Shown: piece after piece, positions 1 through 64,000 of the stretch
Layout of the letters: each line of letters starts with the position of its first letter
Position numbering within the stretch: the stretch's first letter is position 1
Source: Xanthobacter autotrophicus
GTDB taxonomy: Bacteria > Pseudomonadota > Alphaproteobacteria > Rhizobiales > Xanthobacteraceae
NCBI RefSeq assembly: GCF_005871085.1
Contig: NZ_VAUP01000041.1
Coordinates: 62,001-126,000, forward strand
Reading direction: 5' to 3'
Length of the DNA: 64,000 bases
Made by a program: the position numbers and the translations under genes
The notes under the pieces: model-generated
Seen by the model: only the letters and a program-made list of their open reading frames with translations
What the model was told of the DNA's origin: nothing
The model's database searches: none

Positions 1-267
1 GGTCCGAGGCTGCGCTCCTTCAAAAGCAGGAAGCCGCCCGGGCGGGCAGGGGTACGCGGGATACGCGGCCCTGATCGTCGGAGGCAGCCCGCCCTGGCTT
101 TCGCTGAGCGCACAGCGTGACACCCAATTCATCGTCCGTACCGCCCGGCTCATGCGCCGGCCCGCCGCTTTGCCGGCGGCCGTTCGTCCTTCCTCATGGA
201 AAGACGGACACCCGAGCGGTTCGGACCTCGCAACGCGAGATGCCGGCGCAAGAAGTCTGGAGCGTGA
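1..267. other. Upstream region and leader of rpsA
   Basis: No convincing gene could be read here in any frame. In many Rhizobiales cmk lies upstream of rpsA, but no Cmk C-terminus was recognised. A G+C-rich hairpin lies at 159-181 (arms GGCC-GCCG and CGGC-GGCC, one bulged C), about 85 bases before the rpsA start. It would fall in the rpsA 5' leader if transcription starts upstream. Whether it takes part in S1 autoregulation is speculation. Confidence 0.4.
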
Positions 268-1995
268 ATGTCCGCCGTAGAAACCACCCGTGAAGATTTT
301 GCCGCCCTGCTCGACGAGAGCTTCGGCCGCGCCGACATGCAGGAAGGTGCCGTCGTCAAGGGCATCGTGGTCGCCATCGAGAAGGATCTGGCGATCATCG
401 ACATCGGTCTAAAGACCGAAGGCCGCGTGGCGCTGCGCGAATTCGCCGGCCCCGGCCGCGAGAACCCCATCCAGGTGGGCGACGAGGTCGAGGTCTATCT
501 CGAGCGCGTCGAGAACGCCATGGGCGAAGCCGTCCTCTCGCGCGACAAGGCGCGCCGCGAGGAAAGCTGGATCAAGCTCGAGAAGGCGTTCACCGCCAAC
601 GAGAAGGTCTTCGGCGTGATCTTCAACCAGGTGAAGGGCGGCTTCACCGTCGATCTCGACGGCGCCGTGGCCTTCCTGCCGCGCTCCCAGGTGGACATCC
701 GCCCGATCCGCGACGTCGGCCCGCTGATGCACAACCAGCAGCCGTTCCAGATCCTCAAGATGGACCGCCGCCGCGGCAACATCGTGGTCTCCCGCCGCAC
801 CGTGCTGGAAGAGACCCGCGCCGAGCAGCGCCACGAGCTGGTCCAGAACCTCGAGGAAGGCCAGGCCATCGACGGCGTGGTGAAGAACATCACCGATTAC
901 GGTGCGTTCGTTGACCTCGGCGGCATCGACGGCCTGCTGCACGTCACCGACATCGCCTGGCGCCGCGTGAACCACCCGACCGAGGTGCTCAACATCGGCC
1001 AGACGGTCAAGGTCAAGATCATCAAGATCAACCACGAGACCCACCGCATCTCGCTCGGCATGAAGCAGCTTCTGGGCGATCCCTGGGAGGGCATCGAGGC
1101 CAAGTATCCGGTGGAGGCCCGCTTCAAGGGTCGCGTCACCAACATCACCGACTACGGCGCGTTCGTGGAACTGGAGCCGGGCATCGAAGGCCTGATCCAC
1201 GTCTCCGAAATGTCGTGGACCAAGAAGAACGTTCACCCCGGCAAGATCGTCTCCACCTCCCAGGAGGTCGAGGTCCAGGTGCTGGAAGTGGACAGCGCCA
1301 AGCGCCGCATCTCGCTCGGTCTCAAGCAGACCCTCCAGAACCCCTGGGAGGCCTTCGCCGAGAAGTATGCCCCCGGCGCGGTGGTGGAAGGCGAGGTCAA
1401 GAACAAGACCGAGTTCGGCCTGTTCCTCGGCCTCGACGGCGATGTGGACGGCATGGTCCACCTCTCCGACCTCGACTGGAACCGTCCGGGCGAGCAGGTG
1501 ATCGACGAATACCGCAAGGGCGACATGGTCAAGGCCGTGGTGCTCGACGTGGACGTCGAGAAGGAGCGCATCTCGCTCGGCATCAAGCAGCTTGCCGGCG
1601 ATCCCTTCGCCGAGGCTGGCGAAGTCAAGAAGGGCGCCATCGTCACCTGCGAAGTCACCGACGTGAAGGACGGCGGCATCGAGGTGAAGCTCACCGGCAC
1701 CGACCTGTCGGCCTTCATCAAGCGCTCCGAGCTGGCCCGCGAGCGCAACGACCAGCGCCCCGAGCGTTTCTCGGTCGGCGACAAGCTGGACGCCCGCGTC
1801 ACCCTGTTCGACCGCAAGGCGCGCAAGGTGCAGGTCTCCGTCAAGGCGCTTGAGATCGCCGAGGAGAAGGAGGCCGTGGCCACCTACGGCTCGCAGGACT
1901 CCGGTGCCTCGCTCGGTGACATCCTCGGTGCCGCGCTCAAGCAGCGTGCCGCCGGCGGCGAGACCGACGAGAAGGAAGAGACCAAGGAAGACTGA
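268..1995 (+). CDS. rpsA: 30S ribosomal protein S1
   Basis: Ribosomal protein S1 binds mRNA on the small ribosomal subunit and promotes initiation on structured or weak-Shine-Dalgarno messages. The 575-residue protein is the usual length for the six-domain form. Repeated S1/OB-fold signatures are visible, for example [19 protein letters not shown] near residue 210 and [20 protein letters not shown] in the next domain, each followed by an ISLG(M/L)KQ segment. The C-terminus is acidic and lysine-rich. The ATG is preceded by a GGAG-type ribosome binding site. It ends at a strong terminator, so it is probably transcribed alone. In related genomes sppA and ihfB follow soon after; here they are about 7 kb away. 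Confidence 0.98.
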
Positions 1996-2022
1996 TCGCA
2001 TTCTTGCGATCGGCAGAAATGG

Positions 2023-2057
2023 AAAGGGCCGGCGCGCTGCGCCGGCCCTTTTCTTTT
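2023..2057 (+). terminator. Rho-independent terminator of rpsA
   Basis: A 13-bp G+C-rich stem (GGGCCGGCGC paired with GCGCCGGCCC) with a 3-base loop is followed by TTTTCTTTT. It starts about 28 bases after the rpsA stop. A second small hairpin (GATCGCA/TGCGATC, 1994-2011) lies directly after the stop codon. Confidence 0.9.
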
Positions 2058-2107
2058 GCATTGGCGCGGCCTGACGACCGATGTCCTTGAGCCTTGGGGC
2101 ATCAGCC

Positions 2108-2857
2108 TCAGTTGAGCCGCAGCAGGAAGCGGCGGTTCACCGCCTGCAGCGGCCGGGCGTTCATGGGGAAGATGGCGCGGAAGGCGGCAATGTCGGCCTC
2201 CGCCACGGTGATGGGTTCGGCAAAGACGTTCCAGTCCACCACCTCCGAGCAGGGCGGCGTGGTCAGCGAGCCCTCGTAGCGATAGGTGGCCCGCTGCGCC
2301 GGCAGCAATGCCGTGGGATCGAGCGGCGCCTTGAGTGCAGCCGCACCCTCGGAACGCGGTGCCGTCGCCATCAGTTCGGAGAAGGCGGCATTGGGCGCGC
2401 CCGGCTTCAGGAACACCCCTACCACGAGCAGCCCGCCTCCGGGCAGGTCATGGACGAAATGCGCCTCCATGGCCGTGCGCTCCCCGTTCAGGGCATGCTC
2501 GCTCGGCGCGTGGAAATGGAACTGGCGCAGGGTGTAGGTCTTGCCGCCCATGGTGGCGGTTCCCGCATCGCCCACCACGTCGGCCTGGATGGTGTGGCCG
2601 TTGTTGACGATTCTGAAGGCGTCCGGCTTCCACGCCAGCGTCGGCCCGTCGCCGGCGGCCTGCACGGCGCCTTCCAGATTGATGGGTGACTGCTGGCTTC
2701 CGACCGCGCAGGCTTGGAAGCCGCTTTCGAGCGAACCCCAGTCCTGCGGGCCGCCGTGGCCCTCATACGTCCAGTGCGCACCGGCCGCGTGCGCGGCGCT
2801 GGCACAGACTGGGCACGAGACAAGGCCCGCAAGCAAAGTACGACGTGTAACGGCCAT
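2108..2857 (-). CDS. Alpha-class carbonic anhydrase, exported
   Basis: Periplasmic carbonic anhydrase interconverting CO2 and bicarbonate. The 249-residue protein begins with TRRTLLAGL, a twin-arginine-like signal followed by an Ala-rich cleavage region around residues 20-26. Zinc ligands are visible as H114 and H116 in QFHFHAPSEH and H133 in EAHFVH; this spacing matches bacterial alpha-CAs. QSPINL (56-61) and the substrate-site LTTPPC are also present, and C50 with the Cys of TTPPC could form the usual disulfide. The start has a GGGGGAA ribosome binding site. It stands alone between convergent rpsA and the next leftward gene, and seems to have its own promoter. Confidence 0.93.
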   Translation of the reverse strand: MAVTRRTLLAGLVSCPVCASAAHAAGAHWTYEGHGGPQDWGSLESGFQACAVGSQQSPINLEGAVQAAGDGPTLAWKPDAFRIVNNGHTIQADVVGDAGTATMGGKTYTLRQFHFHAPSEHALNGERTAMEAHFVHDLPGGGLLVVGVFLKPGAPNAAFSELMATAPRSEGAAALKAPLDPTALLPAQRATYRYEGSLTTPPCSEVVDWNVFAEPITVAEADIAAFRAIFPMNARPLQAVNRRFLLRLN

Positions 2858-3033
2858 GGCGTTTCCCCCTTACGACATCCGAATTCCATCGGTGTCCGAA
2901 AGCTAGAGCACGAAAGGTCGGGATGGAAATAGTGTCGGTGCCATGTTGGCGGCAAATCACGCTCGAAATCTTGGCCTGAAGCCGGATACGCTTCGTTGCA
3001 GCCCGAAATGGCGCCAGAAGCACCTGCGTTAAC

Positions 3034-4692
3034 CTACCCCGCTCCTACCGCCTGCCGCAGGGCGGCGGCGACCTCCTCCGCATTGCCTCGCCAGGCGAGA
3101 TAGCCGTCCGGACGCACCAGCACCGCCTCGCCCGTGCCGAGCCCGTAGGCGGCGGCAAAGGCCCCCGCCTCGTCCGCCACCAGGCTTACCCCATAGGGAT
3201 CGGAAAGGCCGGCTCCCGCCGGCGCCACCGCCACCACCCGGACCGACACGCCGCTTCCGGACAGTTCCGCGCTGAGGGCCTCCGCAGCCGCGAGGGCGTC
3301 GCGCGTCCCGTCGAGAGCGACGACCGCCACGAAATCCGTGCCGCGCAGGAGGTCGAACATCCTGAGCGGCGTACCGACCCCCCGACGCCTCAGGCCCAAA
3401 GCATCCGGCGCCCGGTCGCCGGCCACCGGCAGCCGGTCGCCGGGGAGCCCTTCGAACGCCGCAGCGCCGCCCGCCAGCGCCGCGCCGGCAAGGCCGGCAT
3501 AGGACACCCGGATCTGGGTATCGGCCAGCCGGTCACGGGCGCCGCCCGAGCCGCCGATATTCATGCTTTCAGCGACGGTGCGGGCGATCACGTCTTCCGC
3601 CACCGGCCGGCGCTCGGCCTCGTAGCTGTCGAGGAGTGATGCGGGCGCCTTGCCCCGCATCACCAGCGCCAGCTTCCAGGCGAGGTTGTAGGCATCCTGG
3701 ATGCCGGTATTCATCCCCTGCCCGCCGGTGGGCGGATGGATGTGGCTGGCATCCCCCGCCAGGAACACCTGAGCTTCGCGATAACGCGCCGCCAACCGCA
3801 TGGAAATGCGGAACTGGGATGACCAGCGCAGGTCGCTGGCGATGATCTGCCCCGGCGCGATGCGGTCGGCCACCTCCTGAAGGTCCGCGAGCGAGGGCCC
3901 CGGCCGCTCGGACTGGATGCCGTGGGTCTCGCCCGACCCCGCACTCGCCAGGTTCTCCGGCGCCAGCATGGAGACCCGGTAGCGCCCGTGCTCCGGCAGC
4001 GGTATGGCGATGAACAGGTCGGGCGCCGTATCCTCGCGCAGGCGCATGAGACGCAGGGCGATGCCGCGCGCCGGCTTCAGGTCGCCCGGAAAGGCGAGAT
4101 GCACATCGCCCAGCATGAAGGGATAGGGAAAGGCATCGCCCTCGAACGGGATGCCGAGGGCATGGCGCACGAAGCTGTGCGCACCGTCGCATCCCACCAC
4201 GAAGCGGGCATGGGCGAAATCCTCCCGCCCGTCCGGGCCGACGAGGTCGAGCCGCACCTTCTCCCCCGCCTGCACGAGGCCGTTCACCGCGATGCCCCGC
4301 TCCACTTCAATGCCGAAGCCGGCGAGATGGTCCGACAGGATGCGCTCGGTCACGGGCTGGGGGATGCCGAGGGTGCCATAGGGCAGATCGGACAGGTCGG
4401 GGGCGATGGTCCGCGCCGGTGCCCCGTCCACCGCCAGGCAGAGCCCGTCGAGCCAGAGACCGGCGTCGATCATGGCGCGGACGACGCCCATGTCCTCATA
4501 GACTTCCAGGGTCCGGGGCGTGACGCCCAGCGCGCGGCAGTAGATGGACGGGGCGGCGGCCTTTTCCAGGATGCGGCAGCGCACCCCGTGGCGCGCCAGC
4601 TCCGCCGCCAGCGTGAGCCCCACCGGGCCTGCGCCGACCACGATCACATCCGCCGGTGCCTGCGCTGAATCCTGTCCCGATCGCTGCCCCAT
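3034..4692 (-). CDS. FAD-dependent aromatic-type monooxygenase
   Basis: Flavoprotein hydroxylase of the PheA/TfdB/MhpA family, using NAD(P)H and O2 to hydroxylate a ring-type substrate that cannot be told from sequence. At 552 residues it has the Rossmann motif VVGAGPVGL (18-26), the DG motif VGCDGAHSFVR and the GD motif FLAGDASHIHPPTGGQGMN, followed by a C-terminal thioredoxin-like region typical of phenol-hydroxylase relatives. The ATG follows GGAGG. It lies 64 bases downstream of thiE on the same strand without an obvious terminator, so read-through from the thiamine operon is possible, although a thiamine role is not indicated. Confidence 0.85.
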   Translation of the reverse strand: MGQRSGQDSAQAPADVIVVGAGPVGLTLAAELARHGVRCRILEKAAAPSIYCRALGVTPRTLEVYEDMGVVRAMIDAGLWLDGLCLAVDGAPARTIAPDLSDLPYGTLGIPQPVTERILSDHLAGFGIEVERGIAVNGLVQAGEKVRLDLVGPDGREDFAHARFVVGCDGAHSFVRHALGIPFEGDAFPYPFMLGDVHLAFPGDLKPARGIALRLMRLREDTAPDLFIAIPLPEHGRYRVSMLAPENLASAGSGETHGIQSERPGPSLADLQEVADRIAPGQIIASDLRWSSQFRISMRLAARYREAQVFLAGDASHIHPPTGGQGMNTGIQDAYNLAWKLALVMRGKAPASLLDSYEAERRPVAEDVIARTVAESMNIGGSGGARDRLADTQIRVSYAGLAGAALAGGAAAFEGLPGDRLPVAGDRAPDALGLRRRGVGTPLRMFDLLRGTDFVAVVALDGTRDALAAAEALSAELSGSGVSVRVVAVAPAGAGLSDPYGVSLVADEAGAFAAAYGLGTGEAVLVRPDGYLAWRGNAEEVAAALRQAVGAG

Positions 4693-4756
4693 GCCCGCCT
4701 CCCCCGTTTTCGGCAGGGTTCAGCTTTTGGCCCGCGCACGCAAGGGCGTGCCGGGA

Positions 4757-5398
4757 TCAGGCAGGCGCGTTGTTCGGACCCTTGCTGCCCCATGCCGCAA
4801 GCAGGGCCGAAAATTCCGCAGCCGGATCCTCGGCCCGCATCACCGAGCCCATGACCGCGAGCCCCGCGGCACCGGCATCGCGGCAGGTGGCGGCATTGGC
4901 GGGCGTGATGCCGGCAAGGGCGATCACCGGAACCGGCGAGGCGGCGGCGAAGGCGGCGAGACCACCAGTCCCCAGCGCCGGACCGTAGCCGGGCTTGGAC
5001 GCAGTCAGAAAGACCGGGCTCACGGTGATGTAGTCGAGGCTGACCCCATCGGCAGCTCGCGCCTCGGCCAGGGTATGGATGGAGAGTCCCACCAGCGCAT
5101 CCGCACCCAGCATCGCCCGCGCCGCGCCCGCATGCCCGCCGCCGGACAGGTGCACCCCGTCCGCCCCGGCGGCGCGCGCCAGTTCAGCCGGGCCGTGGAG
5201 CGTCAGGCGGGGGCTAAAGGCGCGTGTCGCCTCGCGCAGATGGGCGAACTGGACGATCTGCTCCGCCGCCGGCAGGTCCTTTTCCCGAAGGCTGATCCAG
5301 CGGCATCCGCCGGCGCAGGCCTCCACCGCCACCTGCGCGAGGCCCCCCCGCGCCAGCGCGCGATCCGTAATCAGCAGCAGGGGCGGCTCGGGCAGCAC
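4757..5398 (-). CDS. thiE: Thiamine-phosphate synthase
   Basis: ThiE joins the hydroxymethylpyrimidine diphosphate and thiazole phosphate moieties to make thiamine phosphate. The open frame extends upstream over thiG, but the thiG stop (5406-5408) and the loss of similarity argue for the GTG at 5398, giving 213 residues, the normal family size. A GGGGAG site lies 11 bases before it. Family motifs include WISLREKDL, GADGVHLSGG, DYITVSPVFLT, KPGYGPALG and VIALAGITPAN. It starts 7 bases after thiG and is the last thi gene of the operon. Confidence 0.9.
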   Translation of the reverse strand: MLPEPPLLLITDRALARGGLAQVAVEACAGGCRWISLREKDLPAAEQIVQFAHLREATRAFSPRLTLHGPAELARAAGADGVHLSGGGHAGAARAMLGADALVGLSIHTLAEARAADGVSLDYITVSPVFLTASKPGYGPALGTGGLAAFAAASPVPVIALAGITPANAATCRDAGAAGLAVMGSVMRAEDPAAEFSALLAAWGSKGPNNAPA

Positions 5399-5405
5399 GC
5401 GGCGC

Positions 5406-6534
<1,129 letters not shown>

Positions 6535-6539
6535 AATGC

Positions 6540-7742
6540 TCACTCCGCCGCCGCGCGCGGGGCGAAGCGCGCCGCGCCGAACGGCGCCGCCACGTCCGCC
6601 ATGCGGCCCGACAGGACATAGTCGGCGATGACCTGCGTGGTTACCGGCAGCAGCAGGATGCCGTTGCGGTGGTGGCCGGTGGCGTAGATCAGGCCGTCCA
6701 CCTCCTCGCTCGGGCCGAGGATGGGGGCATCGTCCCGGCTGCCGGGGCGAAAGCCGACCCATTGCTCGATGATGGTCAGTTCCTCGAGCGTCGGCAGGGC
6801 CCGCCACGCATTGGTGAGCAGCGCGAGTTGTCCGCCGGCGGTGAGGTCGGTGTCGAAGCCCTTCTCCTCGGTGGTGGCGCCGATGATGAGGCGGCCATCG
6901 TGGCGCGGCACCAGATAGGCGCCCGGTGCCCACAGCACGTGGGAGAGGATGGGCGCGGCGGGGTCCATCCGCAGCGCCAGCATCTGGCCCTTGATGGGCC
7001 GCACCGGCAAAGGCGCGGCGGGGGCGATGTCGATGCCCCGGCTCCAGGCCCCGGCGGCCAGCACCACCACGTCGGCGGGATGAACCGCATCGCCCGCCAC
7101 CAGGCCGGTGACGCGGCCGCCGACAGTCTCCACCCGCGACACGGGCGTGTGCTCGTGGATGCTTACGCCAGCCTTCAGCGCCGCCACCTTGAGCGCGGCG
7201 GCCACCTTGCGGTTGTCCACCTGATGATCCTCACGGGTGAGGATGCCGCCCGCAAGCTTGGGCGAGAGATAAGGCTCGCGCCGCCGCACCTGCGCCGCCG
7301 TGAGCCATTCCACCGGCAGGCCAAGGGACTGCTGGAGGGCGAACAGGTGCCGAAGCCGCGCGAGGTCGTCGGCCGTGAGGGCGATGGTGAGGGTGCCTTC
7401 GGTGCGCAGGTCCACGGGCGACCCCGCCGCCTGCTCCAGCTCCGCGGCGAATGCGGGCCACAGCACCTGGCTGGCGCGGTTGAGGGCGAGAAGGCCCTCC
7501 TCCCCCGGCTCGGCCTCGGCGCAGGCGGCCAACATGCCGGCGGCGGCGCGGCTGGCGCCCTGGCCGGTTTCGCCCGCCTCGAAGACCTCCACGAGGCAGC
7601 CTGCCTCGGCGAGCCGCCAGGCGAGGGCGAGGCCGATGACCCCGCCGCCGGCGATGGCGACGCGCGGGCGCGCAGCGCCGTGGCCCGCCGCTGAGCCGGC
7701 TGAAGAAGAACTGGACGTAAAGGTCGACAAGCTGGCGCTCAT
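6540..7742 (-). CDS. thiO: Glycine oxidase ThiO
   Basis: FAD-dependent glycine oxidase that makes the dehydroglycine (iminoacetate) needed by ThiG in aerobic bacteria. The selected ATG gives 400 residues and lies 7 bases after the riboswitch aptamer; its Shine-Dalgarno (GGGAGA) is the 3' edge of the aptamer. A Ser/Ala-rich N-terminal stretch precedes the Rossmann motif VAIAGGGVIGLALAWRL. GASRAAAGML, VVLAAGAWS, LPVRPIKGQML and the C-terminal YATGHHRNGILL are typical of the D-amino-acid oxidase/ThiO family. It is the first gene of the operon. Confidence 0.92.
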   Translation of the reverse strand: MSASLSTFTSSSSSAGSAAGHGAARPRVAIAGGGVIGLALAWRLAEAGCLVEVFEAGETGQGASRAAAGMLAACAEAEPGEEGLLALNRASQVLWPAFAAELEQAAGSPVDLRTEGTLTIALTADDLARLRHLFALQQSLGLPVEWLTAAQVRRREPYLSPKLAGGILTREDHQVDNRKVAAALKVAALKAGVSIHEHTPVSRVETVGGRVTGLVAGDAVHPADVVVLAAGAWSRGIDIAPAAPLPVRPIKGQMLALRMDPAAPILSHVLWAPGAYLVPRHDGRLIIGATTEEKGFDTDLTAGGQLALLTNAWRALPTLEELTIIEQWVGFRPGSRDDAPILGPSEEVDGLIYATGHHRNGILLLPVTTQVIADYVLSGRMADVAAPFGAARFAPRAAAE

Positions 7743-7749
7743 CGGCGTC

Positions 7750-7821
7750 TCCCTACGCTGGAATGACCCAGACAGGTTCGATGGGTGTGATCTCAGCCGC
7801 GCATGATGCGTGGCACCCCAG
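7750..7821 (-). promoter_or_regulatory. TPP riboswitch (THI element)
   Basis: Read on the minus strand, the conserved TPP aptamer blocks appear in order: GGGGTGCC near 7821, then GGCTGAGATCACACCC, then GAACCTGTCTGGGTCATTCC and CAGCGTAGGGA at 7750. Spacing matches the family. The aptamer ends 7 bases before the thiO start and its last bases hold the thiO ribosome binding site. That suggests control of translation by masking the site when TPP is bound. Confidence 0.96.
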
Positions 7822-7931
7822 GCCGTTCTGGTATTATCCATGCCTGAGCCGGGATCGCAAGGCCCCAAAACCGACTCGACGCCGCTATTTGTTCCCTTTA
7901 TGTTCCAGGTCAACACTAGCGGAGGAGCAGC

Positions 7932-8555
7932 ATGAAACTCTATTGGGCGCCCCACACCCGGGCCTTCCGCATCCTCTGGCTGATGGAGGAGGCCGGCGCG
8001 CCCTATGAGCGGCAGTTGGTGGATATCCGCACGGGCGAGCAGGACGATCCCGCCTTCCGCCGCATCAATCCCATGGGCAAGGTACCGGCGCTGAGCGATG
8101 GCGATGCCCATCTCGCCGAGAGCGGTGCCATCTGCGCCTATGTGGCGGAGCGGGTGCCGGCGGCCCATCTTGCCCCGCCCGTGGGCGATCCGCTGCGGGC
8201 GCGCTATCTCCACTGGATGTTCTTTTCCGCCGGCTGCATGGAGCCGGCCTTCCTGCAGAAGATGAAGGGCATCGAGCTGCCCAAGAGCGCCGCCGGCTGG
8301 GGCAGCTTCGACCTCGTGATGGAGGTGGTGGAAGAGGCACTGAAGGACGGCCCCTATCTGCTGGGCGAGGCCTTTTCCGCCGCCGACGTGATGCTGGCCA
8401 TGGACCTGTGGTACGCCATCCACCTGCTCAAGGTGGTCTCGCCCACGCCGCGGGTGGCGGCCTATGTGGCCCGCTGCACTGCCCGCCCCGCCTTCCAGCG
8501 CGCCGAGGCCATCGAGGCAGCGGAACTGGCGGCCCGGGCGGCAGCGGCCTTATAG
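7932..8555 (+). CDS. Glutathione S-transferase family protein
   Basis: Cytosolic GST-fold enzyme, 207 residues. The N-terminal thioredoxin-like half begins MKLYWAPHTRAFRILWLMEE and contains the cis-proline glutathione-site segment NPMGKVPAL and the ESGAIC motif; an alpha-helical C-terminal half follows with LLGEAFSAADVML. Its substrate cannot be predicted. An AGCGGAGGAGCAGC Shine-Dalgarno region precedes the ATG. It is divergent from thiO, and the roughly 110 bases between the riboswitch and this gene must hold both promoters. Confidence 0.88.
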   Translation: MKLYWAPHTRAFRILWLMEEAGAPYERQLVDIRTGEQDDPAFRRINPMGKVPALSDGDAHLAESGAICAYVAERVPAAHLAPPVGDPLRARYLHWMFFSAGCMEPAFLQKMKGIELPKSAAGWGSFDLVMEVVEEALKDGPYLLGEAFSAADVMLAMDLWYAIHLLKVVSPTPRVAAYVARCTARPAFQRAEAIEAAELAARAAAAL

Positions 8556-8636
8556 GCCCATCGGCCCCGCAAGCCCTCTCGCATGCCGTGTGCGAATCGC
8601 GAGGCGCACTGAGCCGGCTTCGGCTATGCTTGGATC

Positions 8637-9077
8637 ATGCTTCCGCTCTTCCACTTCCTCCGGCGCCTGCGTCACGGCATGACGCTCGGGGTGCGCGTGC
8701 TCGCCGTGGACGATGCGCAGCGGGTGCTGCTGGTGCGCCATTCCTACGTGGCGGGCTGGCACCTGCCGGGAGGCGGCGTCGACGTGGGCGAGAGCGCGGA
8801 GGCGGCGGCGCGGCGGGAGCTGAAGGAAGAGGCCAATGTGGAGGCCGACGGGCCGCTCGCCCTGGCCGGCGTCTTCTTCAACCCCCGCGTTGGCGGGCGC
8901 GACCATGTGGTGCTGTACCGCACGTGCGGGCTCATCGTCGGGCCCCGGCCGGAGCGCAACATGGAGATCGTTGCCGCCGAGTTCTTTGCGCCCGATGCCC
9001 TGCCGGAGGACATGTCCCCCGCCACCGGGCGGCGCGTGGCCGAGTGGCGCGGCGCGCCGGCGGGCGACCGCTGGTGA
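8637..9077 (+). CDS. Nudix hydrolase
   Basis: Small 146-residue Nudix-fold hydrolase that probably cleaves a nucleoside diphosphate-X compound. The Nudix box reads GGGVDVGE-SAEAAAR-RELKEEANVE; it fits GX5EX7REUXEE, but the usual final Gly is Asn. HLPGGGVD and the metal-binding EE pair are intact. Substrate is unknown. It follows the GST gene by about 80 bases on the same strand. An inverted repeat (GCGTCCCG/CGGGACGC, 9078-9103) lies right behind the stop and could slow or end transcription, but lacks a T-run. Confidence 0.87.
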   Translation: MLPLFHFLRRLRHGMTLGVRVLAVDDAQRVLLVRHSYVAGWHLPGGGVDVGESAEAAARRELKEEANVEADGPLALAGVFFNPRVGGRDHVVLYRTCGLIVGPRPERNMEIVAAEFFAPDALPEDMSPATGRRVAEWRGAPAGDRW

Positions 9078-9276
9078 GCGTCCCGACCACGGTGACGGGA
9101 CGCCACGCCGCGGGAACTGCTTTGCCGATATGGGGTTCCGGCAGGGTCGCCGACGGACGGCTCGCCAAGGAGTGCCCCGACCACGAGTGCCTTGCCAACC
9201 CCGGGCCACCTGCTTAAGTGCGGCCCATCGGTCCTGTCCGCCTCCGGCGGCCGGTGTGCCCTGAAGGAGCTGAGTC

Positions 9277-10248
9277 ATGTCGCTCGACGCGGACCAGATC
9301 GTCGAACGCCGCCGCCTGCGGCGGAAGGTCACTTTCTGGCGCACCCTCGGCGTGCTCGCCGCCGTCGCCGCCCTCGCGGTGGGGGCGGCCTCGGTGGCGG
9401 GCGACAGCGTCTCGGCCTCGTCCCCCCATGTGGCGCGGGTGACCATCGGCGGCATCATCCGCAACGACCGCGCGCGGGTCGAGCTCTTGGAGGAGATCGG
9501 CCGCTCGCGGGCGCGGGCGGTGATCCTGTCCATCGACAGCCCCGGCGGCACCGTCACCGGCTCCGAGCAATTGTTCGACGCCCTGCGCCGCCTTTCCGAG
9601 AAGAAGCCGGTGGTGGCTGTGGTGGAAGGCATCGCCGCGTCGGGGGCCTATATCGCGGCGCTGGGCGCCGATCACATCGTGGCCCGGCGCAACGCACTGG
9701 TGGGCTCGGTGGGCGTGATCTACCAATATCCCAACGTCACCGAGCTGATGAAGACCGTGGGCGTGACCATGGAGGACATCAAGTCCTCCCCGCTCAAGGC
9801 CTCGCCCAATCCCTACACCCCCACCACGCCGGAAGCGCGGGCGGCGGTGGAGTCGCTGGTGAAGGACAGTTACGCTTGGTTCAAGGGCCTGGTGAGCGAG
9901 CGGCGCAAGATGTCCGACGACAAGCTTGCCACGGTGACGGACGGGCGCGTCTTCACCGGCCACCAGGGCCTCGACCTTCAGTTGGTGGACGAGCTGGGCG
10001 ATGAGCGCACCGCCCGGGCCTGGCTTGCCCGCGAGAAGGGCGTGCCGGAAAGCCTGCGGGTGCGCAGCTGGCGCACGCGGGAGGTGGATTCGGAGTTCGG
10101 CTGGCTGCTCGGCGCCGCGCGGGGCACGGTGGCGGCGCTGGGCTTCCCCCAGGCGGCCGAGTTCCTCACCCAGACCGCCCGCGGCGCGCTGGAGCGCGCC
10201 CAGCTTGACGGTCTACTGGCCCTCTGGCACCCTCGCACCGACGGGTGA
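9277..10248 (+). CDS. sppA: Signal peptide peptidase SppA (S49 family)
   Basis: Membrane-anchored serine protease that degrades cleaved signal peptides. The 323-residue form is the single-domain (36K-type) enzyme. An N-terminal transmembrane anchor (about residues 25-45) follows a charged start. SIDSPGGTVTGSEQL is the conserved Gly-rich strand. The catalytic Ser lies in AASGAYIAALGADHI and the likely general-base Lys in SSPLKASPNPYTP. The start has GGAGC before the ATG. In related genomes it sits between rpsA and ihfB, and ihfB follows 100 bases downstream. Confidence 0.93.
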   Translation: MSLDADQIVERRRLRRKVTFWRTLGVLAAVAALAVGAASVAGDSVSASSPHVARVTIGGIIRNDRARVELLEEIGRSRARAVILSIDSPGGTVTGSEQLFDALRRLSEKKPVVAVVEGIAASGAYIAALGADHIVARRNALVGSVGVIYQYPNVTELMKTVGVTMEDIKSSPLKASPNPYTPTTPEARAAVESLVKDSYAWFKGLVSERRKMSDDKLATVTDGRVFTGHQGLDLQLVDELGDERTARAWLAREKGVPESLRVRSWRTREVDSEFGWLLGAARGTVAALGFPQAAEFLTQTARGALERAQLDGLLALWHPRTDG

Positions 10249-10348
10249 CAAGAGCTTGAGGCTCCTGCATTAAACGCGGCAATCCGTCGCCGGAAGGCGG
10301 CCTTTCCGCCAAACCCAGCGGATCGTTCTCAAGGGACATGCGGCCATC

Positions 10349-10633
10349 ATGATCAAGTCGGAACTCGTCCAGAAGATTGCCGAGGCCAACCCGCATCTTT
10401 ACCAGCGCGATGTGGAGAACATCGTCAACGCCATCCTAGAGCAGGTGGCCTCCGCCCTTGAGCGTGGCGACCGGGTGGAGTTGCGCGGCTTCGGTGCCTT
10501 CTCGGTGAAGAAGCGCGACGCGCGCGTCGGCCGCAACCCGCGCACCGGCAAGCAGGTGGACGTGAGCGAGAAAACCGTTCCTTACTTCAAGACCGGCAAG
10601 GAGATGCGCGAGCGTCTCAACACCGGAAAGTAG
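10349..10633 (+). CDS. ihfB: Integration host factor beta subunit
   Basis: DNA-bending nucleoid protein that pairs with IhfA and assists recombination, replication and sigma-54 transcription. At 94 residues it has [21 protein letters not shown] at the start, [15 protein letters not shown], and the DNA-intercalating beta-arm [12 protein letters not shown] with its proline. It is closely followed by lapA, the usual alphaproteobacterial pair. Confidence 0.97.
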
Positions 10634-10639
10634 GCGCCC

Positions 10640-10960
10640 GTGGCCCGCATCCTCTCCATCCTCATCGGCCTGCCGCTCTCTATCGTGGCGGTGGCCCTCG
10701 CCGTGGCGAACCGCAAGAGCGTCACCCTGTCCCTCGACCCGTTCTCGCCGGATGCGCCTGCGCTGTCGGTGACGCTGCCTTTGTTCGCGCTGGTGTTCGC
10801 CGCGCTGATCGTAGGCGTGCTGGCCGGCGGCATCGTGGTATGGGCCCGGCAGGGCCGTTTCCGCCGCGCGGCGCGCGAAGCCAAGCGCGAGCTGAAGCGG
10901 GTGACACCCGTCCAGCAGCCGTCCTCCACCACCCTCGGCCTGCCGGCCCCGCGCGGCTGA
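10640..10960 (+). CDS. LapA family (DUF1049) inner-membrane protein
   Basis: Small 106-residue membrane protein with two hydrophobic segments: residues 5-22 (ILIGLPLSIVAVALAVAN) and about 45-68. A basic cytoplasmic tail follows (RQGRFRRAAREAKRELKR). This is the lipopolysaccharide-assembly LapA/DUF1049 architecture, linked to envelope assembly in E. coli. Its GTG start lies 6 bases after the ihfB stop, so the two are co-transcribed. In many relatives trpF follows; here a convergent cys operon does. Confidence 0.8.
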   Translation: MARILSILIGLPLSIVAVALAVANRKSVTLSLDPFSPDAPALSVTLPLFALVFAALIVGVLAGGIVVWARQGRFRRAAREAKRELKRVTPVQQPSSTTLGLPAPRG

Positions 10961-11106
10961 GGCCCAACGGCACCCCGCTCGGACGACGCCGCACTCGCCC
11001 CCGCGATCACAGGAATGGCCTTGGTCTGCGACAGAGGCCGGAGGGCATGCTCGGGCGCGGCGCCGGCTCGGACCCAAGGCGGAGCATTCGGCTCAGGGCA
11101 GCGGAT

Positions 11107-11979
11107 TCAGTGCCCCGGCCGCCGGGCCGGGGCTCGCTCCCCGCGGGCCCGCTCGGCGCGCTCGATGAGATATTTTGCAACCAGCGTGAACAGTGCCACG
11201 CCGGCAAGAACCGTCGCGGCGGCGAAGGCGGCGAGCACGTGGCTGTCCTGGTACAAAAGCTCGATCTGCAAAGCCAGCGTCGAGGTCTGCCCGCGGATAT
11301 TGCCCGACACCACCGAGACCGCGCCGAACTCGCCCATCACCCGCGCGTTGCACAAGGCCGCGCCATAGAGCAGGGCGAAGCGCACGTTGGGCAGCGTGAC
11401 CAGCCGCAGCACGTCGAAGCCGTTGGCGCCCAGGCTCACCGCCGCCTCTTCCTCGTCGCGCCCCTGCGCCATCATCAGCGGCACCAGCTCGCGCACCACA
11501 AACGGCGCGGTGACGAACATGCTGGCGAGGATGATGGCCGGCAGCGCGAACACGATCTTGATGTCGTGGGCCTGCAGGAACGGGCCGAACAGCCCCTGCC
11601 CGCCATAAACGAACAGATAGGCGACGCCGGCCACGATGGGCGAGATGGAGAACGGCAGCTCCACCACCGCCAGCAGCAGGTTGCGGCCGGGAAAGCTGAA
11701 CTTGGTGACGGCCCAGGCCGCCGCGATGCCGAAGCCGATATTCACCGGCACGCAGACCAGGGCGGTGATGAGGGTGAGACCGATGGCATGCAGCGTATCC
11801 GGCCGCACCAAAGCCTCGGCATAGGCTGAAAAGCCGCGCGCGAACGCCTCGGAGAAGATGACCGCGAGCGGCGCGATGAGCGCCAGCGCCGTGGTGGCGA
11901 GCACCAGCGTGAGCAGCACCGCCCGCGTGCGCAGCCCATCCCCCACGCGATGCCGATTGCGGTTGACCGGAGCCGCCAT
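11107..11979 (-). CDS. cysW: Sulfate/thiosulfate ABC transporter permease CysW
   Basis: Second permease of the sulfate/thiosulfate importer, 290 residues with about six membrane segments. The coupling-loop motif EEEAAVSLGANGFDVLRLVTLP contacts the ATPase, and VMGEFGAVSVVSGNI is the CysW signature. It starts one base after the cysT stop, so the two are co-translated. Neither the ATPase (cysA) nor a binding protein (cysP/sbp) adjoins; the operon ends here, convergent with lapA. Confidence 0.92.
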   Translation of the reverse strand: MAAPVNRNRHRVGDGLRTRAVLLTLVLATTALALIAPLAVIFSEAFARGFSAYAEALVRPDTLHAIGLTLITALVCVPVNIGFGIAAAWAVTKFSFPGRNLLLAVVELPFSISPIVAGVAYLFVYGGQGLFGPFLQAHDIKIVFALPAIILASMFVTAPFVVRELVPLMMAQGRDEEEAAVSLGANGFDVLRLVTLPNVRFALLYGAALCNARVMGEFGAVSVVSGNIRGQTSTLALQIELLYQDSHVLAAFAAATVLAGVALFTLVAKYLIERAERARGERAPARRPGH

Positions 11980-11980
11980 C

Positions 11981-12850
11981 TCAGCCCTCCCCCATGGCGC
12001 TGCGCTGGTGCCAGGTCTGCACTGCGTTGACCACCAGCAGCATGAGGAAGGCCAGCCCCAGCATGGTCACCGCGATGGCGGCGGCGGCGGCATAGTCATA
12101 TTCCTCCAGCCGGATGAAGGTGAGCAGGGCCACGATCTCGGTGCGGAAGGGCTGGTTGCCGGCGATGAACACCACCGCGCCGAACTCCCCCAGGGAGCGG
12201 GCGAAGGCGAGCGAGGTGCCGGCGAGGAAGGCGGGAAACAGGGTGGGGAAAATCACTCGGCGGAAGATGGTGAAGTCCGTGGCGCCGAGCGTCGCCGCCG
12301 CCTCCTCCAGCTCCGGCTCCATGTCTTCCAGCACCGGCTGCACCGTGCGCACCACGAAAGGGATGGAGGTGAAGGCCATGGCGCAGACGATGCCCGCCGG
12401 CGCATAGGCTACCTGGATGCCCCACTGGGCCAGCGGCGCGCCGAACCAGCCGTTCTTCGCGAACAAGGCAGTCAGCGCGAGGCCCGCCACCGCCGTGGGC
12501 AGGGCGAAGGGCACGTCCACCATGGCGTCCAGCAGGCGCTTGCCGGGAAACTCGTAGCGCACCAGCACCCAGGCCAGGCCCAGGCCGTAGACCGCATTGA
12601 ACAGGGCGGCCGCGGCAGCGGTGGTGATGGTGATCTGGAACGACGCCAGCGTGCGCGGCGAGGTGATGATGGCGATATAGCCCCAGAAGCCCACATCCGC
12701 CGCCTTCAGCAGCAGCGCGCCGATGGGCAGCATCACGATCAGGCCGAGGTAGAGCAGCGTCAGCCCTAGGGAGAGGCGGAAGCCGGGAATGACACTGCGC
12801 GGGGCCCGGCGGCCGGCCCCGGCCGGAAACGCGAAACGAAGGCGGGGCAT
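11981..12850 (-). CDS. cysT: Sulfate/thiosulfate ABC transporter permease CysT
   Basis: First permease of the sulfate importer, 289 residues from the ATG at 12850. A GTG at 12892 would add 14 residues but has no ribosome binding site. Family features are VDVPFALPTAVAGLALT, the coupling loop ELEEAAATLGATDFTIFRRVIFP, and SLGEFGAVVFIAGN. It heads the two-gene operon. The 160 bases upstream contain the convergent terminator of the next leftward gene and AT-rich sequence that may be its promoter; no binding-protein gene is there. Confidence 0.9.
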   Translation of the reverse strand: MPRLRFAFPAGAGRRAPRSVIPGFRLSLGLTLLYLGLIVMLPIGALLLKAADVGFWGYIAIITSPRTLASFQITITTAAAAALFNAVYGLGLAWVLVRYEFPGKRLLDAMVDVPFALPTAVAGLALTALFAKNGWFGAPLAQWGIQVAYAPAGIVCAMAFTSIPFVVRTVQPVLEDMEPELEEAAATLGATDFTIFRRVIFPTLFPAFLAGTSLAFARSLGEFGAVVFIAGNQPFRTEIVALLTFIRLEEYDYAAAAAIAVTMLGLAFLMLLVVNAVQTWHQRSAMGEG

Positions 12851-12992
12851 GAACGCGGCCCTGTCGGCTGTCTGGCTGGGAGAGCGCGGCACGGCCGCAA
12901 TCGAACGCTCGTTATGGCGTGGCGTGCGCCAAATGTCATTCCGCTACGGGAGAAAAATCATCTCACGTAAGATTCATGTGTTTATGAGGCCT

Positions 12993-13020
12993 AAAAAAGG
13001 GCCGCGTCCTTGCGGCCCTC
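12993..13020 (-). terminator. Rho-independent terminator of the small secreted-protein gene
   Basis: On the minus strand a 7-bp stem GGGCCGC/GCGGCCC with a 6-base loop is followed by TTTTTT. It sits about 37 bases after the stop of the gene at 13057-13392. Confidence 0.85.
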
Positions 13021-13056
13021 CTTCCGCGCATCCCAGCCGGATGGCGTTACGCCGGA

Positions 13057-13392
13057 TCAGTAGCCCGGCAGATCGAACGGGCCGGGCAGCGGTGAGCGGA
13101 TGCCGCTGATGGGGCCGGTGCCGGAAGCGCCGCCGCCGTCATAGGTCGGGTAGAACCAGCCGGGGGGCAAGGCGTAATCCAGGTAGGACTTGGAGCCGGG
13201 CTTCACCACGGTGCCGGGATCCAGGTAGGAGCGCCGGGTAATCTCGATGCGGCTGCGCTTCTTGACGGTGGTCTGCGCCGATGCGCTGTCCGCCGACATG
13301 ACCGAAGCAACGCCCGTCAGCGCCACGGCGCACGTCAACGCAAGCGCAACCCGGAACGCCGCGGCGATGGTGAAGTACGGCGCGACACGCAT
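13057..13392 (-). CDS. Small secreted protein of unknown function
   Basis: Unrecognised 111-residue protein. The ATG at 13392 has a strong GGGAGGA site 5 bases before it; the frame is open further upstream but those codons look non-coding. Residues 1-43 form a signal peptide (hydrophobic ALALTCAVALTGVASVM, cleavage near SASAQ). The mature part has a basic patch (KKRSRIEITRR), SYLDPGTVVKPGSKSYLDYA with a repeated SYLD, and a Gly/Pro-rich end closing in FDLPGY. No cysteines remain after the signal. It is monocistronic with its own terminator. Similar short exported proteins occur in Rhizobiales, but no function is known to me. Confidence 0.7.
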   Translation of the reverse strand: MRVAPYFTIAAAFRVALALTCAVALTGVASVMSADSASAQTTVKKRSRIEITRRSYLDPGTVVKPGSKSYLDYALPPGWFYPTYDGGGASGTGPISGIRSPLPGPFDLPGY

Positions 13393-13628
13393 GACATCCT
13401 CCCGAAACGGCACAGCCGCCGCCCCTGCCTGAATTAGGACACTCCCGCCCGTCGCGCAAGGAAACGCGGAGGCGGCAGGGGATGTTCCCCGAGCGTGGGG
13501 CGCCGCGCGTTGCGCTGGCGCAACAGTTCGCCGTGCGCATGCACGCGATCTTGAGATTTGCAAGCGCGTGCCGTTCGGCCTAAAACCCCCGTTCCGGCCA
13601 ACAGGGCCGGCAGATTCCGAGGACTATC

Positions 13629-14663
13629 ATGGGTTACAAGGTCGCCGTCGTCGGCGCCACGGGCAACGTGGGCCGGGAGATCCTCTCGATCCTCGCCGAG
13701 CGGGGCTTTCCCGCGGACGAGGTTGTGGCGCTTGCTTCGCGCCGCTCGCAGGGCGTGGAAGTCTCCTTCGGTGACAAAACCCTCAAGGTGAAGGCGCTCG
13801 AAACCTACGACTTCTCCGACACCGACATCTGCCTGATGTCGGCGGGTGGAGCCGTGTCGAAGGAATGGTCGGAGAAGATCGGCGCGCAGGGCTGCGTCGT
13901 CATCGACAATTCGTCCCAGTGGCGCATGGATCCCGACGTGCCGCTGATCGTGCCCGAGGTGAATGCGGACGCCATCGTCGGCTTCACCAAGAAGAACATC
14001 ATCGCCAATCCCAACTGCTCCACGGCGCAGCTGGTGGTGGCGCTGAAGCCGCTGCACGATGCCGCCACCATCAAGCGCGTGGTGGTCTCCACCTACCAGT
14101 CCGTCTCCGGCGCCGGCAAGGATGCCATGGACGAGCTGTTCTCCCAGACCCGCGCCATCTTCGTCTCCGATCCGGTGGAGCCGAAGAAGTTCCCCAAGCG
14201 CATCGCCTTCAACCTCATTCCCCAGATCGACGTCTTCCTCGATGACGGCTCGACCAAGGAAGAGTGGAAGATGGTGGTCGAGACCAAGAAGATCCTCGAT
14301 CCGAAGATCAAGCTGACGGCCACCTGCGTGCGCGTGCCGGTGTTCATCTCCCACTCGGAATCGGTGAACGTCGAATTCGAGAAGGAGTTGTCGGCCGAAG
14401 ACGCGCGCAAGATCCTGCGCGAGGCCCCGGGCATCATCGTCATCGACACCCGCGAGCCGGGCGGCTACGCCACCCCGCACGAGGCCGCCGGCGAGGACGC
14501 AACCTTCATCTCGCGCCTGCGCGATGACCCCACCGTGGACAACGCCATCAACTTCTGGTGCGTGTCCGACAACCTGCGCAAGGGCGCCGCGCTCAACGCG
14601 GTGCAGATCGCCGAGGTGCTGGTGAACCGCAAGCTCATCACCGCCCGCAGCAAGGCGGCCTGA
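13629..14663 (+). CDS. asd: Aspartate-semialdehyde dehydrogenase
   Basis: Asd reduces aspartyl phosphate to aspartate semialdehyde, the branch point to lysine/diaminopimelate, threonine and methionine. The 344-residue protein has the NADP site VVGATGNVG (7-15), the nucleophile C130 in NPNCSTAQLV, STYQSVSGAGKDAMDEL, and the substrate/His region CVRVPVFISHSE. The start is the first ATG after the leader. It is monocistronic with a strong terminator. Confidence 0.97.
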   Translation: MGYKVAVVGATGNVGREILSILAERGFPADEVVALASRRSQGVEVSFGDKTLKVKALETYDFSDTDICLMSAGGAVSKEWSEKIGAQGCVVIDNSSQWRMDPDVPLIVPEVNADAIVGFTKKNIIANPNCSTAQLVVALKPLHDAATIKRVVVSTYQSVSGAGKDAMDELFSQTRAIFVSDPVEPKKFPKRIAFNLIPQIDVFLDDGSTKEEWKMVVETKKILDPKIKLTATCVRVPVFISHSESVNVEFEKELSAEDARKILREAPGIIVIDTREPGGYATPHEAAGEDATFISRLRDDPTVDNAINFWCVSDNLRKGAALNAVQIAEVLVNRKLITARSKAA

Positions 14664-14707
14664 GCCCACACGCTGAGCCAGCCTTGCGCTTTCAGGCAAA
14701 ACCGTGA

Positions 14708-14738
14708 ACGGCCCTCCCCCGGAGGGCCGTTTTCGTTT
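14708..14738 (+). terminator. Terminator of asd (probably bidirectional)
   Basis: A perfect 10-bp stem ACGGCCCTCC/GGAGGGCCGT with a CCC loop is followed by TTTCGTTT. It lies between the convergent asd and DMT-transporter genes and ends 9 bases before the latter's stop. Confidence 0.92.
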
Positions 14739-14747
14739 GGACAGCCG

Positions 14748-15668
14748 TCAGGGGATCGGATCTCTGGCAACAGGAGCCGGCCCCCGCCGACCCAGCCGCT
14801 GAGCCAGCGCCACCACCACCGCCACGGCGCCGGCAAAGAGCAGCGTCTCGGCATCGGGCCGCTCGCCGTTGATGGGCCAGGCAAGGCCGACCGTTACGAA
14901 GGTCTGGAGCAGTTGCACCTGCCCCACCCGCGCGATGCCGCCCAGCGCCAGCCCGGCATTCCAGAAGAAGAAGCCGATGAACTGGCTGAACAGCCCGAGA
15001 TAGAGCAGCGCCGCCCACGATTCACCGGCCACCGTCCGCCCCCACGGAAAGGTCAGGAGCGCCGCCGGCGCCGTGACCGGCAGGGCGAGGATGAGCATGA
15101 AGGCGATCACCTCCCAACCCGCCATGCGCCGGGCCAGCCGCCCCGAGACCGCATAGCCCGCGGCGCAGACCACCACGCCCAGGAAGAGCAGCGTGTCGCC
15201 GTAGCCAAACCCGCCGGCCGCGCCGTTGCGCAGGGCGAAGGCGGCCACCAGCCCGGCGCCGACAGCGCTCGCCGCGAACAGGCCAAGGCCGGGACGCTCC
15301 CCGGCGAGCACGGTGGCGGCGATGGCCGTGCATAGCGGCAGGAGGCCGAGCACGATGCCGCCGTGTGCCGCCGGAACGGTCTGCGTGGCGATGCCGATCA
15401 GGATGGGAAAGCCGAACACCAAAGCGAGGGTGGCCAGCAGCAGGTCGCGCCGGGTCTGGCGCGACCCGAACGGCCACGGCCGGCGCAGCACCAGCACCAC
15501 CGCGAGGGCACAGAAGCCGGCCAGCGCCGCGCGGCCGAAGCTGATGAACCAGGGACTGAGATCGTGCAAGTCGAGCCGCGTCATGGGCAGCGTCGCGCCG
15601 AACATGACCACGGCGACGAGGCCGAGGACGAGCCCGAGGGACGATCGGCGGTGGGGGCGGCGGTCCAT
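14748..15668 (-). CDS. DMT-superfamily EamA transporter
   Basis: Inner-membrane exporter-like protein of 306 residues with about ten hydrophobic segments arranged as two EamA repeats. The first starts LGLVLGLVAVVMFGATLPMTR and the second near TLLFLGVVVCAAGYAVSGRLAR. QFIGFFFWNAGLALGGIARVG is a typical second-repeat end. Substrate is unknown; family members export amino acids or metabolites. The ATG at 15668 was chosen where the arginine-rich N-terminus meets the first helix; the frame is open upstream, so the start is less sure than the function. Confidence 0.82.
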   Translation of the reverse strand: MDRRPHRRSSLGLVLGLVAVVMFGATLPMTRLDLHDLSPWFISFGRAALAGFCALAVVLVLRRPWPFGSRQTRRDLLLATLALVFGFPILIGIATQTVPAAHGGIVLGLLPLCTAIAATVLAGERPGLGLFAASAVGAGLVAAFALRNGAAGGFGYGDTLLFLGVVVCAAGYAVSGRLARRMAGWEVIAFMLILALPVTAPAALLTFPWGRTVAGESWAALLYLGLFSQFIGFFFWNAGLALGGIARVGQVQLLQTFVTVGLAWPINGERPDAETLLFAGAVAVVVALAQRLGRRGPAPVARDPIP

Positions 15669-15952
15669 GGATGCCTTCGAGCGGTTGATGTCACCCCGCT
15701 GCTTAGGCGACCGGCCGCCCCGGCGACAACGAATCCGGCTGATGGCAGCATCAGCGCGCCTGATGGATGGGCGAGAAACAGGGTGAAACAGCCGCTTGCC
15801 CCCGCTATGGTGGCGCCGCCTCGCCCAGACGCGGGGCGACCCGGCGTAGCGGCGTGGTTCCGTGAATCGCAAGCGCGCGCCGGCGGGTTTCCAACGCGGT
15901 TTCGCGCGAGCCGGTCTGCGCCGCGCCTGAAAACGCCCTGACGAGTGATGCG

Positions 15953-16165
15953 ATGATCCAAGCCCAGCGCCCCGGCCACGACGTGGACCCAAAGCTGCTC
16001 GAAATCCTGGTGTGTCCCCTCACCAAGGCGCCGCTGGAGTATGACCGCGACCGCCAGGAACTGGTCTCGCGGGCCGCGCGGCTTGCCTATCCCATCCGCG
16101 ACGGCATCCCGATCATGCTCGCGGACGAGGCCCGCAAGCTCGACGAGAGCGAACTCACCCGCTGA
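15953..16165 (+). CDS. Trm112 family protein (UPF0434/YcaR-like)
   Basis: Small 70-residue protein. The family core [22 protein letters not shown] is followed by [21 protein letters not shown], the hallmark ending of bacterial Trm112-like proteins. The first CPxC knuckle has lost its second Cys (CPLTK), so zinc binding through this motif is unlikely. Eukaryotic Trm112 activates methyltransferases; the bacterial role is unclear. It stands alone, divergent from the DMT gene and convergent with the UbiH-type gene. Confidence 0.88.
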
Positions 16166-16580
16166 GGGCACGTTGGCCGTTCAACCGAACGGCAGACTGA
16201 ACGGGTCGCGCTCCGGCGCACGACCCGTTGTCCTTGCGACGGGCTGGGCGCTCAGCGCGGCCCGCAATTGTCCGGCGCGGGCTGGCCGGCGAATCGCGCG
16301 GCCATCCAGGCCACCGCATCGGCTGCGGTGCGACTTTGACTGGCATGAGAATGACCCGCGCACCCGAAGGCGCAATTCTCATATGGATTTCCCTGCCGGA
16401 GGCGCGCGCCCGCACCAACACACGGCAACCCGCGCCGACGCGCGTTCGCCGCTTGAGCGCGATCTCGCCAGGTGGAAGCAATCTGACCGGTGAAACGCCC
16501 TCTCACTCCAAGATGGCGCCCGCGTTTTCTGAACGCGAACCGGTATTCGCTTCGCGCGAAATCGCCCTCTCGAAAACGCG
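16166..16580. other. Spacer between trm112-like and ubiH-like genes
   Basis: No intact gene is seen in these 415 bases. A perfect 9-bp inverted repeat (AACGGGTCG/CGACCCGTT, 16200-16229) just after the Trm112-like gene may act as a terminator but has no good T-run. A short minus-strand stretch near 16252-16356 reads like the tail of a lipase and is listed separately. Confidence 0.5.
16252..16356 (-). pseudogene. Possible remnant of a secreted lipase C-terminus
   Basis: The minus strand encodes a short tail, TAADAVAWMAARFAGQPAP followed by DNCGPR and a stop. From memory this resembles the C-terminal end of secreted alpha/beta-hydrolase lipases (pattern DxxAWMxxRFAGxPAPxNC). The preceding codons in this frame do not continue the similarity and no catalytic GxSxG or start is present. 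If real, it is a decayed gene fragment; chance resemblance is possible. Confidence 0.3.
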
Positions 16581-17882
16581 CTACAGCGCCTCGCCGCGCA
16601 GCAGCTTCGGCACCTGGCCGGTGAGGCCTGCCGCGTCGCGGATGAACAGGCCCTTGAGGCGCGGCATGCGGTCCACCAGACCCAGGCCCAGGTCCCGCAC
16701 CGCGCGCAAGGCGTCGGAGCGGTTGGAGAACAGGCGGTTGAGCCCGTCTGTCGCGACCCCCATGGCCAAAGTGTCGAACCGGCGCCAACGCTGGTAGCGC
16801 TCCAGCACTGCCGGGCCGGCGAAATCGAGCCCGACCCGCGCGGCATCCGTCACCGCCTCGGCCAGCGCCGCCACGTCGCGCAGGCCCATGTTGAGCCCCT
16901 GCCCGGCGATGGGGTGAATGAGATGGGCCGCGTCTCCCACCAGAGCGAGGCGCTCGCCGATGAAGCTGCGGGCCATGGCGAAGCCCAAGGGATAGGCACG
17001 CGGCTTGGTCACCGGCTTCACCCAGCCGAGCCGGTGGCCGAAGCGCTGCTCCAGCTCCTCCTGGAAGATGATGGACGGCAACGCCACGATGCGGTCGGCG
17101 TCTTCGGTGCGCTCGGTCCACACGATGGACGAGCGGTTGCCCGGAAGCGGCAGGATGGCGAACGGGCCGGGGGGCAGGAAATGCTCTTCGGCCCGGCCCT
17201 CGTGGGGGCGCTCGTGCTCCACCGCGAAGGTGATGCCGCTCTGGCCATAGCCCCAGGCCACATTGGCGATGCCGGCCATGCCACGGATGCGCGATTTCGC
17301 GCCGTCGCAGGCCACCAGAAGCTGGGCCGAAAGTTGCGGCGCGCCGGCGGCGGACAGGCTCACGCCGGAGCGGTCGGCGGTGAAATCGTCCACCGACTGG
17401 GCGCGCAGGTCGATACCGGCGGAGCGCGCCGCATCGATGAGGGCATATTGCAGGTCGGCGTTGGGCACCATGTGGGCGAAGGCCTCGCCCGGCTCCACAT
17501 CACCGTCGAAGGTGAGGAAGGTGGGCCGCGCCACGTCCTTGGTGCGGCTGTCGGTGACCACCATGGTCTGGATGGGCTGCGCCTTGGCGCCCACATGCTG
17601 CCAGACGCCGAGGGTGGTAAGCATGCGCCGCGCGCCGGCGGCGATGGCCGAGCAGCGACCGTCATCCACCGTGGCGTGGGACAGATAGGGGTCGAACAGT
17701 ACGATGTCGGCATCCGGCCCGAGCCCCTGGCGCAGGGCCAGCGCGAGGCTGAGGCCGGCGAGCCCGCCTCCGACGATGGCCACATCCGCTCGGGCCACAT
17801 CCGCCCGCGGCACGGCCGTGGCGGCGGAAAAGCCGGTTCCGGTGTGCCCGGCCTGGGGCTCGGACATGTTCAGCCCGGTCAT
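16581..17882 (-). CDS. UbiH/UbiF-family FAD monooxygenase (ubiquinone biosynthesis)
   Basis: Flavin hydroxylase that most likely adds a hydroxyl group to the ubiquinone ring. The ATG at 17882, preceded by CAGGGAG, gives 433 residues. The FAD Rossmann motif is VAIVGGGLAGLSLALAL (about residues 34-50). The family motif DDGRCSAIAAGARRML, the DG motif VACDGAKSRIRG and the GD motif LVGDAAHLIHPIAGQGLNMGLRD follow; the last is diagnostic of UbiH/Coq6-type enzymes. Which ring position it modifies (UbiH, UbiF, UbiI or alphaproteobacterial UbiL) cannot be decided here. It is divergent from tesB. Confidence 0.88.
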   Translation of the reverse strand: MTGLNMSEPQAGHTGTGFSAATAVPRADVARADVAIVGGGLAGLSLALALRQGLGPDADIVLFDPYLSHATVDDGRCSAIAAGARRMLTTLGVWQHVGAKAQPIQTMVVTDSRTKDVARPTFLTFDGDVEPGEAFAHMVPNADLQYALIDAARSAGIDLRAQSVDDFTADRSGVSLSAAGAPQLSAQLLVACDGAKSRIRGMAGIANVAWGYGQSGITFAVEHERPHEGRAEEHFLPPGPFAILPLPGNRSSIVWTERTEDADRIVALPSIIFQEELEQRFGHRLGWVKPVTKPRAYPLGFAMARSFIGERLALVGDAAHLIHPIAGQGLNMGLRDVAALAEAVTDAARVGLDFAGPAVLERYQRWRRFDTLAMGVATDGLNRLFSNRSDALRAVRDLGLGLVDRMPRLKGLFIRDAAGLTGQVPKLLRGEAL

Positions 17883-18068
17883 CGCTTCACTCCCTGATCC
17901 TATGGTCCGGCCTGCGCCGATCCCGTATCCGCTTCGTCCCGGCTCCCACCCTATACGGAAGGCACCTGACCAAAAGGGTCTTGACGCAATCCGCGCGAGC
18001 ATGGCGTGTTCGGACGACCCCTTCCCTCCGGAGCGCGCCGCGCGCCGGCCTTCAGCGAGCCAAGCCCT

Positions 18069-18941
18069 ATGACCGGATCACCGTCCGACGTGGATGCGCT
18101 TTTGGGCATCCTCGACCTCGAACCCCTTGAAATCAACCTGTTCCGCGGTCGCACCATCACCCCGGACGGGGGACGGGTGTTCGGCGGACAGGTGGTGGCG
18201 CAGGCGCTGGTGGCAGCGCGGCGCACGGTGGAGGCCGAGCGAGTCACCCATTCCCTCCACGGCTATTTCCTGCTGGGCGGCGATCCCCGCGTGCCCATCA
18301 TCTTCGACGTGGACCGCATCCGTGACGGGCGCTCCTTCACCACCCGCCGGGTGGTAGCGATCCAGCACGGGCAGGCCATCTTCAGCATGTCGGTGTCGTT
18401 CCAGGTGGTGGAAGAGGGGCTGCAGCACCAAGGCGCCATGCCCGACGTGCCGGCGCCGGAGGACCTGCCCTCCGACGATGCATGGCGCGACAAGCTGATG
18501 GCGCGTTTTCCTTCCGCCGCCAAGCGCGACTGGATGGCGCTGCGGCCGCTGGAGGTGAAGCCCACCAGCCTCGACCCCGCCTACCTGGGCGCGCCCGGCG
18601 CGCGGCCCAGCATGTGGCTGCGCACGCGCGGCCCGCTGCCGGACGATCTGCCCACGCATCAGGCGGTGCTTGCCTATGCTTCGGACCTTGCCCTGCTCCA
18701 GGCCGCCCTTTTGCCCCACGGCAAGTCGGTGTTCGACCGCGACTTGCAGGTGGCCAGTCTCGACCACGCCCTGTGGTTCCACCGCCCGTTCCGGGCCGAC
18801 GACTGGCTGCTCTACACCCAGGAGAGCCCCACGGCCGCCGGTGCACGCGGCTTTTGCCGGGGTGAAATCTTCACCCGCGACGGCGCACTGGTAGCTTCAG
18901 CGGCACAGGAAGGCCTGATGCGGCCCGTCAGTCCTCGCTGA
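18069..18941 (+). CDS. tesB: Acyl-CoA thioesterase II
   Basis: Double-hotdog thioesterase that hydrolyses medium and long acyl-CoAs. The ATG at 18069 gives 290 residues (E. coli TesB has 286). GRVFGGQVVAQAL and VTHSLHGYFLLGGD mark the first hotdog. VASLDHALWFHRPFRADDWL carries the catalytic Asp of the second, and RGFCRGEIFTRDGALVAS AAQEG supplies the partner residues. An upstream ATG would add 21 codons lacking similarity. It is monocistronic and divergent from the UbiH-type gene. Confidence 0.95.
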   Translation: MTGSPSDVDALLGILDLEPLEINLFRGRTITPDGGRVFGGQVVAQALVAARRTVEAERVTHSLHGYFLLGGDPRVPIIFDVDRIRDGRSFTTRRVVAIQHGQAIFSMSVSFQVVEEGLQHQGAMPDVPAPEDLPSDDAWRDKLMARFPSAAKRDWMALRPLEVKPTSLDPAYLGAPGARPSMWLRTRGPLPDDLPTHQAVLAYASDLALLQAALLPHGKSVFDRDLQVASLDHALWFHRPFRADDWLLYTQESPTAAGARGFCRGEIFTRDGALVASAAQEGLMRPVSPR

Positions 18942-19595
<654 letters not shown>

Positions 19596-19624
19596 GCCTT
19601 TCTCATTCGACGGAGCTTTCATCC

Positions 19625-21121
19625 ATGACGTCCAAGACGTGGTCCCGCGTGGGCATTCCCGCGCTTCTTCTGGCAACGGCATTTGCCTTGCCGGTGCTGG
19701 CCCAGACGGCCGCACCTGCTGCCGACGCCACCACGACCGCCGCAGCCGCCGCGGCGGCCCCCACCGTGAACAAGGGCGACGTGGCGTGGATGCTCACGTC
19801 CGCAGTCCTCGTTCTCATGATGTCGGTCCCCGGCCTGTTCCTGTTCTACGGCGGCCTCCTGCGCGCCAAGAACATGCTGTCCATGCTCATGCAGGTTGGC
19901 TACTGCGTGGCCATCGTCGGCCTCATCTGGGTGCTGTACGGCTACTCCCTCGCCTTCACCGGCGGCTCGCCCTTCATCGGCGGCTTCTCCAAGGCCTTCC
20001 TGTCGGGCGTGACCGGCGAATCGCTGGCCGCCACCTTCTCGGTGGGCGTCGCCATCCCCGAGTTCGTCTACATCGCGTTCCAGATGACCTTCGCCATGAT
20101 CACGCCCGCGCTGATCTTCGGCGCGTTCGCGGAGCGCACCAAGTTCACCGCCGTGGTGCTGTTCGTGCCGCTGTGGGTAACCTTCGTGTACTTCCCGGTC
20201 GCGCACATGGTCTGGTACTGGGCCGGCCCGGATGCCATCGACGCTGCCGCCAAGGCCGTGGCTGCCGCCGCTGACGGCGCCGCCAAGACCGCCGCCCAGG
20301 CCGCCCTCGACGGCGTGCTCGCCGACGCCGGCTACATCTTCTCCCTCGGCGCCATCGACTTCGCCGGCGGCACCGTGGTGCACATCAATGCCGGCATCGC
20401 CGGCCTCGTCGCCTGCCTCATGGTCGGCAAGCGCCTGGGCTACGGCAAGGAGGCGCTCTCGCCCCACTCGCTGACCCTCACCATGGTCGGCGCCTCCCTG
20501 CTGTGGGTCGGCTGGTTCGGCTTCAACGCCGGCTCCAACCTCGAGGCCAACGCCGTCACCGGCCTCGCCATGATGAACACCTTCATCGCCACCTGTGCCG
20601 CGGCCGTCTCCTGGATGTTCGTGGAATGGCTGGTGAAGGGTAAGCCCTCCATGCTGGGCCTCGCCTCGGGCATCGTCGCCGGCCTCGTGGCCGTCACGCC
20701 GCCGTCGGGCTTCGCCGGCATCATGGGTTCGCTGGTGCTGGGCCTCATCGTCAGCCCCATCTGCTTCATCTTCTGCACGGCCATCAAGAACGCGCTCGGC
20801 TATGACGACGCGCTCGACGTGTTCGGCGTGCATGGCGTGGGCGGCATCGTCGGCGCCATCGCCACGGGCATCCTGGTGAGCCCGGCCCTCGGCGGCACCG
20901 GCATCTTCGACTACACCACCGGCGCCGTTGCCCCCTACGACATGGCCACCCAGGTCATTGCCCAGCTCAAGGCCGTCGGCGTCACCGTCGTGTGGTCGGG
21001 TGTCGGCACCGCGGTGATCCTGTTCATCATCTCCGTGGTCGTCGGCCTGCGTCCCACCACCGACGTGGAGCGCGAGGGCCTCGACATCAACGAGCACGGC
21101 GAGCGCGCCTACCACTCGTGA
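19625..21121 (+). CDS. amtB: Ammonium transporter
   Basis: Inner-membrane ammonium channel regulated by GlnK. From the ATG at 19625 (GGAG site 10 bases upstream) it has 498 residues. A cleavable signal peptide (ALLLATAFALPVLAQ) and an Ala-rich linker precede about eleven membrane helices. Pore residues are visible: the first twin-His in GGTVVHINAGIAGL and the second in VFGVHGVGGIVGAI. There is an Ala-rich periplasmic insertion (residues near 205-230, AAAKAVAAAADGAAKTAAQA). It starts 29 bases after glnK and ends at a terminator. Confidence 0.96.
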   Translation: MTSKTWSRVGIPALLLATAFALPVLAQTAAPAADATTTAAAAAAAPTVNKGDVAWMLTSAVLVLMMSVPGLFLFYGGLLRAKNMLSMLMQVGYCVAIVGLIWVLYGYSLAFTGGSPFIGGFSKAFLSGVTGESLAATFSVGVAIPEFVYIAFQMTFAMITPALIFGAFAERTKFTAVVLFVPLWVTFVYFPVAHMVWYWAGPDAIDAAAKAVAAAADGAAKTAAQAALDGVLADAGYIFSLGAIDFAGGTVVHINAGIAGLVACLMVGKRLGYGKEALSPHSLTLTMVGASLLWVGWFGFNAGSNLEANAVTGLAMMNTFIATCAAAVSWMFVEWLVKGKPSMLGLASGIVAGLVAVTPPSGFAGIMGSLVLGLIVSPICFIFCTAIKNALGYDDALDVFGVHGVGGIVGAIATGILVSPALGGTGIFDYTTGAVAPYDMATQVIAQLKAVGVTVVWSGVGTAVILFIISVVVGLRPTTDVEREGLDINEHGERAYHS

Positions 21122-21188
21122 TCTTTCCGGGGCGACGCGCCTTCGGGTGCGCCGCCCCGCCGGACTAAAAAGAGGGGAACGAAGAAGA

Positions 21189-21218
21189 GCCTCGGCACCT
21201 TGGTGCCGGGGCTTTTTT
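21189..21218 (+). terminator. Terminator of glnK-amtB
   Basis: Stem GCC-T-CGGCACC paired with GGTGCCG-G-GGC (one T-G pair), a TT loop, then TTTTTT. Confidence 0.93.
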
Positions 21219-21490
21219 CGTTGCCGTGAAGGGGACCCGGACGGGGCGCCGCTTAGGCCGAGCCCCTTCGCCGGCTCCCGCTGCGCTCATCTGCGGGCTT
21301 TTCGCGGCGCGGGGCGCCTGCTAGAAGCCCGACCATGTGTGGATCTTTTCAGTGCGGCGGGGTGCCTCCCCGCCCTGGCGCGCGCCGTGTGGCGCGAATT
21401 ATCGGCCCGGCCCCCCGCCGGCGCGCCTGAGCGCGCGGGGGCCGCCGGGTTTGTTTCGCCTGATCCGACATTTCATGCCCCGAGCATTCC
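21219..21490 (+). other. ileS leader
   Basis: No gene is seen. The last 100 bases can fold into G+C-rich stems (for example around GGCCCCCCGCCGGCGCGC and its partner near 21405-21450). A T-box would be unexpected in this lineage and none was recognised. Confidence 0.35.
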
Positions 21491-24400
21491 ATGACCTCAC
21501 CTGACACTTCCGTATCTGACACTTCCGCGGCCGAGGCGTCCGCCGCTCCGGACTATTCCAAGACCCTGCTGCTGCCGCAGACCCCATTCCCCATGCGCGC
21601 GGGCCTGCCCAAGCTGGAGCCGGAGCTGCTCGCCCGCTGGGCCCGCACCGACCTCTACGGCCGCCTGCGCGAACAGGGTCGCGGCCGCGCCCGCTTCGTG
21701 CTGCACGACGGCCCGCCCTATGCCAACGGCAACATCCATATCGGCCACGCGCTCAACAAGATCCTGAAGGACGTGGTGACGCGCTCCCAGCAAATGCTGG
21801 GCTATGACTCGAACTACGTGCCCGGCTGGGACTGCCACGGCCTGCCCATCGAGTGGAAGATCGAGGAAGACAATTACCGCAAGAAGGGCAAGACCAAGCC
21901 CGACTTCACCGACGCCGCCGCCATGGTGGCCTTCCGCCAGGAATGCCGCGCCTATGCCGAGCACTGGCTCGACAAGCAGCGCGAGGAATTCAAGCGCCTG
22001 GGCGTGGAAGGCGACTGGGACCACCCCTACACCACCATGGCGTTCGCCGCCGAAGCCCAGATCGCCCGCGAGATCATGAAGTTCGCGCAGAACGGCCTGC
22101 TTTATCGCGGCTCCAAGCCGGTGATGTGGTCCGTGGTGGAGAAGACGGCGCTGGCCGAGGCCGAGGTGGAGTATCAGGATTTCACCAGCGATACGGTGTG
22201 GGTGAAGTTTCCGCTGAAGAATAATCCCGGTGCTTTTGGCGTGCACGGGGACTCAGAGCAGGTGCTCAAGGACAATGATCTTTGGGCTGCTATGCGTGGC
22301 GCTTCTGTGGTCATCTGGACCACCACGCCCTGGACGCTCCCCGGCAACCGCGCCATCTCCTATTCGTCCAAGATCTCCTATGGCCTGTATGAGGTCACGG
22401 ACGCTGCCGCTGACAATTGGGCCAAGGCCGGCGACAAGCTCATCCTCGCCGACAAGCTGGCGGAAGATGTGTTCAAGCAGGCGCGCGTCACCACGTTCGA
22501 GCGGCGCGGCGACGTGCCGGCGGACGTGCTCGGACGCCTCATCACCGCCCACCCTCTCTCCGCCCTCGGCTACAGCTTCCAGGTCCCCCTGCTCGACGGC
22601 GACCATGTCACCGACGACGCGGGCACCGGCTTCGTGCACACGGCGCCCGGCCACGGCCGCGAGGATTTCGAGATCTGGACCCACCACCGCCGCTGGCTGG
22701 AGGAGCGCGGCATCAGCCCCGCCATCCCCTACACGGTGGACGCGGATTCGTTCTACACCGCGCAGGCCCCCGGCTTCGAGGGCAAGCGCGTCATCACCGA
22801 GAAGGGCGAGAAGGGCGATGCCAACCCGGCCATCATCGACGCCCTGATCGCGCAGGGCAACCTGTTGGCGCGCGGGCGGGTGAAGCACCAGTATCCCCAC
22901 TCCTGGCGCTCCAAGAAGCCGGTGATCTTCCGCAACACGCCGCAATGGTTCATCGCCATGGACCAGGACATCCGCTCGGCGGACGGCACCCTCGCCCCGC
23001 GCCCGGCGACGCTGGCCGGCAACGCGCCCGACACCCTGCGCGAGCGCGCGCTTGCCGGCATCAAGACGGTGGAATGGGTGCCGGCGGCAGGCGAGAACCG
23101 CATCACCGGCATGATCGCCAACCGGCCGGACTGGGTGGTCTCGCGCCAGCGCGCCTGGGGCGTGCCCATCGCCGTGTTCGTGAAGGACAAGGGTGACGGC
23201 ACCGTCGAGATCCTCAAGGACGCAGCAGTCAACGCCCGCATCGCCGAGGCCTTTGCCTCGGAGGGTGCCGACGCCTGGTTCAAGGAAGGCGCGAGCGCCC
23301 GCTTCCTGGGCGAGCGGGCCGGCGAGGGCTGGGCCAAGGTGGACGACGTGCTGGACGTGTGGTTCGACAGTGGCTCCACCCACGCCTTCACGCTCGAAGT
23401 GCGCGCGGACCTGAAGGCGAACCGGCCGCCCGAAGGCAACGACCGGGTGATGTATCTGGAAGGCTCGGACCAGCATCGCGGCTGGTTCCATTCCTCGCTT
23501 CTGGAGAGCTGCGGCACCCGCGGCCGCCCGCCCTACGACGTGGTGCTGACCCACGGCTTCGTCCTCGACGAGGACGGCCGCAAGATGTCCAAGTCGCTGG
23601 GCAACGTCACCTCCCCGCAGGATGTGATCAAGCAGTCCGGTGCCGATATCCTGCGCCTATGGGTGTGCGCCTCCGACTATGCAGACGATTTGCGCATCGG
23701 CCCGGAAATCCTGAAGACCACCGCCGACACCTACCGCAAGCTGCGCAACACCATCCGCTGGCTGCTGGGCTCCCTGCACCATGACCGGCCGCAAGAGCAT
23801 GTGGCCTTCGCCGAGATGCCGGCGCTGGAGCGCTACATCCTCCATCGCGTCGTCGAGCTGGACGGCGAGATCCGCGCCGCCTACCGCGCCTTCGACTACA
23901 AGAAGGTCAATGCGGCGCTCACCCAGTTCATGAACATCGAGCTGTCGGCCTTCTATTTCGACATCCGCAAGGACGCGCTCTATTGCGATCCCCTGTCCTC
24001 GGTGACGCGGCGGGCCTGCCTCACCGTGCTGGACGCGGTGTTCGCGCGGCTCATCACGTGGCTCGCGCCCATCCTGCCCTTCACCTGCGAGGAGGCCTAC
24101 ATCGCCCGCACCGGCGATGAGGAGGGCTCCGTGCACCTGCTCGGCTTCCCGGACACCCCGGCCGACTGGCGCGACGACGCGCTGGCGGACCAGTGGCGCC
24201 GGGTGCGCCTCATCCGCCGGGTGGTGCTGGGGGCACTGGAGGTGGAGCGCGCCGCCAAGCGCATGGGCTCCTCGCTGGAAGCGGCGCCGGAGGTCTATGT
24301 GAGCGATTCCGCGCTGGCCGATGCCCTCGACGGGCTGGACCTTGCGGAAATCACCATCACCAGCGCCGCTACCCTTATTCGGTCCGAGGGGCCGGCGGAC

Positions 24401-24583
24401 GCCTTCCGCCTGCCCGACGTGCCGGGCGTGGCGGTGGTGCCGGTGCGCGCCGAGGGCCGCAAATGCGCCCGCTCCTGGAAGATCTCCGCCGAGGTGGGCA
24501 CCGACCCGCAATTCCCGGACGTGACCCCGCGTGATGCCGACGCCTTGAGGGAATTCTACGCCGCCCAGGCCGCGGCTCAGTGA
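21491..24583 (+). CDS. ileS: Isoleucyl-tRNA synthetase
   Basis: Charges tRNA-Ile and edits mischarged valine. The 1030-residue class I enzyme has HIGH at 83-86 ([12 protein letters not shown]), the editing-domain landmarks [17 protein letters not shown] and [27 protein letters not shown], and KMSKSLGN near residue 698. The C-terminal zinc module is degenerate: KCARSWK keeps one Cys and the remaining Cys pairs are gone, as in other Rhizobiales. A short stretch around 22195-22320 uses codons unlike the rest of the gene. lspA follows within 10 bases. Confidence 0.98.
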
Positions 24584-24590
24584 GGTGACG

Positions 24591-25124
24591 ATGGGCCGAC
24601 GCCACATCCTCTTCGGCCTTTTCGTCGCGGTCCTCGTCCTGGTGGCGGACCAGGCGACCAAGAGCCTTGTCCTTTCCTGGTCGCGCCAGTGGGTGGATCC
24701 CCTCCACCCGGTGGCGCCGGGGGTTGATTTCGTGGCGCTGTGGAACAGCGGCATCAGCTACGGCCTGTTCCCGCAGGGCGAGACCGGGCGCTGGGTGCTG
24801 GTAGCCATCAAGGTGGCCGCCGCCCTGCTCTTCACGGTCTGGCTGACGCGATCGCGGGGGCGGCTGGAGGCTTTCTCCCTCGGCCTCCTCATCGGCGGCG
24901 CCATCGGCAATGCGGTGGACCGGGTGGTCTATGGCGCGGTGTTCGACTTCGTCTCGCTCCATGCCATGGGCTACCGGTGGTACGTGTTCAACCTGGCCGA
25001 CGTGGCCGTGGTTGTGGGGGTGGGGCTGCTTCTTTATGATGCGTTTTTAGGTCGCGCCTCAAAATCGCCGCCCTCGGTCTCGCCAATGGCGTCGAAATCC
25101 GAAGCCGAGCGTGAGCGAGGCTGA
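24591..25124 (+). CDS. lspA: Lipoprotein signal peptidase (signal peptidase II)
   Basis: Inner-membrane aspartic protease that removes signal peptides from prolipoproteins. It has 177 residues with four membrane segments. VADQATKSLVL, NSGISYGLF, the catalytic Asp motif GAIGNAVDRVVYGAVFDF and FNLADVAVVVG (second Asp) are all present. ATG 24591 has GAGG before it; a GTG six bases earlier is possible. The ileS-lspA pair is conserved in proteobacteria. Confidence 0.96.
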   Translation: MGRRHILFGLFVAVLVLVADQATKSLVLSWSRQWVDPLHPVAPGVDFVALWNSGISYGLFPQGETGRWVLVAIKVAAALLFTVWLTRSRGRLEAFSLGLLIGGAIGNAVDRVVYGAVFDFVSLHAMGYRWYVFNLADVAVVVGVGLLLYDAFLGRASKSPPSVSPMASKSEAERERG

Positions 25125-25210
25125 GCGCGGGCTCGATGGCCAGTTCTGAAAGCCAGTTCAGAAAGGCCGCCAGGGACCTCGGGGAAACAGGACATCGGGG
25201 AACAGGAACC

Positions 25211-25966
25211 ATGCACGTGAGCCCGAATTTTTCACGCGGCATCGCCGCCGAGCGGGCCGCAGGCGATCCTTCCGCCTTCTCTCTTTCCACTCCCGCCGGT
25301 GATGGCGCGCGGACGCTGTTGCGGCATGCCCGCCTTCTGGCTGCGGCCCTGCTGGGCGCGGGCCTCCTCACCACGGTGGCCCACCGGCCGGCAGCCGCCC
25401 AGACCTTCGACGGGTCTTCCAGCCTGATGGAGAGCACCATGCAGCTCCTCGGCCTGAAGGACGAGGAGCCCAAGCCCGAGATCGACTATCGCGAGCGCGC
25501 GCCCCTGGTGGTGCCGCCCAAGGTGCCGGAAATCCTGCCCCCGCCCCAGGCGAGCGCGGCGGACGCCCATCCCAACTGGCCGAAGGATCCCGACGTCCAG
25601 CGCCGCAAGCGCGAGGCGGAGACATCCAAGACCCCCATCGTGCGCGACGATCCGGGCCGGCCGCTGCTGCCGTCCGAGCTGAAGGGCGGCAAGCACAAGA
25701 ACCTCGGCAACTCGTCCTCGCCGACCGAGCCCGTCGGGGCGGAATCCAAGCGCGACGTTCTGCTGCCGTCCCAGCTCGGATTCACCAGCTGGATGGGCGG
25801 CCTGGGCGGCAAGCAGGAACAGCTCTCCTTCAACGGCGAGCCGGAGCGCGAGAACCTGATCCAGCCCCCGCCGGGCTACCAGACGCCGGCCCCCAACGCC
25901 CCCTACGGCGTGGTGGAGCCGAAGAAAGAGACCTTCAAGCTCCCGACCCTGTTTGATCGCCAGTGA
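25211..25966 (+). CDS. Exported protein, DUF3035/BamF-like by position and motif
   Basis: The 251-residue product has a signal-type hydrophobic stretch (ARLLAAALLGAGLLTTVA, cleavage near PAAAQ) and then a Pro-rich, low-complexity mature region. REAPLVVPP-type text occurs as RERAPLVVPPKVPEILPPPQ, resembling the DUF3035 (BamF-like) signature; in other alphaproteobacteria that family also sits between lspA and paired M16 peptidases. Two LLPSEL/LLPSQL repeats follow. There is no lipobox Cys, unlike typical BamF. ATG 25211 has AGGAACC before it; a start at 25136 would add residues before the signal peptide. The function is unproven. Confidence 0.6.
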   Translation: MHVSPNFSRGIAAERAAGDPSAFSLSTPAGDGARTLLRHARLLAAALLGAGLLTTVAHRPAAAQTFDGSSSLMESTMQLLGLKDEEPKPEIDYRERAPLVVPPKVPEILPPPQASAADAHPNWPKDPDVQRRKREAETSKTPIVRDDPGRPLLPSELKGGKHKNLGNSSSPTEPVGAESKRDVLLPSQLGFTSWMGGLGGKQEQLSFNGEPERENLIQPPPGYQTPAPNAPYGVVEPKKETFKLPTLFDRQ

Positions 25967-25977
25967 CGCACCAGCCG

Positions 25978-26093
25978 TGTGGTTCGACCGGAACAGATGG
26001 AACTCATCCGTCCCGGTCGGACCACAAGACTTTGATCTGGTGGATCAACTTTTCAAAGCGGATGGGGACCACCGGTTTCGGTCGATCCACCAG
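25978..26093. repeat. Two-hairpin intergenic element
   Basis: Two inverted repeats lie side by side between coding genes. The first has 14-base arms TGTGGTTCGACCGG (25978-25991) and CCGGTCGGACCACA (26013-26026), with one mismatch. The second has perfect 10-base arms CTGGTGGATC (26037-26046) and GATCCACCAG (26084-26093). It lacks T-runs, so it is not a plain terminator. It looks like a dispersed palindromic element of the kind found in rhizobial genomes. Confidence 0.55.
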
Positions 26094-26178
26094 GCGGGGC
26101 GATCTTGACGGGCGCCGCCTTTGCGTCCGCGCCCGGCTTCCTATCTTTCCTTGACGTGCCCGTCGTTCGGCGCGTCGA

Positions 26179-27588
26179 ATGACGGAAGATCGCCACGTGT
26201 TCATGAGCCGCCTCACCATGATTGCTATTCTCGCCGCCACCGCGGCCACAGCCGCCCCCCGCATTGCTGACGCGGCGGGGCCGGAAGTTGCCCAGTTCCA
26301 GCTCGACAACGGCCTTCAGGTCATGGTCATCCCCGACCACCGCACCCCGGTGGTGACCCATATGGTTTGGTACAAGGTGGGATCGGCCGACGAGCAGGCC
26401 GGCAAGTCCGGCATCGCCCATTTCCTCGAGCACCTGATGTTCAAGGGCACCGACGCCCACCCGCAAGGCCAGTTCTCGGCCGAGGTGGCGCGTCTCGGCG
26501 GCCAGGAAAATGCCTTCACCTCGCAGGACTACACCGCCTATTTCCAGCGTGTCGCCAAGGAGCACCTGGAAAAGGTGATGGGCTTCGAGGCTGACCGCAT
26601 GACCGGCCTCAAGCTCTCCGACGAAGTGGTGCTGCCCGAGCGCGACGTGGTGCTGGAAGAGCGCCGCATGCGCACCGACAACGATCCCGGCGCGCGCCTC
26701 TCCGAGGTGCTGCAGGCCACCACCTACATGAATCACCCCTACCAGCACCCCATCATCGGCTGGGAACACGAGATCAAGGGGCTGAACCGCGAAGACGCCC
26801 TCGCCTTCTACCGCCGCTATTACGCGCCCAATAATGCGCTGCTGGTGGTGGCCGGCGACGTGGACCCGGAGGCGGTCCGCACCCTCGCCGAGAAGACCTA
26901 CGGCAAGGTGGCCCGCGCCGACACCCCGCCCCGCAACCGGCCGCAGGAGCCCGAGCCCCAGGCCCACCGCCGGGTGGCGCTGTCCGACCCGCGCGTGGCC
27001 CAGCCCAGCCTGCAGCGCTCCTACCTGGTGCCCTCCTCCCGCACCGCCCAGCCCGGCGAGGCCGAGGCGCTGGAAGTGCTCGGCCAGATCCTCGGCGGCG
27101 GCCAGACCAGCCGCCTCTATCGCACCCTGGTGGCCGAGAAGGGCATCGCCGCGGGTTCCGGCTCATGGTATCAAAGCACCGCATATGATGCGACCCGCTT
27201 CGTCACCTACGCCTCGCCCCGCCCCGGCGTGAGCCTGGAGGACCTTGAGGCGGCCGTGGACGCGGTGATCGCCGAGTTGCAGGAGAAGGGCGTGGACGAC
27301 CTGGAACTGGCCCGCGCCAAGACCAGGCTCACCGCCGACACCATCTATTCGCAGGACAACCAGGCCACCCTCGCCCGCATCTATGGCGCCTCCTGGGCCA
27401 CCGGCATGTCGGCCGACGATGTGCGGGCCTGGCCCGATCGCATCAAGGCGGTAACCGCCGAGCAGGTGAAGGATGCCGCGCGCCGGTATCTGATAACCGA
27501 TCGCGCTGTCACCGGCTACCTGAAGCAGGCCGAACCGAAAAAGGACGCCGCCCCGAAAAGCGAAACCAAGAAGGACGACCGCTCGTGA
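26179..27588 (+). CDS. M16 zinc peptidase (active subunit)
   Basis: Pitrilysin/processing-peptidase-family metalloprotease, 469 residues, with an N-terminal signal sequence (LTMIAILAATAATAAPRIADAA) placing it in the periplasm. The inverted zinc motif HFLEH (81-85) is intact, with GIAHFLEHLMFKGT and NAFTSQDYTAYF, and a downstream Glu in VLEERRMRTDN as third ligand. An M16C domain occupies the C-terminal half. A second start at Met9 is possible. Its GTGA overlap with the next gene indicates co-translation with an inactive partner. Confidence 0.92.
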   Translation: MTEDRHVFMSRLTMIAILAATAATAAPRIADAAGPEVAQFQLDNGLQVMVIPDHRTPVVTHMVWYKVGSADEQAGKSGIAHFLEHLMFKGTDAHPQGQFSAEVARLGGQENAFTSQDYTAYFQRVAKEHLEKVMGFEADRMTGLKLSDEVVLPERDVVLEERRMRTDNDPGARLSEVLQATTYMNHPYQHPIIGWEHEIKGLNREDALAFYRRYYAPNNALLVVAGDVDPEAVRTLAEKTYGKVARADTPPRNRPQEPEPQAHRRVALSDPRVAQPSLQRSYLVPSSRTAQPGEAEALEVLGQILGGGQTSRLYRTLVAEKGIAAGSGSWYQSTAYDATRFVTYASPRPGVSLEDLEAAVDAVIAELQEKGVDDLELARAKTRLTADTIYSQDNQATLARIYGASWATGMSADDVRAWPDRIKAVTAEQVKDAARRYLITDRAVTGYLKQAEPKKDAAPKSETKKDDRS

Positions 27589-28958
27589 GGGCTGGCCCCG
27601 CCCCCCTTTCCGACCGGACCGGCAGCGCCATGCGCGCCGGTCGTCTCCTCTTTGCGATGGTAACCATGGCCCTTTCCCTTCTTTCCGCCACCGCGGCCCA
27701 GTCCCAGTCGAGCCGCATCACCGAGGTGACGAGCCCCGGCGGCATCAAGGCGTGGCTGGTGCATGACACCACCCTGCCCCTGATCGCCGTGGAATTCGCC
27801 TTCATCGGCGGCGCCTCCCAGGACGGCAAGGAGCTGCCCGGCCTCGCCAATCTCACCGCCTCCCTTTTGGACGAGGGCGCCGGCTCCCTGGACGCCGCCG
27901 CCTTCCAGACCGCCCTCGCCGACCACGCGGTGGAGCTGCATTTCGATGCCGGCCGCGACGAGATCCGCGGCTCCCTGCGCACCTTGTCGGAGAACCGGGA
28001 AAAGGCGTTCGACCTGATGCGCCTCGCGGTCAGTTCGCCGCGCTTCGACAGCGAAGCGGTGGAACGCATCCGCGCCTCGCAGATGGCCATGTTGCGCCGC
28101 CGGTCCACCGAGCCCAACGCCATTGCCAACGACCGCTGGTTCGCCCTTGCCTTCCCGGACCATCCCTATGGCCGGCCGGTGGACGGCACGCTGGAGACCG
28201 TCGCCCGCATCAGCCGCGACGACATCGCCGGCTTCGCCAAGCGCGCCATCGCCCGTTCCAACCTGCGGGTGGCCGTGGTGGGCGACATCAGCGCGGAGGA
28301 ACTGGGCAAGCGGCTCGACGCCGTGTTCGGCACCCTGCCGGCCACCGCCACGCTGGTCCCCGTGCCCCAGGTGGAACCGCAGAAGATCGGCACCGTGGAG
28401 GTCATCCCCCTCGACGTGTCCCAGTCGGTGGTGGTGATGGGCACCGGCGGCCTGGAGCGGCGCGACCCCGACTTCATCCCGGCCTTCGTGCTCAACCACA
28501 TCCTCGGCGGTAGTGCGTTTTCCTCGCGCCTGTTCAAGGAAGTACGCGAGGCCCGCGGGCTGGCCTATTCGGTCTATTCCTACCAGGTGGCCCTCGGCCA
28601 TACTGGCCTGTGGTTCGCCGGCACCGCCACCAAGAACGAGCGGGCGGGTGAATCCATCGCCATCATCACCGACGAGTTCCGCAAGATCCTGAAGGACGGG
28701 CCGAGCCAGACCGAGCTGGACGAAGCCAAGAGCTATCTGGTGGGGAGCTATGCCCTGCGCTTCGACACCTCCTCCAAGGTGGCCGGGCAGTTGCTCCAGA
28801 TCCAATTGGACGAGTTGGGCATCGATTATGTGGACCGGCGCAACGCCCTCATCGGCGCTGTCACCCTCGACGACCTGAAGCGCGTGGCGGCGCGCCTCGC
28901 CACCGCCCGCGACGCCCTCGTTGTGGTGGTGGGCAAGCCGGTGGGCCTGGGCGGCTAG
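27585..28958 (+). CDS. M16 peptidase-like protein, inactive partner
   Basis: Second M16 protein, 457 residues, with a signal peptide (MALSLLSATAAQSQ). The zinc motif is missing: where HxxEH is expected it reads GLANLTASLLDEG. ILGGSAFSSRLFKEVREARGLAYSVYS is the conserved substrate-binding R/Y region. Such paired genes usually form a heterodimer in which only the first subunit cuts. The GTG at 27585 overlaps the previous stop by 4 bases; ATG 27630 is an alternative start nearer the signal peptide. Confidence 0.88.
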   Translation: MRAGPAPLSDRTGSAMRAGRLLFAMVTMALSLLSATAAQSQSSRITEVTSPGGIKAWLVHDTTLPLIAVEFAFIGGASQDGKELPGLANLTASLLDEGAGSLDAAAFQTALADHAVELHFDAGRDEIRGSLRTLSENREKAFDLMRLAVSSPRFDSEAVERIRASQMAMLRRRSTEPNAIANDRWFALAFPDHPYGRPVDGTLETVARISRDDIAGFAKRAIARSNLRVAVVGDISAEELGKRLDAVFGTLPATATLVPVPQVEPQKIGTVEVIPLDVSQSVVVMGTGGLERRDPDFIPAFVLNHILGGSAFSSRLFKEVREARGLAYSVYSYQVALGHTGLWFAGTATKNERAGESIAIITDEFRKILKDGPSQTELDEAKSYLVGSYALRFDTSSKVAGQLLQIQLDELGIDYVDRRNALIGAVTLDDLKRVAARLATARDALVVVVGKPVGLGG

Positions 28959-29153
28959 CCTTCGTGGTGGCAGGGATGCCGGGACTTCCCGGCATCCGGT
29001 CGCCGTGCGATCCGCCCAGCCGCGGCGGACGGGTTCGCTGGGTAACCTTAATCCGCACGAGAACCGGTCGCACCCGCCTGAAACGCCGGGGGGCGGTTCC
29101 CGAGCCCTTGCCCCCTTTGCTATAAGGCAATCTGATCGGGGGCGCCCACGGAG

Positions 29154-30080
29154 TTGATGGACATGGTGCGCGCACAATTGGCCGGTGCATACGGAACGGC
29201 TGCGGACACTCGCGCGGCGGATGGCGCGCGCGCCCGCCGCTTTTCGCGCCTGCCTCAGCTCGCGCTGCCGGCGCTGCTCGCCATGGCACTCGCCGGCTGC
29301 GCCGGGGGCGAGGGGCTGGACGGCGCGTTCGGCGCGCAGGACACCGGCGTCGCCCGCACCGGCACCTCCTCCGCCGGCGTGGTCAACAGCGCCACCACCG
29401 ACGCCCTCGTGGTGGGCACCGGCCCCGAAGCTCTGACCTATGACTGCCCGCCGGTGACCGTGCGCACCGGCGCCGGCTCCTGGCAGGTCACCGCCGGCGG
29501 CGGCCTGCGCTACCAGGGCACGCTCGGCCGCCTCGCCCGGGAATGCTCGATCTCCGGCGGCACCATGATGGTCCGCGTCGGCATCGAGGGCCGCGTCCTG
29601 ATGGGCGAGAAGGGCACGTCCGGCCAGGTCAAGGTGCCGATCCGCATCGCCGTGGTGCAGGAGGGGCCGTCCCCCAAGACCATCACCACCAAATTCTTCA
29701 ACGTGGCCGTGGACGTGCCCGCCGATCCGGGCCACGCCGCCTTCACCGTGGTGGAGGAACAGATTGCCTTCCCGCTGCTGAAGCCGGGGGAGATGGAGCG
29801 CCACGTGATCTATGTGGGCTTCGACCCGCAGGGGAGCGAGGTGAAGGAGCGCAAGCCCGCTCCGGGCGCCAAGCCGAAGCCCAGACCCAAGCCGGCTGCA
29901 GACACCTCCGAAGCGCCGGCGGCCACCCCCGCCAAGAAGCCGGCCGCCACCAGCGGCGCCCCCCAGGGCGACGTGTTCGGCCCGCCGCCCGGCAGCAGCG
30001 GCACCCTGACGCCGGCCCCCTCCACCGGTGGCTTCGAGGCGCCGCCCTCCACCAGCACCTTCTCGCCGCCACCGCGTTGA
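29154..30080 (+). CDS. Putative lipoprotein of unknown function
   Basis: A 308-residue protein with a long charged N-region, then ALPALLAMALAGC, a good lipobox (LAGC, Cys near residue 48). The middle (about 80-235) looks like a beta-rich domain: YDCPPVTVRTG, RYQGTLGRLARECS, FFNVAVDVPADPGHAAFTVVE. Two conserved-looking cysteines (DCPP, RECS) may pair. The C-terminal 80 residues are Lys/Pro/Ala-rich and end in Thr/Pro repeats. Similar lipoproteins occur upstream of gcvT in relatives as far as I recall, with no known function. The start is one of two ATGs; the stop codon lies in a tandem duplication. Confidence 0.75.
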   Translation: MMDMVRAQLAGAYGTAADTRAADGARARRFSRLPQLALPALLAMALAGCAGGEGLDGAFGAQDTGVARTGTSSAGVVNSATTDALVVGTGPEALTYDCPPVTVRTGAGSWQVTAGGGLRYQGTLGRLARECSISGGTMMVRVGIEGRVLMGEKGTSGQVKVPIRIAVVQEGPSPKTITTKFFNVAVDVPADPGHAAFTVVEEQIAFPLLKPGEMERHVIYVGFDPQGSEVKERKPAPGAKPKPRPKPAADTSEAPAATPAKKPAATSGAPQGDVFGPPPGSSGTLTPAPSTGGFEAPPSTSTFSPPPR

Positions 30081-30110
30081 GGTTGGGCGCGTTGAGGTTG
30101 GGCGCGTTGA
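30076..30110 (+). repeat. 15-bp tandem repeat at the 3' end of the lipoprotein gene
   Basis: GTTGAGGTTGGGCGC occurs twice in tandem (30076-30090, 30091-30105) and a third partial copy GTTGA follows. The lipoprotein stop codon TGA lies in the first copy, so the duplication is non-coding. Confidence 0.85.
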
Positions 30111-30140
30111 CGCCCGTCGCTATTGGCTTATGCTGCACGC

Positions 30141-30164
30141 ACGCCCAGGCTTCGGCTTGGGCGT
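30141..30164 (+). other. Hairpin upstream of the glycine riboswitch
   Basis: A 10-bp inverted repeat ACGCCCAGGC-TTCG-GCTTGGGCGT with a stable TTCG tetraloop and one G-T pair. It lies about 60 bases after the lipoprotein stop and directly before the riboswitch. It has no T-run. It could be the 3' end of the lipoprotein transcript or a leader stem. Confidence 0.6.
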
Positions 30165-30171
30165 GATCGGA

Positions 30172-30392
30172 CGATCCCTGCGGGAGAGACCGGCGGCCGC
30201 AAGGTACGCCGGCGCCGAAGGCGCAACCGCCCCGGAACCGCTCAGGCCAAAGGACCGCAGGGGGACGAAACTCTGGAAAGCAGCGCGGGTGCTGCGCGGC
30301 AGCGCGCGTCCCTGGCGCTCACCGAAGGAGTAAGCCGTGCCCTTCCACGAGGCGCGGTGAAATCTCTCAGGTCCTAAGACAGAGGGGGCGCC
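30172..30392 (+). promoter_or_regulatory. Tandem glycine riboswitch
   Basis: The first aptamer shows GCGGGAGAGACCGG, GGCGCCGAAGGCGCAACC, GGAACCGCTCAGGC-AAAGGACCGC and GGGGACGAAACTCTGGAAAG (about 30172-30280). The second, less canonical, shows CACCGAAGGAGTAAGCC and TGAAATCTCTCAGGTCC-AAGACAGAGGGG (about 30285-30392). Order and spacing match the gcvT-type cooperative glycine riboswitch, which usually turns on glycine cleavage genes when glycine is abundant. It sits about 90 bases before the preferred gcvT start. Confidence 0.93.
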
Positions 30393-30481
30393 GCGCGGAC
30401 CCGCGTCTGTGTCGCGACGACGTGATGTGTCGTGGCGCAGGGACCGGTCCGGAAATTGGCGCTGTCGTCCGGGAGTCCCCC

Positions 30482-31627
30482 TTGGATCATTCCGAGCCTC
30501 TGCTCGAAACCCCGCTGTTCTCTGCCCATCGCGCCCTCGGCGCGCGCATGGTGCCCTTCGCCGGCTACCAGATGCCGGTGCAATATCCCGATGGCATCCT
30601 CGCGGAGCACGGCTGGGCCCGCATCCATGCCGGGCTGTTCGATGTCTCCCACATGGGCCAGGCCCTGCTGAAGGGGCCCGACCACGCCACCACCGCCCGC
30701 GCCCTCGAAGCCCTCGCCCCGGCGGATTTTCTGAACCTCTCCCCCGGCCAGCAGCGCTATTCCCAGTTGCTGGCTGAGGACGGCGGCATCATCGACGACT
30801 TCATGGTGACGCGGCCGCTGGCGCCGGAATGGGACGGCACCCTCATCCTCGTGGTCAACGCCGCCTGCAAGGTTGGCGATTTCGCCCACATCGCGGCCCA
30901 CCTGCCGGCGGGCGTCACCCTCATCGAGCGCCCGGAACGCGCGCTGCTCGCCCTGCAGGGGCCTGAGGCAGCGGCCGTGATGGCTCGCCACTGCCCGCAG
31001 GCGACGGCGCTGGACTTCATGACGTCCATCCCCACGGATTTCGACGGCATCCCGGTGGAGGTCTCCCGCTCCGGCTATACCGGTGAGGACGGCTTTGAAA
31101 TCTCGGTTGAGAACGAAAGCGCCCCCCTGCTCTGGGCCGCCCTGCTCGCCGAGCCGGAGGTGAAGGCCATCGGCCTCGGCGCCCGCGACAGCCTGCGCCT
31201 GGAGGCCGGGCTCTGCCTCTATGGCCACGACATCGACCTGTCCACCTCCCCCATCGAGGCGGTGCTGAACTGGTCCATCCAGAAGCGGCGACGCAGCGAG
31301 GGCGGCTTTCCCGGCGCCGCGCGCATCCAGGACGAGCTGACGCAAGGCCCGGCCCGCGTCCGGGTGGGGCTGAGGCTTGAGGGTCGCGCCCCGGCCCGCG
31401 AGGGGGCCGAGATCGCATCCGATGGCGCCGTGGTGGGGCGCGTCACCTCCGGCGGCTTCGCGCCGACGCTCGGTGCCCCCATCGCCATGGGCTATGTGCC
31501 GCCGGCCCTGTCGGCGCCCGGCACCCGCCTCGACATCCTGGTGCGCGGCAAGGCCCTGGCGGCCACCGTCGCATCCCTCCCGTTCGTGCCGACGCGCTAT
31601 GCGCGCAAACCTAAAACTGGGGCCTGA
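30482..31627 (+). CDS. gcvT: Glycine cleavage system T protein (aminomethyltransferase)
   Basis: GcvT releases ammonia from the aminomethyl-lipoyl arm and passes the methylene group to tetrahydrofolate. TTG 30482 has GGGAG 6 bases before it and gives 381 residues; GTG 30422 or ATG 30425 would add about 20 residues (MCRGAGTGPE...) lacking similarity and a ribosome binding site. Motifs: ARMVPFAGYQMPVQY, GLFDVSHMGQ, SRSGYTGEDGFEI, ARDSLRLEAGLCLYG. First gene after the riboswitch; gcvH starts 3 bases after its stop. Confidence 0.93.
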   Translation: MDHSEPLLETPLFSAHRALGARMVPFAGYQMPVQYPDGILAEHGWARIHAGLFDVSHMGQALLKGPDHATTARALEALAPADFLNLSPGQQRYSQLLAEDGGIIDDFMVTRPLAPEWDGTLILVVNAACKVGDFAHIAAHLPAGVTLIERPERALLALQGPEAAAVMARHCPQATALDFMTSIPTDFDGIPVEVSRSGYTGEDGFEISVENESAPLLWAALLAEPEVKAIGLGARDSLRLEAGLCLYGHDIDLSTSPIEAVLNWSIQKRRRSEGGFPGAARIQDELTQGPARVRVGLRLEGRAPAREGAEIASDGAVVGRVTSGGFAPTLGAPIAMGYVPPALSAPGTRLDILVRGKALAATVASLPFVPTRYARKPKTGA

Positions 31628-31630
31628 TCC

Positions 31631-32008
31631 ATGACGAGCGTGCGCTACACGAAGGACCACGAATATGTGCGCGTCGAGGGCGACGTGGCCGTAGTGGGCA
31701 TCTCCGACTACGCCCAGCAGCAGCTGGGCGACGTGGTGTTCGTCGAGCTGCCGGAGATCGGCAAGGTCGTGACGAAGGGCGGCGAGGCCGCCGTGGTGGA
31801 GAGCGTGAAGGCGGCGAGCGAGGTCTACGCCCCGCTCTCCGGCGAGGTGGTGGAGGTCAACAGCGAGCTGGAAGGCGCCCCCGGCCTCGTCAACGAGGCT
31901 CCGGAGGGCAAGGGCTGGTTCATGAAGCTGAAGCTCTCCAACCCCGCCGAGCTGGACGAGCTTTTGAACGAGCACGCCTACAAGGACTTCCTGGACACCC
32001 TGGCCTGA
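31631..32008 (+). CDS. gcvH: Glycine cleavage system H protein
   Basis: Lipoyl carrier that shuttles the aminomethyl group between P, T and L proteins. At 125 residues it has the lipoylated K60 in [19 protein letters not shown] and a typical acidic C-terminal helix ending YKDFLDTLA. It sits between gcvT and an OsmC gene with 2-3 base gaps. Confidence 0.97.
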
Positions 32009-32010
32009 CC

Positions 32011-32484
32011 ATGGCGAGCGACCACAAAGCGACCATACGCTGGGCGCGGGGCGATGCCGTCTTCACCGATGGGCGCTATGCTCGCGCCCATGTCTGGGCC
32101 TTCGACGGCCTCGAAGTGCCCGGCTCGTCGGCGCCGTCCTCCGTGCGCGTGCCGCTCTCCCGTGAGGACGCGGTGGACCCGGAAGAGGCGCTGGTAGCCT
32201 CGGCCGCCAGCTGCCACATGCTGTTCGCTCTGGATTTCGCCCGACGCGGCGGCTTCCGCGTGGACAGCTACGAGGATGCCGCCGTGGGCGAGATGACGCC
32301 CAACGAGAAGGGCAAGCTCTTCATCTCCCGCATCACCCTCACGCCCGTAATGGTCTTCTCCGGCGACAAGCTGCCCACCGCGGCAGATGTGGAGGCCATC
32401 CATCACAGGGCGCACGAGGAATGCTTCATCGCCCATTCCGTGCGCGCGGACATCGTCATCACGCCGCGCTTCACCACCGCCTGA
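32011..32484 (+). CDS. OsmC family protein in the gcv operon
   Basis: A 157-residue OsmC/Ohr-fold protein. Members reduce organic hydroperoxides using two cysteines. Visible landmarks are EDAVDPEEALVASAASCHMLFALDFAR, which carries the usual first Cys after SAAS, and the second Cys in AHEECFIAHSVRADIVI. It starts 2 bases after gcvH and ends 12 bases before gcvPA, so it should be made under glycine-riboswitch control. Its link to glycine cleavage is not established; protecting dithiol lipoyl groups from peroxides is one idea. Confidence 0.85.
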   Translation: MASDHKATIRWARGDAVFTDGRYARAHVWAFDGLEVPGSSAPSSVRVPLSREDAVDPEEALVASAASCHMLFALDFARRGGFRVDSYEDAAVGEMTPNEKGKLFISRITLTPVMVFSGDKLPTAADVEAIHHRAHEECFIAHSVRADIVITPRFTTA

Positions 32485-32496
32485 CCCGGGATTCCC

Positions 32497-33837
32497 ATGC
32501 GCTATCTCCCCCTCACCCCCGAGGACCGCGCCGAAATGCTGGCGCGGATCGGCGTCGCCTGCGTGGATGAGCTGTTCGCCGATATCCCCGCCGACAAGCG
32601 CGAGACCGCGCTGCCGCGCCTCGCCCTCCACAAAAGCGAGCTGGAGGTGGAGCGGACGCTGGCCCGCCTCGCCGGGCAGAACGTGACGGCGGGCTCCGTG
32701 CCGTTCTTCGTGGGCGCGGGGGCTTATCGCCACCATGTGCCGGCCACCGTGGACCACCTGATCCAGCGCTCGGAATTCCTCACCTCCTACACGCCGTACC
32801 AGCCCGAGATCGCCCAGGGCACGCTGCAATATCTGTTCGAGTTCCAGACCCAGGTGGCCGAGCTGACCGCCATGGAGGTGGCCAACGCCTCCATGTATGA
32901 CGGCTCCACCGCCGCCGGGGAGGCGGTGCTGATGGCCCACCGCGTCACCAAGCGCCGCAAGGCGGTGCTGGCAGGCAACCTGCACCCGCACTATCGCGCC
33001 ACCATCGAGACCCTGTCGCGCTACGCCGCCGACGCCGTGGTGGCGCTGCCCCCCGCCCCGTTCGGCGAAGAAGACCTCCTCACCCCCATCGACGACACGG
33101 TGTCCTGCGTGGTGGTGCAGTCGCCGGACGTGTTCGGCAATCTCGTCGACCTGAAGCCCATCGCCGAAGCTGCCCACAAGGCCGGCGCGCTGCTGGTGGC
33201 GGTGTTCACCGAAGCGGTGGCGCTGGGCCTCATCGAGCCGCCGGGGGCGCAGGGCGCCGACATCGTGGTGGGCGAGGGCCAGTCCATCGGCAATGCGCTG
33301 AATTTCGGCGGGCCCTATGTGGGCCTGTTCGCCACCCGCCAGAAGTTCGTGCGCCAGATGCCGGGGCGGCTTGCCGGCGAGACGGTGGACGCGGAAGGCC
33401 GGCGCGGCTTCGTGCTGACGCTCTCCACCCGCGAGCAGCACATCCGCCGCGAGAAGGCCACCTCCAACATCTGCACCAATTCCGGCCTGTGCGCGCTGGC
33501 CTTCACCATCCACATGAGCCTGCTGGGCAAGGCCGGCCTCACCCGCCTCGCCCGCGCCAACCACGCAGCGGCCTCCGACCTCGCGGACCGGCTGGCGGCG
33601 GTGAAGGGCGTGAGCGTCATCAACGACACCTTCTTCAACGAATTCACCCTGCGCGTGCCCGGCTCGGCGGCGGACGTGGTGGAGAAGCTGGCGGCGAAAG
33701 GCATTCTCGCCGGCGTGCCCTATGCGCGCCTCGCGCCGACATCGGGGCTCGACGACCTCATCCTCGTCGCCGCCACCGAGACGACCACGCAAGACGACCG
33801 CGCCGCCTATGCCGCCGCCCTGAAGGAGGTGCTGTGA
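32497..33837 (+). CDS. gcvPA: Glycine dehydrogenase (decarboxylating) subunit 1
   Basis: N-terminal subunit of the split P protein, 446 residues. It starts [41 protein letters not shown] and [18 protein letters not shown] are diagnostic. It lacks the PLP lysine, which is on GcvPB. It overlaps the gcvPB start by one base (TGATG), ensuring paired synthesis. Confidence 0.96.
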
Positions 33838-35408
33838 TGAACCGCGAAGGCCGCGGCGCCACCACGCCGCATTCCATTGCCCTCTCCGGCCCCGAGACCT
33901 TCACCGGCAACCGCGCGCTGGACCTGGAGGAAGGCCTCATCTTCGAGATCGGCCGCATAGAGGTGACCGGCGTCGACATCGCCGAGCCTGCGCCGTTCCG
34001 CGACCGCCTCGGCACCCAGGCGCGCACCGCGCCGCTGGACCTGCCCGGCCTCAGCGAGCCCGAGGCCATGCGCCATTACGTGCGCCTGTCGCGCATGAAT
34101 TACGGCATCGACAGCGGCCTGTTCCCGCTCGGCTCGTGCACCATGAAGCACAATCCGCGCCTCAACGAGAAGATGGCGCGCCTGCCGGGCTTTGCCGATA
34201 TCCATCCCCTCCAGCCGCAATCCACGGTGAAGGGCGCGCTCGGCCTGATGGCGGAGCTGTCGCGCTATCTGCTGGAATTGACCGGCATGCAGGCGGTGGC
34301 GCTCACCCCCAAGGCCGGCGCCCACGGCGAACTGTGCGGCATGATGGCCATCAAGGCCGCTCATGCCGCCCGTGGCGATGGCGACGCGCGCCACGTGGTG
34401 CTGGTGCCCGAGAGCGCCCACGGCACCAATCCCGCCACCGCCGCCCTCATCGGCTATCAGGTGCGCGCCATCCCCGCCCGCGCCGACGGCACGGTGGACC
34501 CGGAGGCGGTGAAGGCGGCACTCGGCCCCGAGGTGGCTGCGCTGATGCTCACCAATCCCAACACCTGCGGCCTGTTCGAGCGCGACGTGGTGGCCATCGC
34601 CGAGGCGGTGCACGCGGCGGGCGCCTATTTCTATTCGGACGGCGCCAATTTCAACGCCATCCTCGGCAAGGTGCGCATCGCCGACCTCGGGGTCGATGCC
34701 ATGCACATCAATTTGCACAAGACCTTCTCCACGCCCCATGGCGGCGGCGGGCCGGGCGCGGGGCCGGTGGTGCTCTCCGACGCCCTCGCCCCCTTCGCCC
34801 CGGTGCCGGCTTTGGTCGCCACAGCGGACGGGCTGGTGCTGGTGGAGGACGAGGGCGCGGACGGTGCCGAGCAGGCGCTGGGCCGCATGAGTGCCTTCCA
34901 CGGCCAGATGGGCATGTTCGTGCGGGCGCTCGCCTGGATGCTCTCCCACGGCGCCGACGGCATGCGGCAGGCCTCGGAAGACGCGGTGCTGTCGGCCAAT
35001 TATATCCGTGCCTGCCTCATGGACCTCATGAGCGCGCCCTTCGCCGAGCGGCCGGCCATGCACGAGGCCCTGTTCGACGACACCTGGCTCGCCGGCACCG
35101 GCCTCACCACCCTGGACGTGGCCAAGGCCCTCATCGACGAGGGCTACCACCCGATGACGGTCTATTTCCCGCTGGTGGTGCACGGGGCCATGCTCATCGA
35201 GCCCACGGAGAGCGAATCCAAGGCGTCGCTGGATCTGTTCATCGCGGCGCTACGGGATCTCGCCATGGCTGCCAAGGCCGGGGACAAGGAGCGCTTCCTC
35301 GGCGCTCCCTATTACGCCCCGCGCCGCCGCCTCGACGAAACCCGCGCCGCCCGCGCCCCGGTGCTGCGCTGGGTGAAACCGGCCCAGGTGGCCGACGCGG
35401 CGGAGTGA
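33837..35408 (+). CDS. gcvPB: Glycine dehydrogenase (decarboxylating) subunit 2
   Basis: PLP-binding half of the split P protein, 523 residues. It decarboxylates glycine and transfers the aminomethyl group to GcvH. The start is the ATG overlapping the gcvPA stop. FPLGSCTMKHNPRLNEKMA, ESAHGTNPATAAL and the PLP Schiff-base lysine K295 in HINLHKTFSTPHGGGGPG are present. It is the last gene of the gcv operon; no gcvL is present. Confidence 0.96.
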   Translation: MNREGRGATTPHSIALSGPETFTGNRALDLEEGLIFEIGRIEVTGVDIAEPAPFRDRLGTQARTAPLDLPGLSEPEAMRHYVRLSRMNYGIDSGLFPLGSCTMKHNPRLNEKMARLPGFADIHPLQPQSTVKGALGLMAELSRYLLELTGMQAVALTPKAGAHGELCGMMAIKAAHAARGDGDARHVVLVPESAHGTNPATAALIGYQVRAIPARADGTVDPEAVKAALGPEVAALMLTNPNTCGLFERDVVAIAEAVHAAGAYFYSDGANFNAILGKVRIADLGVDAMHINLHKTFSTPHGGGGPGAGPVVLSDALAPFAPVPALVATADGLVLVEDEGADGAEQALGRMSAFHGQMGMFVRALAWMLSHGADGMRQASEDAVLSANYIRACLMDLMSAPFAERPAMHEALFDDTWLAGTGLTTLDVAKALIDEGYHPMTVYFPLVVHGAMLIEPTESESKASLDLFIAALRDLAMAAKAGDKERFLGAPYYAPRRRLDETRAARAPVLRWVKPAQVADAAE

Positions 35409-35496
35409 TAGGACGCAGAACAACACAGGTGCATTGCAAGGGGCGGCGCTCCCCGCCCCTTGCCCCCGGTGCCCGCGCCTGCGAAAAGGCGCGACC

Positions 35497-37380
35497 ATGA
35501 TCGTTCTCGACGATATTTCCCTGCGCCTCGCCGGGCGCCTGCTCATCGACCATGCCTCTGTCGCCATTCCGGAGAATGCGCGGGTGGGCGTGGTGGGGCG
35601 CAACGGCTCGGGCAAGACCACCCTGTTCAAGGCCATCGTCGGCGAGCTTGAGCTGGAGAGCGGCGCGGTGCGCCTGCCCAACCGCACCCGCATCGGCCGC
35701 GTGGCGCAGGAAGCGCCCGCCGGTCCCGACAGCCTTCTGGAGCGCGTGCTCGCCGCCGACACCGAGCGCGCCCAGCTGCTGCACGAGCGCGAGACCACCC
35801 ATGACCCCATGCGCATGGGCGAGATCGAGATGCGGCTCCTCGACATCGACGCCCATTCGGCGCCGGCGCGGGCGGCCACCATTCTCGCCGGCCTCGGCTT
35901 CGACGAGAGCGCGCAGCAGCGGCCGTGCTCGGAATTTTCCGGCGGCTGGCGCATGCGCGTGGCCCTCGCCGCCCTGCTCTTCACCGAGCCGGACCTGCTG
36001 CTGCTCGACGAGCCCACCAACTATCTCGACCTTGAAGGCACCCTGTGGCTGCAGGACTACCTGGCGCATTATCCGCGCACGGTGATCCTCATCTCCCATG
36101 ACCGCGACCTGCTCGACGAGAGCGTGGACCACATCCTCCACCTCACCGGCAAGAAGCTGACCCTCTACAAGGGCGGCTTCACCGGCTTCGACCGCCAGCG
36201 CCGCGAGCGGCTGCTGCTCGACCAGAAGGCGCGCAAGAAGCAGGAGATGCAGCGCGCCCACATGGAATCCTTCGTGGCCCGCTTCCGCGCCAAGGCCACC
36301 AAGGCCAAGCAGGCCCAATCGCGCCTGAAAGCCCTCGCCCGCATGGAGCCTTTGGCCGCCCAGGTGAGCGAGGAGGCGGCCGCCATCTCCATCCGCCACC
36401 CGGAGCGGCTGCTGTCCCCGCCCATCCTGGTGATGAACCATGTGTCGGTGGGCTATGTCCCGGGCAAGCCCATCCTGCGCAATCTCGATCTTCGCATCGA
36501 CGAGGACGACCGCATCGCCCTGCTCGGTCCCAACGGCAACGGCAAGTCCACCTTCGCCAAGCTCATCGCCGGCCGGCTGGAGGCCGAAAGCGGCAGCGTG
36601 GTGCGCGCCGACAAGCTGGAAGTGGCCTATCTCGCCCAGCACCAGATCGACGAATTGATCCCCGGCGACAGCCCGGCCCAGCATGTGCGCAAGCTCATGC
36701 CCGACGCGCCAGAGGCGCGGGTGCGCGGGCGGGCGGCGGAGATGGGCTTTTCAGGCGGTGCCGCCGACACCAAGGTGTCGGCCCTCTCGGGCGGCGAGAA
36801 GGCGCGGCTGCTGCTGGGCCTTGCCACCTTCCACGGGCCGCACCTCCTGATCCTCGACGAGCCCACCAACCATCTGGACATCGAGGCCCGCGCCGCCCTC
36901 ATCGAGGCCATCAACGACTATCCCGGCGCCGTCATCCTGGTCTCCCACGACCGGCACTTGCTGGAAGCCTGCGCCGACCAGCTCTGGCGGGTCTCCGGCG
37001 GCACCGTGAAGGCCTATGACGGCGACCTCGACCAGTACAAGCGCGAGGTGCTCTCCAAGTCCGACGGCGACCGCATGACCGATGCCGGCCGCAAGGACAA
37101 GGCCGAGCTGAAGAAGGACGGCACCCCGGCCGACGGCAAGCGGCGTGTCGCCACCGGACCCTTGAAGAAGCGCATCCGCGAGCTGGAAGCGGCCGTGGAG
37201 AAGCTGGAGAAGGAGATCGCCGGCATCGACGTTAAGCTTGCCGTGCCGGACCTCCACGCCAAGAAGCCCCTGGACGCCGCCCGCTTCGCCAAGGCCCGCG
37301 CCGAGGCGGTGGAGAAGCTGGCCCAGGTGGAAGAGGAATGGCTCGCCGTCAGCGCCGAGCTCGAGACCGCGGGCGGCTGA
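35497..37380 (+). CDS. ABC-F family ATPase (YheS/Uup-like)
   Basis: Soluble twin-ATPase of the ABC-F family, translation-associated rather than a transporter, 627 residues from ATG 35497. First domain: Walker A GRNGSGKTT (near 36), signature EFSGGWRMRVALA, Walker B LLLLDEPTNYLD. A Lys/Arg-rich linker (RFRAKATKAKQAQSRLKAL) follows, then the second domain: GPNGNGKST, ALSGGEKARLLL, LLILDEPTNHLD. The C-terminal end carries a coiled coil (KKRIRELEAAVEKLEKEIAG) like YheS and Uup. The subfamily is not certain. Its 3' end overlaps the convergent lysR by 32 bases. Confidence 0.92.
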   Translation: MIVLDDISLRLAGRLLIDHASVAIPENARVGVVGRNGSGKTTLFKAIVGELELESGAVRLPNRTRIGRVAQEAPAGPDSLLERVLAADTERAQLLHERETTHDPMRMGEIEMRLLDIDAHSAPARAATILAGLGFDESAQQRPCSEFSGGWRMRVALAALLFTEPDLLLLDEPTNYLDLEGTLWLQDYLAHYPRTVILISHDRDLLDESVDHILHLTGKKLTLYKGGFTGFDRQRRERLLLDQKARKKQEMQRAHMESFVARFRAKATKAKQAQSRLKALARMEPLAAQVSEEAAAISIRHPERLLSPPILVMNHVSVGYVPGKPILRNLDLRIDEDDRIALLGPNGNGKSTFAKLIAGRLEAESGSVVRADKLEVAYLAQHQIDELIPGDSPAQHVRKLMPDAPEARVRGRAAEMGFSGGAADTKVSALSGGEKARLLLGLATFHGPHLLILDEPTNHLDIEARAALIEAINDYPGAVILVSHDRHLLEACADQLWRVSGGTVKAYDGDLDQYKREVLSKSDGDRMTDAGRKDKAELKKDGTPADGKRRVATGPLKKRIRELEAAVEKLEKEIAGIDVKLAVPDLHAKKPLDAARFAKARAEAVEKLAQVEEEWLAVSAELETAGG

Positions 37381-38290
37381 CCGGCGCCGCCGCCGCGGCT
37401 TGCGCCCCCTCCGGTTCGCGGATCAGCGCCATCAGCGCCTGCGCCGCCCGCGAATGATAGCGGTCGGCATGCCGCAGCACATAGAAGCGCCGGGCCGGAA
37501 AGGTCAGGGGCAGCTGGCGCAGGGTGCCGGTGGCGAGGCCCGCCGCCGCCACGAGATCGGAGATCACGGTCGCCCCCGCTCCCGCCGCCACCGCGCTCAC
37601 CACCGCCTCGTTGGAGGGCAGCTCAAGCACCACCTTCAGCCCGCCGGGGTCGAGCCCGGAGGCCCGCAGCGCATCCTCGAACACCTGCCGCGTGCCCGAG
37701 CCCGGTTCACGGAGCACGAACGGCATGTCGAACAGATCGGCCGGGGCGATGGCGCGGCGTTCGGCGAAGGGACTGTCCGCCGCCACCACCAGCACCAGCC
37801 GGTCGCCGGGCACCGCGGTGCGGGCGAGCAGGGGCTCTTCCACCTCGCCCTCCACGAAGCCGAGGTCGGCGGCGCCCTCCCGCACTGCCGCGGTCACCTG
37901 CGTGGTGTTGCCGATGACCACCGACAGGGTGATGTCGGGATAGAGCGTGTGGAAGCGGTTGAGCACCGGCCCAAGCCAATAGTTAGCGATGGTCTGGCTG
38001 GCCTCCAGCGCCAGCCGCCCCCGCCGCAGGCCCGAGAGATCCGCGAGCACGGTCTCGGCGGCGGCGGCGCGGGCGAGCACCGCCTCGGCTTCCGGAACGA
38101 AGGCTTGGCCGGCCTCGGTCAATTCGATCCGCCGCCCCACCCGGTGGAACAAAGCGACGCCGCAGGACGCCTCCAGCGCCGCCACCGAGGCGCTCACCGC
38201 CGACTGGGTCATGTTCAGCCCTTCGGCCGCGCGCGTCATGTGCAGGGCGCGGGCGACGGCGACGAAGACCTTCAACTGCTCCAGCGTCAT
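37349..38290 (-). CDS. LysR-family regulator next to yeiH (YeiE-like)
   Basis: Transcription regulator of 313 residues. It has an N-terminal winged helix (MTLEQLKVFVAVARALHMTRAAEGLNMTQSAVSASVAALE; HTH about 18-37) and a periplasmic-binding-like effector domain from about residue 90 (LALEASQTIANYWLGPVLNRF). Placed downstream of a YeiH-type gene on the same strand; in E. coli yeiE and yeiH are neighbours, and CysB/CbbR-type regulators share this fold. The ATG is at the start of LysR similarity. Its stop lies within the 3' end of the convergent ABC-F gene. Confidence 0.87.
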   Translation of the reverse strand: MTLEQLKVFVAVARALHMTRAAEGLNMTQSAVSASVAALEASCGVALFHRVGRRIELTEAGQAFVPEAEAVLARAAAAETVLADLSGLRRGRLALEASQTIANYWLGPVLNRFHTLYPDITLSVVIGNTTQVTAAVREGAADLGFVEGEVEEPLLARTAVPGDRLVLVVAADSPFAERRAIAPADLFDMPFVLREPGSGTRQVFEDALRASGLDPGGLKVVLELPSNEAVVSAVAAGAGATVISDLVAAAGLATGTLRQLPLTFPARRFYVLRHADRYHSRAAQALMALIREPEGAQAAAAAPVSRPRSRARR

Positions 38291-38303
38291 GGACGCGCTC
38301 ACT

Positions 38304-38424
38304 TTGCTTCGCTCAGCCGCCGCGCGGGCTCTTGCCTCGCTCAAGCGCCGCGCGGGCTATCTTATGCCAACGGCCCCGGTCTGCGACCGCGCCGAGAGGG
38401 CACGCTCAGGCGCCGCGCGGGCTC
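38304..38424. repeat. Three direct copies of a 20-bp repeat
   Basis: GCTCAGCCGCCGCGCGGGCT (38311-38330), GCTCAAGCGCCGCGCGGGCT (38339-38358) and GCTCAGGCGCCGCGCGGGCT (38404-38423) are near-identical. They occupy the lysR-yeiH gap; the third reaches the yeiH stop codon. The core GCCGCGCGGGC is itself nearly palindromic. Confidence 0.8.
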
Positions 38425-39493
38425 ACATGAGCGTCTTGATGAGGATAAAGCTCAGCGCCGAGATGAACAGCCAGGCCACGGCGCCGAGCAGCAGGGGCTT
38501 TGCCCCCTTGAGGCGCAGCTTGGCGATGTCGGTCTCCAGCCCCATGGCCCCCAGCGCCACCGCCAGCAGGAAGGTGGTGACAATGGCGATGTTGGCCTTC
38601 ACCTCCTCCGGCACCACGCCGGTGGAATTCAGCATGACCATGCCGATGAAGCCGAACACGAACCACGGCATGGGCGGGCTGGCGTGGCCGGCATCCTTGT
38701 CGCCGCGGGCGCGCCAGATGGCGGCGGCGCCGAGGCCGATGACGAGGGGCGCCAGCAGCATCACCCGCGAGAGCTTGGCCACGGTGCCGAACTCGCCGGC
38801 CTGCTGGCCGCCCTGGAAGGCGGCGGCCACCACCTGCGCCACCTCGTGGATGGAGGCGCCGGTCCACAGGCCGAAGGCGTGGGCATCGAGGCCGGTGTAG
38901 GGCAGCAGCGCCGGCATGATCAGCATGGAGAGCGAGCCGAACACGGTCACACAGGCCACCGCATAGGCCACATCCTCGTCCGATCCGCGCGTCACCGTAT
39001 TGGTGGCGATCACCGCCGAGGCGCCGCAGATGGCGGTTCCGGCCGCGATCAGTTCCGACAATTGCCGGTCCACGCCCATGAGCTTGCCAAGCCAGCGGGT
39101 GGCGAAGAAGGTGGCGAACAGCGTTCCGGCCACGATGGAAAAGCCGACGAACCCGACCGAACGCACCTGCGCGAAGGTGAGTTGCAGGCCCAAAAGCACG
39201 ATGGCGAAGCGCAGGATGCGGCGCAGCGCGAACTTCACCCCCGGCCTGGCGATGGCGGGCGTGCCGAAAATGTTGTGAAGGCCCATGCCGATGACGATGG
39301 CCAGCACCAGCGGGCTCACCAGCCCCATGCCGGGGATCTGCCGCAGGCCATAGGCCGCCGCCGCGATGAGCACCGTCAGCCCCAGCCCCGGGAGGATGCC
39401 ACCGAACGCTCCGGTCAGGAAATGGGGCGCGCGGGGAAGCGGCGGAGCAGCTTCCACGATGGCGGCGGGATCGGACAACGGCTTGTCGGTCAT
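38423..39493 (-). CDS. YeiH/UPF0324-type membrane transporter (putative sulfate exporter family)
   Basis: Polytopic inner-membrane protein of 356 residues with about ten helices. [64 protein letters not shown] and [11 protein letters not shown] are YeiH/UPF0324 signatures. ATG 39493 has AGGAGC before it; an upstream ATG has poor context. The family is annotated as putative sulfate exporters, but the true substrate is not settled. A LysR regulator lies directly downstream. Confidence 0.88.
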
Positions 39494-39562
39494 GACGGGC
39501 TCCTCGGACGCCGCGAGGATCGCGCCGCAGCAAGCATCGATCAAATGAGTTATATTTCTACA

Positions 39563-39578
39563 ATTAATCGAAATTAAT
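39563..39578. promoter_or_regulatory. Perfect AT-rich dyad upstream of yeiH (candidate operator)
   Basis: ATTAAT-CGAA-ATTAAT is a perfect inverted repeat in a strongly AT-rich island (39540-39590), 70 bases upstream of yeiH. Its size suits a dimeric regulator such as the LysR protein encoded next door. Confidence 0.45.
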
Positions 39579-39621
39579 GGTTATTCCAGCATCGCTCCGA
39601 GATGCCTGACGGCGCGCAGGC

Positions 39622-39662
39622 ACCGCCGTCATCCCCGGACAAGCCGGGAGTATGACGGCGGT
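39622..39662. repeat. REP-like palindrome downstream of fpr
   Basis: Perfect 11-bp arms ACCGCCGTCAT/ATGACGGCGGT enclose a second inverted repeat CCCGG-ACAAG-CCGGG. This CATxxCCGGxxAAGxCCGG style matches intergenic palindromes spread through Rhizobiales genomes. It starts 25 bases after the fpr stop and lacks a T-run. Confidence 0.65.
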
Positions 39663-39686
39663 ATCAAAGCGCAAAGCGCCAGGCCC

Positions 39687-40460
39687 TCACCGCTCGGCGA
39701 AGGCCTTCTCCACCACGAAGGTCTCGGGCCGGTGCCCCGCCCCTTCCGCAAAGGCGCGGCGCTCCAGAAGGTCGCGGGTGTCGGCGATCATCTGCGGCGA
39801 GCCGCAGAGCATCACCCGGTCAAAGGCCGGGTCGAGGTCGGGCAGGCCGAGGTCGGCGAAGAGTTGGCCGCTCTCCATCAGGTCGGTGACGCGGCCACGG
39901 TTGCGGAACGGCTCGCGCGTCACAGTGGGATAGTGCAGCAGCTGGGTTGAGGCATAGTCGCCGAGGAAATCGTGGGCCTTCAGCGCCGCCACCACGTCCT
40001 CGCCATAGGCCAGCTCCGCCACCTCGCGGCAGCCGTGCACCAGGATGATGTGCTCGAAGCGCTCATAGGCCTCCGGATCCTTGGCGATGGAGACGAACGG
40101 CGCCAGCCCGGTGCCGGTGGCCAGAAGATAGAGCCGCTTGCCCGGCTTCAGATTATCGAGCAGCAGCGTGCCCGTGGGCCGCCGCCCCACCAGGATGGGA
40201 TCGCCCGGCTGCAGCATCTGCAGGCGCGAGGTGAGCGGGCCATCCGGTACCTTGATGGAGAAGAATTCCAGCTGATCCTCGTGGGGGGCGCAGGCCAGCG
40301 AATAGGCGCGCAGCAGCGGGCGTTCGCCCTCCGGCAGCCCGATCATGGTGAACTGGCCGCTCTTGAAGCGGAACGCCGGATCGCGCGTGGCGGTGAAGGA
40401 GAACAGGCGGTCGGTCCAGTGGCGAACCTCAAGGACGGTCTCGGTGTTGAGAGTGCTCAT
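39687..40460 (-). CDS. fpr: Ferredoxin-NADP+ reductase
   Basis: FAD flavoprotein of 257 residues moving electrons between NADPH and ferredoxin or flavodoxin. FRFKSGQFTMIGL and RAYSLACAPHE bind FAD; GTGLAPFVSIAKDPEAYERF binds NADP. The C-terminal FVVEKAFAER matches the bacterial subclass I Fpr type. It starts about 10 bases after fdxA, a likely redox partner in the same operon. Confidence 0.93.
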   Translation of the reverse strand: MSTLNTETVLEVRHWTDRLFSFTATRDPAFRFKSGQFTMIGLPEGERPLLRAYSLACAPHEDQLEFFSIKVPDGPLTSRLQMLQPGDPILVGRRPTGTLLLDNLKPGKRLYLLATGTGLAPFVSIAKDPEAYERFEHIILVHGCREVAELAYGEDVVAALKAHDFLGDYASTQLLHYPTVTREPFRNRGRVTDLMESGQLFADLGLPDLDPAFDRVMLCGSPQMIADTRDLLERRAFAEGAGHRPETFVVEKAFAER

Positions 40461-40470
40461 CGCCGCCCCC

Positions 40471-40833
40471 TCACGCCGCACCGGACGCGGACGGGCTGGT
40501 CGCCTGCCCCGGCGCGGGCGAGAACGCGCTCTCGAACTTGTCGGCCACGTCCATCCACCGGGCGGCGTCCGCCGGCGGCTCCTTCTTCTCGGCGATGTTG
40601 GGCCACAGGGCGGCATACTGCGCGTTCAGCGCGATCCACGGCCCGGCCTCCGGCGCGGTGTCGGCAGCGATGGCGGCGGCAGGGCATTCCGGCTCACAGA
40701 CGCCGCAGTCGATGCACTCGTCCGGATTGATGACAAGCATGTTCTCGCCCTCGTAGAAGCAATCCACCGGGCAGACGGCGACGCAATCCATGAATTTGCA
40801 GCGGATGCAGCTGTCAGTAACGACATAGGCCAT
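40471..40833 (-). CDS. fdxA: 7Fe ferredoxin FdxA
   Basis: Small [3Fe-4S][4Fe-4S] ferredoxin, 120 residues. [17 protein letters not shown] supplies the first cluster set and [16 protein letters not shown] the second, in the FdxA arrangement. The C-terminal half ([20 protein letters not shown]) is the usual FdxA tail, extended by an Ala/Ser/Pro end. It is transcribed with fpr. Confidence 0.95.
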
Positions 40834-41128
40834 GGGGCAGGTCCTGTTAAGTCTGCAACAAGACTAGCCCGGCGGCGGCGCAAGACTGAGTGTTAAGGCC
40901 CTGCGGGGTCAATTAATTGCAGTCTTTTATCTTGGGACAAACCGGACGGCCGTCATCATCCGGCGCAGCCGCCGCGTCCGGCGCGCAAGAGCTGAAGAGG
41001 CGCAGCAAGCGGAGGGGTGGACCCTCCGGTCGAGCCGGAGGGTGACGGAGGGATAGGGGAATAGGGGATTTGGGGGGCGGCAGGCGGCCGCGCCCCCCCA
41101 ATCGCGGCGGCGCACGCCAACCCTGCCC
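40834..41128. other. Spacer between the ABC importer operon and fdxA
   Basis: No gene is seen. The fdxA side has an AT-rich patch near 40905-40935 that may be its promoter. A perfect palindrome (listed separately) and a G-rich run at 41040-41100 fill the rest. Confidence 0.4.
41021..41043. repeat. REP-like palindrome
   Basis: Perfect 9-bp arms ACCCTCCGG/CCGGAGGGT around TCGAG. It lies 85 bases after the stop of the ABC ATPase gene, without a T-run. The CCTCCGGxCGAxCCGGAGG style is a common intergenic palindrome in this group. Confidence 0.6.
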
Positions 41129-42076
41129 TCACACCACCTGGGCGAGGTTCGAGCCGTTCAGGTTCACCGCGAGGCCCTTCAGGGCATCCTCGTTCAGCTC
41201 GCCACCCATGGCCTTCAGGCTTTCCTCGCGGATCAACGCCCCGAGATCGGCCCGCAGGCGGATGAATTCCGGCGAGAGCTGCAAGGCCGCATCGCGCGGG
41301 CGGGGCAGCGGAACCGTCACCTCGGCCTTGATGCAGCCGGGGCGCGCGGTCATCACATAGATGCGGTCGGAGAGGAAAATCGCCTCGTCGATGTCGTGGG
41401 TCACGAACAGCACCGAGATGCCCAGCCGCTGCCACAGGTTGGTGAGGATCTGCTGCATGATCACCCGGGTCTGGGCGTCGAGCGCGCCGAACGGCTCGTC
41501 CAGCAGCAGCACCTTCGGCCCCGTGGCGAGCGCCCGCACGATGCCCACCCGCTGCTTCATGCCGCCGGACAGCCGGTCGGGATAATGGTTCTCGAAGGCC
41601 GACAGGCCGGCGAGCCCCAGCAGGGTGCGCGCGGCCACCGCCCGCTCGGAGCGGCCCATGCCGCGCATCTTGAGTCCGAATTCCACATTCTCCCGCACCG
41701 TCTTCCACGGAAACAGGGAATATTGCTGGAACACCATGCCCCGGTCGGCGGAGGGGCCTTTGACCGCTTCCCCGTCCACGGTGACCTGGCCGGCGGTGGG
41801 CTTCAGGAAGCCCGCCACCGCATTGAGCAAGGTAGACTTGCCACAGCCCGAAGGGCCGATGATGGACACGAACTCGCCGGGGTTCACCACCAGGTCGGCG
41901 TCGCTCACCGCGATCACCGCGCCGTCGATGGTGTCGTAGGCCAGCTCGAAGCCGGTGACCTCGATGAGCCCAGTCTGGGTGGGGGCCGTTGCGGGAATGG
42001 CCATGGCGCGCCTCGCTTTCAAAGAACTCGCGTCTGGAACGCTCATCCGGGGAGCGCTCATGGGGGTGGCGCTCAT
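41129..42076 (-). CDS. ABC transporter ATPase, nitrate/sulfonate/taurine family
   Basis: ATP-binding subunit of an SsuB/TauB/NrtD-like importer, 315 residues. The ATG overlaps the permease stop (ATGA), so about 35 residues precede the domain. Walker A GPSGCGKST, Q-loop VFQQYSLFPWKTV, signature RLSGGMKQRVGI and Walker B LLLDEPFGALD are intact. The C-terminal end has an extra helical stretch (PEFIRLRADLGALIREES). Last gene of a three-gene operon; substrate unknown. Confidence 0.9.
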   Translation of the reverse strand: MSATPMSAPRMSVPDASSLKARRAMAIPATAPTQTGLIEVTGFELAYDTIDGAVIAVSDADLVVNPGEFVSIIGPSGCGKSTLLNAVAGFLKPTAGQVTVDGEAVKGPSADRGMVFQQYSLFPWKTVRENVEFGLKMRGMGRSERAVAARTLLGLAGLSAFENHYPDRLSGGMKQRVGIVRALATGPKVLLLDEPFGALDAQTRVIMQQILTNLWQRLGISVLFVTHDIDEAIFLSDRIYVMTARPGCIKAEVTVPLPRPRDAALQLSPEFIRLRADLGALIREESLKAMGGELNEDALKGLAVNLNGSNLAQVV

Positions 42077-43071
42077 TTGGTGCGGGACCACGGCGTCACC
42101 GCCCGCCCGGCCAGCCGGATGAGGAAGGAGGAGGCGAGCCCCAGCACGCCGATGGTGATCATGCCCAGCGCGATGTCCGGATACTGCACCAGGGAGTAGG
42201 CTTCCCACGTGAAGTAGCCGATGCCGAACTGGCCGGAGATCATCTCCGCCGCGATCAGCGACACCCAGGCCACCCCCATGCCCACGGTGAGGCCGGTGAA
42301 GACCTGCGGCAGCACCGCGGGGAAATAGACCTCGCGGAAGGTGGCGCGCTCGCTGGCCCCGAGACAGCGCGCGGCGCGCACCAGCACCTCGTCCACATTC
42401 GCCATGCCGTGCAATGTGTTGATGAGGATGGGAAAGAACGCGCCGAGGAAGGTGATGAAGACGATGCTCTGCTCGTTGGTGGGCCACAGCATGATGGCCA
42501 TGGGCACCCAGGCGATGGCCGGAATGGGCCGCAGCACCTCGCACACGGGGAATACGAACGCCTTCAGCAGCGCGAACCGTCCCATGAGCATCCCCAGCGG
42601 CACCGCCACCAGCGCCGCAATGGCGAAGCCGATGAAGATGCGGCGGCACGACATGGCGATGTGCTCGAAGAACGCACCGGTGGAGAAGGCGGTGCGCGCG
42701 CTCTCCAGCACCTGCTCCGGCGAAGGCACGTTCAGGAAGCGCACGTACAGGTCCATGCGGTTCACGGTGACCACGTGCCAGGCGAGGATGAACAGGCTGA
42801 TGGCCAGCGCCCCGAGCAGCGTCGCCCGGATCGCCGGCATGTTCAGCCTCAGCCAGCGCCGGGCAAGGCCGGGCAGCGAGCCGTCCGCCGTCACCACCTG
42901 AGCGACCGGCGCACGCTCCGGCCGCAGCAGGATGGCCCCCGACGCCGTGACCGGCGCCGACGGCGCGGCGGAAGGCACGCAGGGTGCGCCGTCCGCCGGG
43001 GTACCGGCAACATGCAGGGGCGTGTGCATCTTCACGTTGGATTTCACCGCTGCGCGCGTCATGGCGCTCAC
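42073..43071 (-). CDS. ABC transporter permease, nitrate/sulfonate/taurine family
   Basis: Inner-membrane permease of 332 residues with an unusually long N-terminal extension (about 70 residues before the first helix). The coupling-loop motif AARCLGASERATFREVYFPAVLPQVFTG and GMGVAWVSLIAAEMISG are hallmarks of the SsuC/TauC/NrtB group. GTG start overlaps the binding-protein stop by 4 bases and its stop overlaps the ATPase start by 4 bases: tight translational coupling. Confidence 0.9.
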   Translation of the reverse strand: MSAMTRAAVKSNVKMHTPLHVAGTPADGAPCVPSAAPSAPVTASGAILLRPERAPVAQVVTADGSLPGLARRWLRLNMPAIRATLLGALAISLFILAWHVVTVNRMDLYVRFLNVPSPEQVLESARTAFSTGAFFEHIAMSCRRIFIGFAIAALVAVPLGMLMGRFALLKAFVFPVCEVLRPIPAIAWVPMAIMLWPTNEQSIVFITFLGAFFPILINTLHGMANVDEVLVRAARCLGASERATFREVYFPAVLPQVFTGLTVGMGVAWVSLIAAEMISGQFGIGYFTWEAYSLVQYPDIALGMITIGVLGLASSFLIRLAGRAVTPWSRTK

Positions 43072-44522
43072 CCGCGCCCGGCGGTGGCGGCCTTCAGCGC
43101 ATCGCCGAAGCTCATCACCTTGCCGCCGCCCTTGGCCGCCGCCGCTTCCGCGTCGACCTTGAGCATGAAGGGCTTGATGTCGCTCTTGCCGTCCTTCGCG
43201 GTGACCGCATAGAAGGCGTCGGACGCGAACAGCTTGATGCCGCGGGCGGTATCGAACAGATAGGTCATGTTGGCCTTCTTGCCCTGGGCGGTCAGCTCGG
43301 CCAGCGCGCCCAGCGTGCAGGCGGCGCTGGAATAGGGCTTGATGCCCTCGCCCTCGATCCAGATCTCACCGGCCTGGCGCGGCTCGGTGATCTTCACCTT
43401 GCAGAAGCTGTCGTCCCCGCTCACCTCGTAATTGGCGAGGCTCTTGAGCTGCGCCTCGTAATCGAGGCCCAATTCCTTGAAGGCCTGGCGCACATAGGTG
43501 TCGTTGACCCAGGCGTTGACGTCGAATTCCTTCATGCGGCCAAGCTTCTGCAGCACGGCGGCATCTTCGGCCGCGTCGGCCACGAGCTGGGGCTTGATGG
43601 TGGGATCCATGGTCATGATGCCACCCGGGCCGAGGAAGATGTAGACCACTTCCTTGTCGATGCCGGTCCACTTGGCGATCTTCTCGGCAGCGCCCTGCGG
43701 ATCCTTGCGGACCCAGTCATTGGCCTCGATGACCGCCTTGAGATAGGCCACCACGACTTCCGGATACTTCTGCGCGAAATCGGTGCGCACCACCACGCCG
43801 TGCCAGGTGGGGGCGTTGGTCTCCACCCCGTCGAAGATCTTGCGGGCGAAGCCGCGGAACGGCAGCAGCTCGGCGAAGGGGACGAAATCGGCGTGGGCGT
43901 CGATCTTCTTTTCCTGGAGGTTGGTGGAGCCCACCTCCGGCGACTGGCTCACCAGCTTGAAATAGTCGTTGGGCCAGCCCTTGTCCTGCATGGCCTTGAG
44001 AACCATGCCGTGGGCCGCCGAGCCGAACGGCACACTCAGCACCTTCCCCTTCAGGTCGGACAGCTCGTAATAGGGCGAATCCTTGTGCACCACCACGCCG
44101 TTGCCGGAGCCATGGATGTTGTAGGCCGCCACCGCGATGAGCTGCGACTTGGACTGCGGATTGGACTGGAAGGTATAACCGTTCACCACCAGCGGAAAAT
44201 CGCCCATGCCGCCGAACTGGAGCTTGTCCGCCATCATCCCGTTGGTAACGGGCGGGCCGGAGGTGAAATTCTGCCAGTCGATGGTGTAGGCGACGTTGGC
44301 GTACTTGCCGTCCTTCGGCAGGTACTTCTCCAGCAGCTTGAGCTCCTTGATGACCACGCCCGTGGTCACCGTGTTGGTGGTGGTGTCCTGGGTGCCGATG
44401 CCGAAGCTGATGGCGGTCTGGGCCTGGACGGGGGCAGCAGCAAAAGCGCAGCTCGCGGTGAGGGCGAAGGCAAGGGTGCGAAGCAGGCGGGAGCGAAAAG
44501 GATTGGCGCAAAATGGGGTCAT
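43068..44522 (-). CDS. ABC substrate-binding protein with extra NosL-like C-terminal domain
   Basis: Periplasmic binding protein of 484 residues, about 150 longer than SsuA/TauA. Signal peptide 1-36 (FALTASCAFAAAPVQAQ). Residues 37-360 are the NMT1/SsuA-like fold (GTQDTTTNTVTTGVVIKELK, SVPFGSAAHGMVLKAM, THADFVPF-type region). From residue 374 a separate region follows (CKVKITEPRQAGEIWIEG, KPYSSAACTLGALAEL, FDTARGIKLFASDAFYAV, KGGGKVMSFGDAL). Its pattern, especially the end, resembles the copper-binding NosL family. ATG 44522 has AAGAGGTGG before it. The upstream Crp/Fnr gene is co-oriented. Substrate unknown. Confidence 0.8.
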   Translation of the reverse strand: MTPFCANPFRSRLLRTLAFALTASCAFAAAPVQAQTAISFGIGTQDTTTNTVTTGVVIKELKLLEKYLPKDGKYANVAYTIDWQNFTSGPPVTNGMMADKLQFGGMGDFPLVVNGYTFQSNPQSKSQLIAVAAYNIHGSGNGVVVHKDSPYYELSDLKGKVLSVPFGSAAHGMVLKAMQDKGWPNDYFKLVSQSPEVGSTNLQEKKIDAHADFVPFAELLPFRGFARKIFDGVETNAPTWHGVVVRTDFAQKYPEVVVAYLKAVIEANDWVRKDPQGAAEKIAKWTGIDKEVVYIFLGPGGIMTMDPTIKPQLVADAAEDAAVLQKLGRMKEFDVNAWVNDTYVRQAFKELGLDYEAQLKSLANYEVSGDDSFCKVKITEPRQAGEIWIEGEGIKPYSSAACTLGALAELTAQGKKANMTYLFDTARGIKLFASDAFYAVTAKDGKSDIKPFMLKVDAEAAAAKGGGKVMSFGDALKAATAGRG

Positions 44523-44703
44523 CGGATCCACCTCTTGGGGCAAAGACGGCTCTCGACGGTGATCTTCGGGCGCCAGCTTCCATTCATTCAAAGGAAGAAG
44601 CGGCCGGGCTGTCGATTAGTTGCCTCCTTTAAGGACCCGCCTCTTTCTTCATCACTGGATGCCTGCCTGACCGGCTCAGTGTCCGCACACCGAGGCCGCG
44701 CCC

Positions 44704-45483
44704 TCAGCGATCGCCGCGCATGGCGTGGAGCGCCGCCACGTCGTAGATCACCATCCGGGCCTTTTCGGCCTTCAGAATCCCCTGCTCTTGCAAACGCTTG
44801 AGGCTGATGGTGACCCATTGGCGCGTCGCCCCCACCATGTGCGCGAGGTCGGCATGGGTGAAGGCCGACCCGATGACGATGGCGCCATCTTCCCGCACGC
44901 CATAGGCGTCCGTGAGATGCAGAAGCAGGTGCGCGAGGCGCTCCGTCACCGAACGGGTGCCCAGCATCTGGGCAAGGGCCGAATAGCATTTTCCCTTGAA
45001 GGTGAGCCCCTCAATGAGGCCGATGGCGAAGGACGGGATCTGCGCGATGAGGCGGCGCAGGGTCTTTCCGGTCAGATGCACGACCACGGAATTGGTGGCG
45101 GCGACGCCGGACCACACATGATGCCCCTGCCCGAACAGCTCGGGCCCACCGACGAAATTGCCCGAATTCCAGTAAGCCAAAGTGATCTCGCGGCCCGAGG
45201 GCGCGATATAGAAGACACGGATGCGGCCGCTCTCGATCAGGAAGATGCCGTCGTGAGGCGTGCCCTGCGAGAACAGCATCTTGCCGCGATAGACCACGCG
45301 CTTCTGGCCTTCGCGCAGAACCTCCTCCCGCTCCTTGGCGGTGAGGCGCTGGAACAACAGTGGCGGCCCGTTGGTGAGGGCAGCATTTTCCGTGAGCAGG
45401 AGCGCCTGCGCGGGCGCGGCGCCCGCCAGCAGCGGCGACGTGGCGACGACGGGAAGCTGCCCGTGGGGCGGTGCATTCAGCAT
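44704..45483 (-). CDS. Crp/Fnr-family transcription regulator
   Basis: A 259-residue regulator with a cyclic-nucleotide-binding-like domain (about 60-170: RVVYRGKMLFSQGTPHDGIF, GREITLAYWNSGNFVGGPE) and a C-terminal winged helix (FTHADLAHMVGATRQWVTISLKRLQEQG). It has only one Cys (GKCYSAL) and lacks the N-terminal Cys cluster of Fnr, so it is not an Fe-S oxygen sensor. It is upstream of the ABC importer on the same strand, 181 bases away, and probably controls it. ATG 45483 has GGGAGAG before it. Effector unknown. Confidence 0.87.
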   Translation of the reverse strand: MLNAPPHGQLPVVATSPLLAGAAPAQALLLTENAALTNGPPLLFQRLTAKEREEVLREGQKRVVYRGKMLFSQGTPHDGIFLIESGRIRVFYIAPSGREITLAYWNSGNFVGGPELFGQGHHVWSGVAATNSVVVHLTGKTLRRLIAQIPSFAIGLIEGLTFKGKCYSALAQMLGTRSVTERLAHLLLHLTDAYGVREDGAIVIGSAFTHADLAHMVGATRQWVTISLKRLQEQGILKAEKARMVIYDVAALHAMRGDR

Positions 45484-45581
45484 GGCATCTCTCCCGGTTG
45501 GATCAATTCTCAACCGCAAGAAGCGTACCATTACATATTTAAGCTAATCCATAGTTTTAATTAATTTTAGTGCGATGCCTC

Positions 45582-45613
45582 GAAACGAGAAACGGCGGCC
45601 CTGCGGCCGCCGT
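45582..45613 (-). terminator. Terminator of the ATP synthase operon
   Basis: On the minus strand a 9-bp stem ACGGCGGCC/GGCCGCCGT with a GCAG loop is followed by TTCTCGTTTCG, about 100 bases after the atpC stop. Confidence 0.8.
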
Positions 45614-45708
45614 CCGACTGTTCTGGTGTATCGCCACGCCGATCCCCCGCCATGAGGCCGCGTCCGGTTATCCGGCCCGCAAAACCCAACCGCGGAGCGC
45701 GAATGGCC

Positions 45709-46128
45709 TCAATGGCCGCCGGCGGCCCGTCCGCCCTCAAGGACGGCATAGACCTGCTCGAGATCAGCGAGCTGCCGCGACGCGCGCTGGCGGGTCTCGT
45801 CGGTGGTGGCGTCGGCCACGTCTTCCTTGGCATCCTGGATCTGCTGGTGAAGGGCGCCGAGATCCAGCTCATCCAGCGGTTTCGCCTCTTCCGCAAGGAT
45901 GGTAAGGCCGGCCGGGTTCACCTCGGCAAAGCCGCCCCGCACGAAATAGGCGCGCGGCGCCCCGTCACCCTTGATGGTGAGAATGCCGGGCTTGAGCATG
46001 CCGATGAAGGGGGCATGGCCCGCCAGCACGCCGAATTCGCCTTCCGCGCCGGGCACGATCACCTCGGTCACGGCACCGGAAAACACGAGCCGCTCGGGCG
46101 AGACCAGCTCAAAGGGTAAGGTCGCCAT
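45709..46128 (-). CDS. atpC: ATP synthase F1 epsilon subunit
   Basis: Central-stalk subunit that couples rotation and inhibits ATP hydrolysis, 139 residues. MATLPFELVSPERLVFSGAVTEVIVPGAEGEFGVL is the N-terminal beta-barrel; QQIQDAKEDVADATTDETRQ begins the C-terminal helices. The ATG lies at the start of similarity; frames before it are non-coding. Unusually it is 525 bases from atpD with another small gene between them. Confidence 0.95.
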   Translation of the reverse strand: MATLPFELVSPERLVFSGAVTEVIVPGAEGEFGVLAGHAPFIGMLKPGILTIKGDGAPRAYFVRGGFAEVNPAGLTILAEEAKPLDELDLGALHQQIQDAKEDVADATTDETRQRASRQLADLEQVYAVLEGGRAAGGH

Positions 46129-46281
46129 AATTCTCGTCTCCGGGTCGTCCCGAAAGGGAGGCGCCCCAAGATCGGGTGCTCCTCCGGGCGCCATCCAGCC
46201 TGGATGGACGCCCCCACTCCATGAAGGAAGACGGCTTCACCGCACAGGCCGATCAGCCCGGGCGCAGCCGCTTCCGTGACA

Positions 46282-46518
46282 TCAGCGCCGACGATCGGCC
46301 ACGAAGCCGACGCCGAGCCCGATGATCGCCCCTACCACGGCGGCCAGGCCAATGTGCCGGCCCTGCTCCGAGGTCAACCCGCCGCTCGGGCTTTCACCCT
46401 GCAGCTCGATGTTGAGGCCCGGCAGCCGGATCTCGGCGACCTGCGGCCGGGTGAGCCAGCCGGTGATGCCGCCGGCCAGAAGTCCCAGCACAAGGCCCAG
46501 GACCTTAATGTTCATCAT
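46282..46518 (-). CDS. Small two-helix membrane protein inside the atp operon
   Basis: A 78-residue unrecognised protein with hydrophobic helices at about residues 4-22 (IKVLGLVLGLLAGGITGWL) and 55-73 (HIGLAAVVGAIIGLGVGFVA), both Gly-rich, and a polar middle (PQVAEIRLPGLNIELQ). It ends in RRR. It starts MMNIK (two possible ATGs with GGGTAGGG upstream). It lies on the same strand between atpD and atpC, 135 bases after atpD and 153 before atpC. Canonical operons have nothing here. Function unknown. Confidence 0.7.
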   Translation of the reverse strand: MMNIKVLGLVLGLLAGGITGWLTRPQVAEIRLPGLNIELQGESPSGGLTSEQGRHIGLAAVVGAIIGLGVGFVADRRR

Positions 46519-46604
46519 TCCCCTACCCCTGATTCAAATTTGCCACGTGAGGACAACACTCTGAGCGGCAAATTCGTCTCAACCCCTGGCAGGTAATTCC
46601 TGCG

Positions 46605-46633
46605 CTCCGGTCACATTGCGAACGTGACCGGAG
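46605..46633 (-). other. Hairpin between atpD and the inserted gene
   Basis: A perfect 10-bp inverted repeat CTCCGGTCAC/GTGACCGGAG with a 9-base loop lies 20 bases after the atpD stop. It has no T-run, so it may be an RNA-stabilising or processing stem that sets different levels for genes before and after it. Confidence 0.65.
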
Positions 46634-46653
46634 CCATTCTTGCGATCGTTCGC

Positions 46654-48138
<1,485 letters not shown>

Positions 48139-49014
48139 TCAGAGGGCCTCGGCGCCGGAGATGATCTCGATGAGTTCCTTCGTGATCATGGCCTGGCGGG
48201 TGCGGTTGTAGATGAGCGTCTGCTTCTTGATCATGTCGCCCGCATTGCGGGTGGCGTTGTCCATGGCGCTCATCTGAGAGCCGTAGAAAGACGCCTGATT
48301 CTCAAGCAGGGCGCGGAAGATCTGCACGGCGATGTTGCGCGGCAGCAGGTCGGCGAGGATATCCTCCTCGGCCGGCTCGTATTCATAGACCGGGCCGCCC
48401 TCGCCCTCGTCCTGCGCCTCGAACACGGCGGGGATGATCTGCTGGGCGGTGGGGATCTGCGAGATCACGCTCTTGAAGTTGGAATAGAAGAGCGTGCACA
48501 CGTCGAAGGCGCCCTGGTCGAGCAGGGTGAGGATCTTCGACGCGATGGCCGAGGCATCCTTGAAGCTGAGGGTGCGCACGCTGCGCAGGTCCACCAGCTC
48601 GATGATGCGGTCGGGATAGGTCCGGCGCAGCTGGTCGTAGCCCTTGCGGCCGACGCAGAAGAACGTCACGTCCTTGCCTTCGCCGATCAGCTGCTGCGCC
48701 TTCTCGCGCGCCAGGCGCACGATGGAGGTGTTGAAGGCGCCGCACAGGCCGCGCTCGCCGGTGCAGACCAGAAGCAGGTGCTTCTGCGACTGCCCCGTGC
48801 CGGCGATCAGCACCGGCGCCTGACCGGCGCCGACAATGCCGGCGGCAAGGTTACCCAGCACCGTATCCATGCGCTCGGCATAGGGACGGGCCGCTTCCGC
48901 CGCCATCTGGGCGCGACGCAGCTTCGCCGCGGCGACCATCTGCATCGCCTTGGTGATCTTCTGCGTCGCCTTAACCGAGGCGATGCGGTTCCTTAGGTCT
49001 TTCAGGCTCGCCAT
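48139..49014 (-). CDS. atpG: ATP synthase F1 gamma subunit
   Basis: Rotor shaft of F1, 291 residues. It begins [33 protein letters not shown] and ends with the conserved helix [36 protein letters not shown]. It lies 36 bases after atpA. Confidence 0.97.
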
Positions 49015-49050
49015 GGTGCCCGTCCGTCAGGTTCGAGGAACAGGCGCCGC

Positions 49051-51134
<2,084 letters not shown>

Positions 51135-51370
51135 CCCGCACCTCTCTCGAACTTGCAGCCCATGCTGCGCGCCTTGCGCAGCCATTGCCCAAGCCCTTGA
51201 TCTGTTGGGAATAATCTAGTGCGACCCCGCGAGAGGGCTGAACCCGCCTCTCGAAATCTCGGTGTGCCTAACACAGGCAGAAGTGGGCGGCAACATGACC
51301 GAACGATGGCGCCTAGGCCGCATTGCCGCACCGCGATGCCCGGATACCACCGGAGCCGCCACGCGCCGCC

Positions 51371-52073
<703 letters not shown>

Positions 52074-52096
<23 letters not shown>

Positions 52097-52733
52097 TCAG
52101 CTTCCTCTCCAGGATCTGGCTCGACTTCGACAGGGGCCAGCACAGGGCGAAATAGATCAGCGCCGCGAAGCCGTAGACCGTGAACGGTTCGAACGTGGCG
52201 TTGGTGATGATGGTGGCGGCCTTGGACAGCTCCACGAAGCCGATGATGGAGGTGAGCGCCGTGCCCTTCACCACCTGCACCGAGAAGCCCACCGTGGGCG
52301 GCACGGCGATGCGCATGGACTGGGGCAGGATCACGTAGCGCAGCTGCTCCACGAAGCTCATGGCCAGCGAGGACGAGGCCTCCCACTGGCCCTTGGGGAT
52401 CGATTCGACGCAGCCGCGCCAGATCTCGGCGAGGAAGGCCGAACTCCACAGGGTGAGGGAGACGAACGCCGCCGCCCAGGGCGACACGTCGAGGCCGAGC
52501 AGCGGCAGGCCGAAGAAGATCAGGAACAGCTGCATCAGGAGCGGCGTGCCCTGGAACAGCTCGATGTAGAGGCCGGCGGCGCGGCGCAGCCACGCCCTGC
52601 GGGCGATTCGGGCATAGAGCACCACCAGCCCCACCACGCCGCCGCCGACGAAGGCGAGCAGCGAGAGCAGCACGGTCCAGCGGGCGGCCAGAAGCAGGTT
52701 GGAGACGATGTCCCAGGTGGAAAACGCCGTCAT
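52074..52733 (-). CDS. Polar amino-acid ABC transporter permease (second)
   Basis: HisM/GlnP-family permease, 219 residues, five predicted membrane segments. [23 protein letters not shown] and [21 protein letters not shown] (coupling loop) are typical. The ATG overlaps the stop of the first permease by 4 bases. It ends in a short His-rich tail (AHHHH). Confidence 0.92.
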
Positions 52734-53404
52734 CGCGCGACACTCCTGCGGGGGAAGACCAGGGCGCCGATGCCCCGCATGACCTGCCGCACCAGCACGG
52801 CAAGGACGAGGTAGAGCACGGTCGCGACGATGTAGGCCTCGAACGCCCGGAAGGTGCGGGACTGGATGAAGTTGGCGGCGAAGGTCAGCTCCTCCACCGA
52901 GATCTGCGAGCACACCGCCGAGCCGAACATGACGATGACGATCTGCGAGGACAGAGCCGGCCAGATCTTCTGCAGCGCCGGCACCAGCACCACGTGGCGG
53001 AAGGTCTGCAACCGGCTCATGGCGAGGGAGGCCCCGGCCTCGAACTGGCCCTTGGGGGTCGCCTCGATGCCAGCGCGGATGATCTCGCAGGCGTAGGCGC
53101 CGAGATTGATCACCATGGCGAGGATGGCGGCCTGCATCTCGGTGAGCCCGACACCGATGGCCGGCAGGCCGAAGAAGATGAAGAACAGCTGGATCAGGAA
53201 CGGCGTGTTGCGGATCAGCTCCACATAGGCCTCCACCAGCGGCCGCAGCCAGCGCGGCCCCTGGGTCTTGGCCCAGGCGCAGGCGATGCCGAGGGTGACC
53301 CCCAGCGCGCCACCCACGGCGATCAGCTCCACCGTGATGGCGACACCCTTGACCAGCACCGGCACATAATCGGCCAGGGAGGAAAAATCGAAACTGTAGG
53401 CCAT
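52730..53404 (-). CDS. Polar amino-acid ABC transporter permease (first)
   Basis: HisQ/GlnP-family permease, 224 residues from ATG 53404. AYVELIRNTPFLIQLFFIFFGLP, EIIRAGIEATPKGQFEAGASLAMS and TFRHVVLVPALQKIWPAL match the family. The frame is open 11 codons upstream but similarity begins at this Met. It pairs with the second permease to form the channel. Confidence 0.92.
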   Translation of the reverse strand: MAYSFDFSSLADYVPVLVKGVAITVELIAVGGALGVTLGIACAWAKTQGPRWLRPLVEAYVELIRNTPFLIQLFFIFFGLPAIGVGLTEMQAAILAMVINLGAYACEIIRAGIEATPKGQFEAGASLAMSRLQTFRHVVLVPALQKIWPALSSQIVIVMFGSAVCSQISVEELTFAANFIQSRTFRAFEAYIVATVLYLVLAVLVRQVMRGIGALVFPRRSVAR

Positions 53405-53548
53405 CTGTGCCCTTCCCCCATTGGCGGCACCCAACACCGGTCCCGGGCGCCGGACCCCGGGCCGGCGCCTCGAAACTCACTCCTCTCCCGCAAGCGGAGC
53501 GAGCTGCCGCGCGCCGGCCGAAGCTGCGCGCGCTTGAACCTCAGGCCC

Positions 53549-54358
53549 TCACAGATCCGCCGGGAGCGGCGCGCCGAGCCATTTCTGGGAGATCTTCTCG
53601 AGCGAGCCATCCGCCTTGGCGGCGGTGATGATGGCGTTGACCTTCTCCAGCAGCTGGGGCTCGTCCTTGTTGAGGCCCACGAAGCAGGGGGAGTTCTTGA
53701 TCAGCACCTTCACCTGCGGCTTCTTCGGCGGGTTGCGGGCGAGGATGGCCGCCGCCACCACGTTGCCCGTGGCCACCACCTTCACCTGGCCGGAGAGGAA
53801 GGCAGAGATGGTGGAGTTGTTGTCCTCGTAGCGCTTGATGTCGGCGGTGGGCGGGGCGACCTTGGTCAATTCCAGGTCCTCCACCGAGCCGCGGGTGACG
53901 CCCACCGTCATGCCGGCGATGTCCTCCACCTTCTCCACCTTCACGTCGGCGGGGCCGAAGATGCCGTTGAAGAACGGGGCATAGGCCACGGAGAAATCCA
54001 TCACCTTCTCGCGCTCGGGATTCTTGCCGAGGCTGGAGATGACGAGGTCCACCTTCTTGGTCTGGAGATAGGGAATGCGGTTGGCGCTGGTTACCGGCAC
54101 CAGCTCCGCCTTCACGCCGAGCTTGGCGGCGATGAGGTTGGCCACGTCTATGTCATAGCCGAGCGGCTTGAGGTCCACGCCCACCGATCCGAAGGGTGGG
54201 AAATCCTGCGGCACGGCGATGCGAATCACGCCGGCCTTCATGATGCTGTCGAGGGTGTCCGCCCGCGCGGCCGTCGAAAGCGCCGCCGGGGCCATGGCGC
54301 CGAGAAGGACGCCGGCGGCGAACGCCATCTGAAGGAAAGTCCTGCGATCTGAGCGCAT
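53549..54358 (-). CDS. Polar amino-acid ABC transporter substrate-binding protein
   Basis: Periplasmic binding protein of the SBP_bac_3 family, 269 residues. Signal sequence MRSDRRTFLQMAFAAGVLLG with RR near the start (possible Tat). VIRIAVPQDFPPFGSVGVDLKPLGYDIDVA and DLVISSLGKNPEREKVMDFS are family landmarks. A Cys in NSPCFVGL is a minor feature. It heads the operon SBP-permease-permease-ATPase. The ligand is unknown. Confidence 0.92.
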   Translation of the reverse strand: MRSDRRTFLQMAFAAGVLLGAMAPAALSTAARADTLDSIMKAGVIRIAVPQDFPPFGSVGVDLKPLGYDIDVANLIAAKLGVKAELVPVTSANRIPYLQTKKVDLVISSLGKNPEREKVMDFSVAYAPFFNGIFGPADVKVEKVEDIAGMTVGVTRGSVEDLELTKVAPPTADIKRYEDNNSTISAFLSGQVKVVATGNVVAAAILARNPPKKPQVKVLIKNSPCFVGLNKDEPQLLEKVNAIITAAKADGSLEKISQKWLGAPLPADL

Positions 54359-54540
54359 GTCGCGCCTGCCTCCCTGACACGGCGCCACAGCGCCTTTCGT
54401 CCAAGGGTTGAGCAAGGCCTATGCCAAGGTGATCGGGGGGCGCGCCTTTCCCGCAGGAGGCGAGGTGTCACGCGGCGGTCACACGACGCATGGGATCCGG
54501 GGCGGCATGCCGTGACGGGATGGAGCAGGGCGGGACACAC

Positions 54541-54577
54541 TAAAATGCCCCGCCCGATGTCTCGGACGGGGCATTTG
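54541..54577 (-). terminator. Terminator of envC-ctpA
   Basis: Stem AAATGCCCCG(T)CC paired with GG(C)GGGGCATTT in minus orientation, followed by TAGTG. It lies about 48 bases after the ctpA stop and could work in both directions. Confidence 0.85.
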
Positions 54578-54624
54578 CATAAATTTCAGGCGCCCAGGAT
54601 TAGGGCAGACCCCTTCAGGGAACC

Positions 54625-55986
54625 TCAGTTCGCCTGGGAGGCCTTGTTGGGGCTCGCCGGGAAGGCGGCGTTCTTGACGGTGCCCTTCATCAGTTCGACG
54701 GCGAGCTTCAGCTGGGTGTCGTCCTTCGGATCCGGCGGGACGTAGGAGGGCGAGCCCGTCGCTTCGTCGTCGCCGTTCTTCAGGTGGCCCTTGAGGGAGG
54801 CTTCCCCGCGGGTGGTATCAGCGGCGGCACCGAGCTTCTGCTTCATCTCGTCCGGCAGGTCCTGAACCAGGACGATGTCCGGCTCGATGCCCTTGGCCTG
54901 GATGGAGCGGCCCGACGGCGTGTAGTAGCGCGCCGTGGTCAGGCGCAGCGCACCATTCTGGCCGAGCGGAATGATGGTCTGCACCGAAGCCTTGCCGAAC
55001 GAGCGCGAACCGAGGACGGTGGCGCGCTTGTGGTCCTGCAGGGCGCCGGCCACGATCTCCGAGGCCGAGGCCGAGCCGCCGTTGACCATCACGATCACCG
55101 GCCGGCCCTTGGTGAGGTCGCCGCCGCGGGCGTTGAAGCGCTGCGTCTCCTCGGCGTTGCGGCCGCGGGTGGAGACGATCTCGCCACGCTCCAGGAAAGC
55201 GTCGGACACCGCCACCGCCTGATCCAGCAGGCCGCCGGGATTGTTGCGCAGATCCAGGATGTAGCCCTTGATCTTGTCCGGGCCGATCTTGGCGGTCAGC
55301 TCGTCGATGGCCTTCTTCAGGCCCTCGTAGGTTTGCTCGTTGGTGAACGAGTTGAGGCGGATATAGGCGATATCGTCCGATTCGACCCGCGAGCGCACTG
55401 TCTGGATCTTGATGGTGTCGCGCACCAGCTTGATCTCGATGGGCTTCTCCACGCCCTTGCGCAGGATGGTCAGCGTGATCGGCGTGTTCACCGGGCCGCG
55501 CATCTTGTCCACGGCCTCGTTCAGGGTCAGGCCCTGCACCTGGTCGTTGTCCAGCTTGGCGATGAGGTCGCCGGAGAGGATGCCGGCCTTGCTCGCCGGG
55601 GTGTCCTCCATGGGAGTCACCACCTTCACGAGGCCGTCTTCCATGATGACCTCGATGCCGAGGCCACCGAATTCGCCGCGCGTCTGCACCTGCATGTCGC
55701 GGTGGTTCTTCGCGTCCATGTAGGAGGAGTGCGGATCAAGCGACTGGAGCATGCCGTTGATGGCAGACTCGATCAGCTTGGCGTCGTCGGGCTTCTCCAC
55801 ATAGTCCGTGCGGACGCGCTCGAACACGTCGCCAAACAGGTTGAGCTGCTTGTAGGTGTCCGAGGACGCAGCCTCGGCGGCGGTGCCCAGGAAGAAAGGC
55901 GCCAGCACACGCGGCTGGACCGCTGCAACGGCCACGAGGGCGCCAGCCGCCACGCCGAAAAGAAATAGAGACGTCCGACGCATCAT
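54625..55986 (-). CDS. ctpA: Carboxy-terminal processing protease (S41)
   Basis: Periplasmic serine protease of 453 residues that trims or degrades envelope proteins and cell-wall hydrolases. N-terminal signal/anchor (SLFLFGVAAGALVAVAAV), PDZ domain (about 85-165, GGLGIEVIMEDG), and catalytic Ser in VNGGSASASEIVAGAL with Lys in GSRSFGKASVQT. Start ATG overlaps the envC stop (ATGA). The adjacent EnvC suggests coordinated control of peptidoglycan cutting. Confidence 0.95.
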   Translation of the reverse strand: MMRRTSLFLFGVAAGALVAVAAVQPRVLAPFFLGTAAEAASSDTYKQLNLFGDVFERVRTDYVEKPDDAKLIESAINGMLQSLDPHSSYMDAKNHRDMQVQTRGEFGGLGIEVIMEDGLVKVVTPMEDTPASKAGILSGDLIAKLDNDQVQGLTLNEAVDKMRGPVNTPITLTILRKGVEKPIEIKLVRDTIKIQTVRSRVESDDIAYIRLNSFTNEQTYEGLKKAIDELTAKIGPDKIKGYILDLRNNPGGLLDQAVAVSDAFLERGEIVSTRGRNAEETQRFNARGGDLTKGRPVIVMVNGGSASASEIVAGALQDHKRATVLGSRSFGKASVQTIIPLGQNGALRLTTARYYTPSGRSIQAKGIEPDIVLVQDLPDEMKQKLGAAADTTRGEASLKGHLKNGDDEATGSPSYVPPDPKDDTQLKLAVELMKGTVKNAAFPASPNKASQAN

Positions 55987-57404
55987 CCACGTACCTTCTG
56001 ACTGTCCGTTGCGGCCCACCACGGGGTAGGATCTATGGAGATCCCGTCTTTTCGGAACTCGACATATAATTGGGGCTGTCCCAAGGCTGTGCCAGCCTCA
56101 TTGCCAAAACGTAATCCGGCTGTCGGAACAACGCTCGGAGCCTGACCTGCGGCCAGCGTCGGCCCCTGGCTTGAAGCCGGTACCGCCGCGCCGCGCGCCG
56201 CCGGTCCCGCGGTCCGCGACAGGCCGCCCATCACCCCCACCGGCTCGCCCGCGAGAACGAACTGTCCAAGGTCGACGGTGATCCGCTCCATGCCTGCCAT
56301 CAGGATATGGTAGCCGCCGCCCGCGTTGATGATCAAGAGTTGTCCGTAGCTGCGGAACGGCCCGGCATAGACCACCCAGCCATCCGCCGGCGCGCTGACG
56401 GGGGCGCCGGCGCGGGTGGCGATGGTCATGCCCTTCTCAGCCCCGCCCACGCTGTCGGGGGCGCCGAAAGTCTTCACCGTCACGCCGGCAACCGGCAATG
56501 GCAGCAAGCCCTTAGCCTGGCTGAAGGCGATGGCGGGGGTAATCCGTGCCGGATTGCGCAAAGCGGTGAGGTCCGGCTTGCCCGGTTCGACGGGGCGGGT
56601 GACGGCTTTCGCGGCGTCGGCGGCGCGGGCGGACGGCCCCACTTCCGTCTCCAGTCTCGTCACGAGATCGTGCACGTCGCCGGTGGCCTTGGCGACGGTC
56701 TCGGCCTGGCTTTTTTCGGCCTGCGGAACCGGCTGCTCCTCGGCCTGGCGGCGCTGACGTTCCGTCACCAGGATAGAGAGCCGCTTGCGGTCGTCGTCCA
56801 GCTCTGCCTTCAGGCGGGTGAGGCTGTCGCGGGCGGCGGTCAGCTCGCCGCGCACCCGCGCCTGCTCCGACAAGTCGGCCGCCAGCGTCTCCGCCTCCAC
56901 CCGCAATTCCGGCAGCAGCGCGCCGAGAAGAATGGCCGAGCGCACCGCGTCCAGTGCATCGTCCGGGCGCATCAGCAGGGCCGGCGGCGGTTCCCGGCCC
57001 ATGCGCATCAGCGCCGCCAGCACCTGGGCCAGCACGCCGCGCCGCTTGGCGAGGGAGGCGCTGAGGTCCGCGGCGGAGCCGTCGAGCATGACGATCCGCC
57101 CCTCCACGTCGATAAGCTGCTGCTCGACGGAGCGGGTGCGGGTGGCGGTTTCCACCAGCATCTGGTTGAGCCGGGCGCGATCGCCCTTGGCCGCCTCCAG
57201 CTCCACGCGCAGGCGCTTCTGCGCCTCCTCGGTGCCGCGCAGGTCGGATTTCAGCGCATCGGTATCAAGGCCGGAGCGCGAGGGTACGGGGGGCGGCAGC
57301 GGCACCACGGCGGGCGCAGCGCCCGGTTGGCCAAGCGCCGGCATCGCCGCCGGCAGCAGGCCGGCGAGCGCGAGCGACAGGAGCAGGGCGGCCCTTGCGG
57401 TCAT
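55983..57404 (-). CDS. EnvC-type murein hydrolase activator (degenerate M23)
   Basis: A 473-residue periplasmic protein. Signal peptide (MTARAALLLSLALAGLLPAAMPALG), long coiled coil (about 50-245), Pro/Ala-rich linker, and C-terminal LytM domain (KGMTIATRAGAPVSAPADGWVVYAG, GGYHILMAGMERI, LYVEFRKDG). Catalytic zinc residues are missing, as in E. coli EnvC, which activates AmiA/B. It is co-translated with ctpA. Confidence 0.9.
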   Translation of the reverse strand: MTARAALLLSLALAGLLPAAMPALGQPGAAPAVVPLPPPVPSRSGLDTDALKSDLRGTEEAQKRLRVELEAAKGDRARLNQMLVETATRTRSVEQQLIDVEGRIVMLDGSAADLSASLAKRRGVLAQVLAALMRMGREPPPALLMRPDDALDAVRSAILLGALLPELRVEAETLAADLSEQARVRGELTAARDSLTRLKAELDDDRKRLSILVTERQRRQAEEQPVPQAEKSQAETVAKATGDVHDLVTRLETEVGPSARAADAAKAVTRPVEPGKPDLTALRNPARITPAIAFSQAKGLLPLPVAGVTVKTFGAPDSVGGAEKGMTIATRAGAPVSAPADGWVVYAGPFRSYGQLLIINAGGGYHILMAGMERITVDLGQFVLAGEPVGVMGGLSRTAGPAARGAAVPASSQGPTLAAGQAPSVVPTAGLRFGNEAGTALGQPQLYVEFRKDGISIDPTPWWAATDSQKVRG

Positions 57405-57510
57405 GGCCCCGATCCTCGGGGAAACAGGGTTTAGGAGACGTTAACCTTCGCGTTCCGGCCGGCACATCCGACGGGGTTTCCCCCGCCGGATGCAAGGCCG
57501 GGTGCTGCGA

Positions 57511-59418
57511 TCATCCCTCCATGCTCTCCAGCTCGGAGATCATGCGGTCGATGAGGGACAGGCCGGTCTGCCAGAACGCCGGGTCGCGGGCGTCGAGGCC
57601 GAACGGGGCCAGCAGCTCGGCATGGTGCTTGGTGCCGCCCGCCGAGAGCATCTCCAGATAGCGGTCGGCAAAGCCGTCCGCCGCATTCTCGTAGACCGCA
57701 TAGAGCGAGTTCACGAGGCAGTCGCCGAAGGCATAGGCGTAGACGTAGAACGGCGAGTGGATGAAGTGGGGGATGTAGGTCCAGAACGTCTCGTAGCCCG
57801 TGCCGAGGTGGATGGCCGGGCCGAGGCTCTCGCCCTGCACCTTCATCCAGATCTCGCCGATCTTCTCGGAGGTCAGCTCGCCCTGCCGGCGCTCGATGTG
57901 GACGTCGCGCTCGAAAGTGTAGAAGGCGGTCTGGCGCACCACCGTGTTGATCATGTCCTCCACCTTCTGGGCCAGCATGATCTTGCGGGCGCGAGGCGTC
58001 TCGGCGCCGTCCAGCAGCCGGCGGAAGGTGAGCATCTCGCCGAACACCGAGGCGGTCTCGGCCAGGGTCAGCGGGGTGGGCGCCATCAGCGCGCCCTGCC
58101 GGGCGGCCAGCACCTGGTGCACGCCGTGGCCCAGCTCATGGGCGAGCGTCATCACGTCCCGCGGCTTGCCCTGGTAGTTGAGCAGCACATAGGGATGAGC
58201 CGAGGGCACGGTGGGGTGCGCGAAGGCCCCCGGCGACTTGCCGGGGCGCACCGGGGCATCGATCCAGGACTTCTCGAAGAAGGTGCGGGCGATGTCCGCC
58301 ATCTTCGGCGAGAAGGCGCCGTAGGCCGAAAGCACCGTGTCCTTGGCCTCGCCCCAGCCGATGTCGCGGGTCTCCACCTTGGGCAGCGGCGCGTTGCGGT
58401 CCCAGAACTCCAGCTTGTCCTTGCCGAACCAGCGGGCCTTCAACGCGTAATAGCGGTGGGACAGGCGCGGGAAGGAGACGCGGATCGCCTCCACCATGGC
58501 GTCCACCACCTCCTTCTCCACCCGGTTGGCGAGATGGCGGGAGGAGGCCACGTCCGTAAAGCCGCGCCAGCGGTCGGAGATTTCCTTGTCCTTGGCCAGG
58601 GTGTTGGTGATGAGGGTGAACAGACGCAGGTTCTTGCCGAAGGTGTCGGCCAGCGCCAGCCCGGCGGACTTGCGCACCTCTTCCCTCGGGTCCTGCATCA
58701 GGTTGAGGGTGGGCTCGATGGCAAGGTCCTGCCCGTCCACGGTGAAGCGCAGGGACGAGATGGTCTCGTCGAACAGCCGGCTCCAGGCGCCGCGGGAGGG
58801 GTTCGACTTCTCGTGGAACAGCTGCTCGATCTTGTCGTCGAGTTGGTAGGGCTTGTCCTTGCGCAGGTCCTCCACCCAGGGGCGGTAATAGGCGAGCGCC
58901 GGATCGGCCATGGCGGCTTCGAGGGCCGCGTCGTCCAGCCGGTTCATCTCCAGCGTGAAGAACAACAGATGCGTGGAGGCGTCGGTGAGGCGCTCCTGGA
59001 TGTCGCCGTAGAACTTGGCGCGGGCCGGGTCCGAGGTATCGCCGGCATAGATCAGGCTGCCGTAGGAGGCGATGCGGCCGAGCAGGTCGTCCACTTCCTC
59101 GTAGCTCTTCACCGCCGCGCCCAGCGCCGCGCCGCCGTCGGGAAGGGCGAGCAGGGCGGCAAGCTTGCCCTTGAACGCGGTTTCGAACGCGGTGCAGGCG
59201 ACATCGGCCTTATCCAGGTCCGCCTTCAGCTCGGGCGAATCCATGGCCGGGTAGAGGTCGGTCAGGTTCCATTCGGGCAGGCGCTCGGCGGTGGGCACCG
59301 CTGCGGCGGTGGCTGGCGCGGCGTGACGGGCGGCGGCAAACGCGCTCTCGAAGTCGGCCGAAAGAACGGGATGGGCGGACGCGCGCAAAGCGGGCGAACG
59401 GAAGAATGGGTGCAACAT
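57511..59418 (-). CDS. M3-family oligoendopeptidase F
   Basis: Zinc metallopeptidase of 635 residues that cuts short peptides in the cytoplasm. The HExxH motif is TLAHELGHGVHQ, with the following Glu in LAETASVFGEML. AFYTFERDVHIERRQGEL and HFIHSPFYVYAYAFGDCL are PepF-family. ATG 59418 has GGAGG. The frame is open a further 198 codons upstream, but these have no similarity. Divergent from the response regulator. Confidence 0.92.
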   Translation of the reverse strand: MLHPFFRSPALRASAHPVLSADFESAFAAARHAAPATAAAVPTAERLPEWNLTDLYPAMDSPELKADLDKADVACTAFETAFKGKLAALLALPDGGAALGAAVKSYEEVDDLLGRIASYGSLIYAGDTSDPARAKFYGDIQERLTDASTHLLFFTLEMNRLDDAALEAAMADPALAYYRPWVEDLRKDKPYQLDDKIEQLFHEKSNPSRGAWSRLFDETISSLRFTVDGQDLAIEPTLNLMQDPREEVRKSAGLALADTFGKNLRLFTLITNTLAKDKEISDRWRGFTDVASSRHLANRVEKEVVDAMVEAIRVSFPRLSHRYYALKARWFGKDKLEFWDRNAPLPKVETRDIGWGEAKDTVLSAYGAFSPKMADIARTFFEKSWIDAPVRPGKSPGAFAHPTVPSAHPYVLLNYQGKPRDVMTLAHELGHGVHQVLAARQGALMAPTPLTLAETASVFGEMLTFRRLLDGAETPRARKIMLAQKVEDMINTVVRQTAFYTFERDVHIERRQGELTSEKIGEIWMKVQGESLGPAIHLGTGYETFWTYIPHFIHSPFYVYAYAFGDCLVNSLYAVYENAADGFADRYLEMLSAGGTKHHAELLAPFGLDARDPAFWQTGLSLIDRMISELESMEG

Positions 59419-59636
59419 GGAACCTCCGGACCGTGGCGGCGCGCGCGGCTCGCACCGCGGGCGCCGGTCGTCGGGGACAAAATCGCCGCATTGGGCCGGC
59501 GCCGCAAGCCGGCCCCGACGCGCCGGTGTGAATGCAGGGCCGGGACGGGGAGGCCGGAGGTGCTCAGGGGTTCTTAACCATCCCCCGCCAAGCTCCCGGT
59601 GATTCTCTCTTCCGTCCTGCCGCAAGCGATTCCTGA

Positions 59637-60413
59637 ATGACCCTGCCCCTGCTTCTGGTCGAAGACGACCCCGTCGAGGCCCGTCGCCTCTCGTCGGCCC
59701 TCGCCGGCCTCGGCTACGAGGTGACCTTGGCCGAGGACGGCGACGCGGCGCTGGACCAGCTGGCCGTCCGCGCCTTCGACGTGGTGCTGCTGGATCTGGT
59801 GGTGCCCGGCCTCGACGGCATGGGCGTGCTCGACGCCATGGCGGCGCGCGGACTTGCGGTTCCGGTGGTGGTGCAGGTGACGGCGGCCGGGCTCGATGCC
59901 GCCTCGGGCGCCATTCGCTCCGGCGCCCGGGATTTCGTGGTGAAGCCGGCCGGCGTGCTCCGCCTTCAGGTAGCCCTTGCCAATGCGGTGGCCCTCGGCC
60001 GCGCCGCGCCACCGGCGACCCGGCCCGCGCGGACCCAGCCGGACGCTGTGCAGCCGGAAAACGCGCAGCCGGACAATGTGGTGGCCTTCACCCCCGCGTC
60101 CGGCCCGTTCGCCGTGGCGCAGACCGTCCGCGACAGCAGTCCCGACGCCCTGCTGCCCCCGACGCTGCGCAGCGACAGCCTGGCCTATGCCCGCCTCGAT
60201 GCCGCCGGCCATGCCCGGCGGCTGGAGCAGATCGAGGCCGAGGCCATCCGCTTTGCCTGCCACCTCTACGGCGGGCGCATGGCGGAGGTGGCCCGCCGTC
60301 TCGGCATCGGCCGCTCCACCCTCTACCGCAAGCTCGCCGAGCTGGACCTTGACGCGGTAGGCCGCAACCGCGACGGGGAACCATCCGTCGAGCGGTTTGT
60401 TGCCGCTGAGTGA
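59637..60413 (+). CDS. REC-Fis response regulator
   Basis: Two-component response regulator, 258 residues. REC domain 1-120: acidic E9/D10/D11, phosphoacceptor D53 in VVLLDLVVPGLDG, T82 and K103 are intact. A Pro/Ala/Gln-rich linker (about 125-170) leads to a C-terminal Fis-type helix-turn-helix (214-237, RMAEVARRLGIGRSTLYRKL). It lacks the sigma-54 AAA+ domain. This layout recalls ActR/RegA/PrrA but is longer. No kinase is nearby, so its signal is unknown. Confidence 0.85.
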   Translation: MTLPLLLVEDDPVEARRLSSALAGLGYEVTLAEDGDAALDQLAVRAFDVVLLDLVVPGLDGMGVLDAMAARGLAVPVVVQVTAAGLDAASGAIRSGARDFVVKPAGVLRLQVALANAVALGRAAPPATRPARTQPDAVQPENAQPDNVVAFTPASGPFAVAQTVRDSSPDALLPPTLRSDSLAYARLDAAGHARRLEQIEAEAIRFACHLYGGRMAEVARRLGIGRSTLYRKLAELDLDAVGRNRDGEPSVERFVAAE

Positions 60414-60508
60414 CAAGTGAGTGAAAACCTTTGCCCGCTCAAGCTTGTGAGTTGATCGGAACCCCGGAGCGGGGCACCAACGGGCGGGGCTGCGGCGAGG
60501 AGAAGGCC

Positions 60509-62539
60509 ATGTTTGGGGCCAGTAGGTACGGGGCTAAAGGGTTTCGGCACCAGGACGAGGGGGTGGCGGGACCACTTGCCCGGCTGATGGCCCGGGGCCT
60601 CGTGGGCGCATCGCTCGCCGCTTCACTTGCCGTGGCCATGCCCGCCTGGGCGGAGCAGCCCGACCCGCCCGCCGCCGTGCCGGTCACCAGCAATGCCGGC
60701 ATGGGAACGGGCGACGCGCCTCTCACCACGCCGCTGCCTCCCGTGACGGCCTCCGCCCCCCGCGCTGCCGCCGCAACGCCTGCACCCGTCTCCGCCCCGA
60801 CATCGTCCGCGCCCGTGCGCGGTGGCGTGGATTCGGCCGGCGATACGCCGCAGATCCATCCGTCGCACCCGTCCGCGCCCGCGCAGCCCGCCCACGCCGA
60901 GACGGCGCCCGCCCCGGCACAGCCGGCTGCAGTGCAGCCTGCTGCGACAATCGCCGCGCCCGCACCGGCCGTGACCCCGGCCCCCGCGACGCCCCCGGTG
61001 ACGGTCGCCGCCGAAGATCCTCTCGCCCCCGTGGCCGAGGCCATCGCGGCGCTGCTGGCCACGCCCGAGAGCGTCACCTCATCGAAGAAGGAGCAGGAAG
61101 CCCTCGTCGCCTTCTACGGCGCACGGCAGAACATGCCGGTGTTCGTGGGCCTGAAGGGCGTCGACGCCCGTGGCAAGGCGGCCATCGCCCGCTTCGAGGC
61201 CGCCGGCGAGGACGGCCTTGAGCCCACCGATTATGCGGTGCCCCTGCCGAGGCCCGGCGCCACCGCCGCAGATCTCGCCCGCACCGAGCTGAAGCTCGCC
61301 GTCGCCGTCCTCACCTATGCCCGCCACGCCCAGGCCGGCCGCTTCGATCCCGGCCGCATCTCGGCGCTGGTGACGCCGGTGCGCGATATTCCCGATCCCA
61401 CGGCGGTGCTGGCCAAGGTGGCCTATGCCCCCGATGCCAATGCGGCGCTGGCCGCCTTCAACCCGACCCATGCCGGCTATCGCGCCCTGAAGGCGCAGCT
61501 CGCCCGGGTGACCGGCCAGACCCCTGGCGTGGTCGCCGTTCCGCCCGGCGCGCAGATCCGCCCCGGCGCCAGCGACCCGCGTATTCCCACCCTGCGCACC
61601 CGCCTCGGCATCACCGGCCGGGCAGCGGACGACAACGCCTATGACCCGGCGCTGGTGGATGCGGTGAAGGCCTTCCAGGAGGCCGCCAAGATCAAGCCCA
61701 CGGGCATCATCGGCCCCTCCACCATCGCCGCCCTCAACGCCGGCGCCACCCCGGGCGGCGGCAGCCTGAAGTCGGACGTGATCGCCAACATGGAGCGCTG
61801 GCGCTGGCTGCCGCGTGACCTCGGCGAAGCCTATGTGATGGTGAACATTCCGGAATTCCTGGTCCGCATCTACCAGAGCGGCCATGAGATCCACGAGACG
61901 CGCGTAGTGGTGGGCAAGCCGGAGACGCCGACCCCCCTGCTCACGCGCGAGATGCAGTACATCGTGGTGAACCCGGCGTGGAACATCCCGCCGTCCATCG
62001 CCCGCAACGAAATGATGCCGCTTTTGCGCTCCGACCCCTCGGCGCTGGCGCGGCGCGGCATCGAAGTGGTGCGCAACGGGTCCGGCGGCTATTCCTTCCG
62101 GCAGGTGCCCAGCGAACGCAACGCCTTGGGACGCATCAAGTTCATGTTCCCCAACGACCATTCGGTCTACCTGCACGACACCCCGTCCAAGGCGCTGTTC
62201 CAGAACGACCGGCGCGCCTACAGCCATGGCTGCGTGCGGGTCTATGAGCCGCTCAAGTTCGGCGAGGTCATCTTCAATCTCGGCCTGCCCAACGACAACT
62301 GGACCCAGTCGCGCATCGGCAAGATGTTCGGCAGCTCCGAGCGCTATGTGAACCTGAAGCAGCGCTTCCCGGTGCACATCGTCTATTTCAACGTGGTGGT
62401 GGACGATGCCGGCCGCCTTGCGGTGCGCGAGGACCTCTACGGCATCAATGCCGAGACCAAGACCCTGCTCGGCCTCACCAGCAAGCAGCGAATCGCCGAC
62501 GGCACTTCCACCCGGGGTACCGCGCCCAAGACGCGCTGA
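60509..62539 (+). CDS. L,D-transpeptidase (YcbB-like)
   Basis: Large peptidoglycan cross-linking enzyme, 676 residues. After a charged start comes a signal region (LVGASLAASLAVAMPAWA) and a long Ala/Pro/Thr-rich low-complexity stretch (about 55-170), then the scaffold, a PG_binding_1 motif (VDAVKAFQEAAKIKPTGIIGPSTIAALN) and the YkuD catalytic domain with SHGCVRV (Cys nucleophile). ATG 60509 has GAGGAGAAGG before it. The 3' end has a clean terminator. Confidence 0.92.
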   Translation: MFGASRYGAKGFRHQDEGVAGPLARLMARGLVGASLAASLAVAMPAWAEQPDPPAAVPVTSNAGMGTGDAPLTTPLPPVTASAPRAAAATPAPVSAPTSSAPVRGGVDSAGDTPQIHPSHPSAPAQPAHAETAPAPAQPAAVQPAATIAAPAPAVTPAPATPPVTVAAEDPLAPVAEAIAALLATPESVTSSKKEQEALVAFYGARQNMPVFVGLKGVDARGKAAIARFEAAGEDGLEPTDYAVPLPRPGATAADLARTELKLAVAVLTYARHAQAGRFDPGRISALVTPVRDIPDPTAVLAKVAYAPDANAALAAFNPTHAGYRALKAQLARVTGQTPGVVAVPPGAQIRPGASDPRIPTLRTRLGITGRAADDNAYDPALVDAVKAFQEAAKIKPTGIIGPSTIAALNAGATPGGGSLKSDVIANMERWRWLPRDLGEAYVMVNIPEFLVRIYQSGHEIHETRVVVGKPETPTPLLTREMQYIVVNPAWNIPPSIARNEMMPLLRSDPSALARRGIEVVRNGSGGYSFRQVPSERNALGRIKFMFPNDHSVYLHDTPSKALFQNDRRAYSHGCVRVYEPLKFGEVIFNLGLPNDNWTQSRIGKMFGSSERYVNLKQRFPVHIVYFNVVVDDAGRLAVREDLYGINAETKTLLGLTSKQRIADGTSTRGTAPKTR

Positions 62540-62563
62540 CCCTTCACACCATACCGCCACGAC

Positions 62564-62595
62564 AGGGACGGCCCAACGGCCGTCCCTTTATTTTT
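62564..62595 (+). terminator. Terminator of the L,D-transpeptidase gene
   Basis: Perfect 10-bp stem AGGGACGGCC/GGCCGTCCCT, loop CAAC, then TTATTTTT. Confidence 0.95.
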
Positions 62596-62903
62596 CAATG
62601 ATTTGAAACATATCGCGCTGCGATAGCGCGTCAGTCTGCCGCATTTTGACCCTGTGAATATCGCACGTAACAGGTTGCCTGGTGCGGCAAAGCCACAGCC
62701 TGCCGAAAGGAGCGGCACGTTTTTGCCACACTCCGCCGATAACTCACGGACCCGTGACCGATCAATGGGGGAAACCTCGGCGGCGGCCGCATGGGGGCGC
62801 GGGGTGTCAACTCACCCTTAACCGAACCCGACAAGACTCTCATCCCATAGCGTCGCGGCAACAGTCGCGGCGTCCTTGACATCTGAGCCTCGGGTTCGAG
62901 ACA
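62596..62903 (+). other. Spacer before the YcbK-like gene
   Basis: About 300 bases with no recognisable gene. It is less G+C-rich than its neighbours, so it probably holds the promoter of the next gene. The segment 62848-62875 has two copies of GTCGCGGC. No other structure was convincing. Confidence 0.4.
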
Positions 62904-64000
62904 TTGGCCATCCGTTCCGCGACCACCGCCGCCCGATCCCTGCGCGCAAAAGCCTTGCGCTTCGCAGGGCTGCCTGCGCTCCGGGCGGTCGCCATCGGGA
63001 CGAGCCTGCTGATCGCCGGCACCTCGTCGCTGCAGAATGCGGTGGCCAACGGCGACACCCGCACCATCACCCTGCACCACACCCATTCCGGCGAGAGCGG
63101 CAGCTTCACCTTCAAGAAGAACGGCCGCTATGACGGCGAGGTACTGGCCCAGCTCAATCATTTCCTGCGGGACTGGCGCAACCAGAAGTCCACGCAGATG
63201 GATCCGGCCCTGTTCGACATCGTATGGGAGGTCTATCGCGAGACCGACGCCACGGCGCCCATCCAGATCGTGTCCTCCTACCGCTCGCCCGAGACCAATT
63301 CCATGCTGCGCGCGCGCTCCAGCGGCGTGGCGAAATTCTCCCAGCACATGCTGGGCCGGGCCATGGATTTCTATATTCCGGGCGTGAACCTCACCGAGCT
63401 GCGCGTGGCCGGCCTTCGGCTCCAGCGGGGCGGCGTGGGCTTCTATCCCACCTCGGGCTCGCCCTTCGTCCACATGGACACGGGCAACGTGCGCCACTGG
63501 CCGCGCATGACCCATGACCAGCTCGCCCGCGTCTTCCCCGACGGCAAGACCGTGCATGTGGGCACCGATGGACGCCCGCTCTCGGGCTATGCGGCGGCCC
63601 TCGCCGAAATCCAGGCCCGCGGCTCCAAGGCCGGCGTCGCCGTGGCTTCGGCCGATGGCGGCAAGGGCGTGAAGAACTTCTTCTCCGGCCTGTTCGGCAA
63701 GAAGGATGCGGAGGACGACGAGGGCGGCGAGACCACCACCGTCGCGGCCGCCGCCAGCGCCCAGGAGCCCGCCACCCAGGAAACCGCGCCCGCCCGCGCC
63801 AGCGCCAAACCCGCGCCGGCCACCGCCGCCGTCCAGGTGGCGACCGCGCCCGTGCCCCCGTCCCGTCCGGCCGAGATCGCCGCCGGAGCGCTGGTGGCCG
63901 CCAATGCCAGCCTGTTCGCCCCTCTGCCCCAGCGTCGCCCGGCCGAGGCCGGTGGTCGCGACGCCCGGGTGGCGAGCCTGACCGCGCCCGGCTCCAATGC
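62904..64000 (+). CDS. YcbK/DUF882 peptidase M15-like protein (partial, runs off window)
   Basis: Open to the window end. Start is inferred: TTG 62904 is the best candidate, since an in-frame stop lies at 62877 and no in-frame ATG precedes the domain. N-terminal signal-like segment (LPALRAVAIGTSLLIAGTSS). Core of the DUF882/YcbK family: TLHHTHSGESGSFTFKKNG, IVSSYRSPETNSML, SQHMLGRAMDFYIPG and GVGFYPTSGSPFVHMDTG, in which His and Asp residues form the zinc site of related D,D-peptidases. A long Ala/Pro-rich C-terminal extension follows from about residue 245. Confidence 0.88.
   Translation, partial: MAIRSATTAARSLRAKALRFAGLPALRAVAIGTSLLIAGTSSLQNAVANGDTRTITLHHTHSGESGSFTFKKNGRYDGEVLAQLNHFLRDWRNQKSTQMDPALFDIVWEVYRETDATAPIQIVSSYRSPETNSMLRARSSGVAKFSQHMLGRAMDFYIPGVNLTELRVAGLRLQRGGVGFYPTSGSPFVHMDTGNVRHWPRMTHDQLARVFPDGKTVHVGTDGRPLSGYAAALAEIQARGSKAGVAVASADGGKGVKNFFSGLFGKKDAEDDEGGETTTVAAAASAQEPATQETAPARASAKPAPATAAVQVATAPVPPSRPAEIAAGALVAANASLFAPLPQRRPAEAGGRDARVASLTAPGSN

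Follow-up and report, generated by a model that had tools for sequence, protein, structure and literature searches.

In a 64,000-nt stretch of the Xanthobacter autotrophicus genome, referred to here as the window, we identified a gene (43068..44522, minus strand) whose 484-aa product fuses an SsuA/TauA-type receptor to a NosL-like C-terminal domain. Our analyses show a receptor core of the SsuA/TauA kind followed by a separate domain homologous to NosL (the C-domain), and the gene product is best explained as a periplasmic receptor serving an ABC importer. The fusion co-occurs with an uncharacterised relative of the sulfate-reducing enzymes; for this reason we regard the fusion as the probable mark of an unstudied system of uptake and reduction, and not of a device for handling copper. 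Our literature search found no description of a NosL-like domain on an SsuA/TauA-type receptor, in agreement with the initial annotation, to which such a receptor was not known to be described.

Results

We delimited the receptor part to residues about 36–352 (43467..44417, minus strand) using its match to the SsuA_fam model and Foldseek, with borders of our own setting, and the C-domain to residues about 370–484 (43071..43415, minus strand) using its profile, a structure model and the alignment. In the translated frame, the protein ends in AKGGGKVMSFGDALKAATAGRG. TIGR01728 (SsuA_fam) covers residues 52–343 (E = 2.6e-35; 122.1 bits vs a cut-off of 163.5), leaving ~140 residues beyond the end of SsuA similarity. 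The extra C-terminal block that had been noticed on the binding protein is therefore real. It is not the ordinary long C-terminus or tail of an SsuA/TauA receptor, since the SsuA model ends at residue 343, the C-domain does not align with SsuA/TauA proteins, and the C-domain profile retrieved four sequences from the PDB, all of them NosL. A disordered tail was ruled out by the structure prediction, in which the C-domain is modelled at high confidence (pLDDT 92.2, pTM 0.87), and an annotation or assembly accident by the recurrence of the identical architecture in many genomes among the relatives searched. All nine sequence pairs compared gave a dN/dS of 0.07–0.41 for the C-domain vs 0.04–0.13 for the receptor part, indicating at the sequence level that purifying selection acts on the C-domain, more weakly than on the receptor part.

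The proposed kinship with NosL was borne out by profile and structure searches alike. The Pfam NosL family PF05573 was matched by all 44 aligned C-domains (best E = 6.5e-10). When ten full-length fusion proteins were compared with it, two scored above the cut-off, six below, and two had no match; the window's own protein reached 12.9 bits (cut-off 24). With the C-domain model as query, the six best Foldseek matches (TMq 0.52–0.71) were all NosL, five of them at E ≤ 0.001. The C-domain is thus alike in sequence profile and fold to NosL (7og7, 7osf, 7znq, 2hpu), which, as the titles of 7osf and 7znq show, likewise has an ABC transporter, NosDFY, as its partner. Unlike NosL, which serves nitrous oxide reductase as a Cu(I) chaperone, the C-domain is fused to an ABC receptor.

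The C-domain also departs from NosL at the positions expected to matter for copper. According to the portion of PMC6530538 available to us, the conserved NosL motif is CXM, comprising a Cys and a Met. In our alignment, Cys374 (in FCKVKI; codon 43401-43403, minus strand) lines up with the Cys of this motif, while the Met occurred in none of the 49 C-domains, one of which has a gap at the position. Cys374 and Cys402 (in SAAC; codon 43317-43319, minus strand) were found in 29 of 49 C-domains, only ever as a pair; the other 20 contain no Cys at all, and their loci retain the same partner genes as the Cys-bearing ones. Beyond the presumed signal peptide, the window's fusion protein has no further Cys. 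Trp388 was kept in 49/49 C-domains and Lys430 in 47/49. The metallochaperone-like function suggested in the initial annotation is unsupported as a general role because the CXM Met is missing from every domain and all Cys from 20; on loss of the motif we reject a copper chaperone as the general role of the C-domain, and a metal or redox role may apply to the Cys pair in the 29 domains that bear it. In the Xanthobacter genome, a profile search gave no stand-alone NosL above the cut-off. The NosZ propeller domain was not matched in a search whose control likewise matched nowhere. The portions available to us of publications on NosL-family proteins of Sulfurospirillum and Haloferax held nothing tied to this gene set.

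We then compared the receptor part with known ABC receptors. Foldseek with the full-length model placed TauA/SsuA first, with NrtA/CmpA-type receptors, members of the same wider receptor class, further down the list; the fusion receptor differs from these by the NosL-like nature of its C-terminal domain. Unlike TauA and SsuA, the fusion receptor carries a NosL-like domain and falls below every cut-off of the SsuA, taurine and sulfonate models (69.8 vs 304.25 for the taurine model), as do five other members. With residue roles in the TauA/SsuA pocket taken from the portion of PMC6906117 available to us, the sulfonate-anchoring positions common to both were retained as Gln45 (49/49), Ser88 (47/49), Gly89 (49/49) and Gly107 (35/49, Ala in the other 14), correspondences that depend on a low-identity alignment where Gln45 aligns with the SsuA Gln and TauA Gln30 lies two columns off. 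The amine-binding Glu106 and Asp205 of TauA are replaced by Asn141 and His241 in all 49 fusion receptors.

The fusion gene is followed on the minus strand by genes for an ABC permease (42073..43071; PF00528, E = 2.5e-26) and an ABC ATPase (41129..42076), the latter resembling an annotated M. radiotolerans ATPase. Both had been described as overlapping the receptor gene: the start of the permease gene does overlap the receptor stop by 4 nt, while the ATPase gene, with its ATG at 42076, overlaps only the permease stop, also by 4 nt. The window further encodes, again on the minus strand, the ferredoxin FdxA (40471..40833; NF045490, E = 3.2e-47, above cut-off), a ferredoxin-NADP reductase (39687..40520; NF008178, E = 4.2e-47, below cut-off) and a YeiH-family putative sulfate exporter (38423..39544; PF03601, E = 1.9e-79; TIGR00698 below cut-off), whose membership in the system is uncertain. 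Upstream of the fusion gene lies a Crp/Fnr-type regulator with one Cys (44704..45531, minus strand; PF00027, PF13545).

The same domain order was found in many other genomes across three phyla (Pseudomonadota, Cyanobacteriota and Actinomycetota), including 20 genomes of a 398-genome Pseudomonadota sample, and no close receptor without the C-domain appeared among 61 relatives. Permease and ATPase accompany the fusion in 41 of 41 loci. Also encoded in these stretches were an APS/PAPS-reductase-like flavoprotein, PRK08275 (31/41), a HEAT-repeat protein (30/41), a small ferredoxin (29/41), a DUF971 protein (28/41), ferredoxin reductase (21/41), FdxA (16/41) and a YeiH-like gene (10/41), and amidases were among the neighbours in some loci. 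Conservation of the Crp/Fnr neighbour was partial: 30 of 41 loci have a gene of this family near the fusion, nine have a GntR regulator instead and two have neither. Among 25 listed matches in a plasmid collection, 19 were named only "ABC transporter substrate-binding protein" and the other six had no listed gene; with generic names or none, the conserved two-domain receptor and its gene set are invisible in annotation.

PRK08275 occurred in 21 of the 398 Pseudomonadota genomes, including all 20 with the fusion; one of the 21 lacks the fusion, as do three flavoprotein-bearing plasmid stretches. The genome G734 lacks the ABC genes, and its flavoprotein operon adjoins an MFS gene. The Xanthobacter genome carries its flavoprotein operon on a contig other than that of the fusion. 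The flavoprotein, usually encoded beside the small ferredoxin, HEAT-repeat and DUF971 proteins, is a member of the broader fumarate reductase/succinate dehydrogenase/AprA family. Its nearest PDB relatives, homologous over most of its length, are the alpha subunit of the APSR-like PAPS reductase of M. thermolithotrophicus (8a8o, E = 1.6e-62) and then AprA (1jnr, 4e-40). Unlike AprAB and 8a8o, the system has HEAT-repeat and DUF971 proteins and an ABC importer as partners, and the alignments place Leu in the own-genome flavoprotein where 1jnr and 8a8o have Arg, at the position of AfAprA Arg265, a residue with a role in substrate binding. The small ferredoxin matched polyferredoxins best in the PDB, ahead of AprB, and also, more weakly than polyferredoxins, the PAPS reductase beta subunit. 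This likeness and the Leu at the Arg265 position may mean that the chemistry is not sulfur chemistry. The link to sulfur compounds raised in the initial annotation gains support from the APS/PAPS-reductase-like partner and stays unproven.

Several promoters share a candidate operator. An operator-like site, GCAACTAATCGAC, lies ~90 nt upstream of the fusion gene (44611..44623, minus strand), and a related site, GCAATTAATTGAC, upstream of fdxA (40908..40920, minus strand). A weak related site with two mismatches beside the YeiH gene (39560..39572, plus strand) may be chance, since none of nine YeiH upstream regions shows the palindromic pattern. With pattern and mismatch limits set after the sites were first seen, and promoter positions estimated from alignments, the site was present upstream of the fusion in 15/23 cases, of DUF971 in 16/17 and of FdxA in 8/14, and upstream of HEAT, FdB, Crp, permease and ATPase in 0/14 to 0/35. 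In one group, the operator is common to the promoters of the fusion, FdxA and the flavoprotein operon; in group 2 it is nearly absent (3/18). The site before the fusion is imperfect (2/23 at up to one mismatch), and a second SsuA-type operon bears a perfect copy. The window holds three sites at up to two mismatches vs 0.63 expected, a number reached by 2 of 100 shuffles. Genome-wide, and with one mismatch at most, the pattern was not enriched (6 places vs 14 for the reversed control), so the operator argument rests on where the sites lie. We infer that the Crp-type protein binds the site.

The conserved block upstream of the fusion corresponds to this site common to several promoters. An RNA element was rejected, as an Rfam scan of 41000-46300 yielded a single match that fell below the gathering score and lay elsewhere, on the opposite strand. 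A leader peptide was dropped because its frame is interrupted in the window by a stop immediately ahead of the motif. An initial scan, for exact arms of 6 nt, gave nothing consistent.

Discussion

We give about an even chance to the explanation that the fusion is the receptor of an importer that brings in a sulfonate-like oxyanion and supplies a ferredoxin-linked complex resembling APS reductase, and that its NosL fold serves as a non-copper module; here we infer the ligand, the reaction and the task of the C-domain. The imported oxyanion would most likely be an amine-free organosulfonate, and in the cytoplasm the flavoprotein-ferredoxin complex would reduce it or a product of it. Electrons would pass from NADPH through ferredoxin reductase and FdxA to this complex, and the Crp-type protein would control the regulon. 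The least certain steps concern the C-domain. Its NosL fold might be reused to bind a ligand or partner, or might instead dock the receptor on its permease, much as free NosL forms a complex with NosDFY; Cys374 and Cys402, where present, would probably form a disulfide.

Alternatively, the importer and flavoprotein could act on a non-sulfur compound, such as a dicarboxylic or unsaturated acid or some other oxyanion, in fumarate-reductase-like fashion, with the SsuA/TauA resemblance reflecting ancestry only. The flavoprotein's wider family, its Leu in place of the AprA Arg, the MFS gene beside the ABC-less operon of G734 and the amidases adjoining some loci all fit such a substrate. We nevertheless consider it rather unlikely, given that PAPS and APS reductases are the nearest relatives of known structure that the flavoprotein has, that the pocket retains its sulfonate-anchoring positions and that the perfect site copy sits on a second SsuA-type operon.

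Two further explanations concern the C-domain. A working site for Cu(I) or another soft metal, through which the receptor would link the uptake of anions with the supply or sensing of metal, as initially proposed, would suit the NosL homology and fold, the alignment of Cys374 with the motif Cys as given in the available portion of PMC6530538, and the Cys pair of the 29 domains. We judge it improbable in view of the universal absence of the CXM Met, the 20 domains wholly without Cys and the unchanged partners at Cys-less loci. It appears very improbable that the C-domain is a passive structural addition that itself takes no part in binding: its dN/dS exceeds that of the receptor part in all nine pairs, as might be expected of such an addition, but it has been kept across three phyla, is missing from no close receptor among the 61 relatives and preserves Trp388 and Lys430 almost without exception.

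Extending the explanation of an oxyanion importer with a non-copper NosL module, we tentatively propose a cross-phylum assimilatory system in which the NosL fold is a second binding module on the receptor and the oxyanion, probably an organosulfonate, passes to an enzyme resembling APS reductase and fed by ferredoxin, which would cleave or reduce it by undescribed chemistry, under its own Crp-type regulator. The portions available to us of publications on Rhodococcus, P. phymatum and Bradyrhizobium contained nothing tied to this gene set. The gene set is compact and its candidate operator defined, so the proposal is directly testable in culturable strains. If true, soil bacteria, plant-associated bacteria and certain cyanobacteria would use an unstudied route to sulfur, or another element, by reduction of an oxyanion, and the NosL fold would be in use outside copper delivery.

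A conserved fusion of an ABC receptor to a NosL-like domain

The fusion gene (43068–44522, minus strand) encodes 484 aa, of which residues 52–343 are covered by the SsuA-family model TIGR01728 (E=2.6e-35; 122.1 bits, cut-off 163.5), with lower scores for taurine models and a Pfam match above cut-off to NMT1. TauA and SsuA were the top matches of the predicted full-length structure (pLDDT 70.9). The C-terminal part matched Pfam NosL weakly but over most of the profile (E=0.15 for the full protein, 0.0042 for the isolated domain), and all 44 aligned C-terminal domains (C-domains) matched it, with a best E of 6.5e-10, as did 20/20 in an earlier set. With an E limit of 10, a C-domain profile run against all PDB sequences returned four distinct sequences, every one NosL (best 7og7, E=6e-6). 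A C-domain model (residues 364–484, 38 sequences; pLDDT 92.2, pTM 0.87) retrieved NosL structures at Foldseek ranks 1–6 (E=5.9e-5 to 1.4e-2, TMq 0.52–0.71), followed at rank 7 by MerB (E=1.2). When ten full-length fusions were scanned singly against Pfam NosL, two cyanobacterial proteins scored above the cut-off, six below it, and two actinobacterial ones gave no match; when eight stretches were searched with the family's own profile, it did match the latter two (E=7.7e-13 and 8.4e-7). By its Pfam, PDB and Foldseek matches the C-domain is NosL-like, the fold that the initial annotation had correctly named, and the fusion it had proposed is real and conserved.

Among 61 genomes (the window's own and relatives), 12 had fusion matches above 400 bits, each extending to at least residue 472; the remaining matches listed reached at most 79 bits and ended at or before residue 367, except for three fragments, all on short contigs of close relatives. 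The 12 loci named in the genome-contig search come from Xanthobacter, Aquabacter, Bradyrhizobium, Methylopila and three MAGs. Plasmid records extend the range to Methylobacterium, Variovorax, Paraburkholderia, Cupriavidus, Rhizobium, Sinorhizobium, Mesorhizobium, Methylocystis and two cyanobacteria, among others; 24 of the 294 records that matched covered 80% or more of the query. Of 385 genomes sampled from the class, 13 matched at E up to 0.01, four of them strongly (E of 2.6e-26 or better, frames of 466–522 aa), the window's own genome included. A receptor domain of NMT1 type also occurs in a 678-aa Leptolyngbya regulator with a LysR HTH and effector domain (L118:13313–15349, minus strand), and Pseudanabaena has a similar gene (L121).

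Receptor pocket and C-domain residues

We aligned 49 fusion members, near-identical pairs among them, with E. coli K-12 TauA and SsuA. Gln45 and Gly89 were present in 49/49 and Ser88 in 47/49, and residue 107 was Gly in 35 and Ala in 14. Gln45 shares its column with the SsuA Gln, and TauA Gln30 lies two columns off. Taking residue roles from excerpts of PMC6906117, both amine ligands of TauA are replaced in 49/49 fusions (Glu106 by Asn141, Asp205 by His241), as is Trp176 by Phe213. At the low identity of this alignment, the pocket reads as one that would fit a sulfonate-like group without an amine.

The initial annotation had further called the C-domain metallochaperone-like. According to excerpts of PMC6530538, NosL binds Cu(I) via a CXM motif with conserved Cys and Met. 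Aligning the C-domain profile to PDB NosL sequences places the motif Cys at Cys374; whereas NosL conserves both residues, the fusions have this Cys in 29/49 and Met at the other position in 0/49 (one gap). Cys374 and Cys402 occur together in 29/49, one alone in 0/49 and neither in 20/49, and those 20 have no other Cys in the C-domain. A copper site was therefore rejected as the general function of the domain. This all-or-none pattern suggests a disulfide or a two-Cys site that is acquired and lost whole. Conserved across the C-domains are Trp388 (49/49), Phe452 and Gly428 (48/49 each), Tyr421 (47/49) and a basic residue at 430 (Lys in 47, Arg in 2); in the alignments to PDB NosL sequences, Lys430 lies against hydrophobic residues.

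Association with an APS-reductase-like flavoprotein

We surveyed neighbours at 41 fusion loci, where counts are minima because stretch lengths vary and one locus (L063) is truncated where its contig stops. Permease and ATPase genes were near the fusion in 41/41, with regulators of the Crp family in 30 and GntR in 12 (both in three, neither in two). The PRK08275-type flavoprotein was present in 31/41, the HEAT-repeat protein in 30, the small ferredoxin in 29, DUF971 in 28, ferredoxin reductase in 21, FdxA in 16 and a YeiH-like gene in 10. In the window's own genome, the flavoprotein, ferredoxin, HEAT and DUF971 genes sit on a different contig. Beyond the cluster, the window encodes a LysR regulator next to a putative sulfate exporter of the YeiH family (37349–39544), a pair likewise adjoining in L031, L032, L033, L039 and L064.

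Across 398 sampled Pseudomonadota genomes, the C-domain profile matched 30 with an E of 0.001 or lower. Size marks 20 of these as fusions (E of 3.7e-26 or better, open frames of 466–623 aa), and the other 10 gave weak matches only (frames of 59–285 aa). A second search of the same genomes found the flavoprotein above cut-off in 21. All 20 fusion genomes had it and 377/398 had neither gene, with the first 10 (C-domain) or first three (flavoprotein) candidates scored per genome and the 20 genomes, from 10 genera, hence not independent. The sole genome with flavoprotein and no fusion (G734) has GntR, flavoprotein, ferredoxin, HEAT and DUF971 genes. An MFS transporter gene adjoins its flavoprotein operon (L131:7083–8609, minus strand) and may replace the importer. 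Six further plasmid stretches, picked for their flavoprotein, contained the fusion in three cases (Acinetobacter, Tsukamurella, Nonomuraea); it was not found in those of A. caldus, Nostoc and M. japonicum.

The nearest solved structure to the flavoprotein is 8a8o, the alpha subunit of a methanogen PAPS reductase (E=1.6e-62), followed by AprA 1jnr (4e-40) and succinate dehydrogenase 1nek (1.8e-22). Excerpts of PMC10322725 describe the 8a8o enzyme as dissimilatory-APSR-like and reducing PAPS. At the position of AfAprA Arg265, 8a8o keeps Arg whereas the flavoprotein has Leu, so its substrate is probably different. The 77-aa ferredoxin matched methanogen polyferredoxins best (E=1.9e-13), then AprB (1.1e-7) and the PAPS reductase beta subunit (9.6e-5). 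Downstream of its flavoprotein operon, plasmid pTcM1 of A. caldus encodes FdxA and an unusually long FAD-dependent oxidoreductase (L134:10574–14035, 3462 nt). The Tsukamurella flavoprotein gene adjoining the fusion (L135:8959–11640, 2682 nt) is of sufficient length to encode the flavoprotein-HEAT fusion PRK13800.

A shared operator-like site

A 13-nt site lies upstream of the fusion gene (44611–44623), with exact copies in 28 of 140 loci, several of them the same gene, including Xanthobacter, Bradyrhizobium and Methylobacterium. A related site lies upstream of fdxA in the window. For 24 group-1 stretches, we scored the 200 nt preceding each gene for one palindrome, GCAAYTARTTGC. With at most two mismatches it preceded DUF971 in 16/17, the fusion in 15/23, FdxA in 8/14, the flavoprotein in 8/17 and the reductase in 5/19, and about 1–2% of shuffled regions had it; none was seen in these regions for HEAT (0/14), FdB (0/14), permease (0/23), ATPase (0/35), Crp (0/23), YeiH (0/9) or LysR (0/6). 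At most one mismatch left 2/23 for the fusion and still 16/17 for DUF971. Little was seen in group 2 (18 stretches; fusion 3/18). We infer that the Crp-type neighbour binds the candidate site.

Two exact GCAAYTARTTGC palindromes occur in the window's own genome, one before the flavoprotein operon on that other contig and the second roughly 70 nt ahead of an ATG in a further ABC operon of SsuA type (L148:2600–6732, contig C4) with receptor, permease, ATPase and allophanate-hydrolase-like amidase. M. radiotolerans has a similar ABC/amidase set beside its fusion locus. A short open frame at L148:7507–8136 (minus strand), judged by eye to resemble the C-terminal half of a taurine-type receptor, is possibly a gene remnant.

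Discussion

Searches of open-licence PMC papers, through listings and excerpts, turned up no recognisable description of the receptor-NosL fusion or its gene set. Because some members would be assigned both domains by Pfam, domain databases may already contain this architecture without comment. Taken singly, the components are all of familiar types; what is new, to our knowledge, is their combination and its conserved partners. The likeliest reading is that the fusion belongs to an importer that takes up a sulfonate-like oxyanion and is linked to a reductive pathway of APS-reductase-like type, with the NosL fold serving a use other than copper.
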